A DNA stretch of 62,461 nucleotides from Candidatus Saccharimonadota bacterium. Its GTDB lineage: Bacteria; Patescibacteriota; Saccharimonadia; Saccharimonadales; Saccharimonadaceae. This document shows, one piece after another, positions 1 to 62,461 of the stretch (its first letter is position 1; each line of letters begins with the position of its first letter). A program made the translations under genes and the position numbers. Location of the stretch: contig WRLL01000004.1 of NCBI GenBank assembly GCA_009777625.1, positions 1-62,461 of the forward strand, written 5' to 3'. Under the pieces are notes generated by a model that worked only from the letters and a program-made list of their open reading frames with translations, was not told the DNA's origin and did not search any database.

Positions 1-202
1 AAAGTTCTGGAGCGCCTGCTCGACCCATGTAGTAGGTCGGGCAGGGGTTTCCGGGGAATCGGTTTTGAGCCGAAATTTTTGAGCAGGATTTTGCTGCGAA
101 GGCTATGAAATTTTCACGGTCTTTCGCGGCGAAACTCTGCGTGAAAATGCAGAAAAAGTTTGCGCCGAAAAATGCTTAGAGCAAACAAACAGAAAGGAAA
201 AA
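1..202. other. Leader region with two hairpins, no confident gene
   Basis: No complete gene is visible. Bases 15-25 pair with 35-45 (11 bp, one G-U), and 110-118 pair with 140-148 (9 bp) around an inner hairpin at 122-126/130-134. One frame is open from the window edge to a stop at 106-108 and could be the tail of an upstream gene; rsmH would be expected here in a division cluster, but I see no RsmH motif in it. The hairpins may be the end of the upstream transcript or an untranslated leader. Confidence 0.4.
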
Positions 203-571
203 ATGACAAGAAATAGAACACAATTCGTCTCGACGCGCCGGCGTCAAATGGCTACGGCGGGTGCGGGCGCGTGGGGACGAAATCAGAATTTGACGCCGTT
301 TTCTTCGGGCCAGAAATTGGGCCCGGTGGCGAATGCGGTATTGATCGCGTTGTTGGTGGCGTTGCTGGGCTTGTTGTATTTGACGCAGCTGACCAAGACT
401 GGTTCGTTTAGCTATGAAATCAGCCAGATTGATGCCCAGAAAAGTCAGTTATCGGCCGAACAGGATAATTTGAAAGTTGAAAATGCTCGTCTGCAGTCGC
501 TGAGTCGGATCAAGAACAGCGATGTGGCGGCGGCGATGACTACGCCGGCTTCGACAGAATCGGCGGAGTAA
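203..571 (+). CDS. FtsL-like septum protein (short bitopic, coiled coil)
   Basis: The 122-residue product has a basic cytoplasmic N-terminus, one membrane segment at about residues 43-62, and a short Q/E/L-rich coiled coil at about 70-103, which is the FtsL/DivIC architecture. These proteins tie the FtsQ-FtsB-FtsL complex to FtsI and FtsW at the septum. The start has an A/G-rich ribosome site (GAAAGGAAAAA) just upstream. It lies where ftsL normally sits, before ftsI, but a convergent small gene separates the two, so ftsI needs its own promoter. The sequence itself is too divergent for certainty; position and topology carry the call. Confidence 0.65.
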   Translation: MTRNRTQFVSTRRRQMATAGAGAWGRNQNLTPFSSGQKLGPVANAVLIALLVALLGLLYLTQLTKTGSFSYEISQIDAQKSQLSAEQDNLKVENARLQSLSRIKNSDVAAAMTTPASTESAE

Positions 572-592
572 TATTTCGCGAAAAAGTGACGA

Positions 593-627
593 AGCCCCGC
601 GCCGGCTGGTTTGCCGGGCGCGGGGCT
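593..627. terminator. Hairpin terminator between convergent genes
   Basis: Bases 593-603 and 617-627 form a perfect 11-bp GC-rich stem, with further pairing of 604-606 to 613-615. It sits between the end of the ftsL-like gene and the end of the minus-strand gene at 639-932, so it can stop both transcripts. There is no clear U tract on either side. Confidence 0.65.
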
Positions 628-638
628 AGGTCGGTAGT

Positions 639-932
639 TCAGAGCTCGTCGAGAGCAATGGCGATCATTGCTGCGAGCATGTGTGGAGGGAACTTCGGCG
701 AAGTACGCCGCTCCAGCGCCTCGTTGATCGTTGCCCCAGTGAGCACGAGACGGAGGCGTTGCTGCTTGTACGCGTCGCAGTCGCACTGCTGATCGCACTC
801 GTGGCCGTCATCCAGCGCGTCGATCTCTTCCGATAGCTCCTTCAGAGCGGCCATCAGCTGCTCGGTGTCTGCTTCGATCACCTTCTCGATGGCGTCGAAG
901 AGAACGTCTTTGAAATCAGTGGTAGCAGCCAT
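639..932 (-). CDS. Hypothetical small acidic protein with a Cys/His cluster
   Basis: The product has 97 residues. I chose the ATG at 932-930 because AAGGAG lies six bases upstream; longer frames start inside the leader. Most of the protein is predicted helical and acidic, with a central HECDQQCDCD cluster that could bind metal. I recognise no family. Codons are richer in G and C than in the flanking division genes and resemble those of the pilin and LemA genes in this window, consistent with high expression. A strong promoter lies at 1055-1083. Its position inside a division cluster, on the opposite strand, is unusual and suggests insertion. Confidence 0.6.
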   Translation of the reverse strand: MAATTDFKDVLFDAIEKVIEADTEQLMAALKELSEEIDALDDGHECDQQCDCDAYKQQRLRLVLTGATINEALERRTSPKFPPHMLAAMIAIALDEL

Positions 933-1054
933 AATAGACTCCTTTTCTCTGGCTACCGACGGGTGTGCGACTCTCTGGCTAAGTGTCAGTTCGTTCGATT
1001 CATCATGGCTTGACAAATCTACTAAAACCTCTAAGCTTAGTCAAAAAATTGATA

Positions 1055-1083
1055 TATATATATCATTTTGGACATTTTGTCAA
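1055..1083 (-). promoter_or_regulatory. Strong promoter for the small gene at 639-932, -10 in a TA repeat
   Basis: On the minus strand TTGACA (1083-1078) is followed after 17 bases by TATATA (1060-1055), which lies in the 14-base palindrome GATATATATATATC (1051-1064). A second, weaker candidate TTGACT-17-TAGATT lies at 1044-1016. The predicted leader is 80-115 nt. Confidence 0.65.
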
Positions 1084-1163
1084 GTGGATTGCATATTATT
1101 GATTGAGAATACTGTACAATATAAAAGAAGAATGAACTAGTTTACCTCTTAAGGTAATAAGTG

Positions 1164-1169
1164 TATAAT
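1164..1169 (+). promoter_or_regulatory. -10 box of ftsI promoter (leaderless start)
   Basis: TATAAT ends seven bases before the ftsI ATG at 1177, so transcription should begin at or within a base of the start codon. No Shine-Dalgarno lies at the usual distance. Confidence 0.6.
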
Positions 1170-1176
1170 TATAGAC

Positions 1177-2928
1177 ATGAACGCAACCAAAACATCGCGC
1201 TCACGGTTTCTGACGGTTGGACTATTCTTGATCCTGGCAGTATTTGTGATGCGGTTATTCAACATCCAGATCATTCAACACAATGAGTTCCTGGCTAAAG
1301 CTGACGCCATGCAGACGACCAAAGCGACGATCAATCCGGCGCGCGGCCAGATTTTTGTGCAGGACCGCGATGGGAATTTGGCACCACTGGTGTTAAATCG
1401 GACGGTTTACACTTTGTTTGCTGATCCTTCGACGGTTGAGGACGCCGAGGCGGTCAAAAATCTGGCGCAGAAGATTGCCGGCGGTCAGCTGATTAACGGC
1501 AACCTGGCGAAGCTAACAGATGAGGATCTGCAATATGTCGTATTGGCTCGCGGCGTGTCATGGCAGCAGGCACAGCAAATCCGCGAAGCCGATCTAGAGG
1601 GCGTCGGCCTGCAGGTCGACAGCGAACGCGTTTATCCAGAAGGAAGTCTAGCGGCGCAAACCTTAGGTTTTGTTAACGCCGATGGGGAAGGGCAATACGG
1701 CGTCGAGCAGTTTTTAGACGAGGAATTAGCCGGTACACCAGGATTATTGCAGGCTGTCACCGACGTGCGACGAATTCCATTGACCATCGGCACGCACGAT
1801 GTGTCGATTCCTGCTCAAAACGGCGAGAATATCGTGTTGAGCATCGATCGAAATATCCAATTTCAGGTTGAACAATTACTGGCCGAAGGGCTGAAGAATG
1901 CCAACGCGACGACCGGCAGCGCTGTCGTGATGGACCCGCAGACCAGCCGGGTTCTAGCGATGGCTTCTTTACCTTCTTTTAATCCTGAAGAATTCAATAA
2001 GGTTACCGACGCCAGTACTTTCCAGGCGATGGCGGTGACAAATGCTTATGAACCGGGTTCAGTGATGAAGCTGTTCACGGTCGGGGCGGGCATGGATGCG
2101 AACGTAATCGGCCGCGAGTCGACCTTTTACAATCCAGGCTGCGTTCAAATCGACGACGCCAAAATCTGCAACGTCGAACGACGGGTCGATGGCCAAATGA
2201 TGTCAATGACGCAGCTTCTTCAATATTCACTGAACACCGGCGCGGTCTGGGTGTTGGAACAGATGGGCGGAGGATCAATTAATTTGGCGGCGCGGCAGAT
2301 GTTTTACAAGTACACAACAGACAATTTCCGACTAAAGGGCAAAACCGGCATCGAAATCGTCGGCGAAAGCAACAGCGTGATTTTTCCGCCCGACGACCCC
2401 AGTGGCGCGCGGGTGCGATACGCCAACATGACGTTTGGGCAGGGCGAACAACTGACAATGATTCAGGTAATTGCGGCCTTTTCGGCGGCCATTAACGGCG
2501 GTAATTATTATCAGCCGACGATTTTGCTGGGTACGACCGATTCCAGCGGCAAAACTTTGAGGGAAAACCAGCCGAAACTTGTTCAAGAAAATTCCTTGAG
2601 ACCAGAGGTTTCTAATAACTTAAAAGAAATGTTGCAACAAGCGCGCTATCTGGGTGCCAGTGGTAAAACCAAAGACAACGGCTTTTATGTCGGCGGTAAA
2701 TCCGGTACGGCACAAAAGATCGACCCGGTGACCGGCAAATATTCCGACACCTTGACGACCGGCACCTACATCGGTTTCGGCGCAGACAAGACGGGGACGC
2801 CAAAATATGCGATAATGGTACGGGTCGATGATGCGCGGGTTGGCGGCTATGCCGGCTCGGCAGCGGCGCAACCGATTTTCGACGTGCTAAGCAATTTTAT
2901 GATTCAATACGAAGGGATATCCAAATAG
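1177..2928 (+). CDS. ftsI: Penicillin-binding protein, FtsI (PBP2/PBP3) family transpeptidase
   Basis: Septal peptidoglycan transpeptidase of 583 residues. It has one N-terminal membrane anchor (about 11-31), a dimerisation domain, and a C-terminal transpeptidase domain with all three active-site motifs: S295-V-M-K298 (SxxK, nucleophile Ser295), S351-L-N353 (SxN) and K508-S-G-T511 (KTG type). Length is normal for the family. The gene opens a run ftsI-mraY-ftsW-murG with no gaps over 100 nt. The -10 box immediately upstream and the missing ribosome site indicate a leaderless mRNA. FtsI and a cell-elongation PBP2 cannot be separated from sequence alone, but the neighbours favour division. Confidence 0.92.
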   Translation: MNATKTSRSRFLTVGLFLILAVFVMRLFNIQIIQHNEFLAKADAMQTTKATINPARGQIFVQDRDGNLAPLVLNRTVYTLFADPSTVEDAEAVKNLAQKIAGGQLINGNLAKLTDEDLQYVVLARGVSWQQAQQIREADLEGVGLQVDSERVYPEGSLAAQTLGFVNADGEGQYGVEQFLDEELAGTPGLLQAVTDVRRIPLTIGTHDVSIPAQNGENIVLSIDRNIQFQVEQLLAEGLKNANATTGSAVVMDPQTSRVLAMASLPSFNPEEFNKVTDASTFQAMAVTNAYEPGSVMKLFTVGAGMDANVIGRESTFYNPGCVQIDDAKICNVERRVDGQMMSMTQLLQYSLNTGAVWVLEQMGGGSINLAARQMFYKYTTDNFRLKGKTGIEIVGESNSVIFPPDDPSGARVRYANMTFGQGEQLTMIQVIAAFSAAINGGNYYQPTILLGTTDSSGKTLRENQPKLVQENSLRPEVSNNLKEMLQQARYLGASGKTKDNGFYVGGKSGTAQKIDPVTGKYSDTLTTGTYIGFGADKTGTPKYAIMVRVDDARVGGYAGSAAAQPIFDVLSNFMIQYEGISK

Positions 2929-3969
2929 ATGGTCGAAGAATTAATCCACAACATGTCCGAACCTTTATTGAAAATGTTTTTGCTAGCGGTCGGCGCGTTC
3001 GTTTTGGCAATGATTTTGACGCCGATTTATACGTTCTTTGCATATAAATATAAGTTTTGGAAGGTACAAAAGACCGTCACATTGGATGGTAAGAAGTTGG
3101 AAGTTTTCTCTAAATTGCACGAAAAGAAGATCAGCCGGCATGTGCCGACAATGGCGGGGTTGGTGTTCGTGATTGCGATTTCGGTCATCACATTGGCATT
3201 CAACTGGGAGCGGCCGCAGACTTGGCTACCGCTGGCGGCGCTGATCATGGGCGCGGGAATCGGGCTGATTGACGACATTATGAATCTGCGATCGCACGGC
3301 GGCGTGGCGGGACTGCGTGCACCGGTCAAGTTTGCGTTAATTACTTTGGGCGGATTGGTGCTGGGCTGGTTCTTCTATTCCAAATTGGGGTTCAGCTCGA
3401 CACATATTCCGTTCGTCGGCGAATGGGATATGGGCGTTTGGATCATTCCGATGTTCGCGTTTGTCGTTGTTGCGACGGGCAACGCGGTCAATATTACCGA
3501 TGGGCTTGACGGTTTAGCGGGCGGCTTGGCGACGTTTGCCTTTGGGATTTTCGGGGTAATTGCGCTACTACAGGGTAACTTTGGTATTGCGGCGTTTTGC
3601 TTTACAATTTTGGGTGCCTTACTGGCATATTTGTGGTTCAATATTTTTCCGGCGCGGTTTTTCATGGGCGATGTCGGGTCGTTTGCTTTGGGATCGTCGC
3701 TAGCGGTGGTGGCGATGTTGACTGGAACGCTGTTCCTCTTGCCAATTATTGGTCTGATATTCGTTGTCGATACAGGTTCAGTAATAATTCAGCAACTTAG
3801 CAAGAAGCTCCGGAATGGTAAGAAAATTTGGTTGACGTCGCCAATACACCATCATTTTGAGGCAGTGGGTTGGCCCGAGGCGAAAGTCACAATGCGGTTT
3901 TGGTTGTTGGGTGCAGTGGCTGGTGTGGTCGGATTGATCCTGGCGCTAGCCGGAGGAAATATAAGGTAA
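2929..3969 (+). CDS. mraY: Phospho-N-acetylmuramoyl-pentapeptide transferase MraY
   Basis: Integral membrane enzyme of 346 residues with about ten membrane segments. It transfers phospho-MurNAc-pentapeptide from the UDP sugar to undecaprenyl phosphate, making lipid I. Signature motifs are present: the D115-D116 pair in LIDDIMN, the NxxDGLDGL loop at about 188-196, and HHHFE at 307-311. The ATG directly follows the ftsI stop codon with no intervening base, so translation is probably coupled. murD, which often lies next, is absent from this cluster. Confidence 0.95.
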   Translation: MVEELIHNMSEPLLKMFLLAVGAFVLAMILTPIYTFFAYKYKFWKVQKTVTLDGKKLEVFSKLHEKKISRHVPTMAGLVFVIAISVITLAFNWERPQTWLPLAALIMGAGIGLIDDIMNLRSHGGVAGLRAPVKFALITLGGLVLGWFFYSKLGFSSTHIPFVGEWDMGVWIIPMFAFVVVATGNAVNITDGLDGLAGGLATFAFGIFGVIALLQGNFGIAAFCFTILGALLAYLWFNIFPARFFMGDVGSFALGSSLAVVAMLTGTLFLLPIIGLIFVVDTGSVIIQQLSKKLRNGKKIWLTSPIHHHFEAVGWPEAKVTMRFWLLGAVAGVVGLILALAGGNIR

Positions 3970-4064
3970 CATGAGACAAAACTACGTTTTTTCTCATCGC
4001 CGGCGAAGGCGGAATAAATCCGCCGACTCCGGCTGCTCTTTTTCCTTAATTGCAAGGAGCTCGC
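3970..4064 (+). other. Intercistronic hairpin between mraY and ftsW
   Basis: GGCGGA and TCCGCC form a tight stem around ATAAA (about 4007-4023), nested inside GCCGG/CCGGC, and followed by CTTTTT. It could act as an attenuator or mRNA stabiliser within the operon. It may also be a relic of the palindromic elements found inside genes here. Confidence 0.4.
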
Positions 4065-5363
4065 ATGCCATATAAGTCTGATCGTTCCAGTTGGGCGCGT
4101 TCATCAAATCGCCCAACCGAATCACGACGAACGAAATTGGCGGCCCGCGAAATTAGTTCAACTTTATTTAGCAAGACAGGCGAATTGAAACTAGGCCGAA
4201 AGCATCGGCCAGATTACATTTTAGTGATTTTGATTTTAGCACTGGCATTCATCGGGTTGATTGCGATGTTCTCAATTGCGCCGGCCATTGCCAGCGGTAG
4301 CAGCAATGCGCAGGCGACTTTCATGTGGCGACAGGGGATTTTCTTGTTTATTGGGCTGGTGACGTTTTTTGTAGTCAGCCGGATTCCTTTGGACTTTTGG
4401 CGACGGTGGGGTAGCTGGATTTTTCTTTTAGCGTTAGTATTGTGTTTTGCTTTGCCGATCCTTGGCATGATGAATGCGCCAGTGGTGATTTGCACGCTGG
4501 GGGCTTGTCGGTGGTATGATTTGGGTTTTATGTCATTTCAGCCGGCCGAGTTTTTGAAGTTTGGCATGGTGTTATTCGTGTCTGGTTTCCTGGCAGTGCG
4601 GTCGGCACAGAATCGGCTTAATTCGTGGTCGACTTTGATGAGTCTGGGCGCGGTAGTTTTGTTCTCGCTGTTTGTCATTGTCATCATGCAAAAGGACCTC
4701 GGCACTGGCGTGGCGTTGGCGGCGATTGTTCTAATCCAGTTAGTCATCGCGGGTTTGAGCTGGCGCAAACTGGCAACGATTTTGGCAGCAGCAGTGGGCT
4801 TGGGCGTGCTGTCAATTTTGGCAGCGCCGCATCGATTAGAACGTGTTGCGACTTTTCTTGGTGGCGGAACCGCCGAGACGGATTACCATATCAACCAAGC
4901 AATGATCGCGCTGGGTTCGGGCGGATGGACAGGGCGGGGTCTGGGCCAATCGATCCAGGCGTTTGGCTGGTTGCCCGAGGCGGTAAACGATTCGATCTTT
5001 GCGATTTTGGGTGAGACACTGGGTTTCATTGGGCTGTTGGCGATTCTGCTGGCCTTTGCATATCTTCTTAAGAGGATTATTGACAAAGTTGATTACACAG
5101 AGAACGCATATTTGCGGTTAATTTTGGCTGGCGTGTTTGGCTGGCTGGCGGCGCATGTCGTGTTGAATGTTGGCGCGATGACGCATTTGGTGCCACTAAC
5201 CGGGATTACGTTGCCACTAGTGAGTTTTGGCGGGACATCGATGCTGTTTATGATGGCGGGCTTAGGCGTGGTTTTTGCGATTTCGCGATATACAACGCAC
5301 CGGAAAGTTGCGAATGAAGGGAAGGAGGCGGGCGATGCGAATTCTGTGCGTTGGCGGCGGTAG
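4065..5363 (+). CDS. ftsW: SEDS-family lipid II polymerase FtsW
   Basis: Glycosyltransferase that polymerises lipid II at the septum together with FtsI; 432 residues. I chose the ATG at 4065 because AAGGAG lies five bases upstream. A basic cytoplasmic tail of about 50 residues precedes around ten membrane segments. The large loop carries the SEDS signature (YHINQ, GSGGW-GRGLG, LPEAVNDSIFA, GETLGF). The last 29 bases overlap the start of murG. FtsW is preferred over RodA because of the division cluster and the partner ftsI. Confidence 0.9.
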   Translation: MPYKSDRSSWARSSNRPTESRRTKLAAREISSTLFSKTGELKLGRKHRPDYILVILILALAFIGLIAMFSIAPAIASGSSNAQATFMWRQGIFLFIGLVTFFVVSRIPLDFWRRWGSWIFLLALVLCFALPILGMMNAPVVICTLGACRWYDLGFMSFQPAEFLKFGMVLFVSGFLAVRSAQNRLNSWSTLMSLGAVVLFSLFVIVIMQKDLGTGVALAAIVLIQLVIAGLSWRKLATILAAAVGLGVLSILAAPHRLERVATFLGGGTAETDYHINQAMIALGSGGWTGRGLGQSIQAFGWLPEAVNDSIFAILGETLGFIGLLAILLAFAYLLKRIIDKVDYTENAYLRLILAGVFGWLAAHVVLNVGAMTHLVPLTGITLPLVSFGGTSMLFMMAGLGVVFAISRYTTHRKVANEGKEAGDANSVRWRR

Positions 5364-6702
5364 CGGTGGGCATGTCACGCCGATTGTGGCGGTTGTGGAA
5401 GAATTACGCCACGCGTCATTCGCCGACTTGATCGGCGAATCCAGTGAAAGGCTACCAGAAGCTCCTTCCGCCCCACATCCATACAATTTTCGCGCTGAAG
5501 AATCATCGTCTAAAATCCGGAACCAGATTTCGACAGGCTCATCGAACCCGGATTTAAATCACGATGATTCTTCCGGAAAATCGGAGGATGCGGAACGTAA
5601 AGGAGTTTCTTCGCAAATTGACAATACGAGTAATCTCAACATTCGAATCTGGACCGATAAAAAATTCGCCACACAAACACGCGGGTTAGTCGACAATCAA
5701 ACGCGCGTTGATGTCATTGCCAGCGGAAAACTGCGGCGTTACGCAAACCTAACTTTCTGGCACAAATGGTTCAGTTGGTATCATTTGACGAAAACGCACT
5801 TACCGAACTTGATTGATCTCTTCAAGATTGTTAGCGGGTTTTTCCAAAGTCTAGTGAAATTGATAATATGGCGGCCCGATGTAGTCTTCGCAAAGGGTGG
5901 CTACGTTTGTTTGCCGGTCGGCGTTGCGGCTCATGTTCTGCGAATTCCGTTGGTGATTCACGATAGCGATTCTGTGCCTGGGCTGACCAACCGGATTTTA
6001 GCACGTTGGGCAGCGGCGATTGGTACGGGTTCGCCGGTCGAAAATTACCCATCTTATCCGAAGAAGAAAACGAAATTTGTCGGCATTCCGGTGCGGCCAG
6101 AAATTAAGAAACTAAGTGTTGGAGAAAAGCGTCAAACCAAAAAGAGTTTGAATCTTGACCCGAAAAAAGAACTAGTTTTCGTGATGGGCGGCGGCGGCGG
6201 CGCGCAGATTTTCACTGACACTTTTCAAAGAATCGCGCCAGAAATTGTTCAGCAAAATGCACAGATAGTACTGTCGACCGGCAAAGGCAAGAACTTCACG
6301 CCAGATAAAAATATTACCAAAGATTTCTTTGTCTACGAATTTCTTACCGACAAATACGCATTGACTATGAATGCTTGCGATATTTTTGTTACACGGGCGG
6401 GCGTGACTGGCTTGGCCGAGGCGGCGACAGTTGGCGTACCGACTATTATCGTACCTAGTCCATATTTGTCGAGCGATCATCAGACAAAGAACGCAGCTGT
6501 TTATGAAAAGGCTGACGCGGCGATCGTGCTTAATCAATTTGATTTGGAAAAGGATCCGGAAATTTTGACGCAAGCGATCGGCAACATTTTGCATGACACG
6601 AAACTGCGTGATAAACTAAGACGGAATATTCCAAAGTTTGCCAAACCCGATGCGCTACATGACATGGTGAAAATGATTCTGGAGGCGGCGAAAAAATCAT
6701 GA
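5335..6702 (+). CDS. murG: UDP-GlcNAc transferase MurG with an in-frame insertion
   Basis: Converts lipid I to lipid II on the inner membrane face. The start at 5335 follows AAGGAGG and overlaps ftsW. The N-terminal GGGSGGH motif (about 7-13), the second-domain glycine loop (VMGGGGGAQ) and the donor-site stretch (GVPTIIVPSP, then DHQTKNA) are all present. At 455 residues it is about 100 longer than usual. The excess is at about residues 26-97, right after the first Rossmann strand-helix, and is Ser/Glu/Asn-rich and encoded by two palindromic elements (see 5410-5625). Catalytic motifs on both sides are intact, so the enzyme is probably active with a surface loop. Confidence 0.92.
   Translation: MRILCVGGGSGGHVTPIVAVVEELRHASFADLIGESSERLPEAPSAPHPYNFRAEESSSKIRNQISTGSSNPDLNHDDSSGKSEDAERKGVSSQIDNTSNLNIRIWTDKKFATQTRGLVDNQTRVDVIASGKLRRYANLTFWHKWFSWYHLTKTHLPNLIDLFKIVSGFFQSLVKLIIWRPDVVFAKGGYVCLPVGVAAHVLRIPLVIHDSDSVPGLTNRILARWAAAIGTGSPVENYPSYPKKKTKFVGIPVRPEIKKLSVGEKRQTKKSLNLDPKKELVFVMGGGGGAQIFTDTFQRIAPEIVQQNAQIVLSTGKGKNFTPDKNITKDFFVYEFLTDKYALTMNACDIFVTRAGVTGLAEAATVGVPTIIVPSPYLSSDHQTKNAAVYEKADAAIVLNQFDLEKDPEILTQAIGNILHDTKLRDKLRRNIPKFAKPDALHDMVKMILEAAKKS
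5410..5625. repeat. Palindromic in-frame insertion in murG
   Basis: Two inverted repeats lie inside the coding sequence: ATTCGCCGA/TCGGCGAAT (418-426 with 432-440, all +5000), and a long one pairing 5497-5509 with 5561-5573 (13 bp), enclosing 5513-5520 with 5548-5555. The first closely matches, in reverse complement, a palindrome inside topA at about 36390-36417. The translated peptides also match (ASFADLIGESS here, ASFASLSGESS in topA). Confidence 0.75.
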
Positions 6703-7454
6703 AAAACATTATCGAGGTAGAAAATTTGTCAAAAAAATACGGCGACAAAATTGCGGTTGACAGCATCAGTTTCACTGTGAAAAAGGGCGAAGTCTTTGGC
6801 ATCCTCGGCCCGAACGGCGCCGGCAAAACCACCACGATGGAGATGATGGAAGCCATGCGACCGATCGACAGCGGCAGCGTTTTAATCGACGGCATCGACG
6901 TGGCGAAACATCCGAACAAAATCAAGAAAATCGTCGGCGTGCAATTGCAATCCAGCGCGTTTTACGACAAAGTTACACTAATCGATTCGCTGAAAATGTT
7001 CGCCAGCTTTTACGGCCAAAAAGTCGACCCGATGGAATTGTTGGAAGAAGTCAATTTGATCGAAAAGGCCCGCGCTTTCCCCGAGAAACTTTCCGGCGGC
7101 CAACGGCAAAGATTCTCTATCGCCACGGCGCTGGTCAATCGCCCGAAAGTCCTTTTCCTGGACGAGCCGACGACTGGGCTGGACCCGCAGGCGCGGCGCA
7201 ACATGTGGGAATTGATCGAACAGATCAAGGCGAAACATATCACGGTGATTTTGACTTCGCATTACATGGAGGAAGCGCAGCGATTGTGCGACCGGCTGGC
7301 TATAATGGATGAAGGCAAAATCATCGCGCTGGATTCGCCCGACAAAATGATTAAGGACTTACTGGGCCGCGGTTTCAAGCCGAAAAGAACGATCGAGCAG
7401 GCTGATTTGGAGGACGTTTATATTGATCTCACCGGAAAGGAATTGCGGGAATGA
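6699..7454 (+). CDS. ABC transporter ATPase, drug/polysaccharide exporter (DrrA) type
   Basis: The 251-residue nucleotide-binding subunit has Walker A GPNGAGKTT near residue 38, the signature LSGGQRQR near 135, Walker B VLFLDEP, and an H-loop TSHYMEE. The start overlaps the murG stop (ATGA). It drives the ABC-2 permease two genes downstream (8095-9309). The intervening HD hydrolase shares 4-base overlaps with both, so all are co-translated. Substrate is unknown; linkage to the cell-wall cluster suggests an envelope precursor or an exported peptide. Confidence 0.88.
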   Translation: MKNIIEVENLSKKYGDKIAVDSISFTVKKGEVFGILGPNGAGKTTTMEMMEAMRPIDSGSVLIDGIDVAKHPNKIKKIVGVQLQSSAFYDKVTLIDSLKMFASFYGQKVDPMELLEEVNLIEKARAFPEKLSGGQRQRFSIATALVNRPKVLFLDEPTTGLDPQARRNMWELIEQIKAKHITVILTSHYMEEAQRLCDRLAIMDEGKIIALDSPDKMIKDLLGRGFKPKRTIEQADLEDVYIDLTGKELRE

Positions 7455-8098
7455 GTGAAAACAAAACTCGTTCAATTTTGGATTTCTACGTACTGATGGA
7501 CAAGCTGAAAACGACGATTCGCACGGGCTGGAAAATTTGGCAAATCTCGGCGCCACGTATCGAAAGCGTCGCAGAGCATGTCTTCGGTTGTCAGATGCTA
7601 GCGCTGGCGATTATTTCTGAATACGAATTGGAACTTGATTTAGAAAAGGTCATTCTGATGTTGGCGGTTCACGAAGTTGGCGAGGCGGCGGTTGGCGACA
7701 TCACGCCGTGGGATGGCATGTCGAAAAACGAAAAGATCGAGATAGAATCCGACGCGGTGAAGAAAATCATGTGCGGGCTGAAACGCGGCGATGAGATCGA
7801 ACAAATTTACTTAGAATTTGAAAAGGGTGAGTCGGCCGAAGCGCGATTTTGCAAGCAAGTCGATAAACTCGAAGCGTGCTTGCAGGTGAAAATTTACGAC
7901 GAAGAAGGCTACGCGAATTTTGACCAGATAAAATCTGGCGCATTGGAAATTCGGCGTAAAGAAATGTTGGAAAAAGGAAATGAGACTTTATCTTCGGCCT
8001 GGATTGAAAACGATATTGATATCGGAAAGATTTTTGACAAAGAATTATTGGAGATTACGAACTATGCCAAAGACAATAATATAAAGGAGCGCGAATGA
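7451..8098 (+). CDS. HD-domain hydrolase (YfbR/HDDC2-like)
   Basis: The 215-residue protein has the HD metal-binding pattern: H43 in VAEH, H74-E75 with D83 in HEVGEAAVGD, and a later Asp in KQVDKLEA (about 138). This spacing fits HD_3 family 5'-nucleotidases that act on deoxynucleoside monophosphates. It is sandwiched between the two subunits of an ABC exporter with ATGA overlaps at both ends, so its expression is tied to the transporter. No functional link is evident and it may simply be an operon passenger. Confidence 0.75.
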   Translation: MSENKTRSILDFYVLMDKLKTTIRTGWKIWQISAPRIESVAEHVFGCQMLALAIISEYELELDLEKVILMLAVHEVGEAAVGDITPWDGMSKNEKIEIESDAVKKIMCGLKRGDEIEQIYLEFEKGESAEARFCKQVDKLEACLQVKIYDEEGYANFDQIKSGALEIRRKEMLEKGNETLSSAWIENDIDIGKIFDKELLEITNYAKDNNIKERE

Positions 8099-9309
8099 AA
8101 GCGATCCTAACCTACGCCTGGATAATGCTCAAGCGCTTCATGCGCGACCCAGTTTACCTGTTTTTCATGTTCGCTTTTCCGCTGATTTTCTTGTTCATCT
8201 TTGGCACGATTTTCGGCAATCAAAGCAGCGTTAATTTTAATATCGCGATAATCAATCACGCGGATAATGACTTCGCGAAAAGTTTCGTCGAGAAGTTTGA
8301 CAGCGACGAAAATGAGACTTTTACGGTCAACAAAGATGTGTCGAGTATGGACGAGGCTAAAACCAAAATGTCACGCGGCGAGCTGGATTCGATTATTGAG
8401 ATTCCAAAAGATTTTGGCAAAATTTCCGAAACGTGTCATCCTGAACTTGTTTCAGGATCTACAGAATACAACGTAGATTCTGGGCGAAGCGTTCGGAACG
8501 AACCACATCCGGCTACGCGCGGGTTTCAGAATGACAATAATATTAATTGCTTGCCATCGGGCCAGTTAAAAGTTTATTTCGACGAAGGTTCACCCCAGGC
8601 CGGCCAGACTGTCGCGACAATTATGTCCGGCATTTTGGACGAAATGAACGCCGGAATAACTGGGCAAAAACCGCTCTTCACAGTCGAGCAGAAATCTGCT
8701 GGCGAAGCGGGACTCAGTCAATTTGACTACACCTTTGCCGGACTGTTGTCGTACGTTTTGATGACGATGGGAATCTACGCGCTTTCCCAACAACTGCCCA
8801 GCGAAAAGAAAACCGGCAGCCTGCGCCGCATCAAAGCCACGCCGTTCAAGCCGTGGCAGCTGCTCACGTCGTTGGCGCTGGTCTATTTAGTTCTGACCTT
8901 TCTCTCGGCGATTTTGATGATCGTGGTCGGCATTTTGGTGTTCGACTTTCAGATGCGCGGGTCGTGGCTAGTACTGGCCACATTTGCAACCATTTCCACG
9001 CTGACGATGATCGGCTTTGGCGCGATTGTGGCCGGCGCGGCGCGCAATGAAAACCAAGCCACCATGGCGTCGCAGCTGATCGCTTTTCCGATGATGTTCC
9101 TGGGCGGCGTGTTCTTCCCGCGCTTTTTGATGCCGGATTGGTTGCAGAATATTACAGCTTGGATTCCGCTGACACCGGTTGGCGAGGGGGTACGATATAT
9201 TACAACAGAGGGCGCATCTCTGTTTGCTGTCTGGCCGCAACTTCTTATGATTATTGGCTGGGGATTGGTGGCGTATCTTATCGCTTTCAAAGTGTTCAAG
9301 TGGGAATAG
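8095..9309 (+). CDS. ABC-2 type exporter permease with a palindromic insertion
   Basis: Membrane subunit of 404 residues partnering the ATPase at 6699-7454. One membrane segment near residues 21-41 is followed by a large extracytoplasmic region and five to six C-terminal segments with the ABC-2 motif region (MTMGIYALSQQLPSEKKTG, then LGGVFFP). Residues about 112-153, in the extracytoplasmic part, come from an inserted palindromic repeat (peptide CHPELVSGS and following). The start overlaps the HD gene by four bases. Confidence 0.88.
   Translation: MKAILTYAWIMLKRFMRDPVYLFFMFAFPLIFLFIFGTIFGNQSSVNFNIAIINHADNDFAKSFVEKFDSDENETFTVNKDVSSMDEAKTKMSRGELDSIIEIPKDFGKISETCHPELVSGSTEYNVDSGRSVRNEPHPATRGFQNDNNINCLPSGQLKVYFDEGSPQAGQTVATIMSGILDEMNAGITGQKPLFTVEQKSAGEAGLSQFDYTFAGLLSYVLMTMGIYALSQQLPSEKKTGSLRRIKATPFKPWQLLTSLALVYLVLTFLSAILMIVVGILVFDFQMRGSWLVLATFATISTLTMIGFGAIVAGAARNENQATMASQLIAFPMMFLGGVFFPRFLMPDWLQNITAWIPLTPVGEGVRYITTEGASLFAVWPQLLMIIGWGLVAYLIAFKVFKWE
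8428..8553. repeat. Palindromic in-frame insertion in the ABC-2 permease
   Basis: ATCCTGAA-CTTGT-TTCAGGAT is a near-perfect palindrome around 8440-8460. The same core occurs twice in topA (about 35590 and 36300), but in the other reading orientation. Here it encodes HPELVSGS; in topA it encodes ILKQVQDD. Confidence 0.75.
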
Positions 9310-9335
9310 CAGTTTAATTTTCTCTTTTTCTGTGG

Positions 9336-9341
9336 TAGAAT
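9336..9341 (+). promoter_or_regulatory. -10 box of ftsQ promoter (leaderless start)
   Basis: TGGTAGAAT is an extended -10 whose last base is seven positions before the GTG start at 9348. The predicted transcript starts at the start codon, and no Shine-Dalgarno is present. Confidence 0.55.
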
Positions 9342-9347
9342 TAGATT

Positions 9348-10367
9348 GTGCTAAAGTCCAACAAACAGAGAAGGGAACAACAAAAGGCGCGCGACTTTTC
9401 GCGTATGCGTTTTCAGAATTACCGTGGTGCGCCGTTGGGTAAGGGAAAGGGCAGGTCTAGAAGGGATCATGTGCAATATGAAGCTAAGGATGAGCCGCAG
9501 AAAGTTGAAGCTGGAGCAACAGAGGAGAAAATCGATCAGGAAGCGCCATCGTTCCAGTTCAATACGACGCTAAGTACTTTCCATGGCGAGACACGGGGCG
9601 AAAGAACCGAACGCCAGCGTGATCGTGATCGGCAACTGCGAAAGCGAAAACTTGGCATATTCTTCATTTCTGTGGGTGTTGTATTAGGATTGGTTATGAT
9701 GATCATGACACAATTTAGTGGTCGATTAACGACAGTGACTAGCAACGCGCCAAGCATGAATTCAGAATCAGCCGAAACCTATAAAGGTCTGGTCGAGGAA
9801 TACCTGACCAACTATCCGTTCGAGAGATTCAGTTTCGTGCGGCGCGACAAAGCTTTCAGTGAATTCGTCATTGAAAAAGCGCCAGAAATCTTAAAAATAA
9901 AAGTTTCGTCCAGCGGCATCGCCAGCAGCAAACTGGAATTGGAATTCCGTTCGTCCGTCGCGATGTGGACTAACGGAGCAATGACCAGCTATGTCGATGC
10001 CAGCGGCGTGGTGTTCGAGCGCAATCATTTCGCCGAACCCAGCGTGACGATTGCCGATAATAGTGGTCTGGCGCCGATCGACGGTGTGGCAGCGTCGGCG
10101 CGATTTTTGAGCTTTGTTGGGCAGGTAACGGCTGAGATTGCCAAAGCAAACGGCGGTACGGTCGACCGAGTTGTCATTCCGCGTGGCGCAGTTCGTTTTG
10201 TAGAGTTCTATCTGGCGGGACGCCCTTATCCGTTCAAGGCGCAAATTGATCGCGACCCAGTTTCGCAAGCGGCCGATATTATGGCCACGGCGCGATATTT
10301 GGACGAACACGGAATTGTGCCGAATTACGTTGATGTTCGGGTTGTCGGCAAAGGATTTTGGAAATAA
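9348..10367 (+). CDS. ftsQ: FtsQ/DivIB-like cell division protein
   Basis: Bitopic protein of 339 residues: a long basic cytoplasmic tail (about 1-100), one membrane segment near 105-125, and an extracytoplasmic domain of about 200 residues ending in YVDVRVVGKGFWK. That ending is typical of FtsQ, where the last strand binds FtsB/FtsL. It starts with GTG at 9348. No other start with a ribosome site is seen. Normally ftsQ lies directly after murG or a mur ligase; here an exporter operon has come between. The POTRA domain is not obvious by eye, so the name rests on architecture, C-terminal pattern and neighbourhood. Confidence 0.72.
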   Translation: MLKSNKQRREQQKARDFSRMRFQNYRGAPLGKGKGRSRRDHVQYEAKDEPQKVEAGATEEKIDQEAPSFQFNTTLSTFHGETRGERTERQRDRDRQLRKRKLGIFFISVGVVLGLVMMIMTQFSGRLTTVTSNAPSMNSESAETYKGLVEEYLTNYPFERFSFVRRDKAFSEFVIEKAPEILKIKVSSSGIASSKLELEFRSSVAMWTNGAMTSYVDASGVVFERNHFAEPSVTIADNSGLAPIDGVAASARFLSFVGQVTAEIAKANGGTVDRVVIPRGAVRFVEFYLAGRPYPFKAQIDRDPVSQAADIMATARYLDEHGIVPNYVDVRVVGKGFWK

Positions 10368-11342
10368 ATGAATAATAACAACAATTCGTGAAATGTCAAA
10401 TTCTTACCATATATCAGAGACAGGGAAGAGGGTAGGGTAATCCTAAAATAATTCCTGATAATGTCAAATTAATGTCGGGTGTAATATGATGGTGAGGCTG
10501 TGGAAAACTTATTAAATAATAAATACAAGAAATTGCAAGTGACGTCAAGTTGTTGTAGAATTTGCAACTGCCTTGGTGCCTAGGCGACCCGGATGGGTAG
10601 AAGTTGGGCTAGCTTGCTGGCAGGTGCTTAGGGGGCGCTCTTGGCAGGTGTATCGGGGCGTAAAGTGAATAATTAACGAATGAATAATTATACATACAAT
10701 CAAATTTCTGTTGAGGCGAGCAACGACTCCCCGCGAATACACACTAGCGCTCGGATTGACTGAACGCCAGCCGAAACCATTTGAAGAGCCTGAATCATCC
10801 GTTCGTAATCCATAGAATGTCGTAAAAGATATATTGTGCGACATTACACATGACTCTGGAACTATGAAAGAATAATCGTTCCCCACCATGTGTTTGGCCG
10901 TGTTCGATTTAGCATTTCCCCACAATTATTTTTCAAAATGGAAATTATTGCTGCGCGTTCTTGCCTTTGCCAATGTACGACTTTTTACAACGATTTTGGT
11001 TATTCCGTAATATTCTCGCACTTCTGTCCAGGCATCGGTCCCGACCAACTTGCATTTTTAGAGGAATAACAGAGGTGAGACGCGATTTTCCTGCCGCGTG
11101 AAGACGTATGCGTACTCGTCTTTTACATAAAAAGTTAATGTCGCAAAATATTGGCTCTCTGTTATTTCTCACTTTTCGTGATAGTGGGCTACTGTTGCTT
11201 GAGAATTCTTAGTTTGTGACACTTGTTCTTTGTAGGTTCTAAAAAATCAGATTGCATCTTTTCTCTGACTCGAGTTTGTCCTGAACGAGAAAAGTCACCT
11301 TCACAACATAGTTTCTGATCTATCAATTCCCTTTTAAAAAAC
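10368..11342. other. Long gene-free region (about 1 kb)
   Basis: I find no convincing gene. A plus-strand promoter candidate TTGCAA-17-TAGAAT lies at 10533-10561. Just downstream (about 10600-10660) the motif GGCAGGTG recurs with GGGGCG blocks. Later hairpins include AAGACG/CGTCTT followed by TTTT near 11100-11125, and CTTTTCTC/GAGAAAAG at 11258-11265 with 11287-11294. These suggest one or more non-coding transcripts, but I could not match tmRNA, RNase P RNA, 6S or SRP RNA. One TGTGGAAAA (10499 onward) resembles a DnaA box, but a cluster is lacking. Confidence 0.4.
10533..10561 (+). promoter_or_regulatory. Orphan promoter candidate (possible ncRNA)
   Basis: TTGCAA (533-538), a 17-base spacer and TAGAAT (556-561) sit in a gene-free stretch. 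The first recognisable gene downstream is metK almost 1 kb away with its own promoter, so any transcript would be untranslated. Confidence 0.4.
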
Positions 11343-11371
11343 TTGCACCAAATAGGTAATTATGTTAAGAT
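11343..11371 (+). promoter_or_regulatory. metK promoter
   Basis: TTGCAC (11343-11348), a 17-base spacer, and TAAGAT (11366-11371). It gives a leader of about 110 nt containing the SAM riboswitch. Confidence 0.6.
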
Positions 11372-11379
11372 ACCTCTAT

Positions 11380-11491
11380 TAACAATTAAATATCCAGAGA
11401 GCGACTAGGGATCGGCCCGATGACTCGCCAGCAACCTGCCGTTCTTACCAGAGGCGGTAAGGTGCTAATTCCGACCGAAAGGAGAGATGTT
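11380..11491 (+). ncRNA. SAM riboswitch (SAM-I clan) upstream of metK
   Basis: The leader contains the conserved SAM-I/IV core: AGGGATCGGCCCGATGA, then CAGCAACC, then AAGGTGCTAATTCC, with a hairpin CTTACC/GGTAAG (11444-11449 with 11456-11461) between. The ribosome site AAAGGAG follows the last core element directly. TAACA upstream can pair with TGTTA next to the start codon, so the likely mode is control of translation; I see no terminator with a U tract. SAM binding should lower synthesis of MetK, which makes SAM. Family assignment within the clan (I versus IV or I/IV) is not settled by eye; the P4 arm looks very short. Confidence 0.88.
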
Positions 11492-12517
11492 ATGAAGACT
11501 AATCCCCCGCTCTATCGCACGGCCGAGAGCGTTTCGCCCAAACATCCCGACAAATTGTGTGATCAAATTTCCGACGCGATTTTGGATGCTCATTTGGCCG
11601 AAGATCCGAAGGCTCGTGTGGCGGTAGATGTTTGCGGCGGCCACGGTAAAGTTTTTGTTACTGGCGAAGTAACTTCGCGCGCCGTCAAAGTCGATGTTGA
11701 GAAAATTGTCCAGAGAATTGCTGGCCCAAATATCGAAGTCATCGAGAATTTAGAAAAGCAAAGCCCAGAAATCGCCCAAGGCGTCGACACCGGCGGCGCT
11801 GGCGACCAAGGCATCATGATCGGCTATGCCTGCGACGAAACGCTCGAACTGTTACCGCTGGAGTACGTGTTGGCGCGGTCCTTGTGCCAGTTTATTTACG
11901 ACAAATTTCCCTATGACGGCAAAACGCAAATCACTTTAAAGAACGGTGAAGTTTGTACGATAGTGGCTAGTTTTCAAAACGTTCCCGACACGGATCTAAT
12001 GAAGCTGGTTTGGCAATGGGTAGAACAAAATCAGCTGGTTGGCGACATGACGGCATTCACCAATCCGGCTGGCGATTGGCGACAAGGTGGTTTCGACGCC
12101 GATGCCGGCTTGACGGGTCGAAAACTGGCGGTCGATAATTACGGCCCGCGCATCGCGATTGGCGGCGGCGCGTTTAGCGGCAAGGATGCCTCGAAAGTCG
12201 ATCGTTCGGCAGCGTATATGGCGCGTCGTGTGGCGGTGGATTATTTGCGCGAAGTGCGACAAAACTGTGACCATCTGGCGTGCAAAGCTGACAAATTCGG
12301 CGGTCAGCATGAAGTTTTCGTACGACTGGCTTACGCGATTGGTGTGGCCGAGCCTTTGGAGAGAACGGTCATTATCGACGGTCGACACGAGGTTATCGAC
12401 GCGAAGTATGATTTGACGCCGCGTGGGATCATCAAGAAGCTTGATCTGCTTAAACCGCAATACGAAGCTTCGGCCGCGTGGGGACATTTCGGTACGGGAT
12501 TTTCTTGGGATAAGTGA
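11492..12517 (+). CDS. metK: S-adenosylmethionine synthetase
   Basis: Makes SAM from methionine and ATP in the cytoplasm. The 341-residue protein carries HPDK (18-21), GAGDQG (102-107), DAGLTGRK (204-211) and GGGAFSGKD (224-232), which are the ATP, methionine and metal site motifs. It is shorter than the usual 380-400 residues but has all core motifs. I start it at 11492, after AAAGGAGAG; an in-frame ORF continues through the riboswitch and should not be used. ATG 11487 is out of frame. The gene ends one base before the stop of the convergent surface-protein gene. Confidence 0.95.
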   Translation: MKTNPPLYRTAESVSPKHPDKLCDQISDAILDAHLAEDPKARVAVDVCGGHGKVFVTGEVTSRAVKVDVEKIVQRIAGPNIEVIENLEKQSPEIAQGVDTGGAGDQGIMIGYACDETLELLPLEYVLARSLCQFIYDKFPYDGKTQITLKNGEVCTIVASFQNVPDTDLMKLVWQWVEQNQLVGDMTAFTNPAGDWRQGGFDADAGLTGRKLAVDNYGPRIAIGGGAFSGKDASKVDRSAAYMARRVAVDYLREVRQNCDHLACKADKFGGQHEVFVRLAYAIGVAEPLERTVIIDGRHEVIDAKYDLTPRGIIKKLDLLKPQYEASAAWGHFGTGFSWDK

Positions 12518-14011
12518 TTAAGGCCGAGCCCGACCTGTAGTCTTTTTGCTAATCCTCTTCTTGGTAAGAATGGATAAGGCGATGGCCAAAGCTACGCCCA
12601 GAGTCAAAATAACAGTGGGATTCTTGAGCAGGTTCATGAAGCCCGCCATGGGCGCACGGACTGACACGTAGGTTGTTTCGTTGTCCTCGGCGAACGGCGC
12701 GAAATAGCTGTCGTCGATGTAGTCGACATACATTGGATCCTGATCGGCCTTCTCGACCGAGACGACGAAGTGGTACCAGCCTGGTGTTAAATCATTACCA
12801 AAGGAAACTTTGTGTTCTTCGTCGGGGCCGGTGGCTGTGAATTTCTCAACACCAGCAACTGGTGCGCCAGCAGGTACGTGGGGTTGTAGCGGTTGGCGTT
12901 CTGCGTACGGTCCGTAAGCAGTCACAGTGTAAACTACCGGGACATATTCACCGAATTCGTCCCTGGCCCAGCCGTAGGTTCCATCAGTTTGCGGCCAGAC
13001 GATATCGTAGACTTCTTCGCCAACAAAGACTTGGTGGACAGCCTGTGATGAGGACGAGGGCTGGAAAGATTGGTAAGCATAGGTCGTCGTCGCGTCCATG
13101 TAGGTCTGCTGTGTTGCGAACACGTCCTGGTCGTTCGGGTTGGCAGCGCGTCGAATAGCTATCAAATAATGCGGCAAGTTTTCGACTTTCAAATTGACCG
13201 AAAAGTGTCCGGTGTCGGTAGCTTCCCACGGTACGGAAATCGGACTGCCGGATGTTGTGCCTGTGGCGGTCTGGTCGCCGTTGCTAAGAGTTATACCTGC
13301 AGATGGCAAGAAGACGGCATCGCCAGTCATCGTTAGCGTGAAGGGATAACCGGACTGCCAGTTACCGGTGGCACTCTTAGCGCCAACGTTAGTAACGTCG
13401 CCACTGCGTGGAATGCTGCGGGGATTAGCACCAGTTATAATTGGATCAACGGTGTAGGGCCCAGCGTTAGCGACGGCCTCAGCCCAAAGTGCGTCGATTT
13501 CGGCCTGTCGGGCGGCGACGGCGAGTTGTCGAACGGCTGGCACTGCTTCAAAATTCTGTATCATCGCGGCGTAAATGACGCTAGCCAGTCGGTTATCGTT
13601 GGTCGCGCCGTATTTGGATAAAATGTAGGCGGCCTGATTTAGTTTCGCGCCAGTAACGACTGGCCCCATGCCTTGATCAGGGAAAGGATTGAAAACTCCG
13701 CCCTGCCAACTGTTGACAAATTCAACACTACCGTAATATGTGGCCGTCGTATCTGGTGGACCGTCCAGGCCAGTTTCGGCGGCACAATAAACGATGCTGC
13801 CATCAGCGAACAACTGGTAGTTGCCGAACCAAGCGTTCCAGACAAACCCAGGCTGAACCTCTTCCTGGCCGGCGTATCTAGCGCCAGCGGCGGCGTGGGC
13901 GTTCTTGGACATGACTAAATTAATTGATACTGTTAACAGTAATAATAGCGGTACAATTAATAGCCAGACCCATTTGTTTATTTTTCGTGATGCGGTTTGC
14001 TCTTCTGCCAT
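12518..14011 (-). CDS. Large surface-anchored protein, adhesin-like
   Basis: The 497-residue protein has a signal/anchor segment (about 14-34, then AHAAAG), a long extracytoplasmic region rich in Thr, Tyr and beta-type sequence, and a C-terminal membrane segment (about 468-485) followed by a basic tail KKRISKKTTGRARP. This is the layout of Gram-positive wall or membrane-anchored adhesins, though no LPxTG is visible. I do not recognise a named domain; thioester or isopeptide domains are possible. In an epibiont such a protein could contact the host. It has its own promoter (14062-14091) and a ribosome site AGAGGG before ATG 14011. Confidence 0.6.
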   Translation of the reverse strand: MAEEQTASRKINKWVWLLIVPLLLLLTVSINLVMSKNAHAAAGARYAGQEEVQPGFVWNAWFGNYQLFADGSIVYCAAETGLDGPPDTTATYYGSVEFVNSWQGGVFNPFPDQGMGPVVTGAKLNQAAYILSKYGATNDNRLASVIYAAMIQNFEAVPAVRQLAVAARQAEIDALWAEAVANAGPYTVDPIITGANPRSIPRSGDVTNVGAKSATGNWQSGYPFTLTMTGDAVFLPSAGITLSNGDQTATGTTSGSPISVPWEATDTGHFSVNLKVENLPHYLIAIRRAANPNDQDVFATQQTYMDATTTYAYQSFQPSSSSQAVHQVFVGEEVYDIVWPQTDGTYGWARDEFGEYVPVVYTVTAYGPYAERQPLQPHVPAGAPVAGVEKFTATGPDEEHKVSFGNDLTPGWYHFVVSVEKADQDPMYVDYIDDSYFAPFAEDNETTYVSVRAPMAGFMNLLKNPTVILTLGVALAIALSILTKKRISKKTTGRARP

Positions 14012-14061
14012 CGTGCCCTCTTTTGTTATTTTAAAATATCTATTATTTCTCCTACTTTAGC

Positions 14062-14091
14062 AGTATAGCACAAGCGGTTTGGTTTTTGCAA
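14062..14091 (-). promoter_or_regulatory. Promoter of the surface protein gene
   Basis: On the minus strand TTGCAA (14091-14086), an 18-base spacer, and TATACT (14067-14062) preceded by TGC (extended -10). The leader is about 45 nt. Confidence 0.55.
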
Positions 14092-14116
14092 GTGTTTTCT
14101 CGATTATAATAAAGGT

Positions 14117-15736
14117 TTATTTGATCTCGACGTCTTCACCGAAAAGTTTCTTTAGCCGCGCGCGGATTGAGCCTGGATGGCGGCCAAATCCCTCTGTTAA
14201 TTCTTTAATCTTAGCTCCTTTCTTGAATAGTTTGGCGAGCTTTTCGTCATCGGCCTTGCTCCACGGCATGTAGGCGTTCGGATATGTTTCACGCATACGC
14301 GCCAATTTCTCCGCCCAGGCTTTGGATTTGTCGGATTTTTCGCCTGGTTCGGTGGACTTTTTCGACTTCTTTTTCTCTCGCTCTTCCCTTTTCTTTTTGT
14401 TTTTAAGAAGATCTGCAAATTTAGTTTTTGCTTCAGCACACAGTTTTTGAAATTCCTGATCCTTCTCAAGGACTTCGGGATGAATAAAGAAGGCCTTACT
14501 ATGTAGGCCGAGAATTGACAAGGAATCCAGCGATTTTACCCGCGACAAAGCCACATAACCCATACCCGGCTCAAAAACGTTTTTCAGATTGATTTTGGCC
14601 GCATCGAGCGTCATACCTTGAGATTTGTGAACCGTTATCGCATAGGCTGGCCGCAGCGGAATTTGCGTCAAGGACGCTTGTTTTCTATCGCCATCGCGCA
14701 TTTCCCACGATACTTCGCAAACCGTGATTTTCCGGCCGTTACGGAATTCGACGACCGGCTGGTTGAACGGCTCGGCGAATTTTATAATTGTCCCGATTGA
14801 ACCGTTGACGAAACCTTGCTCGGGATCGTTCTTTAGCGCCATGACCAGCGCGCCCTTTTTCAGGCGCAGGATTTCCGGCGCCAGGCAGGACTTTTTCATT
14901 CTTTCAACGTAATTTTCCGCGCCGGTGTGGGTCATTTCGAACTCCATGAAGTCGCCGGGCAATTCGTTCATTTTTCTATCGTTAATATAATCTATGTCGC
15001 GATTTGTCGTGTGGAGTTCAGTGATTTCCTGGTTATCGCTAAGGTTTGCATTATAACGCGCGGCGATTTTTTCGGCGTCTTTTCGCGTTATTTCTTTTCG
15101 GCGGATTTTGTTAAGAATGTCGAGGAAATCGTCGTCTGTTTGGCGGTGCTGCGATTCTAGGTAAAGAATTGTTGGGTTCAGGTCCTGCCAAGATTTTGCA
15201 TGGTAAGCAAACTCAGTTTTAGGATTTTGTGAAGAATCGTTGTTGTCAAAATCGTCGTCAATTCCATCATAATTTCGCGCGGCACTTTCGCGATTTTCTT
15301 TACGTGTGACGGGCGGCAACTGAAAAAAATCTCCGCTCAAGACGACTTGAATTCCACCAAATGGCACGTCGTTTTTCCGAATCATTCGGCAAACTTCGTC
15401 AACCAAATCCAGCCGATAATCGTGCAACATCGAAATCTCGTCGATAACTAAAATATCAGCTTTTTCGATTTTCTCGATCCGGCTCTTGGCTAGATTATCG
15501 AAAAATCGCCGCGGCAAGGAATCGAGCACGCCAATGCCCGACCAGCCGTGAATCGTGTTCCCGCCCAAATGCGTCGCAGCGATGCCGGTCGTCGCTGTGA
15601 CAGCGACTTTCTTTTTGGCTTGCTTGCTCAGGCGGATGAACTCGTTCAGTGTGTGTGTCTTGCCCGTGCCGGCTGCGCCAGTCAAGAAAGCGCTGTGGCC
15701 AGCGAGGAGGATTTCGAGGGCAAGGTCTTGGTCCAT
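14117..15736 (-). CDS. Pif1/RecD-like DNA helicase with a C-terminal HTH
   Basis: Superfamily 1 helicase of 539 residues. The start at 15736 follows AAGGAG; a longer frame lacks a ribosome site. Walker A GAAGTGKT is at 20-27, followed by TATTGIAA, DEISML (motif II), SQHRQ, and the C-terminal VHKSQGMT (motif V/VI region) and YVALSRVK. After about residue 430 come a Lys/Glu-rich linker and a short helix-turn-helix-like tail (GRHPGSIRARLKKLFG). Pif1-type helicases unwind replication and recombination intermediates. It follows the KAP/HNH/MazG operon on the same strand after a 100-base gap with its own TATAAT near 15802-15807, so membership in that unit is uncertain. Confidence 0.85.
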   Translation of the reverse strand: MDQDLALEILLAGHSAFLTGAAGTGKTHTLNEFIRLSKQAKKKVAVTATTGIAATHLGGNTIHGWSGIGVLDSLPRRFFDNLAKSRIEKIEKADILVIDEISMLHDYRLDLVDEVCRMIRKNDVPFGGIQVVLSGDFFQLPPVTRKENRESAARNYDGIDDDFDNNDSSQNPKTEFAYHAKSWQDLNPTILYLESQHRQTDDDFLDILNKIRRKEITRKDAEKIAARYNANLSDNQEITELHTTNRDIDYINDRKMNELPGDFMEFEMTHTGAENYVERMKKSCLAPEILRLKKGALVMALKNDPEQGFVNGSIGTIIKFAEPFNQPVVEFRNGRKITVCEVSWEMRDGDRKQASLTQIPLRPAYAITVHKSQGMTLDAAKINLKNVFEPGMGYVALSRVKSLDSLSILGLHSKAFFIHPEVLEKDQEFQKLCAEAKTKFADLLKNKKKREEREKKKSKKSTEPGEKSDKSKAWAEKLARMRETYPNAYMPWSKADDEKLAKLFKKGAKIKELTEGFGRHPGSIRARLKKLFGEDVEIK

Positions 15737-15837
15737 TAATTCCTGCTCCTTATTTGCCTTAAAGAAGTGGCGCAATGTAGTTTGTCAATACTGGCGGTAT
15801 TATTATAGTTATAGCCGCGATGTCTGATCCTATTCAT

Positions 15838-17277
15838 TTAATACATTAGCTTCCTATACTTATTGTCCAATATGACACTCACATCAAGAGTCGTAGGGGG
15901 TGGTGTATGTGAATAGGCAACCGTAGCATCTGCATAATCTTTTAGCTCAGTCTCATATTCCCTGCCATCTAACTCTTTAAAGGCAATGCTAATTTTTAAT
16001 CGGCTATGTTCTTCTAGCCATGATTTGGCGTTCTGGTCTATTGCCAATAAAAATATATCGCAAACCCTTGGCCTGAGCTTGCCGCTATTATTATAAAGAA
16101 TGTCTTTAATGCTGCTAATAATTGTGCTTGATAATTGAGTGCTAGATGACAATTCTTTCGTGGTGATATATCTCGATGAAACGCAAATTAGAGCAAGATA
16201 AACGTTTACGTTTGGATGATGCAATTGTAAATCATAAATCTCTCGAAAGATAAACTTCAAAGCTCGTATATTTAATATAGATTCGTTATCGCTTATCTCC
16301 ACTAATTGCCTGGCAATCTCGAGAAACTTTTTGTCATTATTGCCTAGATTATCCAATAATTTTTGCAAAGACTCCATATTCATTTTGTTTGGCAGCCAAC
16401 TGTTTATAACGTCATCGTAGATTTTTATTGATCGTCCAAGCTTGTTAATATTGAATGTCTGCAATGTGCCGACGGGCGGCTTCTTGGTAGATCCAAACGA
16501 CCCGGTATCCTGTGGACAAATTACTATTACAGCCTGCTTAAGTTTGTCATTCTGCAAGAATACGTGCAATGACTCTAAAAATCTTTCCCCGCCCTCTGTT
16601 CTGTCGACATCTTCAACTACCATAACGCACGTTCTCTTGTTGTGATTAATCGTGTCAATCAACTTTTTCTCGTATTGGAATGTTCTAGTTATGCTACTCT
16701 TTGTTTTTGGGAACAATGTCGTTATCCCAAGTAGTGCAGCTACAGTAAAGAACAATGGTATTGCATATATCATGAATGCACGCCAGAAATCAGTGCCCTT
16801 AAGGAGTTTCCAAAGCACAAAAGAGGCTACCCCGTATATGACAAGCAATGCGAGGAATCCTGCCAGACCTTTCAAAAACTGCATGGGCACTGGTGTGCCG
16901 TCGCGCCCGTCTATGTCATTAGCAATGTCCTGTTTTTCTTTCCCTGATATGTCTGATATCGAACTAATTATGAAGCTATCCCAAATCTGGGAATCATTTG
17001 AATACTGCCAGATATCGAAATTGACTGTAGATATATTCTTTAGACTCGTTGTTGCATCGTGCAAAACAACACTTTTACCACTACCAAATGCACCTAAGTA
17101 TGCTATTATTCTGGACTGCTTTTTGTCAGAATACAATTTAATGATTTCCGACATCCTCTTGCTTTCTCTAATTTGCTCGGTAGTTAAATTGAAACTCTCA
17201 AACTTGTCTGTCTCCGATAAATATTCCGGTTTTGTAAAAACTGGAACGACCTTCTTTTTGTTAGATTTAGCGTTCAT
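15838..17277 (-). CDS. KAP-family membrane P-loop NTPase
   Basis: KAP proteins (named for Kidins220/ARMS and the F-plasmid phage-exclusion protein PifA) are membrane-tethered P-loop NTPases. This one has 479 residues: Walker A GAFGSGKS (62-69), two membrane helices inserted in the NTPase domain (about 137-158 and 166-188), and Walker B VVEDVDR (220-226). The inserted helices after Walker A are a KAP hallmark. Its ATG overlaps the stop of the EVE-HNH gene (TAATG), so the two are translationally coupled. The context argues for an antiphage role; the NTPase could trigger membrane damage or gate the nuclease. Base composition is lower in GC than in flanking housekeeping genes. Confidence 0.82.
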   Translation of the reverse strand: MNAKSNKKKVVPVFTKPEYLSETDKFESFNLTTEQIRESKRMSEIIKLYSDKKQSRIIAYLGAFGSGKSVVLHDATTSLKNISTVNFDIWQYSNDSQIWDSFIISSISDISGKEKQDIANDIDGRDGTPVPMQFLKGLAGFLALLVIYGVASFVLWKLLKGTDFWRAFMIYAIPLFFTVAALLGITTLFPKTKSSITRTFQYEKKLIDTINHNKRTCVMVVEDVDRTEGGERFLESLHVFLQNDKLKQAVIVICPQDTGSFGSTKKPPVGTLQTFNINKLGRSIKIYDDVINSWLPNKMNMESLQKLLDNLGNNDKKFLEIARQLVEISDNESILNIRALKFIFREIYDLQLHHPNVNVYLALICVSSRYITTKELSSSTQLSSTIISSIKDILYNNSGKLRPRVCDIFLLAIDQNAKSWLEEHSRLKISIAFKELDGREYETELKDYADATVAYSHTPPPTTLDVSVILDNKYRKLMY

Positions 17278-18272
17278 TATTCTTGCCACCCCAAATGCCC
17301 ATCTCGTATACTAACGACCTCACCGTCCTGAGTAACAACCCGCCGCACCGGATCGATCACTATCACCCCGCGGGTCTTCTTGGCATGGCAATTTGGACAT
17401 AGCGCCCACAAATTCCCTGCCTCCTCGGTGCCGCCTTTGTTTTTATCTATGATGTGATCGACTTCGATTATCCACCCTTTGCGGCCATTCTTTCGGACAT
17501 ATTCGCAGTAGAAACCGCAAACTTGGCAGGTATGATCTTGGAGCCGGGCGATGCGCCTTTTCTGGACCTCGTTATCGATGCGGATTTTGCTGATGCCGGC
17601 TCGCCTGGCGTAACCTTCTTTTGTTTGCTTGAATTCCACGGCCTTTTTCTTAACAACGTCGATGCTTTCCTCAGCGATTTGCGGATCGTATATGTCACCA
17701 ATTTCTTCGGCGATTTCCATGTCGTCGGCATCGCCGGAAAACGAGAAAAGTTCTTTTCGGTCGGTCAGGATTATTTCTTCGTAGATCGGATTTACTCTGG
17801 ACGATGAACCGTTAATCGGAAAACCTGGCACGTTTGGATCGCGTTCTTTTGCCATTCGATTCAACCTGGAAAGCGGGATCCCACTGGCCGACAGAATTTG
17901 CACTTCGGTGTCCAGCTGCTTGCGGCTCTTTCCCATGTTGTCTTTGTTAAATTCTATCCTGGGCATGTCGTTGAACAAAAGAATCTGATCAAATTTAAAG
18001 GCGTACGGCCACATGATTTCGCCCGAGGCTTTTTCCTGCATCCACGTTGGGTCATTTGTTATCCACTTTTTGTTAGAAATGCGGGCATAACCAATCACGG
18101 CCGAAACGGTTTTACTTCGGCCGTAGTCGGATTTGCTGGTGGAGTGTAACAAGGCGATGTCGCCGGGTTCGAGCTTGTCCCAAATACCTTTGTTCTTTTC
18201 GTTCAGCGCCCACATGTTCAGGCCGATGCCGGTTATCCAGTTTTCGGGCAAGCCGGTGAATCTGTAAATCAT
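17277..18272 (-). CDS. EVE/PUA-like domain fused to an HNH endonuclease
   Basis: The 331-residue protein joins an N-terminal EVE/PUA-like fold (about 1-105; WITGIGLNMWAL, then LEPGDIALLHST, VIGYARI, MWPYAFKF) to a C-terminal HNH nuclease (about 245-300). The HNH has zinc ligands C249/C252 and C292/C295, the catalytic EVDH (270-273), and H296. EVE and related PUA-fold domains bind modified cytosine, and EVE/SRA/ASCH-HNH fusions are modification-dependent restriction enzymes. I therefore infer type IV-like restriction of modified DNA. I start it at 18272, after GGAG and two bases past the MazG stop. The N-terminal fold call is from pattern only. Confidence 0.78.
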   Translation of the reverse strand: MIYRFTGLPENWITGIGLNMWALNEKNKGIWDKLEPGDIALLHSTSKSDYGRSKTVSAVIGYARISNKKWITNDPTWMQEKASGEIMWPYAFKFDQILLFNDMPRIEFNKDNMGKSRKQLDTEVQILSASGIPLSRLNRMAKERDPNVPGFPINGSSSRVNPIYEEIILTDRKELFSFSGDADDMEIAEEIGDIYDPQIAEESIDVVKKKAVEFKQTKEGYARRAGISKIRIDNEVQKRRIARLQDHTCQVCGFYCEYVRKNGRKGWIIEVDHIIDKNKGGTEEAGNLWALCPNCHAKKTRGVIVIDPVRRVVTQDGEVVSIRDGHLGWQE

Positions 18273-18273
18273 A

Positions 18274-18627
18274 CTATAGCTCCGTGTATTTCTTGTGATT
18301 GCCTTTGGCCTTTTTGACATCGTATTTGGCATGGTTTTTGGCCAGTTTGCGCAGGCTGGCTTCGTACAGGTCGATGTCCAGATCGTTGGCGATCAGCAGC
18401 ACCCAATACAGCACATCGGCCAGTTCGTCCGAGACGTCTTCCTTTTTCTTGCAGACGTGTTCGGTGCATTCTTCGCAGTTTTTCCATTGAAAATGTTCAA
18501 GGAATTCGGTCGCTTCCAGGACGAGCGAAATCGCCGAATCCTTGGGATTATGAAATTGCTTCCAATCGCGTTCATCGCGGAATTCGATTATCTTCTTTTG
18601 CAGATCACTCAATGGGTCTTTTGACAT
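18274..18627 (-). CDS. MazG-like nucleotide pyrophosphohydrolase (RS21-C6/dCTPase type)
   Basis: All-alpha NTP pyrophosphatase of 117 residues. Metal ligands E38-xx-E41 and E68-xx-D71 match the MazG superfamily, and the N-terminal run ERDWKQFHNPKDSA is typical of the RS21-C6 (DCTPP1) branch, which hydrolyses dCTP and its 5-modified forms. It is the first gene of the operon with the EVE-HNH nuclease and KAP NTPase. A modified-dCTP pyrophosphatase beside a modified-DNA nuclease makes functional sense against phages with modified cytosine, or as self-protection. A TATAAT six bases before ATG 18627 implies a leaderless message. Confidence 0.85.
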   Translation of the reverse strand: MSKDPLSDLQKKIIEFRDERDWKQFHNPKDSAISLVLEATEFLEHFQWKNCEECTEHVCKKKEDVSDELADVLYWVLLIANDLDIDLYEASLRKLAKNHAKYDVKKAKGNHKKYTEL

Positions 18628-18633
18628 ATGTTA

Positions 18634-18639
18634 ATTATA
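18634..18639 (-). promoter_or_regulatory. -10 box of the MazG/EVE-HNH/KAP operon
   Basis: On the minus strand TGATATAAT (extended -10) is followed by six bases and the ATG of the MazG-like gene. The intergenic space to the divergent DUF1905 gene is only 55 bases, so the two promoters may influence each other. Confidence 0.55.
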
Positions 18640-18682
18640 TCATAGAGTATGGTATTATATTGGTCAAAGAAAGGCGCGATCA

Positions 18683-18976
18683 ATGAATCCAAAAACATAC
18701 AAATTCAAGGCCATCATCCAAAAAGTCCCCGACCAAGACGGCGCCTATATTGCTGTCCCCTTTGACATTAGAAAAGAATTCGGCCGGAGGCGCGTTGCCG
18801 TCCACGCCACGTTTGACGGCGAGCCGTATGATGGCAGCATCGTCAACATGGGAATCAAAAATCCTGACGGTTCTATCTGTTATATTATCGGAGTTCTGAA
18901 AAGTATACGCGCCAGTATCGGCAAGCAAGCTGGCGATAATATCCAGGTAACCGTAAAAGAAAGGAAAAGAAAATGA
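18683..18976 (+). CDS. DUF1905 domain protein
   Basis: The 97-residue protein matches the DUF1905 pattern: a beta-barrel beginning YKFKAIIQKVPDQDGAYIAVP, the FGRRRVAVHATFDG turn, and a final IGKQAGDNIQVTV. Biochemical function is unknown. It overlaps the downstream DUF1801 gene by four bases, a pairing seen in other bacteria where both domains are sometimes fused. It is divergent from the putative defence operon. Confidence 0.82.
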   Translation: MNPKTYKFKAIIQKVPDQDGAYIAVPFDIRKEFGRRRVAVHATFDGEPYDGSIVNMGIKNPDGSICYIIGVLKSIRASIGKQAGDNIQVTVKERKRK

Positions 18977-19335
18977 AATCACCAATCGACGAATATATCG
19001 CTGCGCAGGACAAGAAAATCCAGCCGATTTTGAAAAAGGTCCGCGAAACGATTGCGACGGCTGCGCCGGATGCTACAGAAAAAATCGCCTGGCGGATGCC
19101 GACGTTTTGGCAAGGCGAAAACCTGATTCACTTTGCGGCGTTCAAAAACCATCTCGGGATTTATCCAGGCGATTTGTCGTTGGCGCCCTTCAAAGATCGG
19201 CTGGTCGGCCTTCACACGACCAAAGGCGCGATTCAGTTTCCGTATGATCAGACGATTGATTATGATTTGATTGCTTACATCACGCGGTGGCGGCTGAAGG
19301 TGATTGAGAATAAGCAAAAGCAAACAAAGAAATGA
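18973..19335 (+). CDS. DUF1801/YdhG-like protein
   Basis: The 120-residue product matches the DUF1801 (YdhG, SufE-like fold) family: IDEYIAAQDKKIQPILKKVR, then WRMPTFW, LIHFAAFKNHLGIYPG, and TKGAIQFPYDQTID. Members are called iron-chaperone-like on weak evidence. The ATG overlaps the DUF1905 stop, so the two are co-translated. Confidence 0.85.
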   Translation: MKSPIDEYIAAQDKKIQPILKKVRETIATAAPDATEKIAWRMPTFWQGENLIHFAAFKNHLGIYPGDLSLAPFKDRLVGLHTTKGAIQFPYDQTIDYDLIAYITRWRLKVIENKQKQTKK

Positions 19336-19465
19336 TCCATGGATGCCAACGCCTATCGGTGGTGCAATTCCGACAAGACAGCTTTTCCTGCTGTTGGTAA
19401 AATATGCGTGATTCACTAATCGTGCTATAATGCTAATGGTAATTATTAAAATGGGAGGGAGAATT

Positions 19466-19693
19466 ATGAGTTCATGTCATCATCTCACCAGTACGGAGAC
19501 AGCGCTGCTCGTCGTACTGATCGTTTGGGCGCTGTTTTGGAAGGGCCTTGCGCTATGGCATGCCGCCCGCAAGAAGCAACCATGGTGGTACGTCATAATG
19601 ATAGTGGTTAATACAGCCGGACTTTTGGAAATTATATATCTATTCGGCGTGCGGAAGATCAAGCCGGGCAAACTGTTTTCAAGCAAGATCTAG
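19466..19693 (+). CDS. DUF5652 small membrane protein
   Basis: The 75-residue protein has two membrane helices, with the family-typical WWYVIMIVVNTAGLLEIIYLF in the second half and a short basic tail. DUF5652 is common in Saccharibacteria and other Patescibacteria; function unknown. I start it at 19466, after GGGAGGGAG. Its last four bases overlap the end of the convergent gene at 19690. Confidence 0.75.
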   Translation: MSSCHHLTSTETALLVVLIVWALFWKGLALWHAARKKQPWWYVIMIVVNTAGLLEIIYLFGVRKIKPGKLFSSKI

Positions 19694-20145
19694 TTACGTG
19701 ATGCCTGTCCCCCTTCACACATATCCCAGACTTCATCCTGAATGACAGAGAAAATATCTTTGACGGCCGAAGCTAATGTGTAGTATTTTCCACCTTCGTA
19801 TTTTTCGGTGTGGAGGATTTTTGAGTCGGATTCTTTACCGCATTGGAAGGAGATGCGGATGATCAGTTCGCTGCGATCAACGCTCTGGGCGACGTCAATG
19901 TCAGTCAGTTTGAAGTTGGCTGGTTTGAAATAGAAGCCGACGGACATAACGTTGTCGCGGATGTTGGTCGAGTCGTCAAGCAGGCCTTTTTTGTCAGTGA
20001 AATAATAGCGGCCGAGTTCGCGCAAGGTCCACATGGCCAGGACTTGTTGTTCGACTCGGCTGATGTAGTTGGTCAGTTGTTCATAAATCGAATTTGATTT
20101 AGCGTTCGATTGTCGCAAGGCCATTCTTAAATCCGCGTCTGACAT
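19690..20145 (-). CDS. Hypothetical protein paired with an antitoxin-like gene
   Basis: The 151-residue protein is not from a family I recognise. It has an N-terminal helical half (YEQLTNYISRVEQQVLAMWTLRELG) and a C-terminal half with beta character (SVDRSELIIRISFQC). No membrane segment or signal is visible, and no RelE/YafQ catalytic pattern. GGAGG lies just upstream of ATG 20145, which is 18 bases after the stop of the ribbon-helix-helix gene, so the two form an operon. It might be an unrecognised toxin or an unrelated passenger. Confidence 0.6.
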   Translation of the reverse strand: MSDADLRMALRQSNAKSNSIYEQLTNYISRVEQQVLAMWTLRELGRYYFTDKKGLLDDSTNIRDNVMSVGFYFKPANFKLTDIDVAQSVDRSELIIRISFQCGKESDSKILHTEKYEGGKYYTLASAVKDIFSVIQDEVWDMCEGGQASRN

Positions 20146-20163
20146 CCCACCTCCTTTGACATG

Positions 20164-20412
20164 CTAATTGTTGTAACGTTTGTATTCGCCGCGATGATAT
20201 TCGGCCCGGGCTTCTTCGACCAAGCTGGCGGTTTCCGGTTTGCTGGGACGAAAAGTGTAATTTTCTTCCTCTAGAAAATCGCGCAGAGCCTGCTGAACCA
20301 CTTGGCTGATGGTGATGCCCAGGTTGTCGGCCTTTTTCTGAGCGGCTAGTTTTAGACCGGGGTCGGCTTTGACGGTGATAATTACGGGCTTGATCACAGG
20401 TTTTTTGCTCAT
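20164..20412 (-). CDS. Ribbon-helix-helix antitoxin-like protein (RelB/DinJ type)
   Basis: The 82-residue product has an N-terminal beta strand VIITVKADPGLKLAAQKKADNLGITISQV and a helix giving the RHH DNA-binding fold, then an acidic disordered tail (SLVEEARAEYHRGEYKRY) of the kind that wraps a toxin. RelB/DinJ proteins neutralise RelE/YafQ RNases and repress their own operon. No recognisable RelE follows; the next gene is an unknown 151-residue protein. A promoter TTGACG-18-TAAACT ends six bases before the ATG, again predicting a leaderless mRNA. Confidence 0.72.
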   Translation of the reverse strand: MSKKPVIKPVIITVKADPGLKLAAQKKADNLGITISQVVQQALRDFLEEENYTFRPSKPETASLVEEARAEYHRGEYKRYNN

Positions 20413-20487
20413 GATAATAGTTTAGCACAAGCGTATTGTCATCGTCAATACCTAGTATTACCTTCTATTGCCGGGGTATGTGGAGAA

Positions 20488-21132
20488 CTATACGATGCTG
20501 CGAAACTCTTCTTTGGTCACAATTACATGATCGGTCAAAGTAATGCCGAGAAGTTTGCCCGATTCTGTCAGGCGCTGCGTAACTTCGTGGTCGGCCGGCG
20601 ACGGGGTCAGATCGCCCGACGGATGATTGTGGGCGACGATAATTGCCGCGGCGCGGTCGGTGATAGCTTCGGCGAAGACCTCACGCGGGTGGACCAGCGA
20701 CGCTGTCAGTGTGCCGATCGAAATTACGCGTTTGCTGATCAAACGATTTGCGCCGTCAAGCGTCAGTACAACGAAGTATTCTTGCTTTTTGTTGCGAATG
20801 TCGGTTAGTTGGTCGGCGACTTTATCCGGCGAATCTATGATTAAATTGTCAGGTTGAATTAGATGTCGTCGCGCCAGTTCAAACGCGGCCAACAGTTCGC
20901 TGATCTTTGCTTCGCCCAGGCCCGGAATTTGTTCAAGTTCCGCGCGCGGAATGTCGATGCCGTGTTTATTCAGCAGTCGTTTGATATTGCGCGAAATCTG
21001 CGTCACGTCATGGCCGCCGACGCCGCTGCCGATGATGGCCATCAACAGTTCAAGGTCGGACAAGACAGCCGCGCCGCGAGATTTCATTTTTTCGCGTGGT
21101 CGGTCAAGCGGGAGTTTGTCTTTGAATTTTAT
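20488..21132 (-). CDS. radC: RadC/JAB-domain DNA repair protein, unusual start
   Basis: The C-terminal MPN/JAB domain has the JAMM motif HNHPSGDLTPSPAD with an upstream catalytic Glu (VFAEAITDR). The N-terminal half carries the helix-hairpin-helix IPGLGEAKISELLAAFELARR. The first ATG is at 21087, but the conserved RadC opening (LPLDRPREK) is encoded just upstream in the same frame. The only start-like codon there is an ATA at 21132-21130, overlapping the secA stop as ATAA. I extend the gene to it with reservation; starting at 21087 gives 199 residues and loses the conserved opening. Role in repair is not well established for the family. Confidence 0.8.
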   Translation of the reverse strand: MKFKDKLPLDRPREKMKSRGAAVLSDLELLMAIIGSGVGGHDVTQISRNIKRLLNKHGIDIPRAELEQIPGLGEAKISELLAAFELARRHLIQPDNLIIDSPDKVADQLTDIRNKKQEYFVVLTLDGANRLISKRVISIGTLTASLVHPREVFAEAITDRAAAIIVAHNHPSGDLTPSPADHEVTQRLTESGKLLGITLTDHVIVTKEEFRSIV

Positions 21133-24100
21133 CTCCGCCCCTTCTTCCGATTCTGCCGCTGGGCCTTCTTTTTCTTCTGCGCTGTCTTCTTTGCACGGTT
21201 CTTCTCAGCTGTAGTTTTCGCTGGTTTGAAATCCTCATCCGAATTTCGCGTTTCCGGTAAACCGATTTCGTTGACACCGCGTTCGACGGCGGTTTCGGCA
21301 GCGCGGGTTAGTTCGGAATCGTATTCGTCGTCGGTAACTTTCTGTTCATTTATATCGCCTAAACGCAGGTGGAAGATTACTTTCAATACTTCATTCTGCA
21401 GAGTTTCTTGCAACGAGTCGAACAGCTTCTGCGATTCTGACCGGTATTCGACCAGCGGGTCGCGCTGGCCGACGCTTCTCCAGTGGATGCCGTCGCGCAG
21501 GTGCTGCATGTTCTCGAGGTGCTGCATCCATAGGACGTCGAGGACCTGCATGTAGATTTCGCGCTCGGCGCCTCTTAACAATTCTGCGCCAAGATCTTTT
21601 TCTTGCGATTCGTAAAGCTTCATCGCGGCTTGGCGAGCGGCAGCTTGGCGCTTCTTGTCGTTTTTTATGCGGGCTAGTTTTTCGATTTCTTTATGTTCCA
21701 TTGGCAAGACCGCGGTCAATTCTTCCAAAGTTTTCTCGTCCATTTTTCGTACGCGGTGGCCAAAGAAGGCCTTCAGCCGCGCGTCGATAAGGCGGAAGAT
21801 TTCTGGCGAAATGTCGTCGCCCTCTAAAATTTTGCGGCGGATGGCGTAAACGACTTTGCGGTGACGGTTGATGACGTTGTCGTACTGAACGACGTTTTTG
21901 CGCGTGTCAAAGTTGTAGCCCTCGACGCGTTTTTGGGCGGCTTCGAGAGTTTTCGAAACGGCCTTATTCTCGATGGCCTGGTCTTCGGCGACGCCGAGTC
22001 GGCCCATTAACGCCGAGATCCTTTCACCCTGGAAGATTCGCATCAGGTCGTCCTCTGTTGAAACGTAGAAAACTGTGTCGCCCGGGTCGCCCTGACGGCC
22101 GCCACGACCACGCAGCTGGTTGTCGATGCGGCGGGCTTCGTGCCTTTCCGAACCGATGACGACCAGGCCGCCTTTGTCGGCGATGCCTTTGCCCAACATG
22201 ATGTCGGTACCGCGGCCGGCGATGTTCGTCGCCAAAGTGATGGCGCCTTTCTGGCCGGCGCGGGCGACGATTTCAGCTTCGCGCTCATTGTTTTTGGCGT
22301 TTAGCATTTCATGTTTCAGACCGACCTTGTCGAGGGCGGTCGAAATCAGTTCGTTTTTCTTGATCGAGGCCGAACCGACTAGCACCGGGCGGCCTTCTTT
22401 GTTGTATTTCTTGATATCCTCGACTAGCCCAGCGATTTTTCCCTTCTCTGTCTTGAAAATCTTATCGTTGTGATCCTTACGTTGGATTTTGCGATTGGTT
22501 GGGATTTGCACCACGTCCAGGCTGTAAATCTGTTGGAATTCTTCGGCTTCTGTAAAGGCGGTTCCCGTCATGCCGCTCAACTTGTCGTACAGGCGGAAGT
22601 AGTTCTGGAAAGAAATCGTCGCCAAGGTCTGCGATTCCTGCAGGACCGGGACTTTTTCTTTGGCCTCGATTGCCTGGTGCAGGCCTTCGTTATAGCGGCG
22701 GCCTTGCATCAGGCGACCGGTGAATTCGTCGACGATGATGACTTCGCCGTCGGTGTTGACGACGTAATCTTTGTCGCGTTTAAACAGGGTTTGGGCGCGC
22801 AGGGCTTGGTCCATGTGATAGACTGACCGAATATGTTCCGGCGAATAAAGGTTTTTCAGGCCGAGGAGTTTTTGGACTTTGTCGACGCCCTGTTCGGTTA
22901 AAGTAACACTTCGGCGCTTTTCGTCAAGGACGTAATCGCCGTCTGGTTCGTCTTCTAGCCCATCCAGTCGTTTGTGGGTGATCGGGTTTTTGACGCCGGA
23001 TGTAACAGTTTTGGTCGGCGGCGTCAGTTGCGCGGCGACAGCGGCGAATTTGATGTACATTTCGGGATTTTCGGCGGCTGGCGCGCTGATGATCAAGGGC
23101 GTTCGAGCTTCGTCGATTAAGATCGAGTCAACCTCGTCAACGATGGCAAAATTCAGTTCTCTCTGTCGCAAAAGTTCCGGCTCAGAAACCATGTTGTCGC
23201 GCAGATAGTCGAACCCGAATTCGTTGTTCGTGCCGTAGGTAATGTCGGCCGTGTAAGCGTCCTTGCGTGTGGCCGGTCGCAGGTGCTGCATCCTCTCGTC
23301 AAAGTGCTCCTCGTTCTTGAAATCCGGATCGTAAACGTATGACGCGTCGTTGATAATCACCCCTGTTTTCAAACCCAAAGCGTGATACAGCGAGCCCATC
23401 CAGCCGCCGTGCAATTGCGCCAGATAATCGTTGACCGTCACAACATGAACACCGCGACCAGTCAAGGCGTTCAGGTAAACCGGTGCCGTGGCGACAAGAG
23501 TTTTACCTTCGCCAGTTTTCATTTCAGCGACGTTGCCTTCGTGCAGGACCAGGCCACCAATTAACTGAACGTCAAAGTGGCGCTGCCCCAAAACGCGCGT
23601 GGCCATTTCGCGGACTACGGCGAAAGCTTCGGGCAGGATTTCGTCCAGCGCATTCTTTCGTTTTTGAGCGGCGCGGCGCTGGCGAATTGCGTCCAGCGCG
23701 TTGAAGTCGTCGATGGTCGCGGTGCCGGCTTTGGCGTATTTTTCACGCTGGTCGTCGGACAGTTTGTGCATAATCTTGCGCTCGGCAATGACATCGGATT
23801 TGTCGGCCTTTGTCTTGGCAGCCGCGGTTTTGGAGTTCTTGGCGCCTTTTGCGGCAGATTTTTCTTTATTCAGGGATTTCTTGTCATCGGCGGCTTGTTT
23901 TTTGCTGAGTTTTGCTAGCTTCTTCTTTAGGACTTCGGTCTGTTCGGCCAATTCCTTGTCGGTCATTTTTTCGTATTTCGGCGCCAGAGCGTTAACGGCG
24001 TCAATCCGTTTACTGATGCGTTTAAGGATCTTCTTCTGTGGATCGCCGAAAACTTTGCCGAGGATCTTTTGCTTATGCGAAGTCGGCGCGGCTCCGGCAT

Positions 24101-24137
24101 TTGTCGCCGCCCCTGTTTGTGATTTCTTTCTGGCCAT
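21129..24137 (-). CDS. secA: Preprotein translocase motor SecA
   Basis: ATPase that drives preproteins through SecYEG; 1002 residues. Walker A MKTGEGKT, DEVDSILIDEARTP (motif II region), the NIAGRGTD and QLRGRGGRQGD helicase motifs, and the helical wing and scaffold (VLDVLWMQHLENMQHLRDG) are all present. A Lys/Ala-rich insertion at about residues 75-115 breaks the N-terminal region between two conserved parts. The C-terminus is a basic tail without the zinc-binding Cys cluster. An AAGGGG ribosome site precedes the ATG. The gene shares strand and order with hpf and serS, separated by two unknown genes. Confidence 0.96.
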   Translation of the reverse strand: MARKKSQTGAATNAGAAPTSHKQKILGKVFGDPQKKILKRISKRIDAVNALAPKYEKMTDKELAEQTEVLKKKLAKLSKKQAADDKKSLNKEKSAAKGAKNSKTAAAKTKADKSDVIAERKIMHKLSDDQREKYAKAGTATIDDFNALDAIRQRRAAQKRKNALDEILPEAFAVVREMATRVLGQRHFDVQLIGGLVLHEGNVAEMKTGEGKTLVATAPVYLNALTGRGVHVVTVNDYLAQLHGGWMGSLYHALGLKTGVIINDASYVYDPDFKNEEHFDERMQHLRPATRKDAYTADITYGTNNEFGFDYLRDNMVSEPELLRQRELNFAIVDEVDSILIDEARTPLIISAPAAENPEMYIKFAAVAAQLTPPTKTVTSGVKNPITHKRLDGLEDEPDGDYVLDEKRRSVTLTEQGVDKVQKLLGLKNLYSPEHIRSVYHMDQALRAQTLFKRDKDYVVNTDGEVIIVDEFTGRLMQGRRYNEGLHQAIEAKEKVPVLQESQTLATISFQNYFRLYDKLSGMTGTAFTEAEEFQQIYSLDVVQIPTNRKIQRKDHNDKIFKTEKGKIAGLVEDIKKYNKEGRPVLVGSASIKKNELISTALDKVGLKHEMLNAKNNEREAEIVARAGQKGAITLATNIAGRGTDIMLGKGIADKGGLVVIGSERHEARRIDNQLRGRGGRQGDPGDTVFYVSTEDDLMRIFQGERISALMGRLGVAEDQAIENKAVSKTLEAAQKRVEGYNFDTRKNVVQYDNVINRHRKVVYAIRRKILEGDDISPEIFRLIDARLKAFFGHRVRKMDEKTLEELTAVLPMEHKEIEKLARIKNDKKRQAAARQAAMKLYESQEKDLGAELLRGAEREIYMQVLDVLWMQHLENMQHLRDGIHWRSVGQRDPLVEYRSESQKLFDSLQETLQNEVLKVIFHLRLGDINEQKVTDDEYDSELTRAAETAVERGVNEIGLPETRNSDEDFKPAKTTAEKNRAKKTAQKKKKAQRQNRKKGRR

Positions 24138-24215
24138 TCTTAAAACCCCTTAATACCTCTCTTTGATTAACGATGTAGTTATTTTAGCAGATTTTGCGGG
24201 GAAATGCTATAGAAA

Positions 24216-24965
24216 TCATTGATCTTGTATAGGTATTTCATCAGGAAAGATCTTTATAACAACTTGTCTGGCGACTGGCTCTATACTAATACCAAGACTT
24301 TTTGCGGCCTCTTGTAAAAAGTCAATGTCCAAGCCTCCTGCGTAGTTTCCACCCAAATATCGAACAGGAATCCTTAGGCTGGTAAGATCAAGTCCAGATA
24401 ACCTTATTTCTCCTGCTACTGCGTCGAACCGGGAATCTTTTTTTATCGCGGCCGCTATACGTTCACGCATGGCCGGATCTACTGCTGATTCTGTACTGCC
24501 AATCTCAATTCTATGGTTGAAGGAGTCGTCTGGTCTATCATGTTGAGCGTTTTGTCCTGTCTGGGTTATATCTGGGACCTCGGTTGGTTCTACTGGTATA
24601 ATCTCTACAGGAGCCGTGGGTAATTGTTGATCTGGCAACGCTGGTAGCTGTTGCGCTGCCGCCAAGTTGATACCAGTAGTGCTAATTGATCGCGTTATTC
24701 TTGTTGGTGGAATTTGACTATCTATTTGTTGTGATACTTCACCGGTATGATCAGCGGAATTACGGATAGCGGCAACTTGCTCACTAATATTGCTCAATCT
24801 CCTTAGGGAAAAGGCTTGTTGGGTAAAATTCGCCGCTATTTCTTCAAAATTCTCAAGAGTTATCGCTTGACCATCTGGTCCAGTGATGGTAACTATGCAG
24901 TCACCTATTTTCAGTTCCTTTGGTATATCTAGGGGGGGGGTTCTAACGGTCTCGGGTATTGTCAT
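24216..24965 (-). CDS. Hypothetical protein with a poly-C tract near its start
   Basis: The 249-residue protein is not recognised. It has a short folded-looking N-terminus (LKIGDCIVTITGPDGQAITLENF), a long Pro/Gln/Thr-rich linker (about 85-155), and a C-terminal globular part (about 160-249; DSRFDAVAGEIRLSG, IPVRYLGGNYAGGLDIDFLQEA). Codons 9-12 contain nine consecutive C bases (24932-24940). Slippage there would switch the frame. It follows the gene at 24992 in one operon with the structured leader 25214-25370. AT-rich codon use differs from secA and hpf, which suggests an accessory gene. Confidence 0.65.
   Translation of the reverse strand: MTIPETVRTPPLDIPKELKIGDCIVTITGPDGQAITLENFEEIAANFTQQAFSLRRLSNISEQVAAIRNSADHTGEVSQQIDSQIPPTRITRSISTTGINLAAAQQLPALPDQQLPTAPVEIIPVEPTEVPDITQTGQNAQHDRPDDSFNHRIEIGSTESAVDPAMRERIAAAIKKDSRFDAVAGEIRLSGLDLTSLRIPVRYLGGNYAGGLDIDFLQEAAKSLGISIEPVARQVVIKIFPDEIPIQDQ
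24932..24940. repeat. Homopolymer tract, nine C on the coding strand
   Basis: Runs of eight or more G/C are very rare in this window; I see only three. This one spans codons 9-12 (Thr-Pro-Pro-Leu) of the gene at 24216-24965. Confidence 0.9.
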
Positions 24966-24991
24966 AATCTTCTCCTTTGTTTAAACACCTT

Positions 24992-25213
24992 CTAGCGTAT
25001 ATCTCTCATAGCTTCCTGGACATCGGGTGGGTCGACTCTATGTGCATAATCTGAAACATTAGAGTCACCGCCAGTAACTACGCCCGTTTCCTCTGGCTGG
25101 GCATAGGCCGACACTATTTCCCAATCACCCGGTTTTACATCAGATGGCCAATCGTCACGGGGGGGGGTTGCTTCTTTCGTATCGGTAAACATACCTTCTA
25201 TTCCACGTCTCAT
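24992..25213 (-). CDS. Hypothetical small protein with a poly-C tract, first in operon
   Basis: The 73-residue acidic protein has no recognised domain. The start at 25213 follows GGAG in the conserved leader end; a TTG further up gives four extra residues. The N-terminus (MRRGIEGMF) resembles that of the other leader-bearing gene at 27440-27814 (MGHGIKDLF), although the rest diverges. Codons 16-19 (Thr-Pro-Pro-Arg) hold nine consecutive C bases (25159-25167). Expression is probably governed by the leader RNA at 25214-25370. Confidence 0.6.
   Translation of the reverse strand: MRRGIEGMFTDTKEATPPRDDWPSDVKPGDWEIVSAYAQPEETGVVTGGDSNVSDYAHRVDPPDVQEAMRDIR
25159..25167. repeat. Homopolymer tract, nine C on the coding strand
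   Basis: It lies within codons 16-19 of the 73-residue gene. Like the tract at 24932-24940 it encodes Thr-Pro-Pro near an N-terminus. Confidence 0.9.
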
Positions 25214-25370
25214 ATTCTTCTCCAAAATTAAAAAATGACTTCTTGATCGAAGCCACTTTTTCGGCTGCGCTAGAGAGCTTACGCTCGGGCTTCAATCAAA
25301 CTGAAACACAGCCGCGGTAGCATGAGACCGAGTAGTAGGCTGAAATTTCGTTGATTGAAGTTAATCATAT
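25214..25370 (-). promoter_or_regulatory. Structured leader RNA, copy A
   Basis: From a TGCTACAAT promoter (TACAAT at 25382-25377) the leader runs about 157 nt to ATG 25213. About 110 nt nearest the gene are closely similar to copy B (27815-27977). Read on the minus strand it contains an outer stem CGGCTGTG/CGCAGCCG, an inner GAGC/GCTC hairpin, and a CTTC/GAAG hairpin before the ribosome site. A further 10-bp pairing joins 25351-25360 with 25290-25299. Stem bases covary between copies. Confidence 0.75.
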
Positions 25371-25419
25371 GAGAAGATTGTAGCACAGATTTTGGTTAAT
25401 GCAAGGGCTAACTGAAAAA

Positions 25420-25800
25420 TTATTTTCGTCTAGACAAAACGCCTTTTGCTCGCGCCATGATTCCGCCGCGCTTGACGCTGTCGGCGCGTTCGGTTTTGTA
25501 ACGACGGATTTGGCCGCGTAATTTGGCCTCGACGATGTCGACAGCGGCCATTATGTTCTGCGCGGTGTCACTGGCGACCAGAGTTTTGTCAGGCAATGTC
25601 AAGACAATTTCACACTCGTATTTGTTGTTGTCCTTGCGGTCGACCAGGGTCAGTTTGGCGTTGGCAAAGGCCGACGGCCGGGCGTGGCGCGGGATGTAAT
25701 CGACCAGCTTGTTGCACTTTTTGGACACGTATTTTCGGGTCTTGTCGTCGATGTCCAGATGAATGCCGGTGATTTCTACGCTTAAGGTTTTGTCGCTCAT
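25420..25800 (-). CDS. hpf: Ribosome hibernation promoting factor (short HPF/RaiA)
   Basis: The 126-residue protein has the HPF beta-alpha-beta-beta-beta-alpha domain (VEITGIHLDIDDKTRKYVSKK, then YECEIVLTLPDKTLVASD, and NIMAAVDIVEAKLRGQIRRYK) and a basic tail, without the long C-terminal dimerisation domain. It binds the 30S subunit and stops translation in stress. TGTTATAAT and then AGGAGG lie upstream of ATG 25800. In many bacteria hpf precedes secA directly; here two leader-controlled unknown genes intervene. Confidence 0.88.
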   Translation of the reverse strand: MSDKTLSVEITGIHLDIDDKTRKYVSKKCNKLVDYIPRHARPSAFANAKLTLVDRKDNNKYECEIVLTLPDKTLVASDTAQNIMAAVDIVEAKLRGQIRRYKTERADSVKRGGIMARAKGVLSRRK

Positions 25801-25838
25801 GGTTAAAATATCCTCCTATGATGCTATTATAACATAAG

Positions 25839-27143
25839 TTAAATAATTTCTTTGCCTAAGTATTTATGCAAAGGTTCAGGCACGCGCACCGTGCCGTCCT
25901 CGTTTTGGAAATTCTCGATGATAGCAATCAACGGACGCTCGGAAAAGACCGTCGCGTCGTTGGTGTGCGCCAATTCCAGCGAACCGTCAGCCATTCGCAC
26001 ACGGGTTTTCATGGCGCGGGTCTGAAAATCTGTCAAATAATCCGCCGTGTGCGTTTCACGGTAAGTATTCTGCGACGGAATCCACGTTTCAATATCAACA
26101 CCTTTTGCATTCGGTCGACCGATGTCAGCGGTGCATTTTTCTAGCACGCGATATGGCAAACCCAATTCTTGCAGCAAATATTCCTGAATGGCGATCTGGA
26201 ACAAGTGTTCGTTCATACCCTGTTCAGCCGTGGTGAACGATTCCATTTCCAGTTTGTTGAACTGGTGCAGGCGGAACATGCCTTCGGTGTCTTTGCCGTA
26301 GGTGCCGGCTTCCCTTCTGAAGGCCGTTGTGTAGCCGAGCAGGCGAATCGGTAATTCCTTTTCGTCCAGGATTTCGTTCAGGTACATCGGCGCCATGACG
26401 TGCTCGGCCGATGCGTTCAGCCAGAGATCTTCTTCTTCAATCTTGTAAGTCTGCTCTTGCTTGTTCAGGCGGCCAGTGGCTTCGAAAGCAGCGGTCGTCG
26501 CAACGGCTGGCGGCAGGACAAAAGTGTATGGCACATCAGAAACTTTGCCTTTCAGTCCAGCCTGCTCAATTATCTCAGCGATCTTCTTGGGGTTGGTTAA
26601 AGCATCGATGCCATATTGAAACAGCGCAAATTCAAGCCGTGCCAGATCGCCCTTTACATAAACAAACCGGCTGCCGGCGATTTTGACAGCGCGCGGCACG
26701 TCCAGCCAGCCACGGCTCCCGGCTAATTCAGCGTGGCTTTTAGGCGTGAAGTCAAATTTCGGCTGATCGCCAACGCGGCGGATTTCAACATTCTCGTCTT
26801 CGGTTTGCCCTACTGGCACCATGTCCAGTGCCATGTTTGGAAATCGCTTCAGCAAATCCCAGAATTTTTCTTCGGCTGATTGTAAATATCCTTCGCGCTC
26901 GGCCAGTTGGATTTTGATTTGCTTGCCTTGATCAACCAATTGTTGGTCGGGTTTTCCGCCACCCTTGATCTGTTTTGCATTTTGGTTGCGCTGTTCGCGC
27001 AGTTCATCAACCTGCTGTTGTAATTGCCGCCGATCGTCATCCAGGCTTAATAATTCTTCTACCGACAAATCACCATAGCCTTTGTTAATGGCGTTTTGCT
27101 GGACCTTCTTGGGGTTTTCGCGGATGAGTTTGATGTCGTACAT
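25839..27143 (-). CDS. serS: Seryl-tRNA synthetase
   Basis: Class II synthetase of 434 residues charging tRNA-Ser. An N-terminal coiled-coil arm (about 30-100; LDDDRRQLQQQVDELREQRNQ) precedes the catalytic core with motif 2 FRREAGTYGKDTEGMFRLHQF-like sequence and motif 3 region ERPLIAIIENFQNEDG. Length is typical. Extended -10 TGATATAAT ends six bases before ATG 27143 and no ribosome site is present, so the mRNA is predicted to be leaderless. Confidence 0.95.
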   Translation of the reverse strand: MYDIKLIRENPKKVQQNAINKGYGDLSVEELLSLDDDRRQLQQQVDELREQRNQNAKQIKGGGKPDQQLVDQGKQIKIQLAEREGYLQSAEEKFWDLLKRFPNMALDMVPVGQTEDENVEIRRVGDQPKFDFTPKSHAELAGSRGWLDVPRAVKIAGSRFVYVKGDLARLEFALFQYGIDALTNPKKIAEIIEQAGLKGKVSDVPYTFVLPPAVATTAAFEATGRLNKQEQTYKIEEEDLWLNASAEHVMAPMYLNEILDEKELPIRLLGYTTAFRREAGTYGKDTEGMFRLHQFNKLEMESFTTAEQGMNEHLFQIAIQEYLLQELGLPYRVLEKCTADIGRPNAKGVDIETWIPSQNTYRETHTADYLTDFQTRAMKTRVRMADGSLELAHTNDATVFSERPLIAIIENFQNEDGTVRVPEPLHKYLGKEII

Positions 27144-27189
27144 GCTGGTATTATATCACAATAGTATGCCTAGTGCTCGTCTGTTGCCA

Positions 27190-27420
27190 TTATGTTTTTG
27201 GCCAGAATGTTAATCCCCTTTGCCTTTTGCTATGGTCTTCTTGTACTGAGTAGCCGCATGCCCTCAAGGCGGTCATGGCTGTGGCCGTGTCTAGTTGTAG
27301 TCTACGGGAATAGCTTTCGGACGAAATATAGTATCTTCCGTACTCATCGGGGCCGGTTGCCCATCTTAATATTTTTTTAACTGTTCTTTGTTGTTCGGGG
27401 CTGTTATTCTTTTTGCCCAT
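27190..27420 (-). CDS. Hypothetical small basic protein, second in operon
   Basis: The 76-residue protein is not recognised. It is basic with a helical central part (SESYSRRLQLDTATAMTALRACGYSV) that could form a winged-helix-like fold, which is speculation. It starts 19 bases after the stop of the 27440-27814 gene, with no clear ribosome site, so it probably relies on coupling. The pair parallels the two-gene unit at 24216-25213. Confidence 0.5.
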   Translation of the reverse strand: MGKKNNSPEQQRTVKKILRWATGPDEYGRYYISSESYSRRLQLDTATAMTALRACGYSVQEDHSKRQRGLTFWPKT

Positions 27421-27439
27421 GTAATTAAGTGTTGGCTCT

Positions 27440-27814
27440 CTAGAGTTGGAGCCTCACTGCAGAAACGCACATAGTAGCTGCTACATTAATAATGCACTGA
27501 TTCATATCTCTTCTCCATATATTCCTCGCTTCTTTTTCGGCAGCGTCTGCATCGGGAGATCCATTAATCGGAGTGCCACCTTCATCATACACATTTATTA
27601 TCTCCTTAATATCACCACCATCGCTCGGTCTTAACAACTTAATCTCAACACAAAGTGACCGCCCAGTTTGGCCATAACAGGCCCTTGTCTCTTTTGTAAC
27701 TGAACCGTCTGCCCTAATAAAAATATCAACATTAATAATATTTTCAACAGAGTAAGTTAGGCTGTCTTTCCCCTCTTCCGGACCTTTGAACAGGTCTTTT
27801 ATTCCATGACCCAT
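27440..27814 (-). CDS. Hypothetical protein under the structured leader, copy B
   Basis: The 124-residue protein has no recognised family. I start it at 27814 (MGHGIKDLF), in the position equivalent to the 25213 start; longer frames run into the leader. The middle part has beta-rich sequence (INVDIFIRADGSVTKETRACYGQ, SLCVEIKLL), followed by a helical Cys-containing end (NIWRRDMNQCIINVAATMCVS). Shared N-terminus and leader with the gene at 24992-25213 suggest common regulation rather than common fold. Confidence 0.58.
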   Translation of the reverse strand: MGHGIKDLFKGPEEGKDSLTYSVENIINVDIFIRADGSVTKETRACYGQTGRSLCVEIKLLRPSDGGDIKEIINVYDEGGTPINGSPDADAAEKEARNIWRRDMNQCIINVAATMCVSAVRLQL

Positions 27815-27977
27815 ATTCTTGTTCTCCAAAATTAAAAATTGACTTCGCGATCGAAGCCACATATTTCTTGGCTGTGCTGGGGAGCTTTTACGCTCGGGCT
27901 TCAATCAAACTGAAACACAGCCGCGGTACAGCGACTACGACTACTAGGTTGTCCAGTTGATTATTAGCCATAATGTG
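27815..27977 (-). promoter_or_regulatory. Structured leader RNA, copy B
   Basis: TGATATAAT (TATAAT at 27989-27984) gives a leader of about 163 nt. It aligns with copy A over about 110 nt. In the outer stem copy B has GGCTGTG/CACAGCC where A has GGCTGTG/CGCAGCC, and in the last hairpin CTTCG/CGAAG where A has CTTC/GAAG. These changes keep pairing. Confidence 0.75.
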
Positions 27978-28054
27978 ACGTAAATTATATCACGGGCGGT
28001 CTGCGAGCACAAGAGATACGTAGCGTTTCTTTACAAAAACATAAAAATGGTGTC

Positions 28055-28084
28055 TTGACAAACAGAGAGATAGCATATTATAGA
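28055..28084 (+). promoter_or_regulatory. TTGACA-type promoter
   Basis: TTGACA (28055-28060) is followed by AACAGAGAGATAGCATAT and TATAGA (18-base spacer) or TATTAT (15-base spacer). The TCTTGACAAACAGAGAGA segment is identical to the one in the pilin promoter at 60803-60820. Confidence 0.55.
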
Positions 28085-28146
28085 TCGTTATAACAGAAGG
28101 CACTAAAGGTCAATTATCGTCAAATCGGCTACCAACTGTACATGAT

Positions 28147-28416
28147 TTGCGCGATATGCTGCAAGTATGTTGTGTATGCTCGGAGCGTGCAACATGCGAA
28201 GATAGACATAAGGCACAGGAAGCGGTGCATGATTTAACTTTATGTGGCGAAAGCGCAAGGCCGCTGATTAATGGTGCGTATACTATATGCTGTTCAGTTG
28301 CTGGATGTGCTAAGTTCGTTTTATTAACCCGTGGAGGTGAACTGCCTGATGCCGTGGCATGGGCTCTAAATATGCTACAATATCCGCATGGACAAGAAAA
28401 TCACGGAACACCATAA
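28147..28416 (+). CDS. Possible small Cys-rich protein
   Basis: A frame open from 28084 encodes a Cys-rich sequence with CCVCSERATC, LCGES and ICCSVAGC. A TTG at 28147 is the first usable start, giving 89 residues; no ribosome site fits well, and a longer product from a non-standard start cannot be excluded. It follows a strong promoter that would otherwise have no gene of its own, and it overlaps the next gene by 29 bases. I do not recognise it, and it may not be translated. Confidence 0.35.
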   Translation: MRDMLQVCCVCSERATCEDRHKAQEAVHDLTLCGESARPLINGAYTICCSVAGCAKFVLLTRGGELPDAVAWALNMLQYPHGQENHGTP

Positions 28417-28762
28417 ATACATCGAGAAACAAATTGCTGCTCTGACAAAACAGCAAAAGCCCGACCGCAATGACATTGAAGCGCTGGCGCAGTACCACGA
28501 TCGTGTGACAAAAAACTTCCAGCACGAGCGAGCGATTCATCTGGCGGTTACCTTCTTTTTTGCGGGGTTGATGTTTGCTGCGTGGGCTCTTAGTATTATT
28601 CTCTGGCTGAAATTCGGATTTGTTCCAGAGATCTGGCCGATGTATGCGATTGCGCTGGTTCTAACAGCTCTCGAAGGCTTTTACATTCGCCATTACTATC
28701 GTTTGGAGAATCGCACGCAGAAATTGTACGATTTGACTGATGAAATTTATAAGTTGTTTTAA
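28388..28762 (+). CDS. Small membrane protein with two helices
   Basis: The 124-residue product has a basic/polar N-terminal helix region (about 1-45) and two membrane segments (about 50-72 and 78-97), followed by a charged cytoplasmic-type tail. No family is recognised. TGCTACAAT ends six bases before the ATG, so a leaderless message is predicted. The CmpB-like membrane gene follows 20 bases later in the same direction, probably in the same operon. Confidence 0.65.
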   Translation: MDKKITEHHKYIEKQIAALTKQQKPDRNDIEALAQYHDRVTKNFQHERAIHLAVTFFFAGLMFAAWALSIILWLKFGFVPEIWPMYAIALVLTALEGFYIRHYYRLENRTQKLYDLTDEIYKLF

Positions 28763-28782
28763 TCTTTAGGGGTGGGCGGAAT

Positions 28783-29385
28783 ATGACGACAAAGAAGAAA
28801 TCAACGCGACGAAGATTCTTCCGGCCGATCCCGACGACTTACGAAATAAATTTAAAAAGTTTTAAATTTTGGCGAAATGCTTTCCTGATATTTTGGATTT
28901 TCTCGTTTATCGGGCATTTGTTGGAGTACGCCTGGGCGGCGCTTCCGTTGCTCTTTGGCCAGCCGTCGCACATTGACAGAATTCCTTTTTTTGTAGTGGC
29001 GGCGCCGTATGGCTTGGGCGCGCTGGCATTGATCTGGCTGGTCTGGCCTTTTGTGTTGCGTGGTCGAATTGGCATTGTAGCGACGTATGCTCTAAGTGTA
29101 ATAGTGACCACGTCGGTCGAATTCATCTGTGCTGCAGCCGTGGTGTTTCTCCTTGGCTATAATCCGTTTTGGAATTACAGTAACCAACCGTTCAATCTGT
29201 TCGGTTATGTTTGTCTGCCTAATTCTCTGGCGTTTGGGATAGTGTCGGTGTTAATGTTGTACTATGTTTTCCCAATTCTCAACAATTTCTTGAACAAGAT
29301 CAAGAGGCGCTGGCTAGACATTGTTTTTTGGATTTTGTTTGTCAGCTATACGGCTGTACAGATCAGCCGGTTTTTCAGTAATTAA
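28783..29385 (+). CDS. CmpB-like putative ABC-transporter membrane protein (PF06541 type)
   Basis: Integral membrane protein of 200 residues with about five helices. The conserved stretch FWNYSNQPFNLFGYVCLPNSLAF-like (about 130-150) and the GHLLEYAW segment match the CmpB/putative ABC transporter type IV family found in Firmicutes and Patescibacteria. Function is not established. It ends five bases before the stop of the convergent VirD4-like gene. Confidence 0.72.
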   Translation: MTTKKKSTRRRFFRPIPTTYEINLKSFKFWRNAFLIFWIFSFIGHLLEYAWAALPLLFGQPSHIDRIPFFVVAAPYGLGALALIWLVWPFVLRGRIGIVATYALSVIVTTSVEFICAAAVVFLLGYNPFWNYSNQPFNLFGYVCLPNSLAFGIVSVLMLYYVFPILNNFLNKIKRRWLDIVFWILFVSYTAVQISRFFSN

Positions 29386-29389
29386 TAGA

Positions 29390-32302
29390 TTAATGAGAAA
29401 AGGTTGGTGGTGGCGGCAAGCCGGCAGATTTATCGTTGGGTTCAGTTGTCTTTTTGCGGCGAGAGCGGCTACGTTTGCGCTTGGGTTTCATATCAAGGTC
29501 GGTCGGTGCCGCAGTCGCTGGTTTCGACCGCGTGTTTTTGACGTCGGTGGCAGTTGCTTCGTTGTCGTGACGGCGCAGAACCAGTTCGGCTTCGTTAGTC
29601 GATTTTTCGATATCTCGGACATGTCCAGGTAGCATATTCGGATATTCAGAAGCAAGATCGGGTGTGCTGGTGGCAACAGTTTGAGCGGCAGCGACCAGGG
29701 TCGTCAGATCAGCCAGCTTTTGTTTGCTGGGTTTTTTGTCGGCGGGTGCTGTATTCTGATTCGTTGGAGCGGGTTGATTAGCCTTTGTCAGATCAAGTTT
29801 TTGCGGGCCGGTTTTGCCTGCAGGCGAAATGTTGTCAGTAGAGGTCTCATTTTCGGCCTTGCGGGCAGCACGCTGAGCAGTTCTGCTCTGTAGATTGATC
29901 GGTGGTGTGATTTGGGCTGCGATCTTTTCTTCGACCTCTTGACGTGGGCGGCTGAAATTGTGGCGCGTGTTCTCAATAATCTGCTGCAGGTAGTCGACCT
30001 GCGCCGGCGGCAGCTTCAATGTTGTGCCGCTGAACGCTGGGTTCTTTTCGCCGCTGATCATCATACTGCAGACAAAGGCGCGGTTGTTCATCTGCAGAAT
30101 ATCGAGTGCCTCGAAATGCGGCGCGAACTGCGTGGCAAGGATCGGCGCGTCTTCGGCGCTGACACGCATGCCGATGATCGTGCCGACGTTGCCGAATACG
30201 GCGTCGCGCACGGTCTCGCTCATCTGGCTGACGTATTGGTTGGCGACGGTCAGATTCAGGCCGTACTTGCGCGCTTCTGACAGAATCACGGCGAAGGAAT
30301 CTGTTGCGAAGTTCTGAAACTCGTCGACGTAGAGATAGAACGGCCTTCTGTCTTCTACACTTTCGATATCCGATCGGGACATGGCGGCCAGTTGGATTTT
30401 CGTCACCATGAACGACCCTAGAATCGAAGCGTTGTCTTCACCGATCAGGCCTTTGCTCAAATTGACAATCAGGATTTTGCCTTCGTCCATGATCTCGCGG
30501 ATGTTAAAGGTGCTTTTCGGCTGGCCGATGATGTTTCGGATGATCGGATTGGCCACAAAGGCGCCGACTTTGTTCAGGACGGGCGCAATGGCTTCGGCGA
30601 CGAATTTGTCGTTCCATGACGCGAATTCGACGCGCCAGAATTGCAGGACTACGGTGTCTTTTACTTCGGCCAAGACTTTTTCGCGGAATTTCTTGTCTGT
30701 TAACATGCGCGTGATGTCGAGCATGGTCGTGTCAGGATAATCTAATAAAGCTAAAATCGTGTACCTTAAGATATATTCCAAACGCGGACCCCAACTGTCG
30801 CCGAACATTCTTTTCAAAACGCCGATGATCTCGGACGAAATATTGCTCTTTTGTGAAGGATCAAAAACTTCCATCGGGTTAAAGCCTAGCGGAAAGGCCG
30901 TGTCAGCCGGGTTGAAATAGACGACGTCCTTGATCCGACCACTGGGAATAAATTTCAGGTTGTCGATCGCAAAATCACCGTGCGGGTCAATGATCGCATA
31001 GCCTTGATTGTGGAAAACGTCAGACAAGGCCAGTAGTTCCAGCAGGCCACTCTTCCCCACCCCTGTCTGGCCAATGATATAAACGTGGCGCGAGCGATCG
31101 GCGCGATACATACCGAATTGCTGCTGCATGCCGCGAAAATTGGTTAGCCCAAACGCCGAAATCTGGTCATCGTGGGCGCGTTCGCCAGTCAGTACCGGCA
31201 ATTTGCTCGGCGGCTCGGCAGTTTTAGAGTTGGCCCAAACGACGCTAGGCGTTTCGACGTTGGTGTGCGGCAGGTGGAAAACACTAGCCAATTCTTCGAT
31301 ATTAAGGATAAAACCGCTGTCGGCGAAGTAGCGCGCGGTGTACTTTTGCAGGTCCTCGCGCCTAAATGACGGCGCGCTGCTTAGCCGAAAACCGTTCAGG
31401 TTGGTCGAATTGAATTGTTTGAAGGCCGACGCTACGGCGTTGAGCTGGCCGCGAGCAGTGCCGATTTCGGATCCTAAGTATGCGATACGGATTTTGACCT
31501 GGTAGCCTAATTTCTGTGATTTCTTCTCGGCCTCTGATACGCGGGTTTTGTCGCGCTCGGACATTTCCTTTGTGGTGGTTGAGCCGGCGCCACCTTCGGG
31601 CGGGGCCCATAGAGCTCCGATGATCTGGGCGAACCAAACCCAGCCACCAGAGGTGGTTTTGCTGCCAAAGCCACTTTTCAGGCGGGCAACAAATTTGGCG
31701 GCCTTGGCGTGCCAATCATCGGCGATCGGTCGGGCCAAGATCTGCACCCAGATTTCTTCCTTCTGCTGGTTAAGTTTGGACAGTGCCGCCGTAATGCCGG
31801 CCAGCGGGTCGACCTCGAAACTTTGGAAGGTCTTAATCGGTAAGAATTCATCATCCGTTAATACCAGCTCGGCCGTCGCTGCCACAGGATGATGACCGCC
31901 GTTAGCTGCATAATCATCGTCGGCCTCGTGAATCTGGACCGTCGGATATTGAGCATAGATCTGGCCCTCAACGAAATTTTGCAAATGCTTTGGCACGCGC
32001 ACGAAGAAGCGGATTTGTCCGCCGACGCTGGCGATTTCGAAACTCAGGTGTTCCTGTAGCCCGCCGGTCATGGATAACTCTTGTTTGTCCCTTAGGATAC
32101 CGTGTAAGGACGCGAAGAGTTGCTCGGCCGCCAGTTCCTTCTTGTCATTATTACGCGGAATTTCCAGAGTTAACAGCACATAGTCGTAGGTGTCGATCAC
32201 TTTGACTTTCTTGTAGTTTCTGTAAGTCATGTAGGCCAAAATTGCCACCAGCGGCACCCAGATGTACCACTGTGCGAAAAATTGAAAAAGCCAAGCAATC
32301 AT
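29390..32302 (-). CDS. VirD4/TraG-like coupling-type ATPase, membrane anchored
   Basis: The 970-residue protein has an N-terminal membrane segment (about 10-25), a domain of about 370 residues, then a FtsK/HerA-type P-loop core with Walker A GQTGVGKS, the DPHGDF motif, and Walker B YLYVDEFQNF, followed by a long polar tail rich in Lys, Ala and Thr. It resembles the T4SS conjugative coupling proteins that are widespread in Saccharibacteria even without a conjugation operon. Possible roles are DNA uptake or transfer or secretion; neither is shown here. No other T4SS gene is adjacent. Confidence 0.82.
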   Translation of the reverse strand: MIAWLFQFFAQWYIWVPLVAILAYMTYRNYKKVKVIDTYDYVLLTLEIPRNNDKKELAAEQLFASLHGILRDKQELSMTGGLQEHLSFEIASVGGQIRFFVRVPKHLQNFVEGQIYAQYPTVQIHEADDDYAANGGHHPVAATAELVLTDDEFLPIKTFQSFEVDPLAGITAALSKLNQQKEEIWVQILARPIADDWHAKAAKFVARLKSGFGSKTTSGGWVWFAQIIGALWAPPEGGAGSTTTKEMSERDKTRVSEAEKKSQKLGYQVKIRIAYLGSEIGTARGQLNAVASAFKQFNSTNLNGFRLSSAPSFRREDLQKYTARYFADSGFILNIEELASVFHLPHTNVETPSVVWANSKTAEPPSKLPVLTGERAHDDQISAFGLTNFRGMQQQFGMYRADRSRHVYIIGQTGVGKSGLLELLALSDVFHNQGYAIIDPHGDFAIDNLKFIPSGRIKDVVYFNPADTAFPLGFNPMEVFDPSQKSNISSEIIGVLKRMFGDSWGPRLEYILRYTILALLDYPDTTMLDITRMLTDKKFREKVLAEVKDTVVLQFWRVEFASWNDKFVAEAIAPVLNKVGAFVANPIIRNIIGQPKSTFNIREIMDEGKILIVNLSKGLIGEDNASILGSFMVTKIQLAAMSRSDIESVEDRRPFYLYVDEFQNFATDSFAVILSEARKYGLNLTVANQYVSQMSETVRDAVFGNVGTIIGMRVSAEDAPILATQFAPHFEALDILQMNNRAFVCSMMISGEKNPAFSGTTLKLPPAQVDYLQQIIENTRHNFSRPRQEVEEKIAAQITPPINLQSRTAQRAARKAENETSTDNISPAGKTGPQKLDLTKANQPAPTNQNTAPADKKPSKQKLADLTTLVAAAQTVATSTPDLASEYPNMLPGHVRDIEKSTNEAELVLRRHDNEATATDVKNTRSKPATAAPTDLDMKPKRKRSRSRRKKTTEPNDKSAGLPPPPTFSH

Positions 32303-32345
32303 GCTCTAAAAACTATAGCATATTAGGGGTGAAAATGCAAGTGGT

Positions 32346-33398
32346 TTACTTTGCCGTTTCTTCATCCAACGCATACTGTGCTTTGGCGACGCGCTTGAAC
32401 TGAGGCTTGTTCTGCAAATTCAACAGCACAGTAGCTTCACGAACCTGACGAGTTTTCAAAACGCGACGGACGATTTCTTCGCGGTGAAGCGGCGATTCTT
32501 CCCGTAAAATCTTTGCAATAACATCGGCGATCGAGCCTTTTTCGTAGCCCCAATCTTTGAGCGCATAAATTCCGCGGCCGACCAAAATAAAGCGCGGATC
32601 CTTGATCAGTTCGTTGTGAATCGCCTGTTCGGTGATTTTGTTGCGGCTGAAATTGGCCGATTTAACAGCGGTTGCAATGGCGTTGAAGTGCATCGGCTTG
32701 CCTTCTTTGTTCATAACTACAAAGATTTTGTCGCGGATGTTGCGCGGGTTGACCATTGGCCAGCTGGCCAGCCCCCATTGACCGTCGAGTGTCGCGATGT
32801 TCTTGCTGACGCTGGCGGCGGCGGCGACTTCGTCGGGGTGCTCGTAGCTTCCACCTACCAGTTTGTGCAATTTGTCAAGGGTGATCGGCTGGCCGTGCTT
32901 TTTCAGGACCTCGATGATGTGGTCGGCGTCGGCCTTGACGGCGCGGTCGTCTTTGGTTTCGGTCAGGACAACAGCGGCGAAATAGCGATCGTTTTCGATG
33001 GTGGTGATGGTTTTACTGCTTAGTTCGGCTAGCAGCGTAACGATTGCCTTGGACTTGACGCTGTCGTTCCCCATCAGGTGTTTTGTCAAGACGTCGACGC
33101 GAGCGGCGCGGCCCAATTCGTGCAGCGCCTTGACCAGCTCGATTTCGGCGGCGTCGAATTGCGGATTTTTGTTGTCATCCAGGCTAAGTTTTGCACGGAT
33201 CAGAGTCGCCTTTTCGATCTGGCGGACGCGTTCGCGCGTAATGCCCATGGTTTCACCAACCTGTTCCAGGGTCTCGCGCTCGCCGGTCAAACCGAAACGA
33301 CGCTCGATGACCTCGCGTTCGCGCGGCCGGTCGATCGTGTCCAAAATGCGACGAACGGTCGCGTCAAACTCGGTTTTGGTGGTTGGTGTGTCGGCCAT
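32346..33398 (-). CDS. Sigma-70 region 4 protein with C-terminal HARE-HTH
   Basis: The 350-residue protein begins (start at 33398 after AGGAGA) with a sigma region 4 helix-turn-helix, about 25-70, including LEQVGETMGITRERVRQIEK, the -35 recognition element of group 1/2 sigma factors. Regions 1-3 are absent. The C-terminus (about 280-345) looks like a HARE-HTH domain as in RNA polymerase delta. A middle part of two to three more helical modules lies between. Such proteins might modulate RNA polymerase or bind DNA alone. The combination is unusual outside Patescibacteria as far as I can recall. Confidence 0.75.
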   Translation of the reverse strand: MADTPTTKTEFDATVRRILDTIDRPREREVIERRFGLTGERETLEQVGETMGITRERVRQIEKATLIRAKLSLDDNKNPQFDAAEIELVKALHELGRAARVDVLTKHLMGNDSVKSKAIVTLLAELSSKTITTIENDRYFAAVVLTETKDDRAVKADADHIIEVLKKHGQPITLDKLHKLVGGSYEHPDEVAAAASVSKNIATLDGQWGLASWPMVNPRNIRDKIFVVMNKEGKPMHFNAIATAVKSANFSRNKITEQAIHNELIKDPRFILVGRGIYALKDWGYEKGSIADVIAKILREESPLHREEIVRRVLKTRQVREATVLLNLQNKPQFKRVAKAQYALDEETAK

Positions 33399-33694
33399 AG
33401 TCTCTCCTATAGATTTCCGTTTCATTAACTTATCCCACGTTGGCGTATATTATACGACAAACTTTATTTTAACGCAAGATGTTTTTGTAAGAGTTTTCAA
33501 ACGGGCGGTTTTATCGTGGTTAAGATTTGGTTAAGGAAATGATCGCGGGTTTTAGCAATATTGACGAGACTTAATTTTGGGTGTGAAATCTTTTTATAAG
33601 TAATAAGTAGGTCAAGCATTAGGCCAGTCAGAAGCCTAGTCGAGCAACAACACTATCTACCAGAAACAATGAAACCAGGGTATTTTCTTTGATA
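33399..33694. other. Intergenic region with a promoter
   Basis: A minus-strand promoter TTGCGT-17-TATAAT (33477-33472 and 33454-33449) drives the sigma-region-4 gene with a leader of about 45 nt. I see nothing recognisable between 33480 and 33694. Confidence 0.6.
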
Positions 33695-34240
33695 TTAGTA
33701 CTGCTGCTGGTTTAGCTCCTCCGCCTTCCTCTTGCCGTAATCTTCTGCTAGCCGTCCGGCAAGACCGAATATACTAAAAACAGCAAACATTATGGCTATT
33801 ACAATCCCAGCCATTTTCACCGTCTTGCCAAGTTTTTGGCCAATGGATTCTACTCGTCTTATGTTGATGAGAGATGCAATGAGGGATACAAGAAGCATTG
33901 GCCAAATGAAAAACAGGGCAATCATCCAACTCAATCCCGATTCATCGCCTGTAATCGCAAATATAATTGCAACAGAGAGTAGGGCAAGCCAAAAGGTCAT
34001 TACCAAGAAAACAAGCAAGGCTATATCAACTTTTTGCTTTCCAGAATTGACATTCTCAAGCTCACTGCTGCCTATTGGTTCAAACGTCGATGGCCGGCTG
34101 TTTGCCGGACCAGTATTCTGTGTCATTTCAGTATTGCTGGTTGCAGTACTTTGAGTAGCAATCTCTGCCTGTTGAGATTGTTGCTCTTGCCTGGGCTCTT
34201 GTAGTTTTTGGTTTTCGTCCATATTTTTCTTCTTCTCCAT
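33695..34240 (-). CDS. Hypothetical membrane protein with Gln-rich tail
   Basis: The 181-residue product has a disordered Gln/Thr/Ser-rich N-terminal half (about 1-75), then three membrane segments (about 72-93, 103-125 and 145-163) and a charged end. An ATG at 34222 gives 175 residues and is an alternative. TATATT lies close before ATG 34240, which favours a leaderless start there, while GGAG between the two favours the second. The gene lies 18 bases after topA on the same strand. Function unknown. Confidence 0.6.
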   Translation of the reverse strand: MEKKKNMDENQKLQEPRQEQQSQQAEIATQSTATSNTEMTQNTGPANSRPSTFEPIGSSELENVNSGKQKVDIALLVFLVMTFWLALLSVAIIFAITGDESGLSWMIALFFIWPMLLVSLIASLINIRRVESIGQKLGKTVKMAGIVIAIMFAVFSIFGLAGRLAEDYGKRKAEELNQQQY

Positions 34241-34258
34241 GTGCTAATATATAGAACA

Positions 34259-37051
34259 TTACTTTTTCTTAGTTTTTGTACTGCGCGAAGTTTTCGCCTT
34301 GCTTTTTGCAGCGCCTGGCTTTTTGGCCGAAGATTTACCCCGCGAAGTTCGCGCGAACCTTCCTTTTTTCTCTGGCGCGTTGGCGATCATTTTTTTAGCC
34401 TGTTCGTGCGTGATTGATTTCGGATCAGTTTCCTTGGGGATCTTGGCGTTCTTTTTGCCATCTGTTACATACGGGCCGAAACGGCCATTTAGGACTTTCA
34501 GGCCGTCGCCGAAATCAGCGATGTTTTTCTCGGCTTCGGCTTTCAATTTCGCGGCGTAGAGTTCGCGGGCTTCCTTTTCTTCAATCTCAAACGGATCGAG
34601 CGGTTTGATGCTGACGAATAAATTACCCACTTTAATATAAGGGCCAAAGCGGCCGATGTTGGCGGTGATTTCCTGACCGTCTGTGGTTGTACCGACGATG
34701 CGTGGTAGTTTGAACATTTCCAGGGCCTGTTCCAGAGTGACAGTTTCCAGCCGAGCGTTTTTCGGAAAGTTGGCAAAGCGTGGCTTTTCAGCAGTCTTGT
34801 CATCCTTGGCCGGAGTTTCGCCCATCTGGAGCATCGGACCAAAGCGACCGATTCGTGCGAAAATTGGCTGGCCAGTTTTCGGATCTTTGCCCAGGTTCCG
34901 CTGGCCGGCGACGGTGCTGCGTTCGATTGTGTCGCTGGCGTCGATCCGGGCGTGGAACGGGCCGTAGAAATCGCGCAGCATTTTGGTTTTGTCGAGTTTG
35001 GCTTCGGCGATTTCGTCCAGTTCGTTTTCGATGCGGGCCGTGAAATCGTAGTCGTCGATGTCGGTGAAGTGCAGGTTCAGGAAGTCGGTTACCACCGAGC
35101 CGCTGGCGGTTGGCAGGAGTTTTCCTTTGGTGGCGCCGGATTTTTCAGTTAAGATTTCGCGTGTAACTTCTCCGTCATCCTGCGCGGAACGAAGTGAAGT
35201 CGCAGGATCCACCCGGCTATTAATTTCGCCTGGATTCTGCGAGACTGCGTCCGCAGAATGACGCGGCCTTAATTTGAGTTCGATGACCTCGCGCGGTTCG
35301 CCTTCGCTGTCGCCTTTTTCGGCGTAGCCGCGGGTTTGGATTGTGCCGATGATTGTCGCGTAGGTCGAGGGCCGGCCGATACCGAGCTCTTCGAGTTTCT
35401 TGACCAAGGAGCCTTCGGTGTAGCGGGCTGGCGGTCGCGCGAAGGTTTGGCGGGCGGTGATTTCTTCGGCGTTTAGATTGTCGCCGGTGGTTAGTTTTGG
35501 TAGGATTTCTTCTTTGCTGGTGCCGTACATTTTGAGGAAGCCGTCAAATAAAATCACTTCGCCTTTTGCCGTAAAGAATAAATCATTGTCATCCTGAACT
35601 TGCTTCAGGATCTTCTTTACATCTTCTTTGTCTTCGACCGGCGGCTGGCCAACGAAGTCTTCGCGCCGCGTCTCGCGCCCGTCGTTACGGGGCTCGCCGC
35701 TGACACTTTCGCCGTCCGAAAGAGTCGCGCGAGAGACTTGCCGCCCAGTCGCCTCGCCTCGTGAGATTTCGATTGTAACTGTCGTTCGTTCGATCTTGGC
35801 CGGTGCCATCTGCGACGCCAAAGTCCGCCGTCGAATCAAATCATAAAGTTTCTGCGCCCGCGGGTCGTCGCCAGCGACTTCACGCGATGGATCGGTCGGG
35901 CGAATCGCTTCGTGGGCTTCCTGCGCGCCAGCAGATTTGGTTTTGAAATTGCGAGTTTTCAGATAATTCTTACCAAACTTTTCTTCGATGAATTTACCAG
36001 CCGCGCCCAGAAATTGATTTGACAAATTTAGCGAATCGGTTCGCATGTAGGTGATTTTCCCCTGTTGGTAGAGCTGCTGCGCCAGGCTCATCGTGGTGCG
36101 GGCCGACATGCCGAGGCGCGCGTTTGCGTCCTGTTGCAATGTTGAGGTCGTGAATGGCGGCAAAGGATTTCTTGTGGCTTCGGTAGTGGCCAGTTCGCTG
36201 ACGGTAAAGTTTGCGTCGGATAGGCTTTCTAAAAATTCGCGAGATTCTTCTTCGGTGGCAAAATCTTTGGATAAGTTGGCTTTAATTATATTATTGTCAT
36301 CCTGAACTTGTTTCAGGATCTTCTTGTCACTGCTTTTTCCATGGGGAACTGAAGATTCCGAAACGAGTTCGGAATGACGATTATTACTGGATTCGCCGGA
36401 TAAACTGGCGAATGACGCGGAGTTGGAACCTTTTGTGAATTCTCCGCTTACTTTAAAAACAAAACTCGACTCAAAATCCTGAATTTCTCTTTCTCGCTCG
36501 ACCAATAATTTCACGGCTGGCGACTGGACGCGCCCTGCCGATTTACCACCGGGGACTTTGCGCCAGACGACCGGGGATAATTCGAATCCAACCAAGCGGT
36601 CCAAAATCTGCCGCGCCTGCTGGGCCTTGACCAGATCCATGTCGACGGTGCGCGGATTTTTGACGGCGTTTTGGATCGCATCTTTGGTGATTTCATGGAA
36701 AACGATGCGGTTGGTTTTCGCCGGGTCCAATTTCAGAACTTCGCACAAATGCCAGGCAATCGCTTCGCCTTCGCGGTCTTCATCTGTCGCCAGCCAGACT
36801 TGGTCGGCTTCTTTGACGGCTTTGCGCAGTTCGGCGACAGTTTTCTTCTTCTCGGGGTCGATTTCGTAAACGGTAGCAAAGTCTTTCGCGGTGTCGATCG
36901 GTTCGACGCCCTTAACCGGCTTCTTGGCGATCGAGCGAATATGCCCGACGCTTGACAAAACCTGGAAGTCCGGCCCCAGATACTTGGCAATGGTTTTGGC
37001 CTTGGCCGGCGACTCGACGATGACTAAATTGGTTGTGGTTTTCGCGCTCAT
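34259..37051 (-). CDS. topA: DNA topoisomerase I with three in-frame insertions
   Basis: Type IA topoisomerase relaxing negative supercoils; 930 residues. The Toprim domain has E13 in VIVESPAK and the acidic ATDEDREGEAIAW (about 88-100). The catalytic tyrosine is Y335 in GKITYMRTDS. The C-terminus has topoisomerase repeat modules (GRFGPMLQMG, GRFGPYIKVG, GRFGPYVTDG) and a Lys/Ala/Ser tail instead of zinc fingers. The extra length comes from three palindromic insertions at about residues 211-256, 434-489 and 595-628. Conserved motifs around them are intact. A TAAACT eight bases before the ATG suggests leaderless translation. Confidence 0.95.
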   Translation of the reverse strand: MSAKTTTNLVIVESPAKAKTIAKYLGPDFQVLSSVGHIRSIAKKPVKGVEPIDTAKDFATVYEIDPEKKKTVAELRKAVKEADQVWLATDEDREGEAIAWHLCEVLKLDPAKTNRIVFHEITKDAIQNAVKNPRTVDMDLVKAQQARQILDRLVGFELSPVVWRKVPGGKSAGRVQSPAVKLLVEREREIQDFESSFVFKVSGEFTKGSNSASFASLSGESSNNRHSELVSESSVPHGKSSDKKILKQVQDDNNIIKANLSKDFATEEESREFLESLSDANFTVSELATTEATRNPLPPFTTSTLQQDANARLGMSARTTMSLAQQLYQQGKITYMRTDSLNLSNQFLGAAGKFIEEKFGKNYLKTRNFKTKSAGAQEAHEAIRPTDPSREVAGDDPRAQKLYDLIRRRTLASQMAPAKIERTTVTIEISRGEATGRQVSRATLSDGESVSGEPRNDGRETRREDFVGQPPVEDKEDVKKILKQVQDDNDLFFTAKGEVILFDGFLKMYGTSKEEILPKLTTGDNLNAEEITARQTFARPPARYTEGSLVKKLEELGIGRPSTYATIIGTIQTRGYAEKGDSEGEPREVIELKLRPRHSADAVSQNPGEINSRVDPATSLRSAQDDGEVTREILTEKSGATKGKLLPTASGSVVTDFLNLHFTDIDDYDFTARIENELDEIAEAKLDKTKMLRDFYGPFHARIDASDTIERSTVAGQRNLGKDPKTGQPIFARIGRFGPMLQMGETPAKDDKTAEKPRFANFPKNARLETVTLEQALEMFKLPRIVGTTTDGQEITANIGRFGPYIKVGNLFVSIKPLDPFEIEEKEARELYAAKLKAEAEKNIADFGDGLKVLNGRFGPYVTDGKKNAKIPKETDPKSITHEQAKKMIANAPEKKGRFARTSRGKSSAKKPGAAKSKAKTSRSTKTKKK
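35168..35269. repeat. Palindromic insertion 3 in topA
   Basis: The insert encodes about residues 595-628 (SADAVSQNPG... TSLRSAQDD). Its ends read as partial inverted repeats around TGCGCGG and CTGCGGACGC. Arms such as GGATTCTGCG and CGCAGAATGACG are typical of dispersed bacterial palindromic repeats. Confidence 0.65.
35585..35752. repeat. Composite insertion 2 in topA, shared with der
   Basis: The insert covers about residues 434-489. Roughly 100 bases (about 35650-35750) align with the insertion in der at 49880-50014, sharing CCAACGAA, TCGTTA, CTGACAC, GCCGT and AGTCGCG in order. The remainder carries the CCTGAACTTGCTTCAGG palindrome seen at two other sites. Confidence 0.75.
36284..36421. 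repeat. Composite insertion 1 in topA
   Basis: The insert covers about residues 211-256. It contains three palindromes in a row: CCTGAACTTGTTTCAGG, TTCCGAACTCGTTTCGGAA, and ATTCGCC/GGCGAAT. The last matches the murG element in reverse complement. Confidence 0.78.
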
Positions 37052-37111
37052 CGCGGGTTAGTTTAGCAAAAAGTTCGGGGTTTGGCAAATTCCCATGAAA
37101 TGGCGAAGGCG

Positions 37112-37174
37112 CCTGGTTAGATATTCCCTGCTGGTAAAGTTGAACCAGCGGTGTTCATTGTGGATCTAACCAGG
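37112..37174. other. Nested inverted repeats downstream of the short ORFs
   Basis: Bases 37112-37122 and 37164-37174 form a perfect 11-bp inverted repeat (CCTGGTTAGAT arms), enclosing a 6-bp stem 130-135/144-149 (+37000). It may end the minus-strand transcript that starts at about 37509, or be part of a structured RNA. Confidence 0.55.
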
Positions 37175-37299
37175 ACGCCGAGCACGCCGCGATGATGTTC
37201 ACCAACAGGTGACGGGCGACGTGCCCACACCGAGGAATCTCCCCGACGTTTTATGTTCACACTGGTGAACACTTTTTGACTCCCTGACTCACATCTCAT
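37117..37299 (-). CDS. Possible short protein, coupled to the ORF upstream
   Basis: A 60-codon ORF whose ATG overlaps the stop of the 22-codon ORF as ATGA. The product is basic and of low complexity relative to any family I know. The region also folds well (hairpin 37254-37260/37265-37271), so it may be RNA rather than coding. Confidence 0.35.
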   Translation of the reverse strand: MRCESGSQKVFTSVNIKRRGDSSVWARRPSPVGEHHRGVLGVLVRSTMNTAGSTLPAGNI

Positions 37300-37364
37300 C
37301 GCGTCGAGTCAGCTCGCGACGAGACGGCACAAATCAGTTTCCTGATTGTCCGGTTTGCCGACAT
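37296..37364 (-). CDS. Possible 22-residue peptide with a strong ribosome site
   Basis: ATG 37364 is preceded by AAAGGAGGTGAG, one of the best ribosome sites in the window. The peptide is MSANRTIRKLICAVSSRADS and two more residues. It lies in a transcript from a consensus promoter and overlaps the next ORF by four bases, as in a leader or a small coupled gene. Confidence 0.45.
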   Translation of the reverse strand: MSANRTIRKLICAVSSRADSTR

Positions 37365-37411
37365 CTCACCTCCTTTCGGGGTCGTGGCGAAGTGTCGTGC
37401 CGGGGTTGCCA

Positions 37412-37447
37412 CTAGGGCGGCGCTCGGATGTTTTTACATCCCCGCAT
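37412..37447 (-). CDS. Possible 11-residue leader peptide
   Basis: GAGGAGGT lies ten bases before ATG 37447, and the frame encodes MRGCKNIRAPP then stops. GGATGT/ACATCC form a hairpin over its start. This is typical of a regulatory leader but no attenuator partner is proven. Confidence 0.3.
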   Translation of the reverse strand: MRGCKNIRAPP

Positions 37448-37515
37448 CCTTTGACCACCTCCTCGGGGTATCGGAACGGATACGCAACCCGAGTCGTCTC
37501 TTGACGACAAAGCTG

Positions 37516-37544
37516 ATTATATGCAGAGAGAGAGATTTTGTCAA
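37516..37544 (-). promoter_or_regulatory. Perfect consensus promoter with a TC repeat in the spacer
   Basis: On the minus strand TTGACA (37544-37539), a 17-base spacer AAA(TC)5TGCA, and TATAAT (37521-37516). This is the only full-consensus match I found in the window. It has no large gene downstream, only short ORFs and hairpins. Confidence 0.8.
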
Positions 37545-37645
37545 GTCTTTTTCTGGGACGCTCGCGCTCTGGCCTTTAGCGAGGCGTGTCTGGTAACGCT
37601 CCCCGCGATGTTCGGAACTGTTCGTGCGGCAAAAGAAAGCGGGCC

Positions 37646-37682
37646 GGAGCCCGCGGATTCGACGCTGAATCCGCGGGACTCC
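37646..37682 (-). terminator. Strong hairpin, likely terminator of the gene at 37828-38241
   Basis: CCCGCGGATTC and GAATCCGCGGG (37650-37660 with 37667-37677) form a perfect 11-bp stem, extended by GGAG/CTCC with one bulge. Read on the minus strand it is followed by a CTTTCTTTT tract about 15 bases later. Confidence 0.65.
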
Positions 37683-37827
37683 GATCCCCTTCGGCGCGAT
37701 TTGTGCATTTCGCCTGACCCGAGCAGGCAAAAACAGCTGTCGCCGGAATGCTCGTTTTCGGTGAGCGGCCGCCTGACTTTCGCCGGAGCTCTCGCGCTAT
37801 ATGTTCGCGCGGGCTCACGGCTGGGCG

Positions 37828-38241
37828 TCAGTTACCTGATGCGAGCTGTCGCTCTTCCCAGTCCTCCATGGCAGAACACACCACCTCCCAGCACAACTCT
37901 GGGACGTATGTCCCAGAACTCTTGCCCTCAGGGCGACTCTCAGCGGACTCCCAGAAGAACTGGCATTCTTCTGGAGCTGATGTCTCCATCAGCTCCAGGT
38001 TAGTCCATGTCGCGATGCCGCGTGCGACGTGCCTGGCTTTTCTGGCCAGGTCGTCGCGTACTGGACGCGGCACCTTGGGGTAGGCAAATCGCTTCCCGCG
38101 AGAAGCCAATCTTGCCTGCCCGCGCCGCGTGCGCGGTTTCGCGACAACGCGGTCGGTGTTTTCGTGCTGAGCGTGGTAATGCTCCGCCCAGCAACTATCG
38201 ATCTGACGGGCCTTCGCGCTCACCCCGGAAACGGCACGCAT
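37828..38241 (-). CDS. Hypothetical basic protein under a poly-C promoter
   Basis: The 137-residue product starts at 38241 after AAAGGAG. It is Arg-rich in the first half (KPRTRRGQARLASRGKRF) and has Trp/Cys-containing helical sequence in the second (ELCWEVVCSAMEDWEERQ). No family is recognised. GC content and codon use differ from topA and dprA on either side. The promoter spacer contains a run of eight C bases (38329-38336), so expression may vary by slippage. A strong terminator-like hairpin follows. Confidence 0.55.
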   Translation of the reverse strand: MRAVSGVSAKARQIDSCWAEHYHAQHENTDRVVAKPRTRRGQARLASRGKRFAYPKVPRPVRDDLARKARHVARGIATWTNLELMETSAPEECQFFWESAESRPEGKSSGTYVPELCWEVVCSAMEDWEERQLASGN

Positions 38242-38317
38242 GATTGCCGCTCCTTTCCGTTTGGCTCAATGCACACCGATAAGTGCATCAAGCGGCCTCT
38301 CTGCGAGGATTCGCTAA

Positions 38318-38345
38318 TCGTACACTAGGGGGGGGGTTCTGTCAA
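38318..38345 (-). promoter_or_regulatory. Promoter with a poly-C tract in the spacer
   Basis: On the minus strand TTGACA (38345-38340), a 16-base spacer containing eight C, and TACGAT (38323-38318). Gain of one C would give the optimal 17-base spacer. The leader to ATG 38241 is about 70 nt. Confidence 0.65.
38329..38336. repeat. Homopolymer tract, eight C on the transcribed-gene strand
   Basis: It lies between the -35 and -10 boxes of the promoter at 38318-38345. Confidence 0.9.
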
Positions 38346-38511
38346 GGTTATCTTATGTTCTGGTAACGTCTGCCCTAATGCCCGGAGCTGTTTTGCTTGA
38401 CAGAATCTCACAACAATAGCGAGCCTCTTGACGGAAGCAGGGAGAGAGAATTATTGCCTTAATGACCAAGTGTCAGTAATACCATTTGCGATAACAGAGT
38501 TAGGAGAGGAT

Positions 38512-38967
38512 ATGGCAGTAGGCGAAGTACAGGCCGATTCGGGCCCAAACACACAAGAAGTTTCAACAGTGGCGCGGGATGTGCCTAGCGAGGAATTTTG
38601 CACAATGGCTGGAACTTGGTGTGCTACGATGTGCGGTCTAGAAGGGGTTCCAAGTTGCGCTGCCAGATTAGCGAAACAGCAGAGAGCTGCAGGGGGCTTG
38701 GACGGGGATGCATTTGATGTAGAACAATACGCTGCAGACATGGTAGCAAGGGAGGTATCTCCACAAATTGTTAATCATACAACCGTTGATACCACCACTG
38801 GTCGTAGAGTTGATGTTACGGAAACTATTGAGGGGTGCCCCTCAATAAAAAACCCTTTTGCTCGCGTGGCAAATTCATGGTTTGCGCGCAGAGAAATATT
38901 AGGGGCAATAAAGGGGTATCATGATAGGGAGAGGATTAGGCAAGAAAAAACGTCGAATCCAGAGTAG
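38512..38967 (+). CDS. Hypothetical Cys-containing protein
   Basis: The 151-residue product starts at 38512 after TAGGAG; a longer frame from a TTG has no ribosome site. A Cys-rich stretch (FCTMAGTWCATMCGLEG, then SCAARL) lies at about 31-55, and a Thr/Val-rich and basic end follows. No signal peptide or membrane helix is evident. Codons are AT-rich like those of the 24-25 kb and 27 kb unknown genes. It converges on dprA. Confidence 0.55.
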   Translation: MAVGEVQADSGPNTQEVSTVARDVPSEEFCTMAGTWCATMCGLEGVPSCAARLAKQQRAAGGLDGDAFDVEQYAADMVAREVSPQIVNHTTVDTTTGRRVDVTETIEGCPSIKNPFARVANSWFARREILGAIKGYHDRERIRQEKTSNPE

Positions 38968-38992
38968 TGAATCGGGGCGAATGACGAAGGCT

Positions 38993-39919
38993 CTACTTTA
39001 ATCCCCACCGATTCGCTCCTAGTGCCCGAATCCGCCTATTGACCTCGAGCATAGTCATGGCCACGCCGTAATCGGCGGCGCTGACTTTGATTGTATGTAA
39101 GATTTCGTCGCCGTCCGCGACCCCACCAGCGATGGCGCGCAGGATTTTAGTTTCGACGTCATTCTTCCCTTTGATTGTCTTGACTAATTGAGCTGAAGAT
39201 TGTCTGGCGCCAATATCGTGAAAACTGGCCAGGAATTTTTCGGTCAAATGAGCATTCCGCGTGGCGTAAATATCACGCAATTTCTCCATTACGTCGTCAA
39301 CCGACAACACGGGCGTTGCGCCTTGGGAAATCAGGCGGTTGCAGCCGACCGACAGCGGCGACGTGATGTTGCCCGGCACGGCCATCAACTCTTTGTTCTG
39401 GGTCAGAGCGTGGGCGGCGGTGTTGAGCGTGCCTGACTGTGCGCCGGCCTCCACAACGACAACGACGTCGCTGAGCGCCGTGATCAGGCGATTGCGCCAG
39501 AAGAAGTTGCCGCGGTAAACCGGATGGTCTGGTGGGTATTCGCTGATGACGGCGCCGCCTTCTTCGATGATCTTCTGTCGTAGTGCCCAGGTTGTTCGTG
39601 GGTATTTATCAGCCAAACCATTACCCACTACGCCGATCGTGATACCGCCACCTTCCAGAGCACCTTGTGCCGCCAACGCGTCGTGACCGATCGCCAACCC
39701 ACTGACGACAATCACGCCGCGTGCTGCCAGTGCTGCCGACAACCGCAAAGTTACGCCGCGGCCGTAATCTGTTGGCTTTCTGGAACCAACGATGGCGACG
39801 GTCGGACCGATTTCGGGCAATTTTCCGACATACCACAATACTTCCGGCGGTTTGGCAATAACAGTGGTACGCTGGAGAAATTCGTTGTCCTCTGGGTTGA
39901 TGCTCTTGATATTATCCAT
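38993..39919 (-). CDS. dprA: DNA processing protein DprA
   Basis: Rossmann-fold protein that loads RecA on incoming single-stranded DNA during transformation. The 308-residue protein has VAIVGSRKPTDYGRG, SGLAIGHDALAA, GNGLADKYP, and NFFWRNRLITALSDVVVVVEAG, the DprA core. The C-terminus has a winged-helix-like part. I start it at 39919; a TTG further up is weaker. Its presence suggests natural competence, with the type IV pilin at 60960 as a possible uptake component. Confidence 0.93.
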   Translation of the reverse strand: MDNIKSINPEDNEFLQRTTVIAKPPEVLWYVGKLPEIGPTVAIVGSRKPTDYGRGVTLRLSAALAARGVIVVSGLAIGHDALAAQGALEGGGITIGVVGNGLADKYPRTTWALRQKIIEEGGAVISEYPPDHPVYRGNFFWRNRLITALSDVVVVVEAGAQSGTLNTAAHALTQNKELMAVPGNITSPLSVGCNRLISQGATPVLSVDDVMEKLRDIYATRNAHLTEKFLASFHDIGARQSSAQLVKTIKGKNDVETKILRAIAGGVADGDEILHTIKVSAADYGVAMTMLEVNRRIRALGANRWGLK

Positions 39920-39936
39920 GATCCTTATAGAAACTA

Positions 39937-39965
39937 TTGACAATAACGCTAACGTGTGCTAGAAT
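39937..39965 (+). promoter_or_regulatory. Strong promoter of a candidate ncRNA
   Basis: TTGACA (39937-39942), a 17-base spacer, and TAGAAT (39960-39965). It diverges from dprA and reads into a gene-free region that ends in a terminator. Confidence 0.65.
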
Positions 39966-39971
39966 GCTTGA

Positions 39972-40295
39972 CGTTAGCGTGCTTTCGGCGCGCGAAACGC
40001 ACCTTATACCCCCATTTTAACAAGTTTTCTCTACTTAGCGCAAGCGAAATAGAGAAAAGTGTTAGGCTACGCGCGGATGAAAGTATCTACCCTCCACTTT
40101 CGCCACCTCAGTTCGCCGGTTTTACGACCAGCGGGCGCTAACGGCGGCAATCGGCGCGTATCTAACCCTCTTGACCGGCGGGCCCCTGATGTGAGGTGGG
40201 TCACGCTTGCTGTCATCAGATGGCTGCCCTTACGGGGTGCGTCGAGAGGTCAAATAACCGTTCAGCGATGCCCACCCTTGCTGAACGGTTTTTTG
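39972..40295 (+). ncRNA. Candidate structured non-coding RNA of about 320 nt
   Basis: Bounded by a strong promoter and an intrinsic terminator, with no credible ORF or ribosome site. Stems visible by eye include TTTTCTCTA/TAGAGAAAA (40025-40033 with 40050-40058), CTGATG/CATCAG near 40186 and 40215, and TTGACC/GGTCAA (40171-40176 with 40248-40253). I could not match tmRNA, RNase P, 6S, SRP RNA or a known riboswitch. It might also be a long regulatory leader of the PstS-like gene, whose start is 100 bases past the terminator. Confidence 0.55.
40256..40295 (+). terminator. Intrinsic terminator
   Basis: AACCGTTCAGC (40256-40266) and GCTGAACGGTT (40280-40290) form a perfect 11-bp stem followed by TTTTTT overlapping its end. 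This is the clearest Rho-independent terminator in the window. Confidence 0.85.
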
Positions 40296-40396
40296 TATAG
40301 TTTTCCCCAATGTCAAAATCACAACGAAATGTCAGTTCTTAAAATGCTTTAGAAATGCTAATATATATTAAGAAAGCGTAACCGGAAAGGACTGAT

Positions 40397-41434
40397 GTGA
40401 AAAGGGTTGAAAAAGGTCGTTCAAGCAAACCTGCTAAAACCGAGAAATCTGGCAAAAGCCAGCCTAAAAATCAGAAGGGATCGAATCCAAATCTGATCGC
40501 GGCGATTGCGACTCCAATCGTTGTGATTGCGCTGTGTGTGCTAGTCTACTCCTTCTTCACGCAGAGCTGGTGGTTCACGCCGAATGTGGTCAAGGAAAAA
40601 CCGACGGCGCATTTTGACAACACACCGCTGTTCACACTGGAGAATTACCCACGGATTGACGGTAGTACAGCGACGATTCCGCTGAATTTGGCCTTTAAAA
40701 GCAATTTTACAGGGGAGAAAATTGACGAAAACAGTATCACATTCAGCCAAACCGATAAAGCTTATACGCAGCTAATCAATGGTGAGACAGACCTGATTCT
40801 GGTTACCAGCCCCAGTGAAGACGAGTTGGCGCGCGCTGCAGCAGCCAATGTTGAATTAGAAGTCACCCCTGTCGTCAACGAAGGTTTCATCTTCTTTGTC
40901 AACAAAAACAACCCGGTCGACAATCTGACGTCCGAGCAGGTCAAACAGATCTATGAGGGCAAAATTACCAACTGGAAAGAGGTTGGCGGCAATGATGAAC
41001 CGATTGCGGCTTATCAGCGGCCGGTCAATTCGGGCTCGCAGACTGGGATGATCGATTTGGTGATGAAGGATCGGCAATTGGTGCCGGCGCCAACTACGAT
41101 GATTGCCGGCACGATGGCCGACATCATAAATATCGTAGCCAGTTATAGCAATAATCCCGGCGCGATCGGCTACTCGTACTACTTTTATGCTACAACGATG
41201 TACAGAGACGAAAATGCTGCCGCGGCTAACAATATCAAATTATTGAAAATCGATGGCGTGGCGCCTAATTCTGAATCTATACGAACCGGTCAATACCCTT
41301 TCCGAACGGCGTATTATATAGTTATTAACAAAGCGGCCGAATCAGACAGTTCAACGCGCAAATTGCAAGAAGCCATGTTAAGCCCGCGCGGCCAAGCCGT
41401 CGCAGCAGAGGCCGGTTATGTCCCCGTCAATTAA
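40397..41434 (+). CDS. PstS-like phosphate-binding protein, membrane anchored
   Basis: Periplasmic-binding-protein type 2 family, 345 residues, beginning at GTG 40397 after GGAAAGGA. A Lys/Ser-rich cytoplasmic tail and one membrane segment (about 36-54) anchor it instead of a lipobox. The domain has the PstS-like pattern of a Ser/Thr-lined pocket (DLILVTSPSEDE, SEQVKQIYEGKITNWKEVGG, RPVNSGSQTG, GAIGYSYYFY). Phosphate is the usual ligand but is not assured; no pstCAB transporter genes are adjacent. The next gene overlaps its end by 17 bases. Confidence 0.82.
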   Translation: MKRVEKGRSSKPAKTEKSGKSQPKNQKGSNPNLIAAIATPIVVIALCVLVYSFFTQSWWFTPNVVKEKPTAHFDNTPLFTLENYPRIDGSTATIPLNLAFKSNFTGEKIDENSITFSQTDKAYTQLINGETDLILVTSPSEDELARAAAANVELEVTPVVNEGFIFFVNKNNPVDNLTSEQVKQIYEGKITNWKEVGGNDEPIAAYQRPVNSGSQTGMIDLVMKDRQLVPAPTTMIAGTMADIINIVASYSNNPGAIGYSYYFYATTMYRDENAAAANNIKLLKIDGVAPNSESIRTGQYPFRTAYYIVINKAAESDSSTRKLQEAMLSPRGQAVAAEAGYVPVN

Positions 41435-42986
41435 ACTTCCCAAAATGTCCCGGTCGGATAACCAAAATACCGACGGCGACAAGAAGTTGAGCAAAAGGCT
41501 GATAATCACCCTGAGCATCTTTGCCGTGGTAGCAATCGGTGCTACGACGGGCGCGATTATCTGGAAGAACAGCCAAGAAAGCTATGAATCGGACGAAATC
41601 AGTTTATCGGGTGGCGAGAAAGTCAACGAACAGGATAAGAAATTTTATAATGAAAGCAAATTGGTCGTTAGGCGCGGTGATATTTACGCGACGAATCCGT
41701 TGAAGATTACTTGGACAGTGGGAGGCAAGGATTCTCGTGGCAATGACGAATCTTACGCGCAGATTTCCGGGCTCAAAAATCAAGATCTTCAAGGTCGGAT
41801 AAATGGTGAAATCAAAGCAGCTTTTGATCAAGTCAACGAAGGTAAGTTGGCGAATGGTGCAAATTATAAGTACGCTAGATGTGATGTTAAGGCGAACTTC
41901 GCCAATATCCTGTCGGTAGCATGCTTCCGAATAGATCAGCATAGTTATTATGTTAAAGGGACTTCGGTTTCTGACATTATCTCTGAAAAACATGCTTATC
42001 TGAATTATCGTCTGGACACCGGTGAAAAGCTCAAATTTAACGATGTTTTTGTTGCTGGTTCGAATATGAATGCGTTGGTAACGACAGCGTTCTACGAAAC
42101 ATGGAGCAGAAATACCGATAATTTTGTGTGTGGTGATGGCAGTGTTATAGACGAGATAAATAACCCGTGGTGTGATGGAAAATTACAGCCTACCTACCCT
42201 GCTGACATCGAGGAGCGTGCCCTAATGGCAGTGCGCAGTTTCCAACAACAACCGGAAACAGACTTCTTGATCACATTTAACGGCGTAACATTTGTAGTCG
42301 GCGATCAAGAATTAACGCTAAATTTCTTAAACAACTACAACCAAATTGCTATTTATAAGCGCTTCGCCGATGCCAAAGATTTATATGACGGCCAATTTAA
42401 CCAGGAATATGGTTTTGTGTTTCTGCCGGCCTACCGAACCGCCTTAGGAAAAGTCAGTGATAATGTGTTTGTAGATTGCAACAATCTTCTTGACGATAAT
42501 GCGGACAATCCGTCTAATGGTTTGCTGCAGGAAAGCAATAATTTAGTCGGCCAACGTATTGCTGAGGCGAAACAACGCGCGGCGAAAACACCCGATCGGG
42601 CTATAGTTCTAACGTGCTCGACGGAATACTGGTCTGATAGCACCTACTGGTACAGTCAGTTCAGAAGCGGAGACCTCAAGAGCATCAGGTTATATTCGAC
42701 AATCTTCACGATGCCAAAAACTTATTTTGAGCAAACCGGTTGGCAAAAGATATTAGACGCTAATTATTCGCCGCATCCTGATGTTGGTACTCATTCGTCA
42801 GGCGCCTTTACGGGCGAAAATTATGACAAAGAAAATGTTTCATCAGAAGAAAGCACAAAAGCAGTGTTTTGGGTCGATAACCGATGGCAAGATTTGACCA
42901 ACGAGTACCGCGATTGGCTACGCGTAGTATGTACGGCGATCGGGCAGGAACTCGATGAAGATAATTTGTACTGTCGATCCGACTAG
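41418..42986 (+). CDS. Membrane-anchored protein with RsiV/DUF3298-like domain
   Basis: The 522-residue product has one N-terminal membrane segment (about 28-48) and a long extracytoplasmic part. The central region HAYLNYRLDTGEKLKFNDVF resembles DUF3298/RsiV-type domains found in extracytoplasmic sensors and hydrolase-associated proteins. An ATG at 41445 is an alternative start. It follows the PstS-like gene with overlap, so both may be one operon. The role is not clear. Confidence 0.6.
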   Translation: MSPSIKLPKMSRSDNQNTDGDKKLSKRLIITLSIFAVVAIGATTGAIIWKNSQESYESDEISLSGGEKVNEQDKKFYNESKLVVRRGDIYATNPLKITWTVGGKDSRGNDESYAQISGLKNQDLQGRINGEIKAAFDQVNEGKLANGANYKYARCDVKANFANILSVACFRIDQHSYYVKGTSVSDIISEKHAYLNYRLDTGEKLKFNDVFVAGSNMNALVTTAFYETWSRNTDNFVCGDGSVIDEINNPWCDGKLQPTYPADIEERALMAVRSFQQQPETDFLITFNGVTFVVGDQELTLNFLNNYNQIAIYKRFADAKDLYDGQFNQEYGFVFLPAYRTALGKVSDNVFVDCNNLLDDNADNPSNGLLQESNNLVGQRIAEAKQRAAKTPDRAIVLTCSTEYWSDSTYWYSQFRSGDLKSIRLYSTIFTMPKTYFEQTGWQKILDANYSPHPDVGTHSSGAFTGENYDKENVSSEESTKAVFWVDNRWQDLTNEYRDWLRVVCTAIGQELDEDNLYCRSD

Positions 42987-43036
42987 TATATCGGCCATTG
43001 CCCTTTCACCCGAATATCGGTTATACTTAAGTCATT

Positions 43037-44788
43037 ATGGAGCGCGACAGATCACGTAGTATTTCACCGGGCGGAGAACCGGACCAAAAGCCCGACGAGT
43101 CTTCGCGTGAAGAAAAGAACAAAAAACCTGAGGGCGAAAAGAAGGTGGTCTCAGACAAGGCCCAAGAAAAAGCCAGGCAGCAAAAAGAGGAAGAAGAAAA
43201 GAAAAAAGCCGAAGCCGAGGAAAAAGCTGCGGAAGAAAAAGCCCGCGAAGAGCTCGACGAGGAAGAAAAACGTGAAGAAGAAAAAGAAGAAACCGAAGAG
43301 CGCGATCGCAAATTGACGCACCTGCGACAGCAAATTCTAGGCGTAGCGGCGGTTGGCATATTAACGCAAAGTTTGCAGAGGTTGTGGCGGTTGCTTCGTT
43401 GGCGGCGCCAACTAGAGATTGCTGACGACGGCCGGATTTTGACTGCCGACGGCCATGTTGATCTGGGGCGGCTGGCCTATGCGGCGCAGGCCGAGGCGGA
43501 ACAATCTGACGCGGCTGCGACTCCTGGCGATCAAGCCAATCAGACCGACAGATCGGATGAGATACTTGCCCCGGCAGGTGTATTGCCAGAAACCGTCGAA
43601 CAAATTGCAGACGTGCAGATTCCAGCCGACCCATTGGCTGATCAAGCTATCAATTCAGATGACCTTCGGTCGCAGGAAGATGGCGAAGATTCGACTGGCG
43701 ATGAAACTTATACAGACGAAGATTTCTCGGGTGATCTGCCAGATTGGGCCTTTGATAATTTGCCAAATCCCGAAGAATCTCCGCCAGAAAATCCTTTAGA
43801 ATTGGACGATGTGCAACCCAAGCGGTCGAAACCTGCTAAAGAAAAAGCGTCAAAGCCGTGGAATCTGTTCGGTGATCGCGATAATTCTTTGCGGTCGCCT
43901 GATCAGACGAAACCGCCAGACAAAAAACCACTTGATGTCCAGCAGAAAACCAAGGATGAATCTTCTTCGCCCAACGCCGAGCAGCCACAAAAGATTTCGG
44001 AATCCGATGCCAAGAAAATGACGGAAAAGTTGCTTGGCAAACTTAATTCAGAGGAAGCAAAAATCCTGCGCGAGTCATCGGGCCCCAGTCGCGAATTCAT
44101 GGCGCACCTGATCAGAGAAAAATTAGGTGTCAAGGTTGATTTGAAAGGTTCCGATCTGGATAAAATAGGCCGGTCGCTTCGACAGAAATTGCGAGAGCCT
44201 GTGGACCAGATTTCAGCGCCTACGAGCACTTCGGACGGTGGACCGATTGGAGGCGATGGCGTAACGCCTGGATCGGCAACACCAAGTGGCAGTGGAAGTG
44301 GCACGGGCGCAGCGTCATCGACAAGTAGCCAAGTTGCCGGCGCGCCTTCTGGCCTTGGAGCGACGGCGTATAGCAGCGATGGGTCGGATTTCGGCTCAGA
44401 CGAGCCGTTCCCTTTGGGTGGTTCGAATATACAGTCCAACAACGTACCGGGCGAATCAGCCGGTGTGCGACGGTCGCGTTCGGGCGATGGCAAAGAAGTT
44501 GATTGGTCGTCATTGCCACCCGATGATTTTGGTGGTGGTTCCCCTGCAATTTCTGGTTCTAACAGGGCAAGCTCAATTGGATCGCCATTATCCTCTTCCC
44601 CGTCGTATTCGCCAGAGTTTGGTAAGCCTGGTTCAAGTAGTCAAAGGACATCAAGCCCGCCGGGTCAAGGCACTTCTTCGTCGTTAGCCGGCTCATCGGT
44701 TGCTGGGCCAGCAGTTTCTTCGGCTGCGAATCGGAACCCGGTGACCGGAGGGAGTTCGCCATCATTTAGCGGCTTCGGCCCAACATAA
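43037..44788 (+). CDS. Ser/Gly-rich protein with coiled coil, 5' part of an interrupted ORF
   Basis: 583 codons to a TAA at 44786-44788. The N-terminal part is a long charged coiled coil (about 15-95; Lys/Glu/Ala repeats), then a hydrophobic helix (about 98-113), an acidic region, and a long Ser/Gly/Pro-rich linker (about 395-583). After the TAA the same frame continues open for 194 codons with the same composition (see next entry), so this is the first part of a 778-codon reading frame. Family is unknown; the layout suggests a structural envelope protein. Confidence 0.62.
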   Translation: MERDRSRSISPGGEPDQKPDESSREEKNKKPEGEKKVVSDKAQEKARQQKEEEEKKKAEAEEKAAEEKAREELDEEEKREEEKEETEERDRKLTHLRQQILGVAAVGILTQSLQRLWRLLRWRRQLEIADDGRILTADGHVDLGRLAYAAQAEAEQSDAAATPGDQANQTDRSDEILAPAGVLPETVEQIADVQIPADPLADQAINSDDLRSQEDGEDSTGDETYTDEDFSGDLPDWAFDNLPNPEESPPENPLELDDVQPKRSKPAKEKASKPWNLFGDRDNSLRSPDQTKPPDKKPLDVQQKTKDESSSPNAEQPQKISESDAKKMTEKLLGKLNSEEAKILRESSGPSREFMAHLIREKLGVKVDLKGSDLDKIGRSLRQKLREPVDQISAPTSTSDGGPIGGDGVTPGSATPSGSGSGTGAASSTSSQVAGAPSGLGATAYSSDGSDFGSDEPFPLGGSNIQSNNVPGESAGVRRSRSGDGKEVDWSSLPPDDFGGGSPAISGSNRASSIGSPLSSSPSYSPEFGKPGSSSQRTSSPPGQGTSSSLAGSSVAGPAVSSAANRNPVTGGSSPSFSGFGPT

Positions 44789-45373
44789 TCGAATTCTCGG
44801 ACCAGTCGGTCTGGCTCGTCTTCTTCTGGGGTTGGTCCCCGGGCTTCTTCTGCTACTGGGGCTAATGCAGACAGGAGCGAAAGTGTCACCCGATCAACTG
44901 GCTATTCTTCTTATCCGGCACCAGATATTTCGGGGTTAGCGTCGTTATTCGGTGGCTTTGGGTTGTGGGCGGGGCGTGGTTTAAGTCGGTCAGGTCGCCG
45001 CCGAGCTGATAACTTGTCTGGGCAAATTGGCCCGCAACTGTCCCCTGCCCGACCCGAACGGTCTACTGTGCCGCAGCCATCGACCAAGGCCGAACAACGT
45101 GCTGTGGCGCGCGATGTTGGCCTGCTGAACGCGCTGCGCGAATTATATCTGTTGGCGGTGGCGGCTGGCGCTATGTTGCCCAATGAAACCTTGATTGATG
45201 TGCGTCAGGTTAACGAGACTCGCGATGTGCACGACGATGCGACGCAGAATCAGACGTCGCAGGTTATGCCGATCGCAGATGATTCGTCGTTGGATGAGGC
45301 GGAGTATTTGGCGACGTTAATCATTTTGGCCAGTTTGCGCGATGCAGAGAATCATGGTAAAATAACAGCATGA
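44789..45373 (+). pseudogene. 3' continuation of the interrupted Ser/Gly-rich ORF
   Basis: The frame is the same as in 43037-44788. It encodes first a Ser/Gly-rich stretch like that before the stop, then a hydrophobic segment (LASLFGGFGLWAGRG), and a C-terminal helical domain (ARDVGLLNALRELYLLAV ... EYLATLIILASLRDAENHG). An internal ATG at 44963 could give a 136-residue protein, without a good ribosome site. Either the gene is a recent nonsense mutant, the TAA is read through, or the base is wrong in the assembly. Confidence 0.6.
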
Positions 45374-45536
45374 TCAAGTTCAGATTTTCCCACTTCCCGA
45401 CACCGCGGCCGATCCGGCAGCCGAGGTGAATTTCTTGAACTAATTAAATCAAACAAAGCGTGAGATCAGCACCTCGGTGAAGGGGCTTTTTCTTCTATGT
45501 AAAAGCTCGCGTACTGATCGGCTTTCGGAGATAATC
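45374..45536 (+). promoter_or_regulatory. Leader of the glutamate kinase gene with a long-range stem
   Basis: CCGAGGTG and CACCTCGG (about 45420-45427 with 45470-45477) form a perfect 8-bp stem over a 42-nt loop, followed after nine bases by CTTTTT. It may end the preceding transcript or act as an attenuator. I recognise no known riboswitch. Confidence 0.45.
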
Positions 45537-46325
45537 ATGAGTTTGGTAAAGGAAAATTTATTAGTGGTCAAGGTTGGGACGAATACTTTGGTTGATGCTA
45601 GCCAAAGGTGTTTAAACGAAGAAGCCTTCCGGCGAATAGGCGACGAGATACGTGATTTGACAGATGAAAAGACTGGCATAGTGTTGGTATCATCAGGCGC
45701 AATTACGGCTGGCGCAATGCTGGACGGCCGACGACGGGGCGAAGTCAGCGAAATGGTCGAGTTGCAGCGCTACGCGGCGCGTGGCTGGGACGAAATCGTA
45801 CAGCGGTGGAAGGCGGCCATTGGCGCCGATCGGGTCAGCGCGGCATTGTTGACGAAGCAGGAACTCTTGTGGCGCAATACGCAGGCCAAGGCGCTGAACG
45901 TAATTGGCTGTTCGCTGGTGCACGGTGACGTCTTTCTTGTTAACGAGAACGATACGATTTGCGACGACGAAATTCGTTTCGGCGACAATGATACGCTAGC
46001 GGCCGAATTAGCAGCCAGCTTGGCGGCCTCTAACATGTTTCATGTAGTGCGATTGATTTTGCTTACAAATCGGGATGGATTGTGCAAAGTGGCCGACGAC
46101 AATTCGACTTTGCTGCGGGTAGTAACAGATATAGAAAATGTGCGACAATTTGCTGGCGCTGCCGAAAACGGCCTGAGCTGTGGCGGTATGGTTACTAAAA
46201 TTGCGTCGGCTCAAATTGCTATGTGTGCCGGTGTAGAAACTTTTATTGCAAATGGCCGCGAGTCGACTGTCATTTCGCGGGCGTTGGCTGCAGAGATCGG
46301 AACGCGATTTGTGGTCACACTTTGA
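45537..46325 (+). CDS. proB: Glutamate 5-kinase-like amino acid kinase, no PUA domain
   Basis: Amino acid kinase fold, 262 residues, starting at 45537 after GGAG. Motifs match ProB: VVKVGTNTL (ATP loop), VSSGAI, the NENDTI and FGDNDTLAAELA glutamate/metal site, LLTNRDGL, and GGMVTKIASA. ProB makes glutamyl-5-phosphate for proline synthesis, but proA and proC are not nearby, so the true role could differ. The usual C-terminal PUA domain is missing, as in short ProB forms. Its 3' end overlaps pth tail to tail by 11 bases. Confidence 0.8.
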   Translation: MSLVKENLLVVKVGTNTLVDASQRCLNEEAFRRIGDEIRDLTDEKTGIVLVSSGAITAGAMLDGRRRGEVSEMVELQRYAARGWDEIVQRWKAAIGADRVSAALLTKQELLWRNTQAKALNVIGCSLVHGDVFLVNENDTICDDEIRFGDNDTLAAELAASLAASNMFHVVRLILLTNRDGLCKVADDNSTLLRVVTDIENVRQFAGAAENGLSCGGMVTKIASAQIAMCAGVETFIANGRESTVISRALAAEIGTRFVVTL

Positions 46326-46893
46326 CGCTGTGTGCTGTGAATTCGCCAGCGATAAAATCTTTCGTTGCCTGTTCAATTTCGGGCAAGAGTTGTTCGAATT
46401 TAGCCTTTTCGGCGGAATTTGGTCGGCTGAGGACATAGTCGCTATGATTGTCTGACGGCTTGGTTAGACCATCGTGCTCGGCGTCTTTGCCCGAGCCAAT
46501 GCGCAGACGTGCAAAGTCTGTTCCAATGTGATTGATCAGGCTTTGGACGCCGTTGTTGCCGGCGGCGCTGCCCTTTTCGCGCGCCCTGAGCCGGCCAACC
46601 TGTAGATCCATGTCGTCGTGAATTACCAAAATGTCAGAATTGTCGAGTTTGTAGAAGTCGCGAATTGCGCGCACGGATTGGCCACTTAAATTGTAAAAGG
46701 TTTGCGGCTTGATAAGTAAAATATCTTCCCTGTCGAGGTTTGCTTTGGCGACCATGGCGTGGAATTTCTTCTCATTCTTCCATTTGCCCGCGTCGAACTT
46801 TTCCGCCAAAAAATCCAACGCGCGCCAACCGAAATTGTGTCGCGTGCCGGTGTATTCTGCGCCGGGGTTGCCGAGGCCGATGATTAGTTTCAT
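46315..46893 (-). CDS. pth: Peptidyl-tRNA hydrolase
   Basis: Releases tRNA from stalled peptidyl-tRNA. The 192-residue protein has LGNPG near the start, TRHNFGW (catalytic His), KPQTFYNLSGQSV, DDMDLQVGRLRAREKGSAAGNNG, and RLRIGSG. I start it at 46893; an in-frame extension runs into the divergent promoter. TGATAAAAT ends seven bases before the ATG and no ribosome site is seen, so the transcript is probably leaderless. It diverges from the TPM gene. Confidence 0.95.
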   Translation of the reverse strand: MKLIIGLGNPGAEYTGTRHNFGWRALDFLAEKFDAGKWKNEKKFHAMVAKANLDREDILLIKPQTFYNLSGQSVRAIRDFYKLDNSDILVIHDDMDLQVGRLRAREKGSAAGNNGVQSLINHIGTDFARLRIGSGKDAEHDGLTKPSDNHSDYVLSRPNSAEKAKFEQLLPEIEQATKDFIAGEFTAHSVKV

Positions 46894-46930
46894 ATGTTCG
46901 ATTTTATCATATGTTATACCTATTACGATA

Positions 46931-46959
46931 TTGACAAAATACAGAAAAATTGATATATA
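46931..46959 (+). promoter_or_regulatory. Strong promoter of the TPM-lemA operon, -10 in a TA repeat
   Basis: TTGACA (46931-46936), a 17-base spacer, and TATATA (46954-46959) within (TA)5. The TTGACAAAAT and AAATTGATATATATA segments resemble the promoter at 1055-1083. The leader is about 115 nt and contains a GTGGC/GCCAC hairpin. Confidence 0.7.
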
Positions 46960-47083
46960 TATAGACTTTTTGGTTCTTGCAACGATGCAGAACACGCAGA
47001 GTCCAGAGAGGAGGTGGCGCTGAAAGGCCACTCGCACCTTGCAGTTTCAGAATCATCCGAACTCACCTAGGAGGGGTGAAGAC

Positions 47084-47842
47084 ATGAGGAGACTTATCGG
47101 CGTATTGTTCGCCACATTCCTCGGTCTGCTAGCATTGGCAGGCTGCGCACCGGGCGATTCTTCGCTCGAAGTGCCGACACCACAGGCTGGCGTCTATGTC
47201 TATGATCAGGATGACATCCTGGACCAGACGACAGAAGACCAGCTCAACCCGATGTTGGCCGACCTGGAAGACAAAACCACGATCCAATTCGTGGTTGTCA
47301 CGATTAGCGGCCTGAACGGTCGCGACATCGCAAAGTACGCGGCAGACCTCGGAAACGAGTTGGGAGTTGGTCAGAAGAAAACCGACAACGGCATTCTTCT
47401 GCTGATCTCCAAATCGGATTACGAGGATGGCAACAAGTCTGTCTTTCTGGCGCCCGGCAAGGGTATGGAAGGCGACCTGACCGACTCACAGGCTGGCCGA
47501 ATCCTTGATCAGTTCTTTGTTCCGAACAGGGATAATGACGACTGGGATGCGGCCACGACTCAGACCGTCCAGGCGGTGATCAACCACGTTGCGCCAGACC
47601 AGCATGTTGCTGGAGTGGATAGCGGCGTGGTCGCCAAGGAGCCGCCTACACCATGGAATGAAACCTGGTGGGGCATTCTCCTCATCATTGTCGGCGTCAT
47701 CGTACTTTTAATAGTACTGGCGGCTGCCGGCGTCCTCGACGGTGGCGGTGGCGGATCCGGCGGCTCTTCCTTCGGAGGTGGATCCTCTGGCGGTTCCTCG
47801 TTTGGCGGCGGCAGCTTCGGCGGCGGCGGTGCTGGACGATAG
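47084..47842 (+). CDS. TPM-domain lipoprotein with Gly/Ser-rich tail
   Basis: The 252-residue protein starts at 47084 after AGGAGGGG. A lipobox LALAGC puts the lipidated Cys at 21. The TPM domain (about 35-175; YVYDQDDILDQTTEDQL, IQFVVVTISGLNG) is followed by a membrane helix (about 205-225) and a Gly/Ser/Phe-rich tail. TPM proteins include photosystem II assembly and acid phosphatase members; the bacterial YgcG type is commonly next to lemA, as here. Codons are GC-rich, consistent with high expression. Role in the Saccharibacteria envelope is unknown. Confidence 0.85.
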   Translation: MRRLIGVLFATFLGLLALAGCAPGDSSLEVPTPQAGVYVYDQDDILDQTTEDQLNPMLADLEDKTTIQFVVVTISGLNGRDIAKYAADLGNELGVGQKKTDNGILLLISKSDYEDGNKSVFLAPGKGMEGDLTDSQAGRILDQFFVPNRDNDDWDAATTQTVQAVINHVAPDQHVAGVDSGVVAKEPPTPWNETWWGILLIIVGVIVLLIVLAAAGVLDGGGGGSGGSSFGGGSSGGSSFGGGSFGGGGAGR

Positions 47843-47878
47843 CAGTTCCTCTCTCATCACATCGCACAGAAAGGAAAG

Positions 47879-48472
47879 ATGATGAGAAAATCGTACGCAA
47901 TCCTGTTGGGGATTGTAGCTGGACTCGTTGTGTTTGTCCTGTTGCCCGTGATGGCAACTTACAACTCCTTGGTTAACTCCGAGGAGAACGTCACCCAGGC
48001 GTGGGCCAACGTCGAGTCGACGTACCAGCGTCGTGCAGACCTCATCCCTAACCTCGTCACGACTGTGCAAGGCTACGCTGCACACGAGACGGCGATCTTC
48101 AACGAGATCACTGCGGCCAACGTCAAGTTGGCCGAGGCCATCAATGGCGGCTCGTTCGAGGATGTCAACGCCGCCAACGACGAGCTGACTGGATCGTTGT
48201 CTCGACTGGTCGCTCTGGCGCAGGACTACCCTGAACTTCAGGCTAGTACGGTCTTCGTTGGCATGATGGATGAACTGGAAGGGACGGAGAACCGCATCAA
48301 CTACGCTCGACAGAAGTACAATGCGGCTGCAACTTCGTACAACAAGAAGTTGCGGACGTTCCCGTCGTCGCTGGTCGCTGGTGTGCTCGGTTTCGAGAGG
48401 CACGAGGTGTTCCGGGCCGATCCCGGATCGTCGACCGCTCCGACCGTTCAGTTCCCCGCTCCTACTCCGTAG
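47879..48472 (+). CDS. lemA: LemA family protein
   Basis: The 197-residue product has a membrane anchor (about 8-26) and the LemA helical domain (TYNSLVNSEENVTQAWANVE, RRADLIPNLVTTVQGYAAHE, ENRINYARQKYNAAATSYN). It forms an operon with the TPM lipoprotein 36 bases upstream. GAAAGG lies before ATG 47879; the next ATG codon is three bases later. LemA proteins are surface or periplasmic of unknown role and are abundant in Patescibacteria. Confidence 0.9.
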   Translation: MMRKSYAILLGIVAGLVVFVLLPVMATYNSLVNSEENVTQAWANVESTYQRRADLIPNLVTTVQGYAAHETAIFNEITAANVKLAEAINGGSFEDVNAANDELTGSLSRLVALAQDYPELQASTVFVGMMDELEGTENRINYARQKYNAAATSYNKKLRTFPSSLVAGVLGFERHEVFRADPGSSTAPTVQFPAPTP

Positions 48473-48500
48473 GAGGCTGGACCGATTCTGAGACGCCCAA

Positions 48501-48531
48501 AGGGCTCGGCTGCTTCGTGCGGCCGAGCCCT
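48501..48531. terminator. Terminator between lemA and der (convergent)
   Basis: AGGGCTCGGC (48501-48510) and GCCGAGCCCT (48522-48531) form a perfect 10-bp stem between two convergent genes. Confidence 0.75.
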
Positions 48532-48544
48532 GTCTCACTTTCTG

Positions 48545-50170
48545 CTAAACTTTATTGTCTTCGCGATTCGCCTTTATCTGCTTCTCGTCCCGAAACGAAA
48601 ACATAATCGGCGTGCCGGAAAAACCACCAAATTCTTCCCGCATTTGCCGTTCCAAATAACGTTTATACGACCAATGAATAAACTTGAAATTGCTGCCGTA
48701 AATTACGAACCACGGCGGCCGCGTGTCGGTCTGCACCATGTAGCGGAATTTCGGGTGCGTGTTTTTCAGGCCGGCTGGCGGGTGTTTGGCGACGGATTTT
48801 TGCAGTAAATCATTCAGTTTTCGGGTCGGGATTTCGCGCTGTCTTTCCTTGTCAATTTGCAGGGCGATTTCAAGGATCTTGGCGACGTTTTTGCCCGTGA
48901 TCGACGAGGTGAAGATCAGCGGCGCCCACGGTACGAAATCGTAAGTTACTCGGGCGCGGGCGATGACTTCGGCGGCGGGCGAGAATGTCTGCGCGATGTC
49001 GCCGCGCAATTTGCCGAGCATGGCCTTTTGGTCGGCTTTGGCTTCTTTTGAAAGCTTCTTTTTTTTGCCTTTTTTGGTCGTTTCTTCTGGCTCTGGATCT
49101 TCGGCTGTCGATTCGTTCAGTAGTTCAGGATTATTATTCGTCAAATCCCACTTACTAACCACGATGATCAAACCTTTTCCGGCGTCGGCGATCTGGCCGG
49201 CCAGCTTCTGATCCAGTGCTGTGTTCAGTTCGTCGGCGGGAGTTAATAATAAACAAATATCGGCTTCTTCGATGGCGGCGACGGTTCTTAATACCGAAAA
49301 TTTCTCAATTCCCTGCTCGATTTTGCCCGGTTTTCGCACGCCGGCTGTGTCGAGCAATTCGATCCGGCAGCCGTCGAATTTGACTTTGACGCGGTTGATG
49401 TCGCGCGTGGTGCCGGCGACGTCGGCGACAATGGCTTGCTGTTTCTTGCTCAAGGTGTTGAAAAGGTGACTTTTGCCAACATTCGGCCGGCCGATCAAGG
49501 CGATTTTCAGGGTGTTTTCTTCTTTTTCGGAAATTTTGGCTGACGGGATGTTTCTCGCAATGCTTTGCAGAAGCTGGTTGATGCCGCGGTTGTGTTCGGC
49601 CGATGTTTCGAAAGTATCTTTAATCCCTAATCTTAAGAATTCGTCGCGTGGCAATTTTTCTTTCAGATCAGTTTTGTTTAGGATCAGAAAGACGGTTTTT
49701 TTGCTTTTCAAGGCTTTTTTGGCGATGTCGCGGTCGGTTTGCTGGAAGGGCTGGGTGATGTCCTTGACCAGTAGGATCAGATCAGCTGCGCCGACGGCGT
49801 CGTCGATTTGGTCCTGGATGGTGGCTTCGAAGTCGTCTTCGGGGTTTTTCAGGCCGGCGGTGTCGACAAGTAAAAAGCTTTGCTGAGATTGGGACCGCGT
49901 CCGACCAACGAACTTCCTGCGCCGCTCCTCAGCCCCATCGTTATGGGCTTCGTCACTGACACGCTTGCCGTTCTTCTCGAGTCGCGTGGGAAGTTGTTGC
50001 TCGGACGCTCGTCCTTCCACTGTTACGACCCGATAAACCGCGTCCCGCGTCGTCCCCGCCTCGCGCGCCACAATCGCGTCCTGTCGGCCGACCATGCGAT
50101 TAAACAGCGCTGATTTTCCAGCGTTAGTTTGGCCGATGATGGCGACGAGGGGTAGTTTCTGATTTGGCAT
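48545..50170 (-). CDS. der: Ribosome assembly GTPase Der (EngA) with an insertion
   Basis: Double GTPase needed for 50S assembly; 541 residues. First G domain: GQTNAGKS (13-20) and DTAG (103-106), NKTD. Second: GRPNVGKS, DTAG, SKWD. A KH-like C-terminal domain follows. About 45 residues at 53-97 between switch I and the DTAG motif are an insertion, homologous at the DNA level to one in topA. A second Lys-rich insertion lies at about 365-395 in the second G domain. GTPase motifs are intact. TATATA lies just before ATG 50170, again fitting leaderless expression. Confidence 0.95.
   Translation of the reverse strand: MPNQKLPLVAIIGQTNAGKSALFNRMVGRQDAIVAREAGTTRDAVYRVVTVEGRASEQQLPTRLEKNGKRVSDEAHNDGAEERRRKFVGRTRSQSQQSFLLVDTAGLKNPEDDFEATIQDQIDDAVGAADLILLVKDITQPFQQTDRDIAKKALKSKKTVFLILNKTDLKEKLPRDEFLRLGIKDTFETSAEHNRGINQLLQSIARNIPSAKISEKEENTLKIALIGRPNVGKSHLFNTLSKKQQAIVADVAGTTRDINRVKVKFDGCRIELLDTAGVRKPGKIEQGIEKFSVLRTVAAIEEADICLLLTPADELNTALDQKLAGQIADAGKGLIIVVSKWDLTNNNPELLNESTAEDPEPEETTKKGKKKKLSKEAKADQKAMLGKLRGDIAQTFSPAAEVIARARVTYDFVPWAPLIFTSSITGKNVAKILEIALQIDKERQREIPTRKLNDLLQKSVAKHPPAGLKNTHPKFRYMVQTDTRPPWFVIYGSNFKFIHWSYKRYLERQMREEFGGFSGTPIMFSFRDEKQIKANREDNKV
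49880..50014. repeat. In-frame insertion in der, shared with topA
   Basis: The insertion spans about residues 53-97 and aligns with 35650-35750 in topA at DNA level. The peptides also match (KRVSDEAHNDGAEERRRKFVG here, ESVSGEPRNDGRETRREDFVG in topA, similar at about half of positions). Confidence 0.75.
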
Positions 50171-50207
50171 AACTTATATATACTATAACAGATATGAACG
50201 TTAAAGT

Positions 50208-51104
50208 CTAGCTGATTATTTTTGCAACTTTCTCACGCACTTCACGACTCTCGGGAAAATCCAAAACTGGCCAGGCATGGAAAAGTTCTGGCTCATAAAT
50301 GTAGTCATGCGGCACGTCTTGCTTTGTCAAGACACCATGCAATTTTGCGATATCGTTCGACAGCAAATCCAACCCGCCGTTGTATATCGTCAGGTGCCCG
50401 CTGTGCGAAAAATCGGCTTTTAACAGATTAATACATGGATCGTTCGGTTGGCAGTTATTATAAAAGTATTTCAAAGGTCTTCGCACCGTGGCAATCGGTA
50501 TTAACGGGTCAATCTTTTCCATAGCGTCGAGCTCGGGGTTGTCAAAGGAGTAATCGACCGCTGGTGAAAACAGCACGAAATGCTTTGGCTGAGATTTCGT
50601 ATCCAATGTCGACGCCAAAAATAACGCCAAACTGCCGCCGGCTGAATCGCCGATCACCGACAGGTTTTGCGGCGCGTGGCTTTTCGTGATGTGGTGATAA
50701 ACTTTCGAAATGTGATCCTGAATTTCATCATGCCTGGCATCGGGTGCTAACGGGTAAAAAGGCACGAACGCTGTCTGGCCGCTGCGTTCGACCAGATCGG
50801 CGATCGCCTGCCAGTGCGCTCGCATGATCGGAAAAGTCATTGCCCCACCGTGTAGGTAGATGAAGGCTTTGCTGGCTTTAGTTTTTGGCTGTCGTGGCGA
50901 GATTTTGTAAAGCTTCTGGCCGTTGAAAGTTGTTTCGGCAACCTCGAATTTCTTTCTGATGGACCGGCTGGGTTTGTGAATCTTGGCCTGTTTTCGGCGC
51001 AGTTTTCTGTAAAATTCTGGATCGTTGGCTCGTGGAAAATACCAATATTTGAAACGTGTGATCCGGGCGACGTTTGTGAATAGGCGGGCTTTTAGGCTGG
51101 ACAT
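50208..51104 (-). CDS. Alpha/beta hydrolase (HSL-family esterase)
   Basis: The 298-residue enzyme has the oxyanion HGG (YLHGGAMTF), the nucleophile elbow GDSAGG (Ser), an Asp in GGLDLLSND, and the His in FHAWPVLDF. This is the hormone-sensitive lipase branch. It probably hydrolyses short-chain esters in the cytoplasm; the substrate is unknown. TAAAAT lies seven bases before ATG 51104. It lies alone between der and the AIR-synthase genes. Confidence 0.85.
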   Translation of the reverse strand: MSSLKARLFTNVARITRFKYWYFPRANDPEFYRKLRRKQAKIHKPSRSIRKKFEVAETTFNGQKLYKISPRQPKTKASKAFIYLHGGAMTFPIMRAHWQAIADLVERSGQTAFVPFYPLAPDARHDEIQDHISKVYHHITKSHAPQNLSVIGDSAGGSLALFLASTLDTKSQPKHFVLFSPAVDYSFDNPELDAMEKIDPLIPIATVRRPLKYFYNNCQPNDPCINLLKADFSHSGHLTIYNGGLDLLSNDIAKLHGVLTKQDVPHDYIYEPELFHAWPVLDFPESREVREKVAKIIS

Positions 51105-51228
51105 TTACAGCCATTTTAACCTACAATTGCCGATTTGGGAACTTCTTCAATGCTGACATCGGCGCTCCAGATGACTCTGCCGGTAATTTCTCGTCTGGAT
51201 AATTAGACCGTTGTTTGTCGGGTTCCCA

Positions 51229-52347
51229 CTATTTCCCGAGTTCCTCCAGGACTTTCTCAGAAGGCTTGTTGGGAATAGAGGCGATGGTTTTACCTTTGTA
51301 AGTAAAGACGGCTTTATCGTCATCAGTGATTTCGCCTATGACAGTAGCCTTGGCTTTCTTTGAACGGATTGCAGCTAATACTTCGTCGACATCTGCCGGA
51401 TTGACCTGCAACAAGAAACGCGCTTGTGTCTCGTTAATCAAGGTCGCCTCGGGCGTATTGTCGGCTGCGTCTGTCATAAGGGGCACGACCGTTAAATCGA
51501 CATTGGCGCCCAAGCCCCCGTAGCGGGCCGATTCGCAAACTGCTGCGCCGATACCGGCTGCCCCGAGGTCGGAACAGGCATTGATTTTGCCTGTTTCAAA
51601 CGCCGCTATGGCTCCTTCCTGGGAAATCTTTTCTTCCTTGAACAGGGCTTTGGCGGGGCGCATTTCGTCGGCAAAGCCTGCCCTAAACGCCGTGTCGTTG
51701 CCGTCGTTGCCGGTTTCGCCAATCAGGATAAGTTTGTCGCCGGCATTTTTCGCCGGTTTGGTCAATGGTTCGTCGGTCACTAGTACGCCGACTACCGATG
51801 CCACAAGCGCCGGCACAATGTCACTAAAAGAGGTCGAAAATCCGCCACCGGCGATGCCGACGCCCAGCGCGTAACACATGTCATGAACGCCGTCAAGCAT
51901 CAGGTTGACCCTTTCGGCGCTGGTCCTGACTACGCATCCACCGCAGGTGCAGGTTTTGCCGTCGCCCTTCAAACCACAGGCGCCAACCATGACTTCGCTT
52001 TCGAGTGGTCGTGTGCCGATAAAATCAAGAACGGCCAAAGGCCTGCCGCCCATAGCGATCACGTCGCGGACAGCACCACCGGCGCCAGTTGCTGCCGAAT
52101 CGTATGGTGTCGCAACGCAAGGCGAACAGTGGCTTTCCAGTTTCAATACAATCGACGTGTCGGTCCCAGGAATTTTCACAACGCCGGCATCATCGTTGGC
52201 GTCTGGTCCGACGACCATCATTCCTGGGAACATTTTGTTGACACGATCGTTCAATTTCTTGAATTTGCTGAAGTCAATCGCCTTGTCAATGTTGTGGTGC
52301 AGATGGACAAACAGGCCATGCGTCAGCGCCTTTTCAATCTTGTTCAT
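51229..52347 (-). CDS. AIR-synthase/PurL-family protein, single module
   Basis: The 372-residue protein matches the N-terminal AIRS module of PurL (FGAM synthase): VLKLESHCSPCVATPYDSAATGAGG-like nucleotide-site stretch, RDVIAMGGRPLAVLDFI, and GIAGGGFS. Full PurL has two such modules and about 740 residues; this is half. A Cys cluster (CGLKGDGKTCTCGGC) is unusual. AAGGAGGGGG precedes the ATG. The next gene upstream is PurM-like, so the two may act in one purine or AIRS-type reaction, but other pur genes are absent. Confidence 0.72.
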   Translation of the reverse strand: MNKIEKALTHGLFVHLHHNIDKAIDFSKFKKLNDRVNKMFPGMMVVGPDANDDAGVVKIPGTDTSIVLKLESHCSPCVATPYDSAATGAGGAVRDVIAMGGRPLAVLDFIGTRPLESEVMVGACGLKGDGKTCTCGGCVVRTSAERVNLMLDGVHDMCYALGVGIAGGGFSTSFSDIVPALVASVVGVLVTDEPLTKPAKNAGDKLILIGETGNDGNDTAFRAGFADEMRPAKALFKEEKISQEGAIAAFETGKINACSDLGAAGIGAAVCESARYGGLGANVDLTVVPLMTDAADNTPEATLINETQARFLLQVNPADVDEVLAAIRSKKAKATVIGEITDDDKAVFTYKGKTIASIPNKPSEKVLEELGK

Positions 52348-52416
52348 GATAAAACCCCCTCCTTATATATTTAACCTGTAAATATTTTAGCACTCGGTGG
52401 GTTTTGGCACAAGGAG

Positions 52417-52824
52417 TTAAAACTCCAGCCATCTTTCTTTTTTGCTGAATTTGCCCTGGTTTAAGATTCGGATGCCGGGTTTTTCGGTGATGTGGCCAAC
52501 GACCTTGGCGTTGATGCTATGACTCTTTGCAACGGCGATGACTTTATCGGGTTGATCGCTGACTAGCAGCATGCCTTGGCCCATATTCCAGGTTCGATAA
52601 GCTTCGCGGTCAGCAACATTTCCAAGTTCCTGGCAATGCAGCATAAGTGGACATGGCGTGAAAGGATCGTCAAGTTCAGCGCCGAAACCGCTGGCGCGCA
52701 GCAGCCGGCCGAGCTTTTCCGGGATCCCGCCGCCACTGATGTGCGCGGCGCCAGTTAGTACGGCCTTGGCGGGTCGTTTCAGATCCCAGCCACCGAACAT
52801 ATCGACAATCGTTCCCGAGTAAAT
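52417..52824 (-). pseudogene. C-terminal part of a PurM-like gene after an in-frame TAA
   Basis: This is in the same frame as 52825-53550, directly after its TAA. Downstream residues IYSGTIVDMFGG and then AAHISGGGIPEKLGRLL match the C-terminal AIRS domain of PurM, where a basic residue would stand at the stop position. An ATG at 52800 could restart a 127-residue fragment. Confidence 0.7.
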
Positions 52825-53550
52825 TTATGACGGCTGCAGAGCGGCGTCGATCAACTTCTTTCCATTGAAATCTGCGGTCTGCCAGTCCTCGCCGTATTCG
52901 TTTTCCAAAATTCGCCGGATCAGCGAAATGCCGTTGCAGCGCAGACCAGTTTCTTCTAGCCCAATGATTGCCTGTCCGGGTTTGACATCTTTACCGGTGA
53001 TCAGTCGCGATTCGTGGGCAAACCAGGTAACGTCGGCGCTCCATTCGATCGAAAAGCGGTCCAGCCGTCCCATGCGATTATTTAGTTGCGCCAGCTCGCC
53101 GTTGATGATCACGACGCCGGCTTCTTTGGCGGCTGCAACGTAACCACGGGATAATTCTTCGACGTAATGCAGGCGGCTGTCGTCTGGCCCTAGCGTATTC
53201 ATGTCGAGCACGGACTTCAGCAGCACCGGCTCGCCGCCGCGGATCACTGCGTCGTCGCAAACCATCGCTATCAAATCGAAGGCTAATGTATCAAAACGAT
53301 CGGCGCGTTCAGCCAGTTCGGCTTTGGTGGCGACGCCGTCGCTGCCACCGTACATGACTGTGCCCTTTGGTAAATTGTCAATGCGCACGAAACGTAGTCC
53401 AGCGAAATCGTCGAATGGCACGATGACTTCGCCTAAGTTTCCAGCGCGGTTTTGCCAGGTTTGCTTTGAGGCTTCGTAGAGGATTCGGGCGGCCTTGGCT
53501 TCTACGTCAACGTCAACGCCGGTAGACGAATACGTCAAACCCGGTTTCAT
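52825..53550 (-). CDS. PurM-like AIR synthase, N-terminal part ending at an in-frame TAA
   Basis: Phosphoribosylformylglycinamidine cyclo-ligase family by pattern: GLTYSSTGVDVD at the start, GSDGVATKAELA, AFDLIAMVCDDAVIRGGEPV, and INGELAQL. It stops after 241 residues, ending in AALQPS. The frame continues with the C-terminal PurM domain without shift (see previous entry), so a single base change to TAA splits a 378-codon gene. The start overlaps the stop of the membrane protein gene (TAATG). Confidence 0.78.
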   Translation of the reverse strand: MKPGLTYSSTGVDVDVEAKAARILYEASKQTWQNRAGNLGEVIVPFDDFAGLRFVRIDNLPKGTVMYGGSDGVATKAELAERADRFDTLAFDLIAMVCDDAVIRGGEPVLLKSVLDMNTLGPDDSRLHYVEELSRGYVAAAKEAGVVIINGELAQLNNRMGRLDRFSIEWSADVTWFAHESRLITGKDVKPGQAIIGLEETGLRCNGISLIRRILENEYGEDWQTADFNGKKLIDAALQPS

Positions 53551-55115
53551 TAGAAGCTATCCTTCTTAGCGCTAAGGAAACTACCCCACCGCCTTACGAA
53601 ACCAAGAATAGTTTTCAGTGGCAATTCGACAAACATATCAAGAAAACGCGACACAATATTTAGCTTGGAATAAGTTTCGCTGATGCTGCGCCCCACCGCG
53701 ACGAACGGCATGTAAATGAAATCGCGCAGCATGGTGACAGAAGTTTGAGCTTCGTCGCCAACCTCGATTTCGCGGATAGATCTGCTCAATCGAAAACCCA
53801 GGAAGCTAGCCGTGCTGATAAAGATGAAGAAGATAACCAGATGGATCCACTCGAACTGGGCATAGCGCATCAGCAGCCACGCTACACCAGCAAAGACAGC
53901 CAGGATCATCAGGCCATAAATCAAATTGTAGCTGGCACCAAACACGCGGGCCTTTTTCTTGCCAAGGAATGGTTTCTCGGGAACCGGCGCAAACAGGATG
54001 CGCGAGATTTCGCGGTTCAAAGCACGCGTGTTGCGAACATCGGGCATAAACAGAGTCAGCCGTAATGCAATCATGTACAGAGGGGGCAAAGCTAGATTGA
54101 CAATCAAGGCCGTCCATTTTATGGCGCCATGCACCCAGAGGTCATACGGAACTTCAGCGGCGATGCCAATAATAAATTTAGTGATGATCAAGAAGACCAC
54201 ACTGCGAACAATACCGCGGTTGACGTTTTTGTTGACTGTAGCGTACGATTCGCTGATGGCCTGATCAAAGGGCCCCAAGAAAGTTTTCTCGCTAGATAAA
54301 TGTTCAGCCAGCTTTTCGTCGCTAGCCATGGCGCGATGCAGGATACGGAACGGCGCGCCATTTCGATCAATTAGATGATTAAGTTTATCTAGCGCCGGCG
54401 AGTCGAAAATTTGGTCGATTGATGTGTTGAACTTGGCGAAGTCGACCGAATGTGTTTTCGAAATCTGGTAGCGCGTTATGAGGCTCAGTCGGATTGCTGC
54501 TGGGTCGGCCTTCAGTAAAGTTTGCTGAACGGCGATGAACAGCGTGGCTTCGTAGCTGGCCGGGCGGTTGCCCCGGCCAAACATCTTGTCGGCGTCGATC
54601 GCGGCCAGGAAGTAGTTGTAGGCCAGATCAGCAAAAACGGCATTTTTAGTGTGGTCGCGCAGCTTGGCTTCAATGGCGGCCGACATCGGATCGAGCGTCC
54701 AACGGTCGGCTACGTCGCGCGGGAATTTTTGCAGGATTTTGTCGCGCAAGGAGGAGTATTCGCGAGCTTCCTTGGAAATATCAGTTACGGTTTTCAAGGT
54801 TACCGAGTCATTCTCTAGATAGCCAGCCAGGGTCAATTCCGAAATCAGCTCGTCGCCGATGTCACTAGATACAAAATCTGGCGTCAGATAGGCTCTCTTG
54901 AAAAAGCGCCGAATGGCGTGCATTAATAAAAGGTTTTCTTCGGCGTTCTCACTGGCGTTTCGCAGCGTTTCATAAAGCTCGGTCAGGCCGGCGCCGGTTG
55001 TTGCGACATGAAGTTTTTCGAGGCTGTCGTCTGCCAGGTTTTGCTTCTCTGCTGCGTCGCGGACAAATTTCAATTCGCGTGCAAAAGCCAGCGCCAAATC
55101 ATTCGGCTGTTTCAT
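53550..55115 (-). CDS. Hypothetical multi-pass membrane protein
   Basis: The 521-residue protein has a large soluble N-terminal part (about 1-270, mostly helical) and four membrane segments (about 300-320, 333-352, 393-412 and 418-436), with a basic C-terminal end. No family is recognised. TAAGAT ends seven bases before ATG 55115. Its stop overlaps the PurM-like start, placing an envelope protein at the head of a purine-type operon. Confidence 0.65.
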   Translation of the reverse strand: MKQPNDLALAFARELKFVRDAAEKQNLADDSLEKLHVATTGAGLTELYETLRNASENAEENLLLMHAIRRFFKRAYLTPDFVSSDIGDELISELTLAGYLENDSVTLKTVTDISKEAREYSSLRDKILQKFPRDVADRWTLDPMSAAIEAKLRDHTKNAVFADLAYNYFLAAIDADKMFGRGNRPASYEATLFIAVQQTLLKADPAAIRLSLITRYQISKTHSVDFAKFNTSIDQIFDSPALDKLNHLIDRNGAPFRILHRAMASDEKLAEHLSSEKTFLGPFDQAISESYATVNKNVNRGIVRSVVFLIITKFIIGIAAEVPYDLWVHGAIKWTALIVNLALPPLYMIALRLTLFMPDVRNTRALNREISRILFAPVPEKPFLGKKKARVFGASYNLIYGLMILAVFAGVAWLLMRYAQFEWIHLVIFFIFISTASFLGFRLSRSIREIEVGDEAQTSVTMLRDFIYMPFVAVGRSISETYSKLNIVSRFLDMFVELPLKTILGFVRRWGSFLSAKKDSF

Positions 55116-55151
55116 GATGGATATCTTAACACAGTTTAAGGTTGACTACAA

Positions 55152-56951
55152 TTATTCTTCGCGCAGCTGATTTATTAATTTACGTCTAGTGCCCATAGCG
55201 ATCGGCAGGATTAAGCCCAGCAGGGCCGCCATTATCAATGCGCCAGAAATTGCCAGCAGCCAAAGCATATCGAAGCCAATCAAGCTGCTATTGATATTGC
55301 TGGTGTAGGCACCAGTTGCAGCGATCAATTCAGCGTTGAAGGCGTTGGCATATTTGTATGACAGAATCAACGCTGCGACGACAGCCATGACAAACGCCAA
55401 CAACAACGCCCGGAAAGTCAATATCAAACCAAAGCCGACATAGATCTGGGCTATGTCACGTCGGCGCGCCCCGAGTGCGCGGAAGATGGCAATTTCGCGG
55501 CGTGATTCACCAATGGTTTTGCCGATGATAGCCATGGTGGTAAACATGGCGACAGCGACAGTGACGGCTGCTAAAATCAGAATAAGGATCTTGAATATGT
55601 CAAAGAACATCTCCAGGGCGACGCGGACATTGCCAAAAGGTTGGATCCATAGATCGCCTGGTTTCGATCCGCATTCGAAAGATCCTTGACAGCCGCTGGC
55701 GATGAAGCGTTTCTGATCGGCACGATTTTCGAAATCGTAAAATGTGGAACTGTAGTCCGTGTTACTAGCTTCAGCATCAATGATTTGTTTTAGTTCTATA
55801 CTGTCATTTGCGACGGTGGATGGAATAATCATTGGGGTTCCGCTGGGCCAAATATTAACCTGCGAAAAGATGATATTACTCCTATCAAATGGGTCACTAT
55901 AAGGAGCGATACCACTAATCCTAAAGCGTAAAGTTTTCGTGATAGGTGCTATCGTCTGTTGTTTATCATCGGCTTTCGGAAAGAGCGGTTTTTTAATCTC
56001 CGCATCAGTTGGCAAGGTCTGGTCGAGCCGCTTGTCGCTGATGGGCGCGCAATCATTTATGGTAATCGGCGTTTCTTTGGATTTATCCTTGGCCAGCTGG
56101 TAATTATATTCCAAGGATCTGATTAGTAAATCTTTTGCAGCGTCATTGCGATAACAATACTCGACCGTTTTCCCTATTACGTCGTTGAACAATTCGCGAT
56201 ATTTTTGGTTAATTTGAGCAGTTGAAAGACCTTTCTTGTCAATCTTGACAGAGGAAAATTTCGAAACTATTTTGTATGGCATAAAGATCGGAATTGAACC
56301 ATCATCGCCAACTTTCATCGACTGGCCGTCAGACAACATATCTTGGGCCATTTCATTATCCAGTAGGTTGAAAGACAGGTTATCCTGCCAGTTGGACTCG
56401 TTTATGGTTTTCTGCAGAGTTCTTTTTTCGGTGGCGTCTTTGGCTTTGGTCAACAACGGATCGGGATCGTTTGTAATTGCCTCTGCGCTGTTGTTCAATG
56501 TCGAAATGTTACGCATTTCATATTTGGCCGAAGGATGGAATTTTTGATCGTTCTTCTTGGCTAATTCATCATAGATTTGACCTAACTGCTTGTCGAGGTC
56601 TTGAAAGGTTAGCTCGATGACGTGGTTTCTGTATTCTTCGCTCTCGGTGATTTCATCAGTGACTTTAATGCCGCGACTCTCGAGGTCTTTATTGGCAATG
56701 CTTCGGGCCCTTCCTTCCGCCGCGTCCCAACCGCCATCGCCGCCATACTGGGGCAAAACTATTGTTAAGTAACGTTTATTGAAACCGAAATCCTGATATT
56801 TCTCAGCGCTATTTAGCATGCCGCTGACAAAAAGTGCGCCAAAGAATAGTACGCCGAACAACAGGCTGGAAATTATCACGCTGATGGAGTTCCGGATTCG
56901 ATGGGTGCGATTTTTGGTCTGGGCCAAAATTATTCCGTCAAGGATTTTCAT
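55152..56951 (-). CDS. MacB/FtsX-type ABC transporter permease
   Basis: The 599-residue protein has an N-terminal membrane segment (about 24-48), a large extracytoplasmic domain, and three C-terminal segments with the FtsX/MacB pattern (AAVTVAVAMFTTMAIIGKTIGESRREIAIFRALGARRRDI at about 462-505). It overlaps the ATPase gene by 14 bases. Such systems move lipids, peptides or drive cell-wall hydrolases. Substrate not predicted. Confidence 0.85.
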   Translation of the reverse strand: MKILDGIILAQTKNRTHRIRNSISVIISSLLFGVLFFGALFVSGMLNSAEKYQDFGFNKRYLTIVLPQYGGDGGWDAAEGRARSIANKDLESRGIKVTDEITESEEYRNHVIELTFQDLDKQLGQIYDELAKKNDQKFHPSAKYEMRNISTLNNSAEAITNDPDPLLTKAKDATEKRTLQKTINESNWQDNLSFNLLDNEMAQDMLSDGQSMKVGDDGSIPIFMPYKIVSKFSSVKIDKKGLSTAQINQKYRELFNDVIGKTVEYCYRNDAAKDLLIRSLEYNYQLAKDKSKETPITINDCAPISDKRLDQTLPTDAEIKKPLFPKADDKQQTIAPITKTLRFRISGIAPYSDPFDRSNIIFSQVNIWPSGTPMIIPSTVANDSIELKQIIDAEASNTDYSSTFYDFENRADQKRFIASGCQGSFECGSKPGDLWIQPFGNVRVALEMFFDIFKILILILAAVTVAVAMFTTMAIIGKTIGESRREIAIFRALGARRRDIAQIYVGFGLILTFRALLLAFVMAVVAALILSYKYANAFNAELIAATGAYTSNINSSLIGFDMLWLLAISGALIMAALLGLILPIAMGTRRKLINQLREE

Positions 56952-57792
56952 GCGTGATTTCTCCGTCCTTCATGTAGATTATGCGATCGGCCTTGCCAGC
57001 GATGTTCTGGTCGTGGGTGACGATTAACACGGTCGTACCAAATTGTTCACGGATTTCGCTAAAGATGTTCATCATGTCGGCGCCGCTTTTGCTGTCGAGG
57101 TTACCAGTTGGTTCGTCGGCCAGCAGTAGTTTGGGGCGGTTAACAATGGCGCGGGCGATGGCGGCGCGTTGCATCTGGCCACCAGAGAGCTCTTTGGGTT
57201 TATGGCTGGCGCGGTCAGTTAGGTTGACGGCGCTGATCGATCGGTCGATTGGTTCATGACGGTCTTTCCTTTTGCTGCGGCCGAACATCAGGGGTACTTC
57301 GACATTGCGTCGCAGATTCAAAAACGGCTGCAGATAGAAAAACTGAAAGACGAAACCAACTGTTTGATTGCGATACTTGGTCAATTGGCCATTTGACAAC
57401 TTGCCGATATCCTGGTCATTAACTGTGATTGTGCCATTGTTTGGTCGATCCAGCCCGCCGATCAGACTCATTAGTGTTGATTTGCCGCTGCCGCTGGCGC
57501 CCATTAGGGCAACGATCTCGCCCTGGTGAATCTCGAGCGAGACATTTTTTAAGGCGTGTACGATGTTTTTGCGGGTGATGTGATAATCATAGCTGACGTT
57601 GTTGACCTTAACTATAATTGGTTGATTGGAAAAATCACGAGCCGGTTCAATTGCAGGTTGTTCAGATTTCTCATTAAGAGACCTAAGATAGCTCCGCAAC
57701 TCATCAATCAGCTGCTGAGTATTTCCGTTGTATTCCTGGCTGATGATTTGGCGGATTTTTGGATCAGATTGGTCAGAGTTGTCTTTTTGCAT
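56938..57792 (-). CDS. ABC transporter ATPase, LolD/MacB type
   Basis: The 284-residue ATPase has Walker A GASGSGKST, signature ELSGGQMQRAAIARA, Walker B LLLADEPTGNLD, and an H-loop VTHDQ. An extra N-terminal helical tail of about 70 residues precedes the domain. It pairs with the permease at 55152-56951. ATG 57792 lacks a clear ribosome site. Confidence 0.9.
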   Translation of the reverse strand: MQKDNSDQSDPKIRQIISQEYNGNTQQLIDELRSYLRSLNEKSEQPAIEPARDFSNQPIIVKVNNVSYDYHITRKNIVHALKNVSLEIHQGEIVALMGASGSGKSTLMSLIGGLDRPNNGTITVNDQDIGKLSNGQLTKYRNQTVGFVFQFFYLQPFLNLRRNVEVPLMFGRSKRKDRHEPIDRSISAVNLTDRASHKPKELSGGQMQRAAIARAIVNRPKLLLADEPTGNLDSKSGADMMNIFSEIREQFGTTVLIVTHDQNIAGKADRIIYMKDGEITHENP

Positions 57793-57828
57793 GTGAATTA
57801 GTAATTCTAATTACTTTTAGTTCATTGT

Positions 57829-59205
57829 TTAAACGCTGCCAGCGATTTCAAGGATTTGGTTATCGCTCAGACGTTCGTTCCCGTTTAAGGTGTAAAGAAC
57901 GCCGCGGTTGGTCCAAGCGGCTTTGTCGCCGAAGCGGTAAACTGTCAGATCGCCAGTCATCAAAGTCTCGTAAGTCGCAGATGACCCGACTACTTTATCG
58001 AGGACGGCATAGTTATCGAAGTCACTGCGCTGCTGGGTAAAGGAGTAGCCTTCGCCGCCGCCGTTGCTTCTGTAGTTGATCGTAACTGAGCCAGACGAGT
58101 AAGCCACCGGCCCATCGATCGAATAGCCGCTGGGCATATGAGGGTTCTTGGCATCAACGCCGGCGCGATTAGCGGCGACGCGCACGCTAATATTCGGCAT
58201 CTGAGTGTAAGTAAAGAATCCGCCGATGATTGCTACAGCCAACGCGGCTGTGACTATTGACGAGGCGCGAAAACGGCGCCTGGCACTAGTTTGCTTGCGG
58301 GCTGCACGATCGAGCTTCTTTTGTTCGCGGCGGCTGGCCTTTTGATCGGTCGCGGCCATTTGTTCATTAACCAAGGCGTCTTTCAAGGAGCGACTAGATT
58401 CCTTTTGCGAGTTTTCGCTCAAGCGTTCGGCGACAGTGCGCGTCAGAACGTGCTGAGGTGCGGCGATCTTTTCGTCTACTTCTTCCTTTATGTCATCAAC
58501 CTGGATCTTGGATTTTTGTTTGACTGGCACGTGGAACTTGTCGAATTTGCGTACCAATGGATGCGTGGCAACCGGTGCCGAAGTTCGGACCGTTTGCGCG
58601 AAAGAAGTCTTTTGGGCAGCTGGTTTCTTGACAAAATTACGATTAAGAGTCTGCGAGCGTTGTTGTGTACGATGTGCTACTGGTGCGGTATGGCGTAATT
58701 CAACGGGCGCGGATTCTTTGGCGGCCTTCTCTAGGCCGATCGGCTCGATTTCAATCGGGGCGCCGCCTTCGACATAATTTGTTATCCAACCCGGCTGTTC
58801 GGTGGTAACCCGTGTCTGAGATTGTGCCGCCTCGGCTTGGCGGGTGTAGCTACGAACGTAGCTGGATTTAGCATGGTCTTCTTTGAATTGCTGCAGCCAG
58901 TCGGGCGCAGCTTTGACCGGTTCGGGCTGTGACGAGGCGGCTGTTTCTGAACTGGCGTCTTCTGAACCGATAGCGAATTCCTGCTGAATGGCGGCGGCCA
59001 TTCGTTCTTGTTTAGATACGGTTTTACGTGCGACTTTCACGTTATTCGGACGTTCGATTTCTTCCTCGGTGGCTTCTGTAGTCGTCACGTCAGTACGGGG
59101 TGTTTCGATCGTTGGCTCGACAGCGACCTCGACTGTTTCTTCGATCGGTAAGCCGCTGATGGCGTCATAAGTTTTGCCGTTGATAACTACTATACTTTTC
59201 CCCAT
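57829..59205 (-). CDS. Membrane-anchored protein with a DUF4367-like extracellular domain
   Basis: The 458-residue product starts at 59205 after AAAGGCGAGG. A long cytoplasmic region rich in Glu, Gln, Ala and Thr (about 1-310) precedes one membrane segment (about 318-340), then a domain of about 115 residues with SVTINYRSNGGGEGYSFTQQRS and MTGDLTVYRFGDKAAWTNRG. The latter resembles DUF4367-type domains, which occur in anti-sigma-like proteins. The N-terminal part could bind cytoplasmic partners. Divergent from the PEGA gene. Confidence 0.6.
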   Translation of the reverse strand: MGKSIVVINGKTYDAISGLPIEETVEVAVEPTIETPRTDVTTTEATEEEIERPNNVKVARKTVSKQERMAAAIQQEFAIGSEDASSETAASSQPEPVKAAPDWLQQFKEDHAKSSYVRSYTRQAEAAQSQTRVTTEQPGWITNYVEGGAPIEIEPIGLEKAAKESAPVELRHTAPVAHRTQQRSQTLNRNFVKKPAAQKTSFAQTVRTSAPVATHPLVRKFDKFHVPVKQKSKIQVDDIKEEVDEKIAAPQHVLTRTVAERLSENSQKESSRSLKDALVNEQMAATDQKASRREQKKLDRAARKQTSARRRFRASSIVTAALAVAIIGGFFTYTQMPNISVRVAANRAGVDAKNPHMPSGYSIDGPVAYSSGSVTINYRSNGGGEGYSFTQQRSDFDNYAVLDKVVGSSATYETLMTGDLTVYRFGDKAAWTNRGVLYTLNGNERLSDNQILEIAGSV

Positions 59206-59293
59206 GTGATAACCTCGCCTTTCCCTCTCTAAACTAAAATCCCTCAATCTGATCCTTACAATTTTAGCGCAAACGCAATCAAAACGCAAGTGC

Positions 59294-59322
59294 TTGACTG
59301 GCCGGAAGATGATCAGTATAAT
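59294..59322 (+). promoter_or_regulatory. Promoter of the PEGA-domain gene
   Basis: TTGACT (59294-59299), a 17-base spacer, and TATAAT (59317-59322). The leader to ATG 59351 is about 22 nt. Confidence 0.65.
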
Positions 59323-59350
59323 ATGGCGAAGGATTTGTTTTTCCACCACC

Positions 59351-60778
59351 ATGAATCAGAAACGCAGCCGCAAACAACAGATAGCTATCCGGTCGTTTAC
59401 ATACGGCGTGATGAGTCTGGCTGTTCTGGTGGGCGCGGCGTTTAGTCTAGCGTGGGCGATGGGCTTTCGGTTTGATTTTGAATCGAGGCAGGTTTCACAG
59501 GTGACTCTGCTGCAGCTGGGCAGTTTTCCGACTGGGGCCGATATTGACATTAATGATAGACGGTTGTCATCTAGAACACCAGCACGCACAAACATCAAGT
59601 CTGGACAGGTCACAGTGAACATGTCGCGAGATGGCTATCGGCCATGGTCGAAAACAGTTGAGGCGTTGCCCAGTACTGTGCGTTGGTTGACTTATGCGCG
59701 TCTGGTGCCAGAGAATGTCCAAACCGAATCGATCAAGAATTTTGACCAGGTTGATCAAATGATCGCCTCGCCGGATGGGCGTTGGCTGCTGATACATACA
59801 ACGCCGAACAGTCGAGAACTGACCTTGGCCGATACAAATGATCCGCGGAAGATTCAGTTTTCGACCCTGACGATTGATCCGATACAGGTTGCAACACCGA
59901 CCGAAGATCAGGCGGAAAGCTTTGCGATTGTCGAATGGGACCAAGGGTCGCGCTATATCTTGCTTAAACATGTAATTGGTGAGACCACGGAATTCTTGCG
60001 TTTAGATAGAAAGAACCCGACCGAGACGAAAAACCTGACACGCGACTTTAATCTGAATATCCGCGAACCGCATTTCTCTGGGACTAGCGGCAATGTATTC
60101 TTTGCTTTGACAGATACCGATCTGCGTCGATTTGATTTCAGTGGCGGTACGGTTTCGGCGCCGTTGGTCAGCCATGTGCAGAATTATCGGGCTTATAAAA
60201 ATGGGCGTCTGGCTTATGTTTCTTTAGAGATTAAGGATGAACAAGTCAAGCAAACTGTCGGCATTTACGATGACGGTCAGGTGCAGGTGATTAAAACTTA
60301 CGCCGAGGAAGCATCAATGATTGCCGAGTTTAAGGAGTACAATAACAACTATTATTTGGCTGTGGCACGTGGCGAGGCGGTAGCGATTTACTTGAATCCG
60401 TTGGATACCAGCAACAAATCACTACCGATTGTTCTAAGTAGCCCAGGCGGCATTAATCTGATGAGCTTTAGCCCGACTGGGCGCTTTGTCATGGCGGCGC
60501 ATGAAAATAAAATTGTCAGTTACGATATCGAAACCGACGAGGGCTACTCCTTTGAGTTTGGCGAGAACGTTGGCGCACTAAATTGGATAGATGATTTCCA
60601 CACTGTCGACATTAGCGGCGGATCAATTTCCTTGGTCGAGTTTGACGGTGCCAATCGTCAGCGTATTGTCAGCGGTCGTACGACGGCCGTATTGTCAACT
60701 AACGGCAAGTTCCTGTTCAGTTTAAGTGACGCGGCCGGGGGTGTAGTTTTTCAGCGGTCAAAGATGGTGATTGATTAA
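59351..60778 (+). CDS. PEGA-domain protein with a C-terminal beta-propeller-like region
   Basis: The 475-residue protein has a basic N-terminal tail, one membrane segment (about 15-38), and a PEGA domain (about 50-112; GSFPTGADIDINDRRLSSRTP) as in surface-layer or cell-wall proteins. The rest has repeated blades like SPDGRWLLIHT and SPTGRFVMAA, suggesting a beta-propeller. It begins at 59351; upstream ATG codons are in the promoter or another frame. It precedes the pilin gene with its own promoter in between. Confidence 0.75.
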   Translation: MNQKRSRKQQIAIRSFTYGVMSLAVLVGAAFSLAWAMGFRFDFESRQVSQVTLLQLGSFPTGADIDINDRRLSSRTPARTNIKSGQVTVNMSRDGYRPWSKTVEALPSTVRWLTYARLVPENVQTESIKNFDQVDQMIASPDGRWLLIHTTPNSRELTLADTNDPRKIQFSTLTIDPIQVATPTEDQAESFAIVEWDQGSRYILLKHVIGETTEFLRLDRKNPTETKNLTRDFNLNIREPHFSGTSGNVFFALTDTDLRRFDFSGGTVSAPLVSHVQNYRAYKNGRLAYVSLEIKDEQVKQTVGIYDDGQVQVIKTYAEEASMIAEFKEYNNNYYLAVARGEAVAIYLNPLDTSNKSLPIVLSSPGGINLMSFSPTGRFVMAAHENKIVSYDIETDEGYSFEFGENVGALNWIDDFHTVDISGGSISLVEFDGANRQRIVSGRTTAVLSTNGKFLFSLSDAAGGVVFQRSKMVID

Positions 60779-60804
60779 GATAGCTACAACATAAAATGAG
60801 AGTC

Positions 60805-60833
60805 TTGACAAACAGAGAGAGAGAGAGTATTTT
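60805..60833 (+). promoter_or_regulatory. Pilin promoter with (AG)7 in the spacer
   Basis: TTGACA (60805-60810), a 17-base spacer AAC(AG)7, and TATTTT (60828-60833). Loss or gain of one AG unit would change the spacer to 15 or 19, away from the optimum. The leader is about 120 nt. Confidence 0.7.
60814..60827. repeat. Dinucleotide repeat (AG)7
   Basis: Seven AG units fill most of the spacer between the -35 and -10 boxes of the pilin promoter. Confidence 0.9.
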
Positions 60834-60959
60834 AGAGATTATGCTTCGCTGTTGAGTCTGTTCCTTAGACGATTCCGGCGTGAGTAGCACCGGTTTCGTT
60901 ATGGAATAGGCTTTAACAAGTGGAGCGCGTTCAACACCCCCGACCCGAAAGAAGGAATC

Positions 60960-61358
60960 ATGAACGCACAAATCCGCCAGACGATGGAGAAGCGGCAGCG
61001 CGGTGAGCGCGGCTTCACCCTGCTTGAGCTCCTCGTTGTGGTCATCATCATCGGCATCCTGGCTGCGATCGCCATCCCGGCATTCCTACGCTACCGCGAG
61101 AAGACCTGGGAGGACCAGGTCACTTCGGATCTGAAGAGCGCTGCGGCTGCCGCTGAAGCGTACTGGGAGGGCAACAACGACTCGTATGAGGGCCTGACCA
61201 CAACCGATCTGGAGAACAACGGTTACGATGTGACCGAGGATGTCACAGTCACCGTTATCAATCCGACCGAGACTCGTTTCGGTCTGATGGGTACTCACGA
61301 CAGAGTCAGCGGTATCTGGGTGTACGACTCCGATACTGGCGAGATTGAAGGCCCCTGA
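60960..61358 (+). CDS. Type IV major pilin (class III prepilin)
   Basis: The 132-residue prepilin has a positively charged leader ending in RG at 17-18, with cleavage before F19, then TLLELLVVVIIIGILAAIAIPAFL-like helix with the conserved E at mature position 5 (E23). The globular part is short (about 85 residues) and acidic. GAAGG precedes the ATG. Codon use is GC-rich, fitting high expression. No pilus assembly gene lies in this window. Possible roles are twitching, adhesion to host cells, or DNA uptake with dprA. Confidence 0.93.
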   Translation: MNAQIRQTMEKRQRGERGFTLLELLVVVIIIGILAAIAIPAFLRYREKTWEDQVTSDLKSAAAAAEAYWEGNNDSYEGLTTTDLENNGYDVTEDVTVTVINPTETRFGLMGTHDRVSGIWVYDSDTGEIEGP

Positions 61359-61491
61359 TCGCTTGTCGCCTATCTGTTGGGCGACTTTCATAACCGACCA
61401 TTTGGCAGGGCGTATGATTAACATCATCCCCCCTGCCTCGACCGACTTCGAAATAATTTCAAATTATAACGACCCGCTGATGTGGGCGTTT

Positions 61492-62461
61492 TTATTTCCC
61501 GCCGAAGATTCTCTCGAACAGTGTTGGTGGATTGCCGGCGATGTCGCCTTGGACTGTGACTTTCTCGTCGCTCTGGGTCGTTTTGACCTGATTAGGATCA
61601 GGCGAAATTTGATCGGCATAAACGACTAATCGACGCAATGCCGTTCCTGGTGGATCACAAGTTATCAGTGTGGCGAAAGGACGATCTTCGCCGATGGCCA
61701 GCGCGTTGATCTGATTCGGCGCGATGACCTCGCTGCGGGTGACGCGGTAAGTGTAGCGGACTCCTTCGAAATCCAGATAAAATAGATCACCGGCCGCCAG
61801 CCGATTCAGTTGAACAAAGATAAACTTGAAATTGCCCGGCTCGAACCAGTCGGCACTACTGTGGCCTAGGACCACCGTGTTGCCGTTCTGACCTGGGAAA
61901 GCGCTGGCGCCGGCAATCGGATAATGGATCGGGCCGTTCTCTAGTGCGCGCTGGGAACTTTCTTCACCTAGGTCTGTCAGGCCGTAAATGACCGGTGCAT
62001 CAACGTTGATTTTGGGGATGATCAGGCGTGGCTCGGGGCCGACCGGCTGGTTGCCACCGGTGCCGATAATGATGTTCTGGTCTGTCGTGTCGCCTGGGCT
62101 GACGAACGAGCCGATCTGTGCAAAGATCAGACCGTTATATTGGATGAAAACGGCGATCAGGATGACGACTAGCGCGGCGATGGCCGGGATAAAATGGCGA
62201 CTTTTCCGGGCTTTTTGGCCGGCCTTTTTGACCTTGCCGAGCAAGTCGCTGCGCAATTCTTCCATGGCTTCTTTCTGGGTCAGGGTTCCGTCGGCCGCGG
62301 CTGGCGAACTGTCGAGATTATTGCTGGTGTCGACGGCGGCATCCTGGCTGGCGAACTGGGCACGCTGTTCCTGCAGGGCGGCGATGTAATAGCGTTCGTA
62401 ATATTTCTGGTAATACCCCTGCCAGGCAGTGTTGTATTTTTGGTGAGCTTCGCTGACGGCA
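61492..62461 (-). CDS. Sortase with N-terminal cytoplasmic extension, cut by the window edge
   Basis: The visible part has a membrane segment (about 30-46 counting from ATG 62265) and a sortase domain: catalytic His in TVVLGHSSADWF, Cys in TLITCDPPG, and Arg in ALRRLVVY. The pattern fits class D/E. The frame stays open from 62265 to the window end and encodes a Tyr/Gln-rich cytoplasmic extension (WQGYYQKYYERYYIAAL), so the ATG at 62265 is internal. Sortases anchor surface proteins or polymerise pilins. Its neighbour, the pilin, is type IV and not a usual sortase substrate. Substrates would carry an LPxTG-like motif. Confidence 0.9.
   Translation of the reverse strand, partial: AVSEAHQKYNTAWQGYYQKYYERYYIAALQEQRAQFASQDAAVDTSNNLDSSPAAADGTLTQKEAMEELRSDLLGKVKKAGQKARKSRHFIPAIAALVVILIAVFIQYNGLIFAQIGSFVSPGDTTDQNIIIGTGGNQPVGPEPRLIIPKINVDAPVIYGLTDLGEESSQRALENGPIHYPIAGASAFPGQNGNTVVLGHSSADWFEPGNFKFIFVQLNRLAAGDLFYLDFEGVRYTYRVTRSEVIAPNQINALAIGEDRPFATLITCDPPGTALRRLVVYADQISPDPNQVKTTQSDEKVTVQGDIAGNPPTLFERIFGGK

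Follow-up and report, generated by a model that had tools for sequence, protein, structure and literature searches.

A MazG-like pyrophosphohydrolase gene coupled to an EVE-HNH nuclease gene as a candidate mobile, modification-dependent restriction module

Why does a gene for a small MazG-like nucleotide pyrophosphohydrolase stand directly ahead of a gene for a predicted modification-dependent nuclease? The locus that raises this question lies in a 62,461-nt stretch of contig 4 of its host genome (902 kb, 83.5% complete), and the whole of this stretch is called the window below; the host's relatives have genomes of mostly about 0.5–1.2 Mb, and its phylum is candidate-phyla-radiation-like, as indicated by a Candidatus Peribacteria contig among its members. 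Type IV restriction enzymes lack a partner methyltransferase, and to our knowledge it has rarely been asked how their hosts avoid cutting themselves when modified nucleotides enter the pool. A coupled pyrophosphohydrolase, if it precedes nucleases of several unrelated types, would offer an answer that is both direct and testable.

Three open reading frames lie in tandem on the minus strand at 15838–18627, in the order MazG-like, EVE-HNH and KAP-like (Table 1). A first-pass annotation of the same DNA had reported that they are closely packed, and both junctions read as claimed: TAG-T-ATG between the MazG-like and EVE-HNH genes, and an overlapping TAATG between the EVE-HNH and KAP-like genes. 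The sigma-70-like matches upstream of the MazG-like gene are a possible operon promoter, for which the evidence is weak because this region is richer in such matches than shuffled sequence.

Table 1. Features of the locus, in positions of the window
Feature	Position	Strand	Basis or remark
MazG-like (dCTPP1-type) NTP pyrophosphohydrolase gene, 117 aa	18274..18627	(-)	PF12643, PDB dCTPP1; constant first gene of the module
Gene for an EVE-HNH fusion protein (331 aa), predicted to be a modification-dependent endonuclease	17277..18272	(-)	profile matches and full-length L006 homologue
EVE domain, about residues 1-135 of EVE-HNH	17868..18272	(-)	PRK00809, PH1033, hhalign
HNH nuclease domain, residues 249-301 of EVE-HNH	17370..17528	(-)	PF01844
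Divergent KAP-like P-loop NTPase, two membrane segments	15838..17277	(-)	Walker A, hydrophobic segments, Walker B
Overlapping pair of sigma-70-like promoter matches ahead of MazG	18639..18683	(-)	10/12 matches each

The first gene had been proposed to encode a dCTPase-type pyrophosphohydrolase, and the profile searches agree. In particular, the protein matches the Pfam family PF12643 (MazG-like, 9.3e-17) and dCTP pyrophosphatase 1 (dCTPP1) in the PDB (9.7e-18), and it keeps the acids of the ExxE...ExxD metal site (E38, E41, E68 and D71). A docking study assigns H38, W47, E63, E66, W73, E95, D98 and Y102 to the dCTPP1 pocket (PMC4491611), to which I13, W22, E38, E41, W48, E68, D71 and W75 of the window protein align, respectively. 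Within the cytosine pocket (H38, W47, W73 and Y102), both tryptophans are kept as W22 and W48, the tyrosine has become W75, and H38, which bonds the cytosine (PMC4491611), has become I13. The protein shares the family, the metal site and both pocket tryptophans with the house-cleaning dCTPP1 and MazG enzymes (PMC4491611, PMC3855555), from which it differs by the exchange of H38 for isoleucine and by its place in an operon with a nuclease. dCTPP1 favours dCTP along with 5-methyl-dCTP and 5-halo-dCTP, plain dCTP being hydrolyzed as well (PMC4491611), and a mycobacterial MazG removes 5-OH-dCTP (PMC3855555); a 5-modified dCTP is a plausible substrate of the window enzyme.

The HNH part of the second gene's product matches PF01844 (6.8e-10), and its residues C249, C252, D272, H273, N287, C292, N294, C295 and H296 are invariant in eight relatives. 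Its EVE part is more remote: single-sequence searches return PRK00809 weakly at residues 16–101 (1.3e-4) and, in the PDB, PH1033 (0.038), and PF01878 gives no match in the window protein itself and only a match below cut-off (0.0052) in the homologue at locus L006, which is full-length and 41–42% identical. Against the PDB, a profile of this part has two EVE structures as its only sensible matches (PH1033, 0.012, and another, 0.045), and it aligns with residues 80–248 of a haloarchaeal protein that carries an AAA_5 (McrB-like) domain behind them (hhalign 99.4%, E = 2.6e-21). T6 and E10 of the EVE part are invariant, with the same spacing as T11 and E15 in VcaM4I, a likeness by spacing and not by alignment; an AlphaFold2 model of the protein from two sequences has a mean pLDDT of 38.7. 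On these profile matches and conserved residues, the middle gene is an EVE-type modified-base reader fused to an HNH nuclease, much as first annotated, and its product probably cuts DNA carrying altered bases.

Enzymes of this kind have been described. Predicted type IV architectures include EVE-McrB, EVE-HNH and EVE-PD-(D/E)xK (PMC7641849), and VcaM4I is an EVE-HNH enzyme that flips out and binds 5mC and 5hmC (PMC7897488). The window protein has the same EVE-then-HNH order and the HNH residues, although the two EVE domains are only distantly similar; moreover, VcaM4I and like type IV enzymes were studied without a MazG partner, whereas the window gene is preceded by a coupled MazG gene, of which neither PMC7897488 nor the class survey (PMC7641849) makes mention. 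The EVE-McrB proteins of McrBC type IV systems provide the nearest profile of the window EVE domain, that of the haloarchaeal AAA_5 protein, but the window protein has no AAA motor and carries its nuclease fused to the reader. Among viral sequences, an IMG/VR scan with the EVE-HNH protein returned HNH relatives only, a scan with the EVE alignment found nothing, and a comparison of EVE-HNH with phage records gave no match. In Bacillota and Bacteroidota (L007–L016), this HNH module, with a D-N/G-HL(GW) tail at its C-terminus, occurs in fusion with various unassigned N-terminal domains, and some of these fusions adjoin restriction genes.

The third gene encodes 479 aa from an ATG at 17277, or 483 aa from an upstream GTG at 17289, and ends at 15838. 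Its Walker A motif (GAFGSGKS, residues 66–73), two hydrophobic segments within residues 133–195 and Walker B motif (VMVVEDVDR, residues 222–230) reproduce the layout of KAP NTPases including PifA, which are P-loop NTPases with two membrane segments between Walker A and Walker B. However, a PF07693 profile search of the whole genome gave no match, this gene included, and the PifA model reached only 0.011, below cut-off. Because the KAP layout is present and homologues do match PF07693 (2.8e-3 at L002, 1.3e-7 at L094 and 1.5e-9 at L095), the gene is, as far as motifs and homologues tell, a divergent KAP-like NTPase; of its earlier assignment to the PifA family, the layout stood and the profile relationship did not. 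An AlphaFold2 model from one sequence has a mean pLDDT of 37.7, and an IMG/VR scan with the protein found nothing.

If the three genes acted together, with the KAP NTPase working at the membrane in the manner of PifA-type exclusion, the TAATG overlap joining the second and third genes and the KAP layout of the third would be expected, and a third gene is present at other EVE loci too; for example, at L030 a 288-aa protein with a probable membrane segment and no Pfam match above cut-off is encoded by a gene that overlaps the EVE gene. Yet the third genes elsewhere are unrelated, the three other EVE-nuclease loci lack the KAP-like gene, and the genomes searched contain no second MazG/EVE-HNH/KAP trio. 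The base composition is also discordant, with a G+C content of 38.3% for the KAP-like gene compared to 47.2% for MazG, 49.4% for EVE-HNH and 50.2% for the mean open reading frame. A joint three-gene action is therefore very improbable, and the KAP-like gene, which the first-pass annotation had made part of the system, was rejected as a core component for its outlying composition and the lack of a second trio. Since, in addition, the homologues at L094 and L095 are accompanied by neither a MazG nor an EVE gene within the stretches examined (the L002 homologue lies at a contig end and is silent on upstream genes), the KAP-like gene is most likely a separately acquired, later neighbour of the module. 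The suggested search for a conserved neighbourhood thus found the trio adjacent only here, and the MazG/EVE-nuclease pair conserved.

This pair recurs at every EVE-nuclease locus found. Four such loci were present among 380 genomes of the host phylum, with no further locus in class-level EVE searches of 334 and 295 genomes (partly overlapping sets), and at all four a MazG gene lies directly upstream in the same direction; the window MazG is 59–61% identical to the other three. Behind the same EVE domain, the nuclease is HNH at two loci and PD-(D/E)xK-like at two, the latter assigned by weak Hjc matches (0.004–0.012) and an EVKS motif. At L006, a Candidatus Peribacteria contig (CALRGE010000006.1), the MazG/EVE-HNH pair stands alone in one integron-like cassette between two attC-like sites (about 7375–7487 and 9113–9206), whose identity is supported by their repeats, complementary ends and folding; the array adjoins an IntI/Xer-type integrase that scores 1.7e-60 with the integron integrase model, below its cut-off. 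Because this cassette holds exactly the MazG and EVE-HNH genes, it is good evidence that the two work as a pair. That MazG and EVE-nuclease genes form a conserved unit, probably a mobile defence module, is well supported by these loci.

The integron-like array at L006 (3981–15600) lies in a candidate-phyla-radiation genome; in it, a dozen small open reading frames on one strand, separated by attC-like sites, come after a tyrosine recombinase, and one of its cassettes is duplicated with 90% identity (5511–5810 and 9988–10287). Separately, at L029 (7584–9374) a UG13a-type defence-associated reverse transcriptase (7e-65) follows a MazG/EVE-PD-(D/E)xK pair.

MazG genes of this type are coupled to nucleases more widely than to EVE fusions. 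They occur in 40 of 287 genomes of the host phylum (E <= 1e-12). Thirty loci were inspected, and at 17 of them the gene directly downstream encodes a nuclease or a nuclease-helicase, comprising 4 EVE-nucleases, 5 GIY-YIG-like nucleases joined to SLFN-g3 (formerly DUF2075) helicases and 8 PD-(D/E)xK-like nucleases joined to SLFN-g3 helicases. The helicase parts were identified with certainty (1e-66 to 1e-104); the N-terminal PD-(D/E)xK and GIY-YIG parts were assigned by motif and weak Pfam matches. Among the closest 19 MazGs in the phylum, the fraction with such a gene directly downstream rises to 15 of 19, while distant MazG loci, used as an internal control, are among housekeeping genes. A reciprocal search of 16 relatives found one strong SLFN-g3 helicase (9e-107), and directly upstream of it, with a 4-base overlap, a 58% identical MazG. 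At L080 (3095–5257), one of the 8 PD-(D/E)xK-like cases, the nuclease N-terminus of a MazG-SLFN helicase locus is seemingly truncated or frameshifted, perhaps in a decaying copy.

In Bacillota, 17 of 269 genomes carry the MazG (E <= 1e-15), and a partner adjoins MazG at 7 of 18 loci, with the helicase first in two and an HNH fusion in two (L098 and L099). Further, a Priestia aryabhattai plasmid (L064, 1840–5746) encodes in a row MutT, an MrcB_N-HNH protein, MazG and an SLFN-g3 helicase, within a defence island and next to genes for a restriction endonuclease and a DNA methylase, and a Halalkalicoccus plasmid encodes MazG and then an SLFN helicase. The MazG tree, which has modest support owing to the small size of the protein, interleaves the partner types; L034 (EVE partner) and L037 (GIY-YIG partner), for instance, have MazGs that lie close together and partners that are unrelated. 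This interleaving indicates that MazG is the constant gene and that the nuclease is exchanged. With the pairing recurring across unrelated organisms and the nuclease exchanged, the defence role suggested from the window alone is upheld as probable. The N-terminal domains of the L098 (486–1460) and L099 (1871–2878) fusions are unnamed by Pfam and contain a W-G...GDkvl.Y.kG..yYG pattern, EVE/PUA-like by eye, so that they are possibly further modified-base readers.

Alternatively, this MazG could serve general housekeeping or repair and share defence islands with the nuclease without being functionally tied to it. Many genomes indeed carry MazG alone, partnerless copies include L086–L089, and RadC and PIF1-like genes recur nearby as well. 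A bystander of this kind is improbable, however, as the contact between MazG and nuclease is immediate and same-strand, with gaps mostly within -4 to +4 bases, in the host phylum as well as in Bacillota and one archaeon; the coupling is found from both search directions, starting from MazG or from the SLFN-g3 helicase; and one cassette holds just the MazG and EVE-HNH genes.

We consider it about an even chance (roughly 0.5) that MazG and EVE-HNH together make up a mobile restriction module of two genes, modification-dependent and thus type IV-like, in which MazG spares the host from its own nuclease. The EVE domain would read a modified base in foreign DNA, most likely a 5-modified cytosine, and the HNH domain would cut the DNA so marked. 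Cutting of hydroxymethylated or methylated foreign DNA would release modified monophosphates, and organisms that live by salvage may also take up foreign nucleotides; modified bases built into host DNA would then mark the host for its own nuclease. By hydrolyzing modified dCTP to the monophosphate, MazG would keep these bases out of the chromosome, a self-protection by metabolism that would be the counterpart of the methyltransferase in ordinary restriction-modification. Three of the MazG partner types have known or probable modified-cytosine readers, namely EVE with either of two nucleases and MrcB_N with HNH. MutT homologues occur near SauUSI-type enzymes in Streptococcus (PMC7641849), and by analogy these, together with the MutT of the Priestia locus, would fit a sanitizing role for MazG. 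In the Priestia locus, two nucleotide-pool enzymes (MutT and MazG) adjoin a type IV-like nuclease. Weighing against the self-protection reading are the isoleucine in place of the cytosine-bonding histidine, the MazG copies that have no partner, and the earlier work on VcaM4I and other known type IV enzymes, in which MazG had no part.

The same gene order and coupling would fit equally well if MazG were an anti-phage effector that depletes dCTP, or the modified dCTP of the phage, and the nuclease in turn attacked finished DNA, giving a double block. dCTPP1's activity on plain dCTP would suit such an effector (PMC4491611), and MazG is among the predicted, unvalidated defence domains (PMC13092281). 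Yet removal of modified dCTP would destroy the nuclease's own target, the MazG here is a small stand-alone catalytic domain, and its sequence gives no hint of regulation by infection, all of which make an effector role rather unlikely. The earlier suggestion that the system limits modified dCTP keeps its dCTPase-type enzyme, and its purpose is perhaps better described as host protection from the host's own nuclease than as an attack on phage. Extending the self-protection reading beyond EVE-HNH, we tentatively propose a restriction class that guards self by metabolism instead of DNA methylation, in which the pyrophosphohydrolase would license an adjacent modification-dependent nuclease of any of several architectures; this generalization is possible, and we hold it with less confidence than the two-gene module itself.

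EVE-HNH enzymes and MazG enzymes are each already known, and the new aspect is their pairing. PADLOC 2.0.0 gave the three genes single-domain matches to HNH restriction enzymes and a weak PDC-S20/PifA match for the KAP-like gene; none of its models matches MazG and no multi-gene model covers the set. Likewise, a literature search, with most subscription journals outside its reach, revealed no publication in which MazG is coupled to EVE, MrcB_N or SLFN nucleases, in line with the initial statement that no such system had been described. The PADLOC candidate PDC-S41, a PD-(D/E)xK and SLFN-g3/DUF2075 helicase protein, matches the PD-(D/E)xK/SLFN partners of MazG elsewhere (1e-15 to 1e-17), but it is listed as a single gene, whereas the partner genomes add MazG and the window has EVE-HNH instead. 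If the proposed self-protection is true, such single-gene candidates would often be half of a two-gene module, and the MazG domain listed by DefensePredictor, which cites Burroughs 2015 for nucleotide-centred conflict systems (PMC13092281), would gain a function. Bacteria with small genomes, which may rely on nucleotides that they scavenge, would likewise gain a defence system.

The module's surroundings in the window contain further genes of note. Genes for DUF1905 and DUF1801 proteins (18683–19335, 4-base overlap) diverge from MazG and start 56 bases away; beyond them, a gene with a weak RelB-like antitoxin match (0.0065) and a 151-aa open reading frame without a Pfam match (19690–20412) are a possible toxin-antitoxin pair. 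The module is also flanked by genes for a PIF1-like helicase (14117–15775) and RadC (20488–21087). One or both of these genes also lie a few kb from the MazG-nuclease loci L029, L076, L078, L079, L081 and L088, perhaps because the loci share an integration hotspot, or because these genes have an accessory role in repair.
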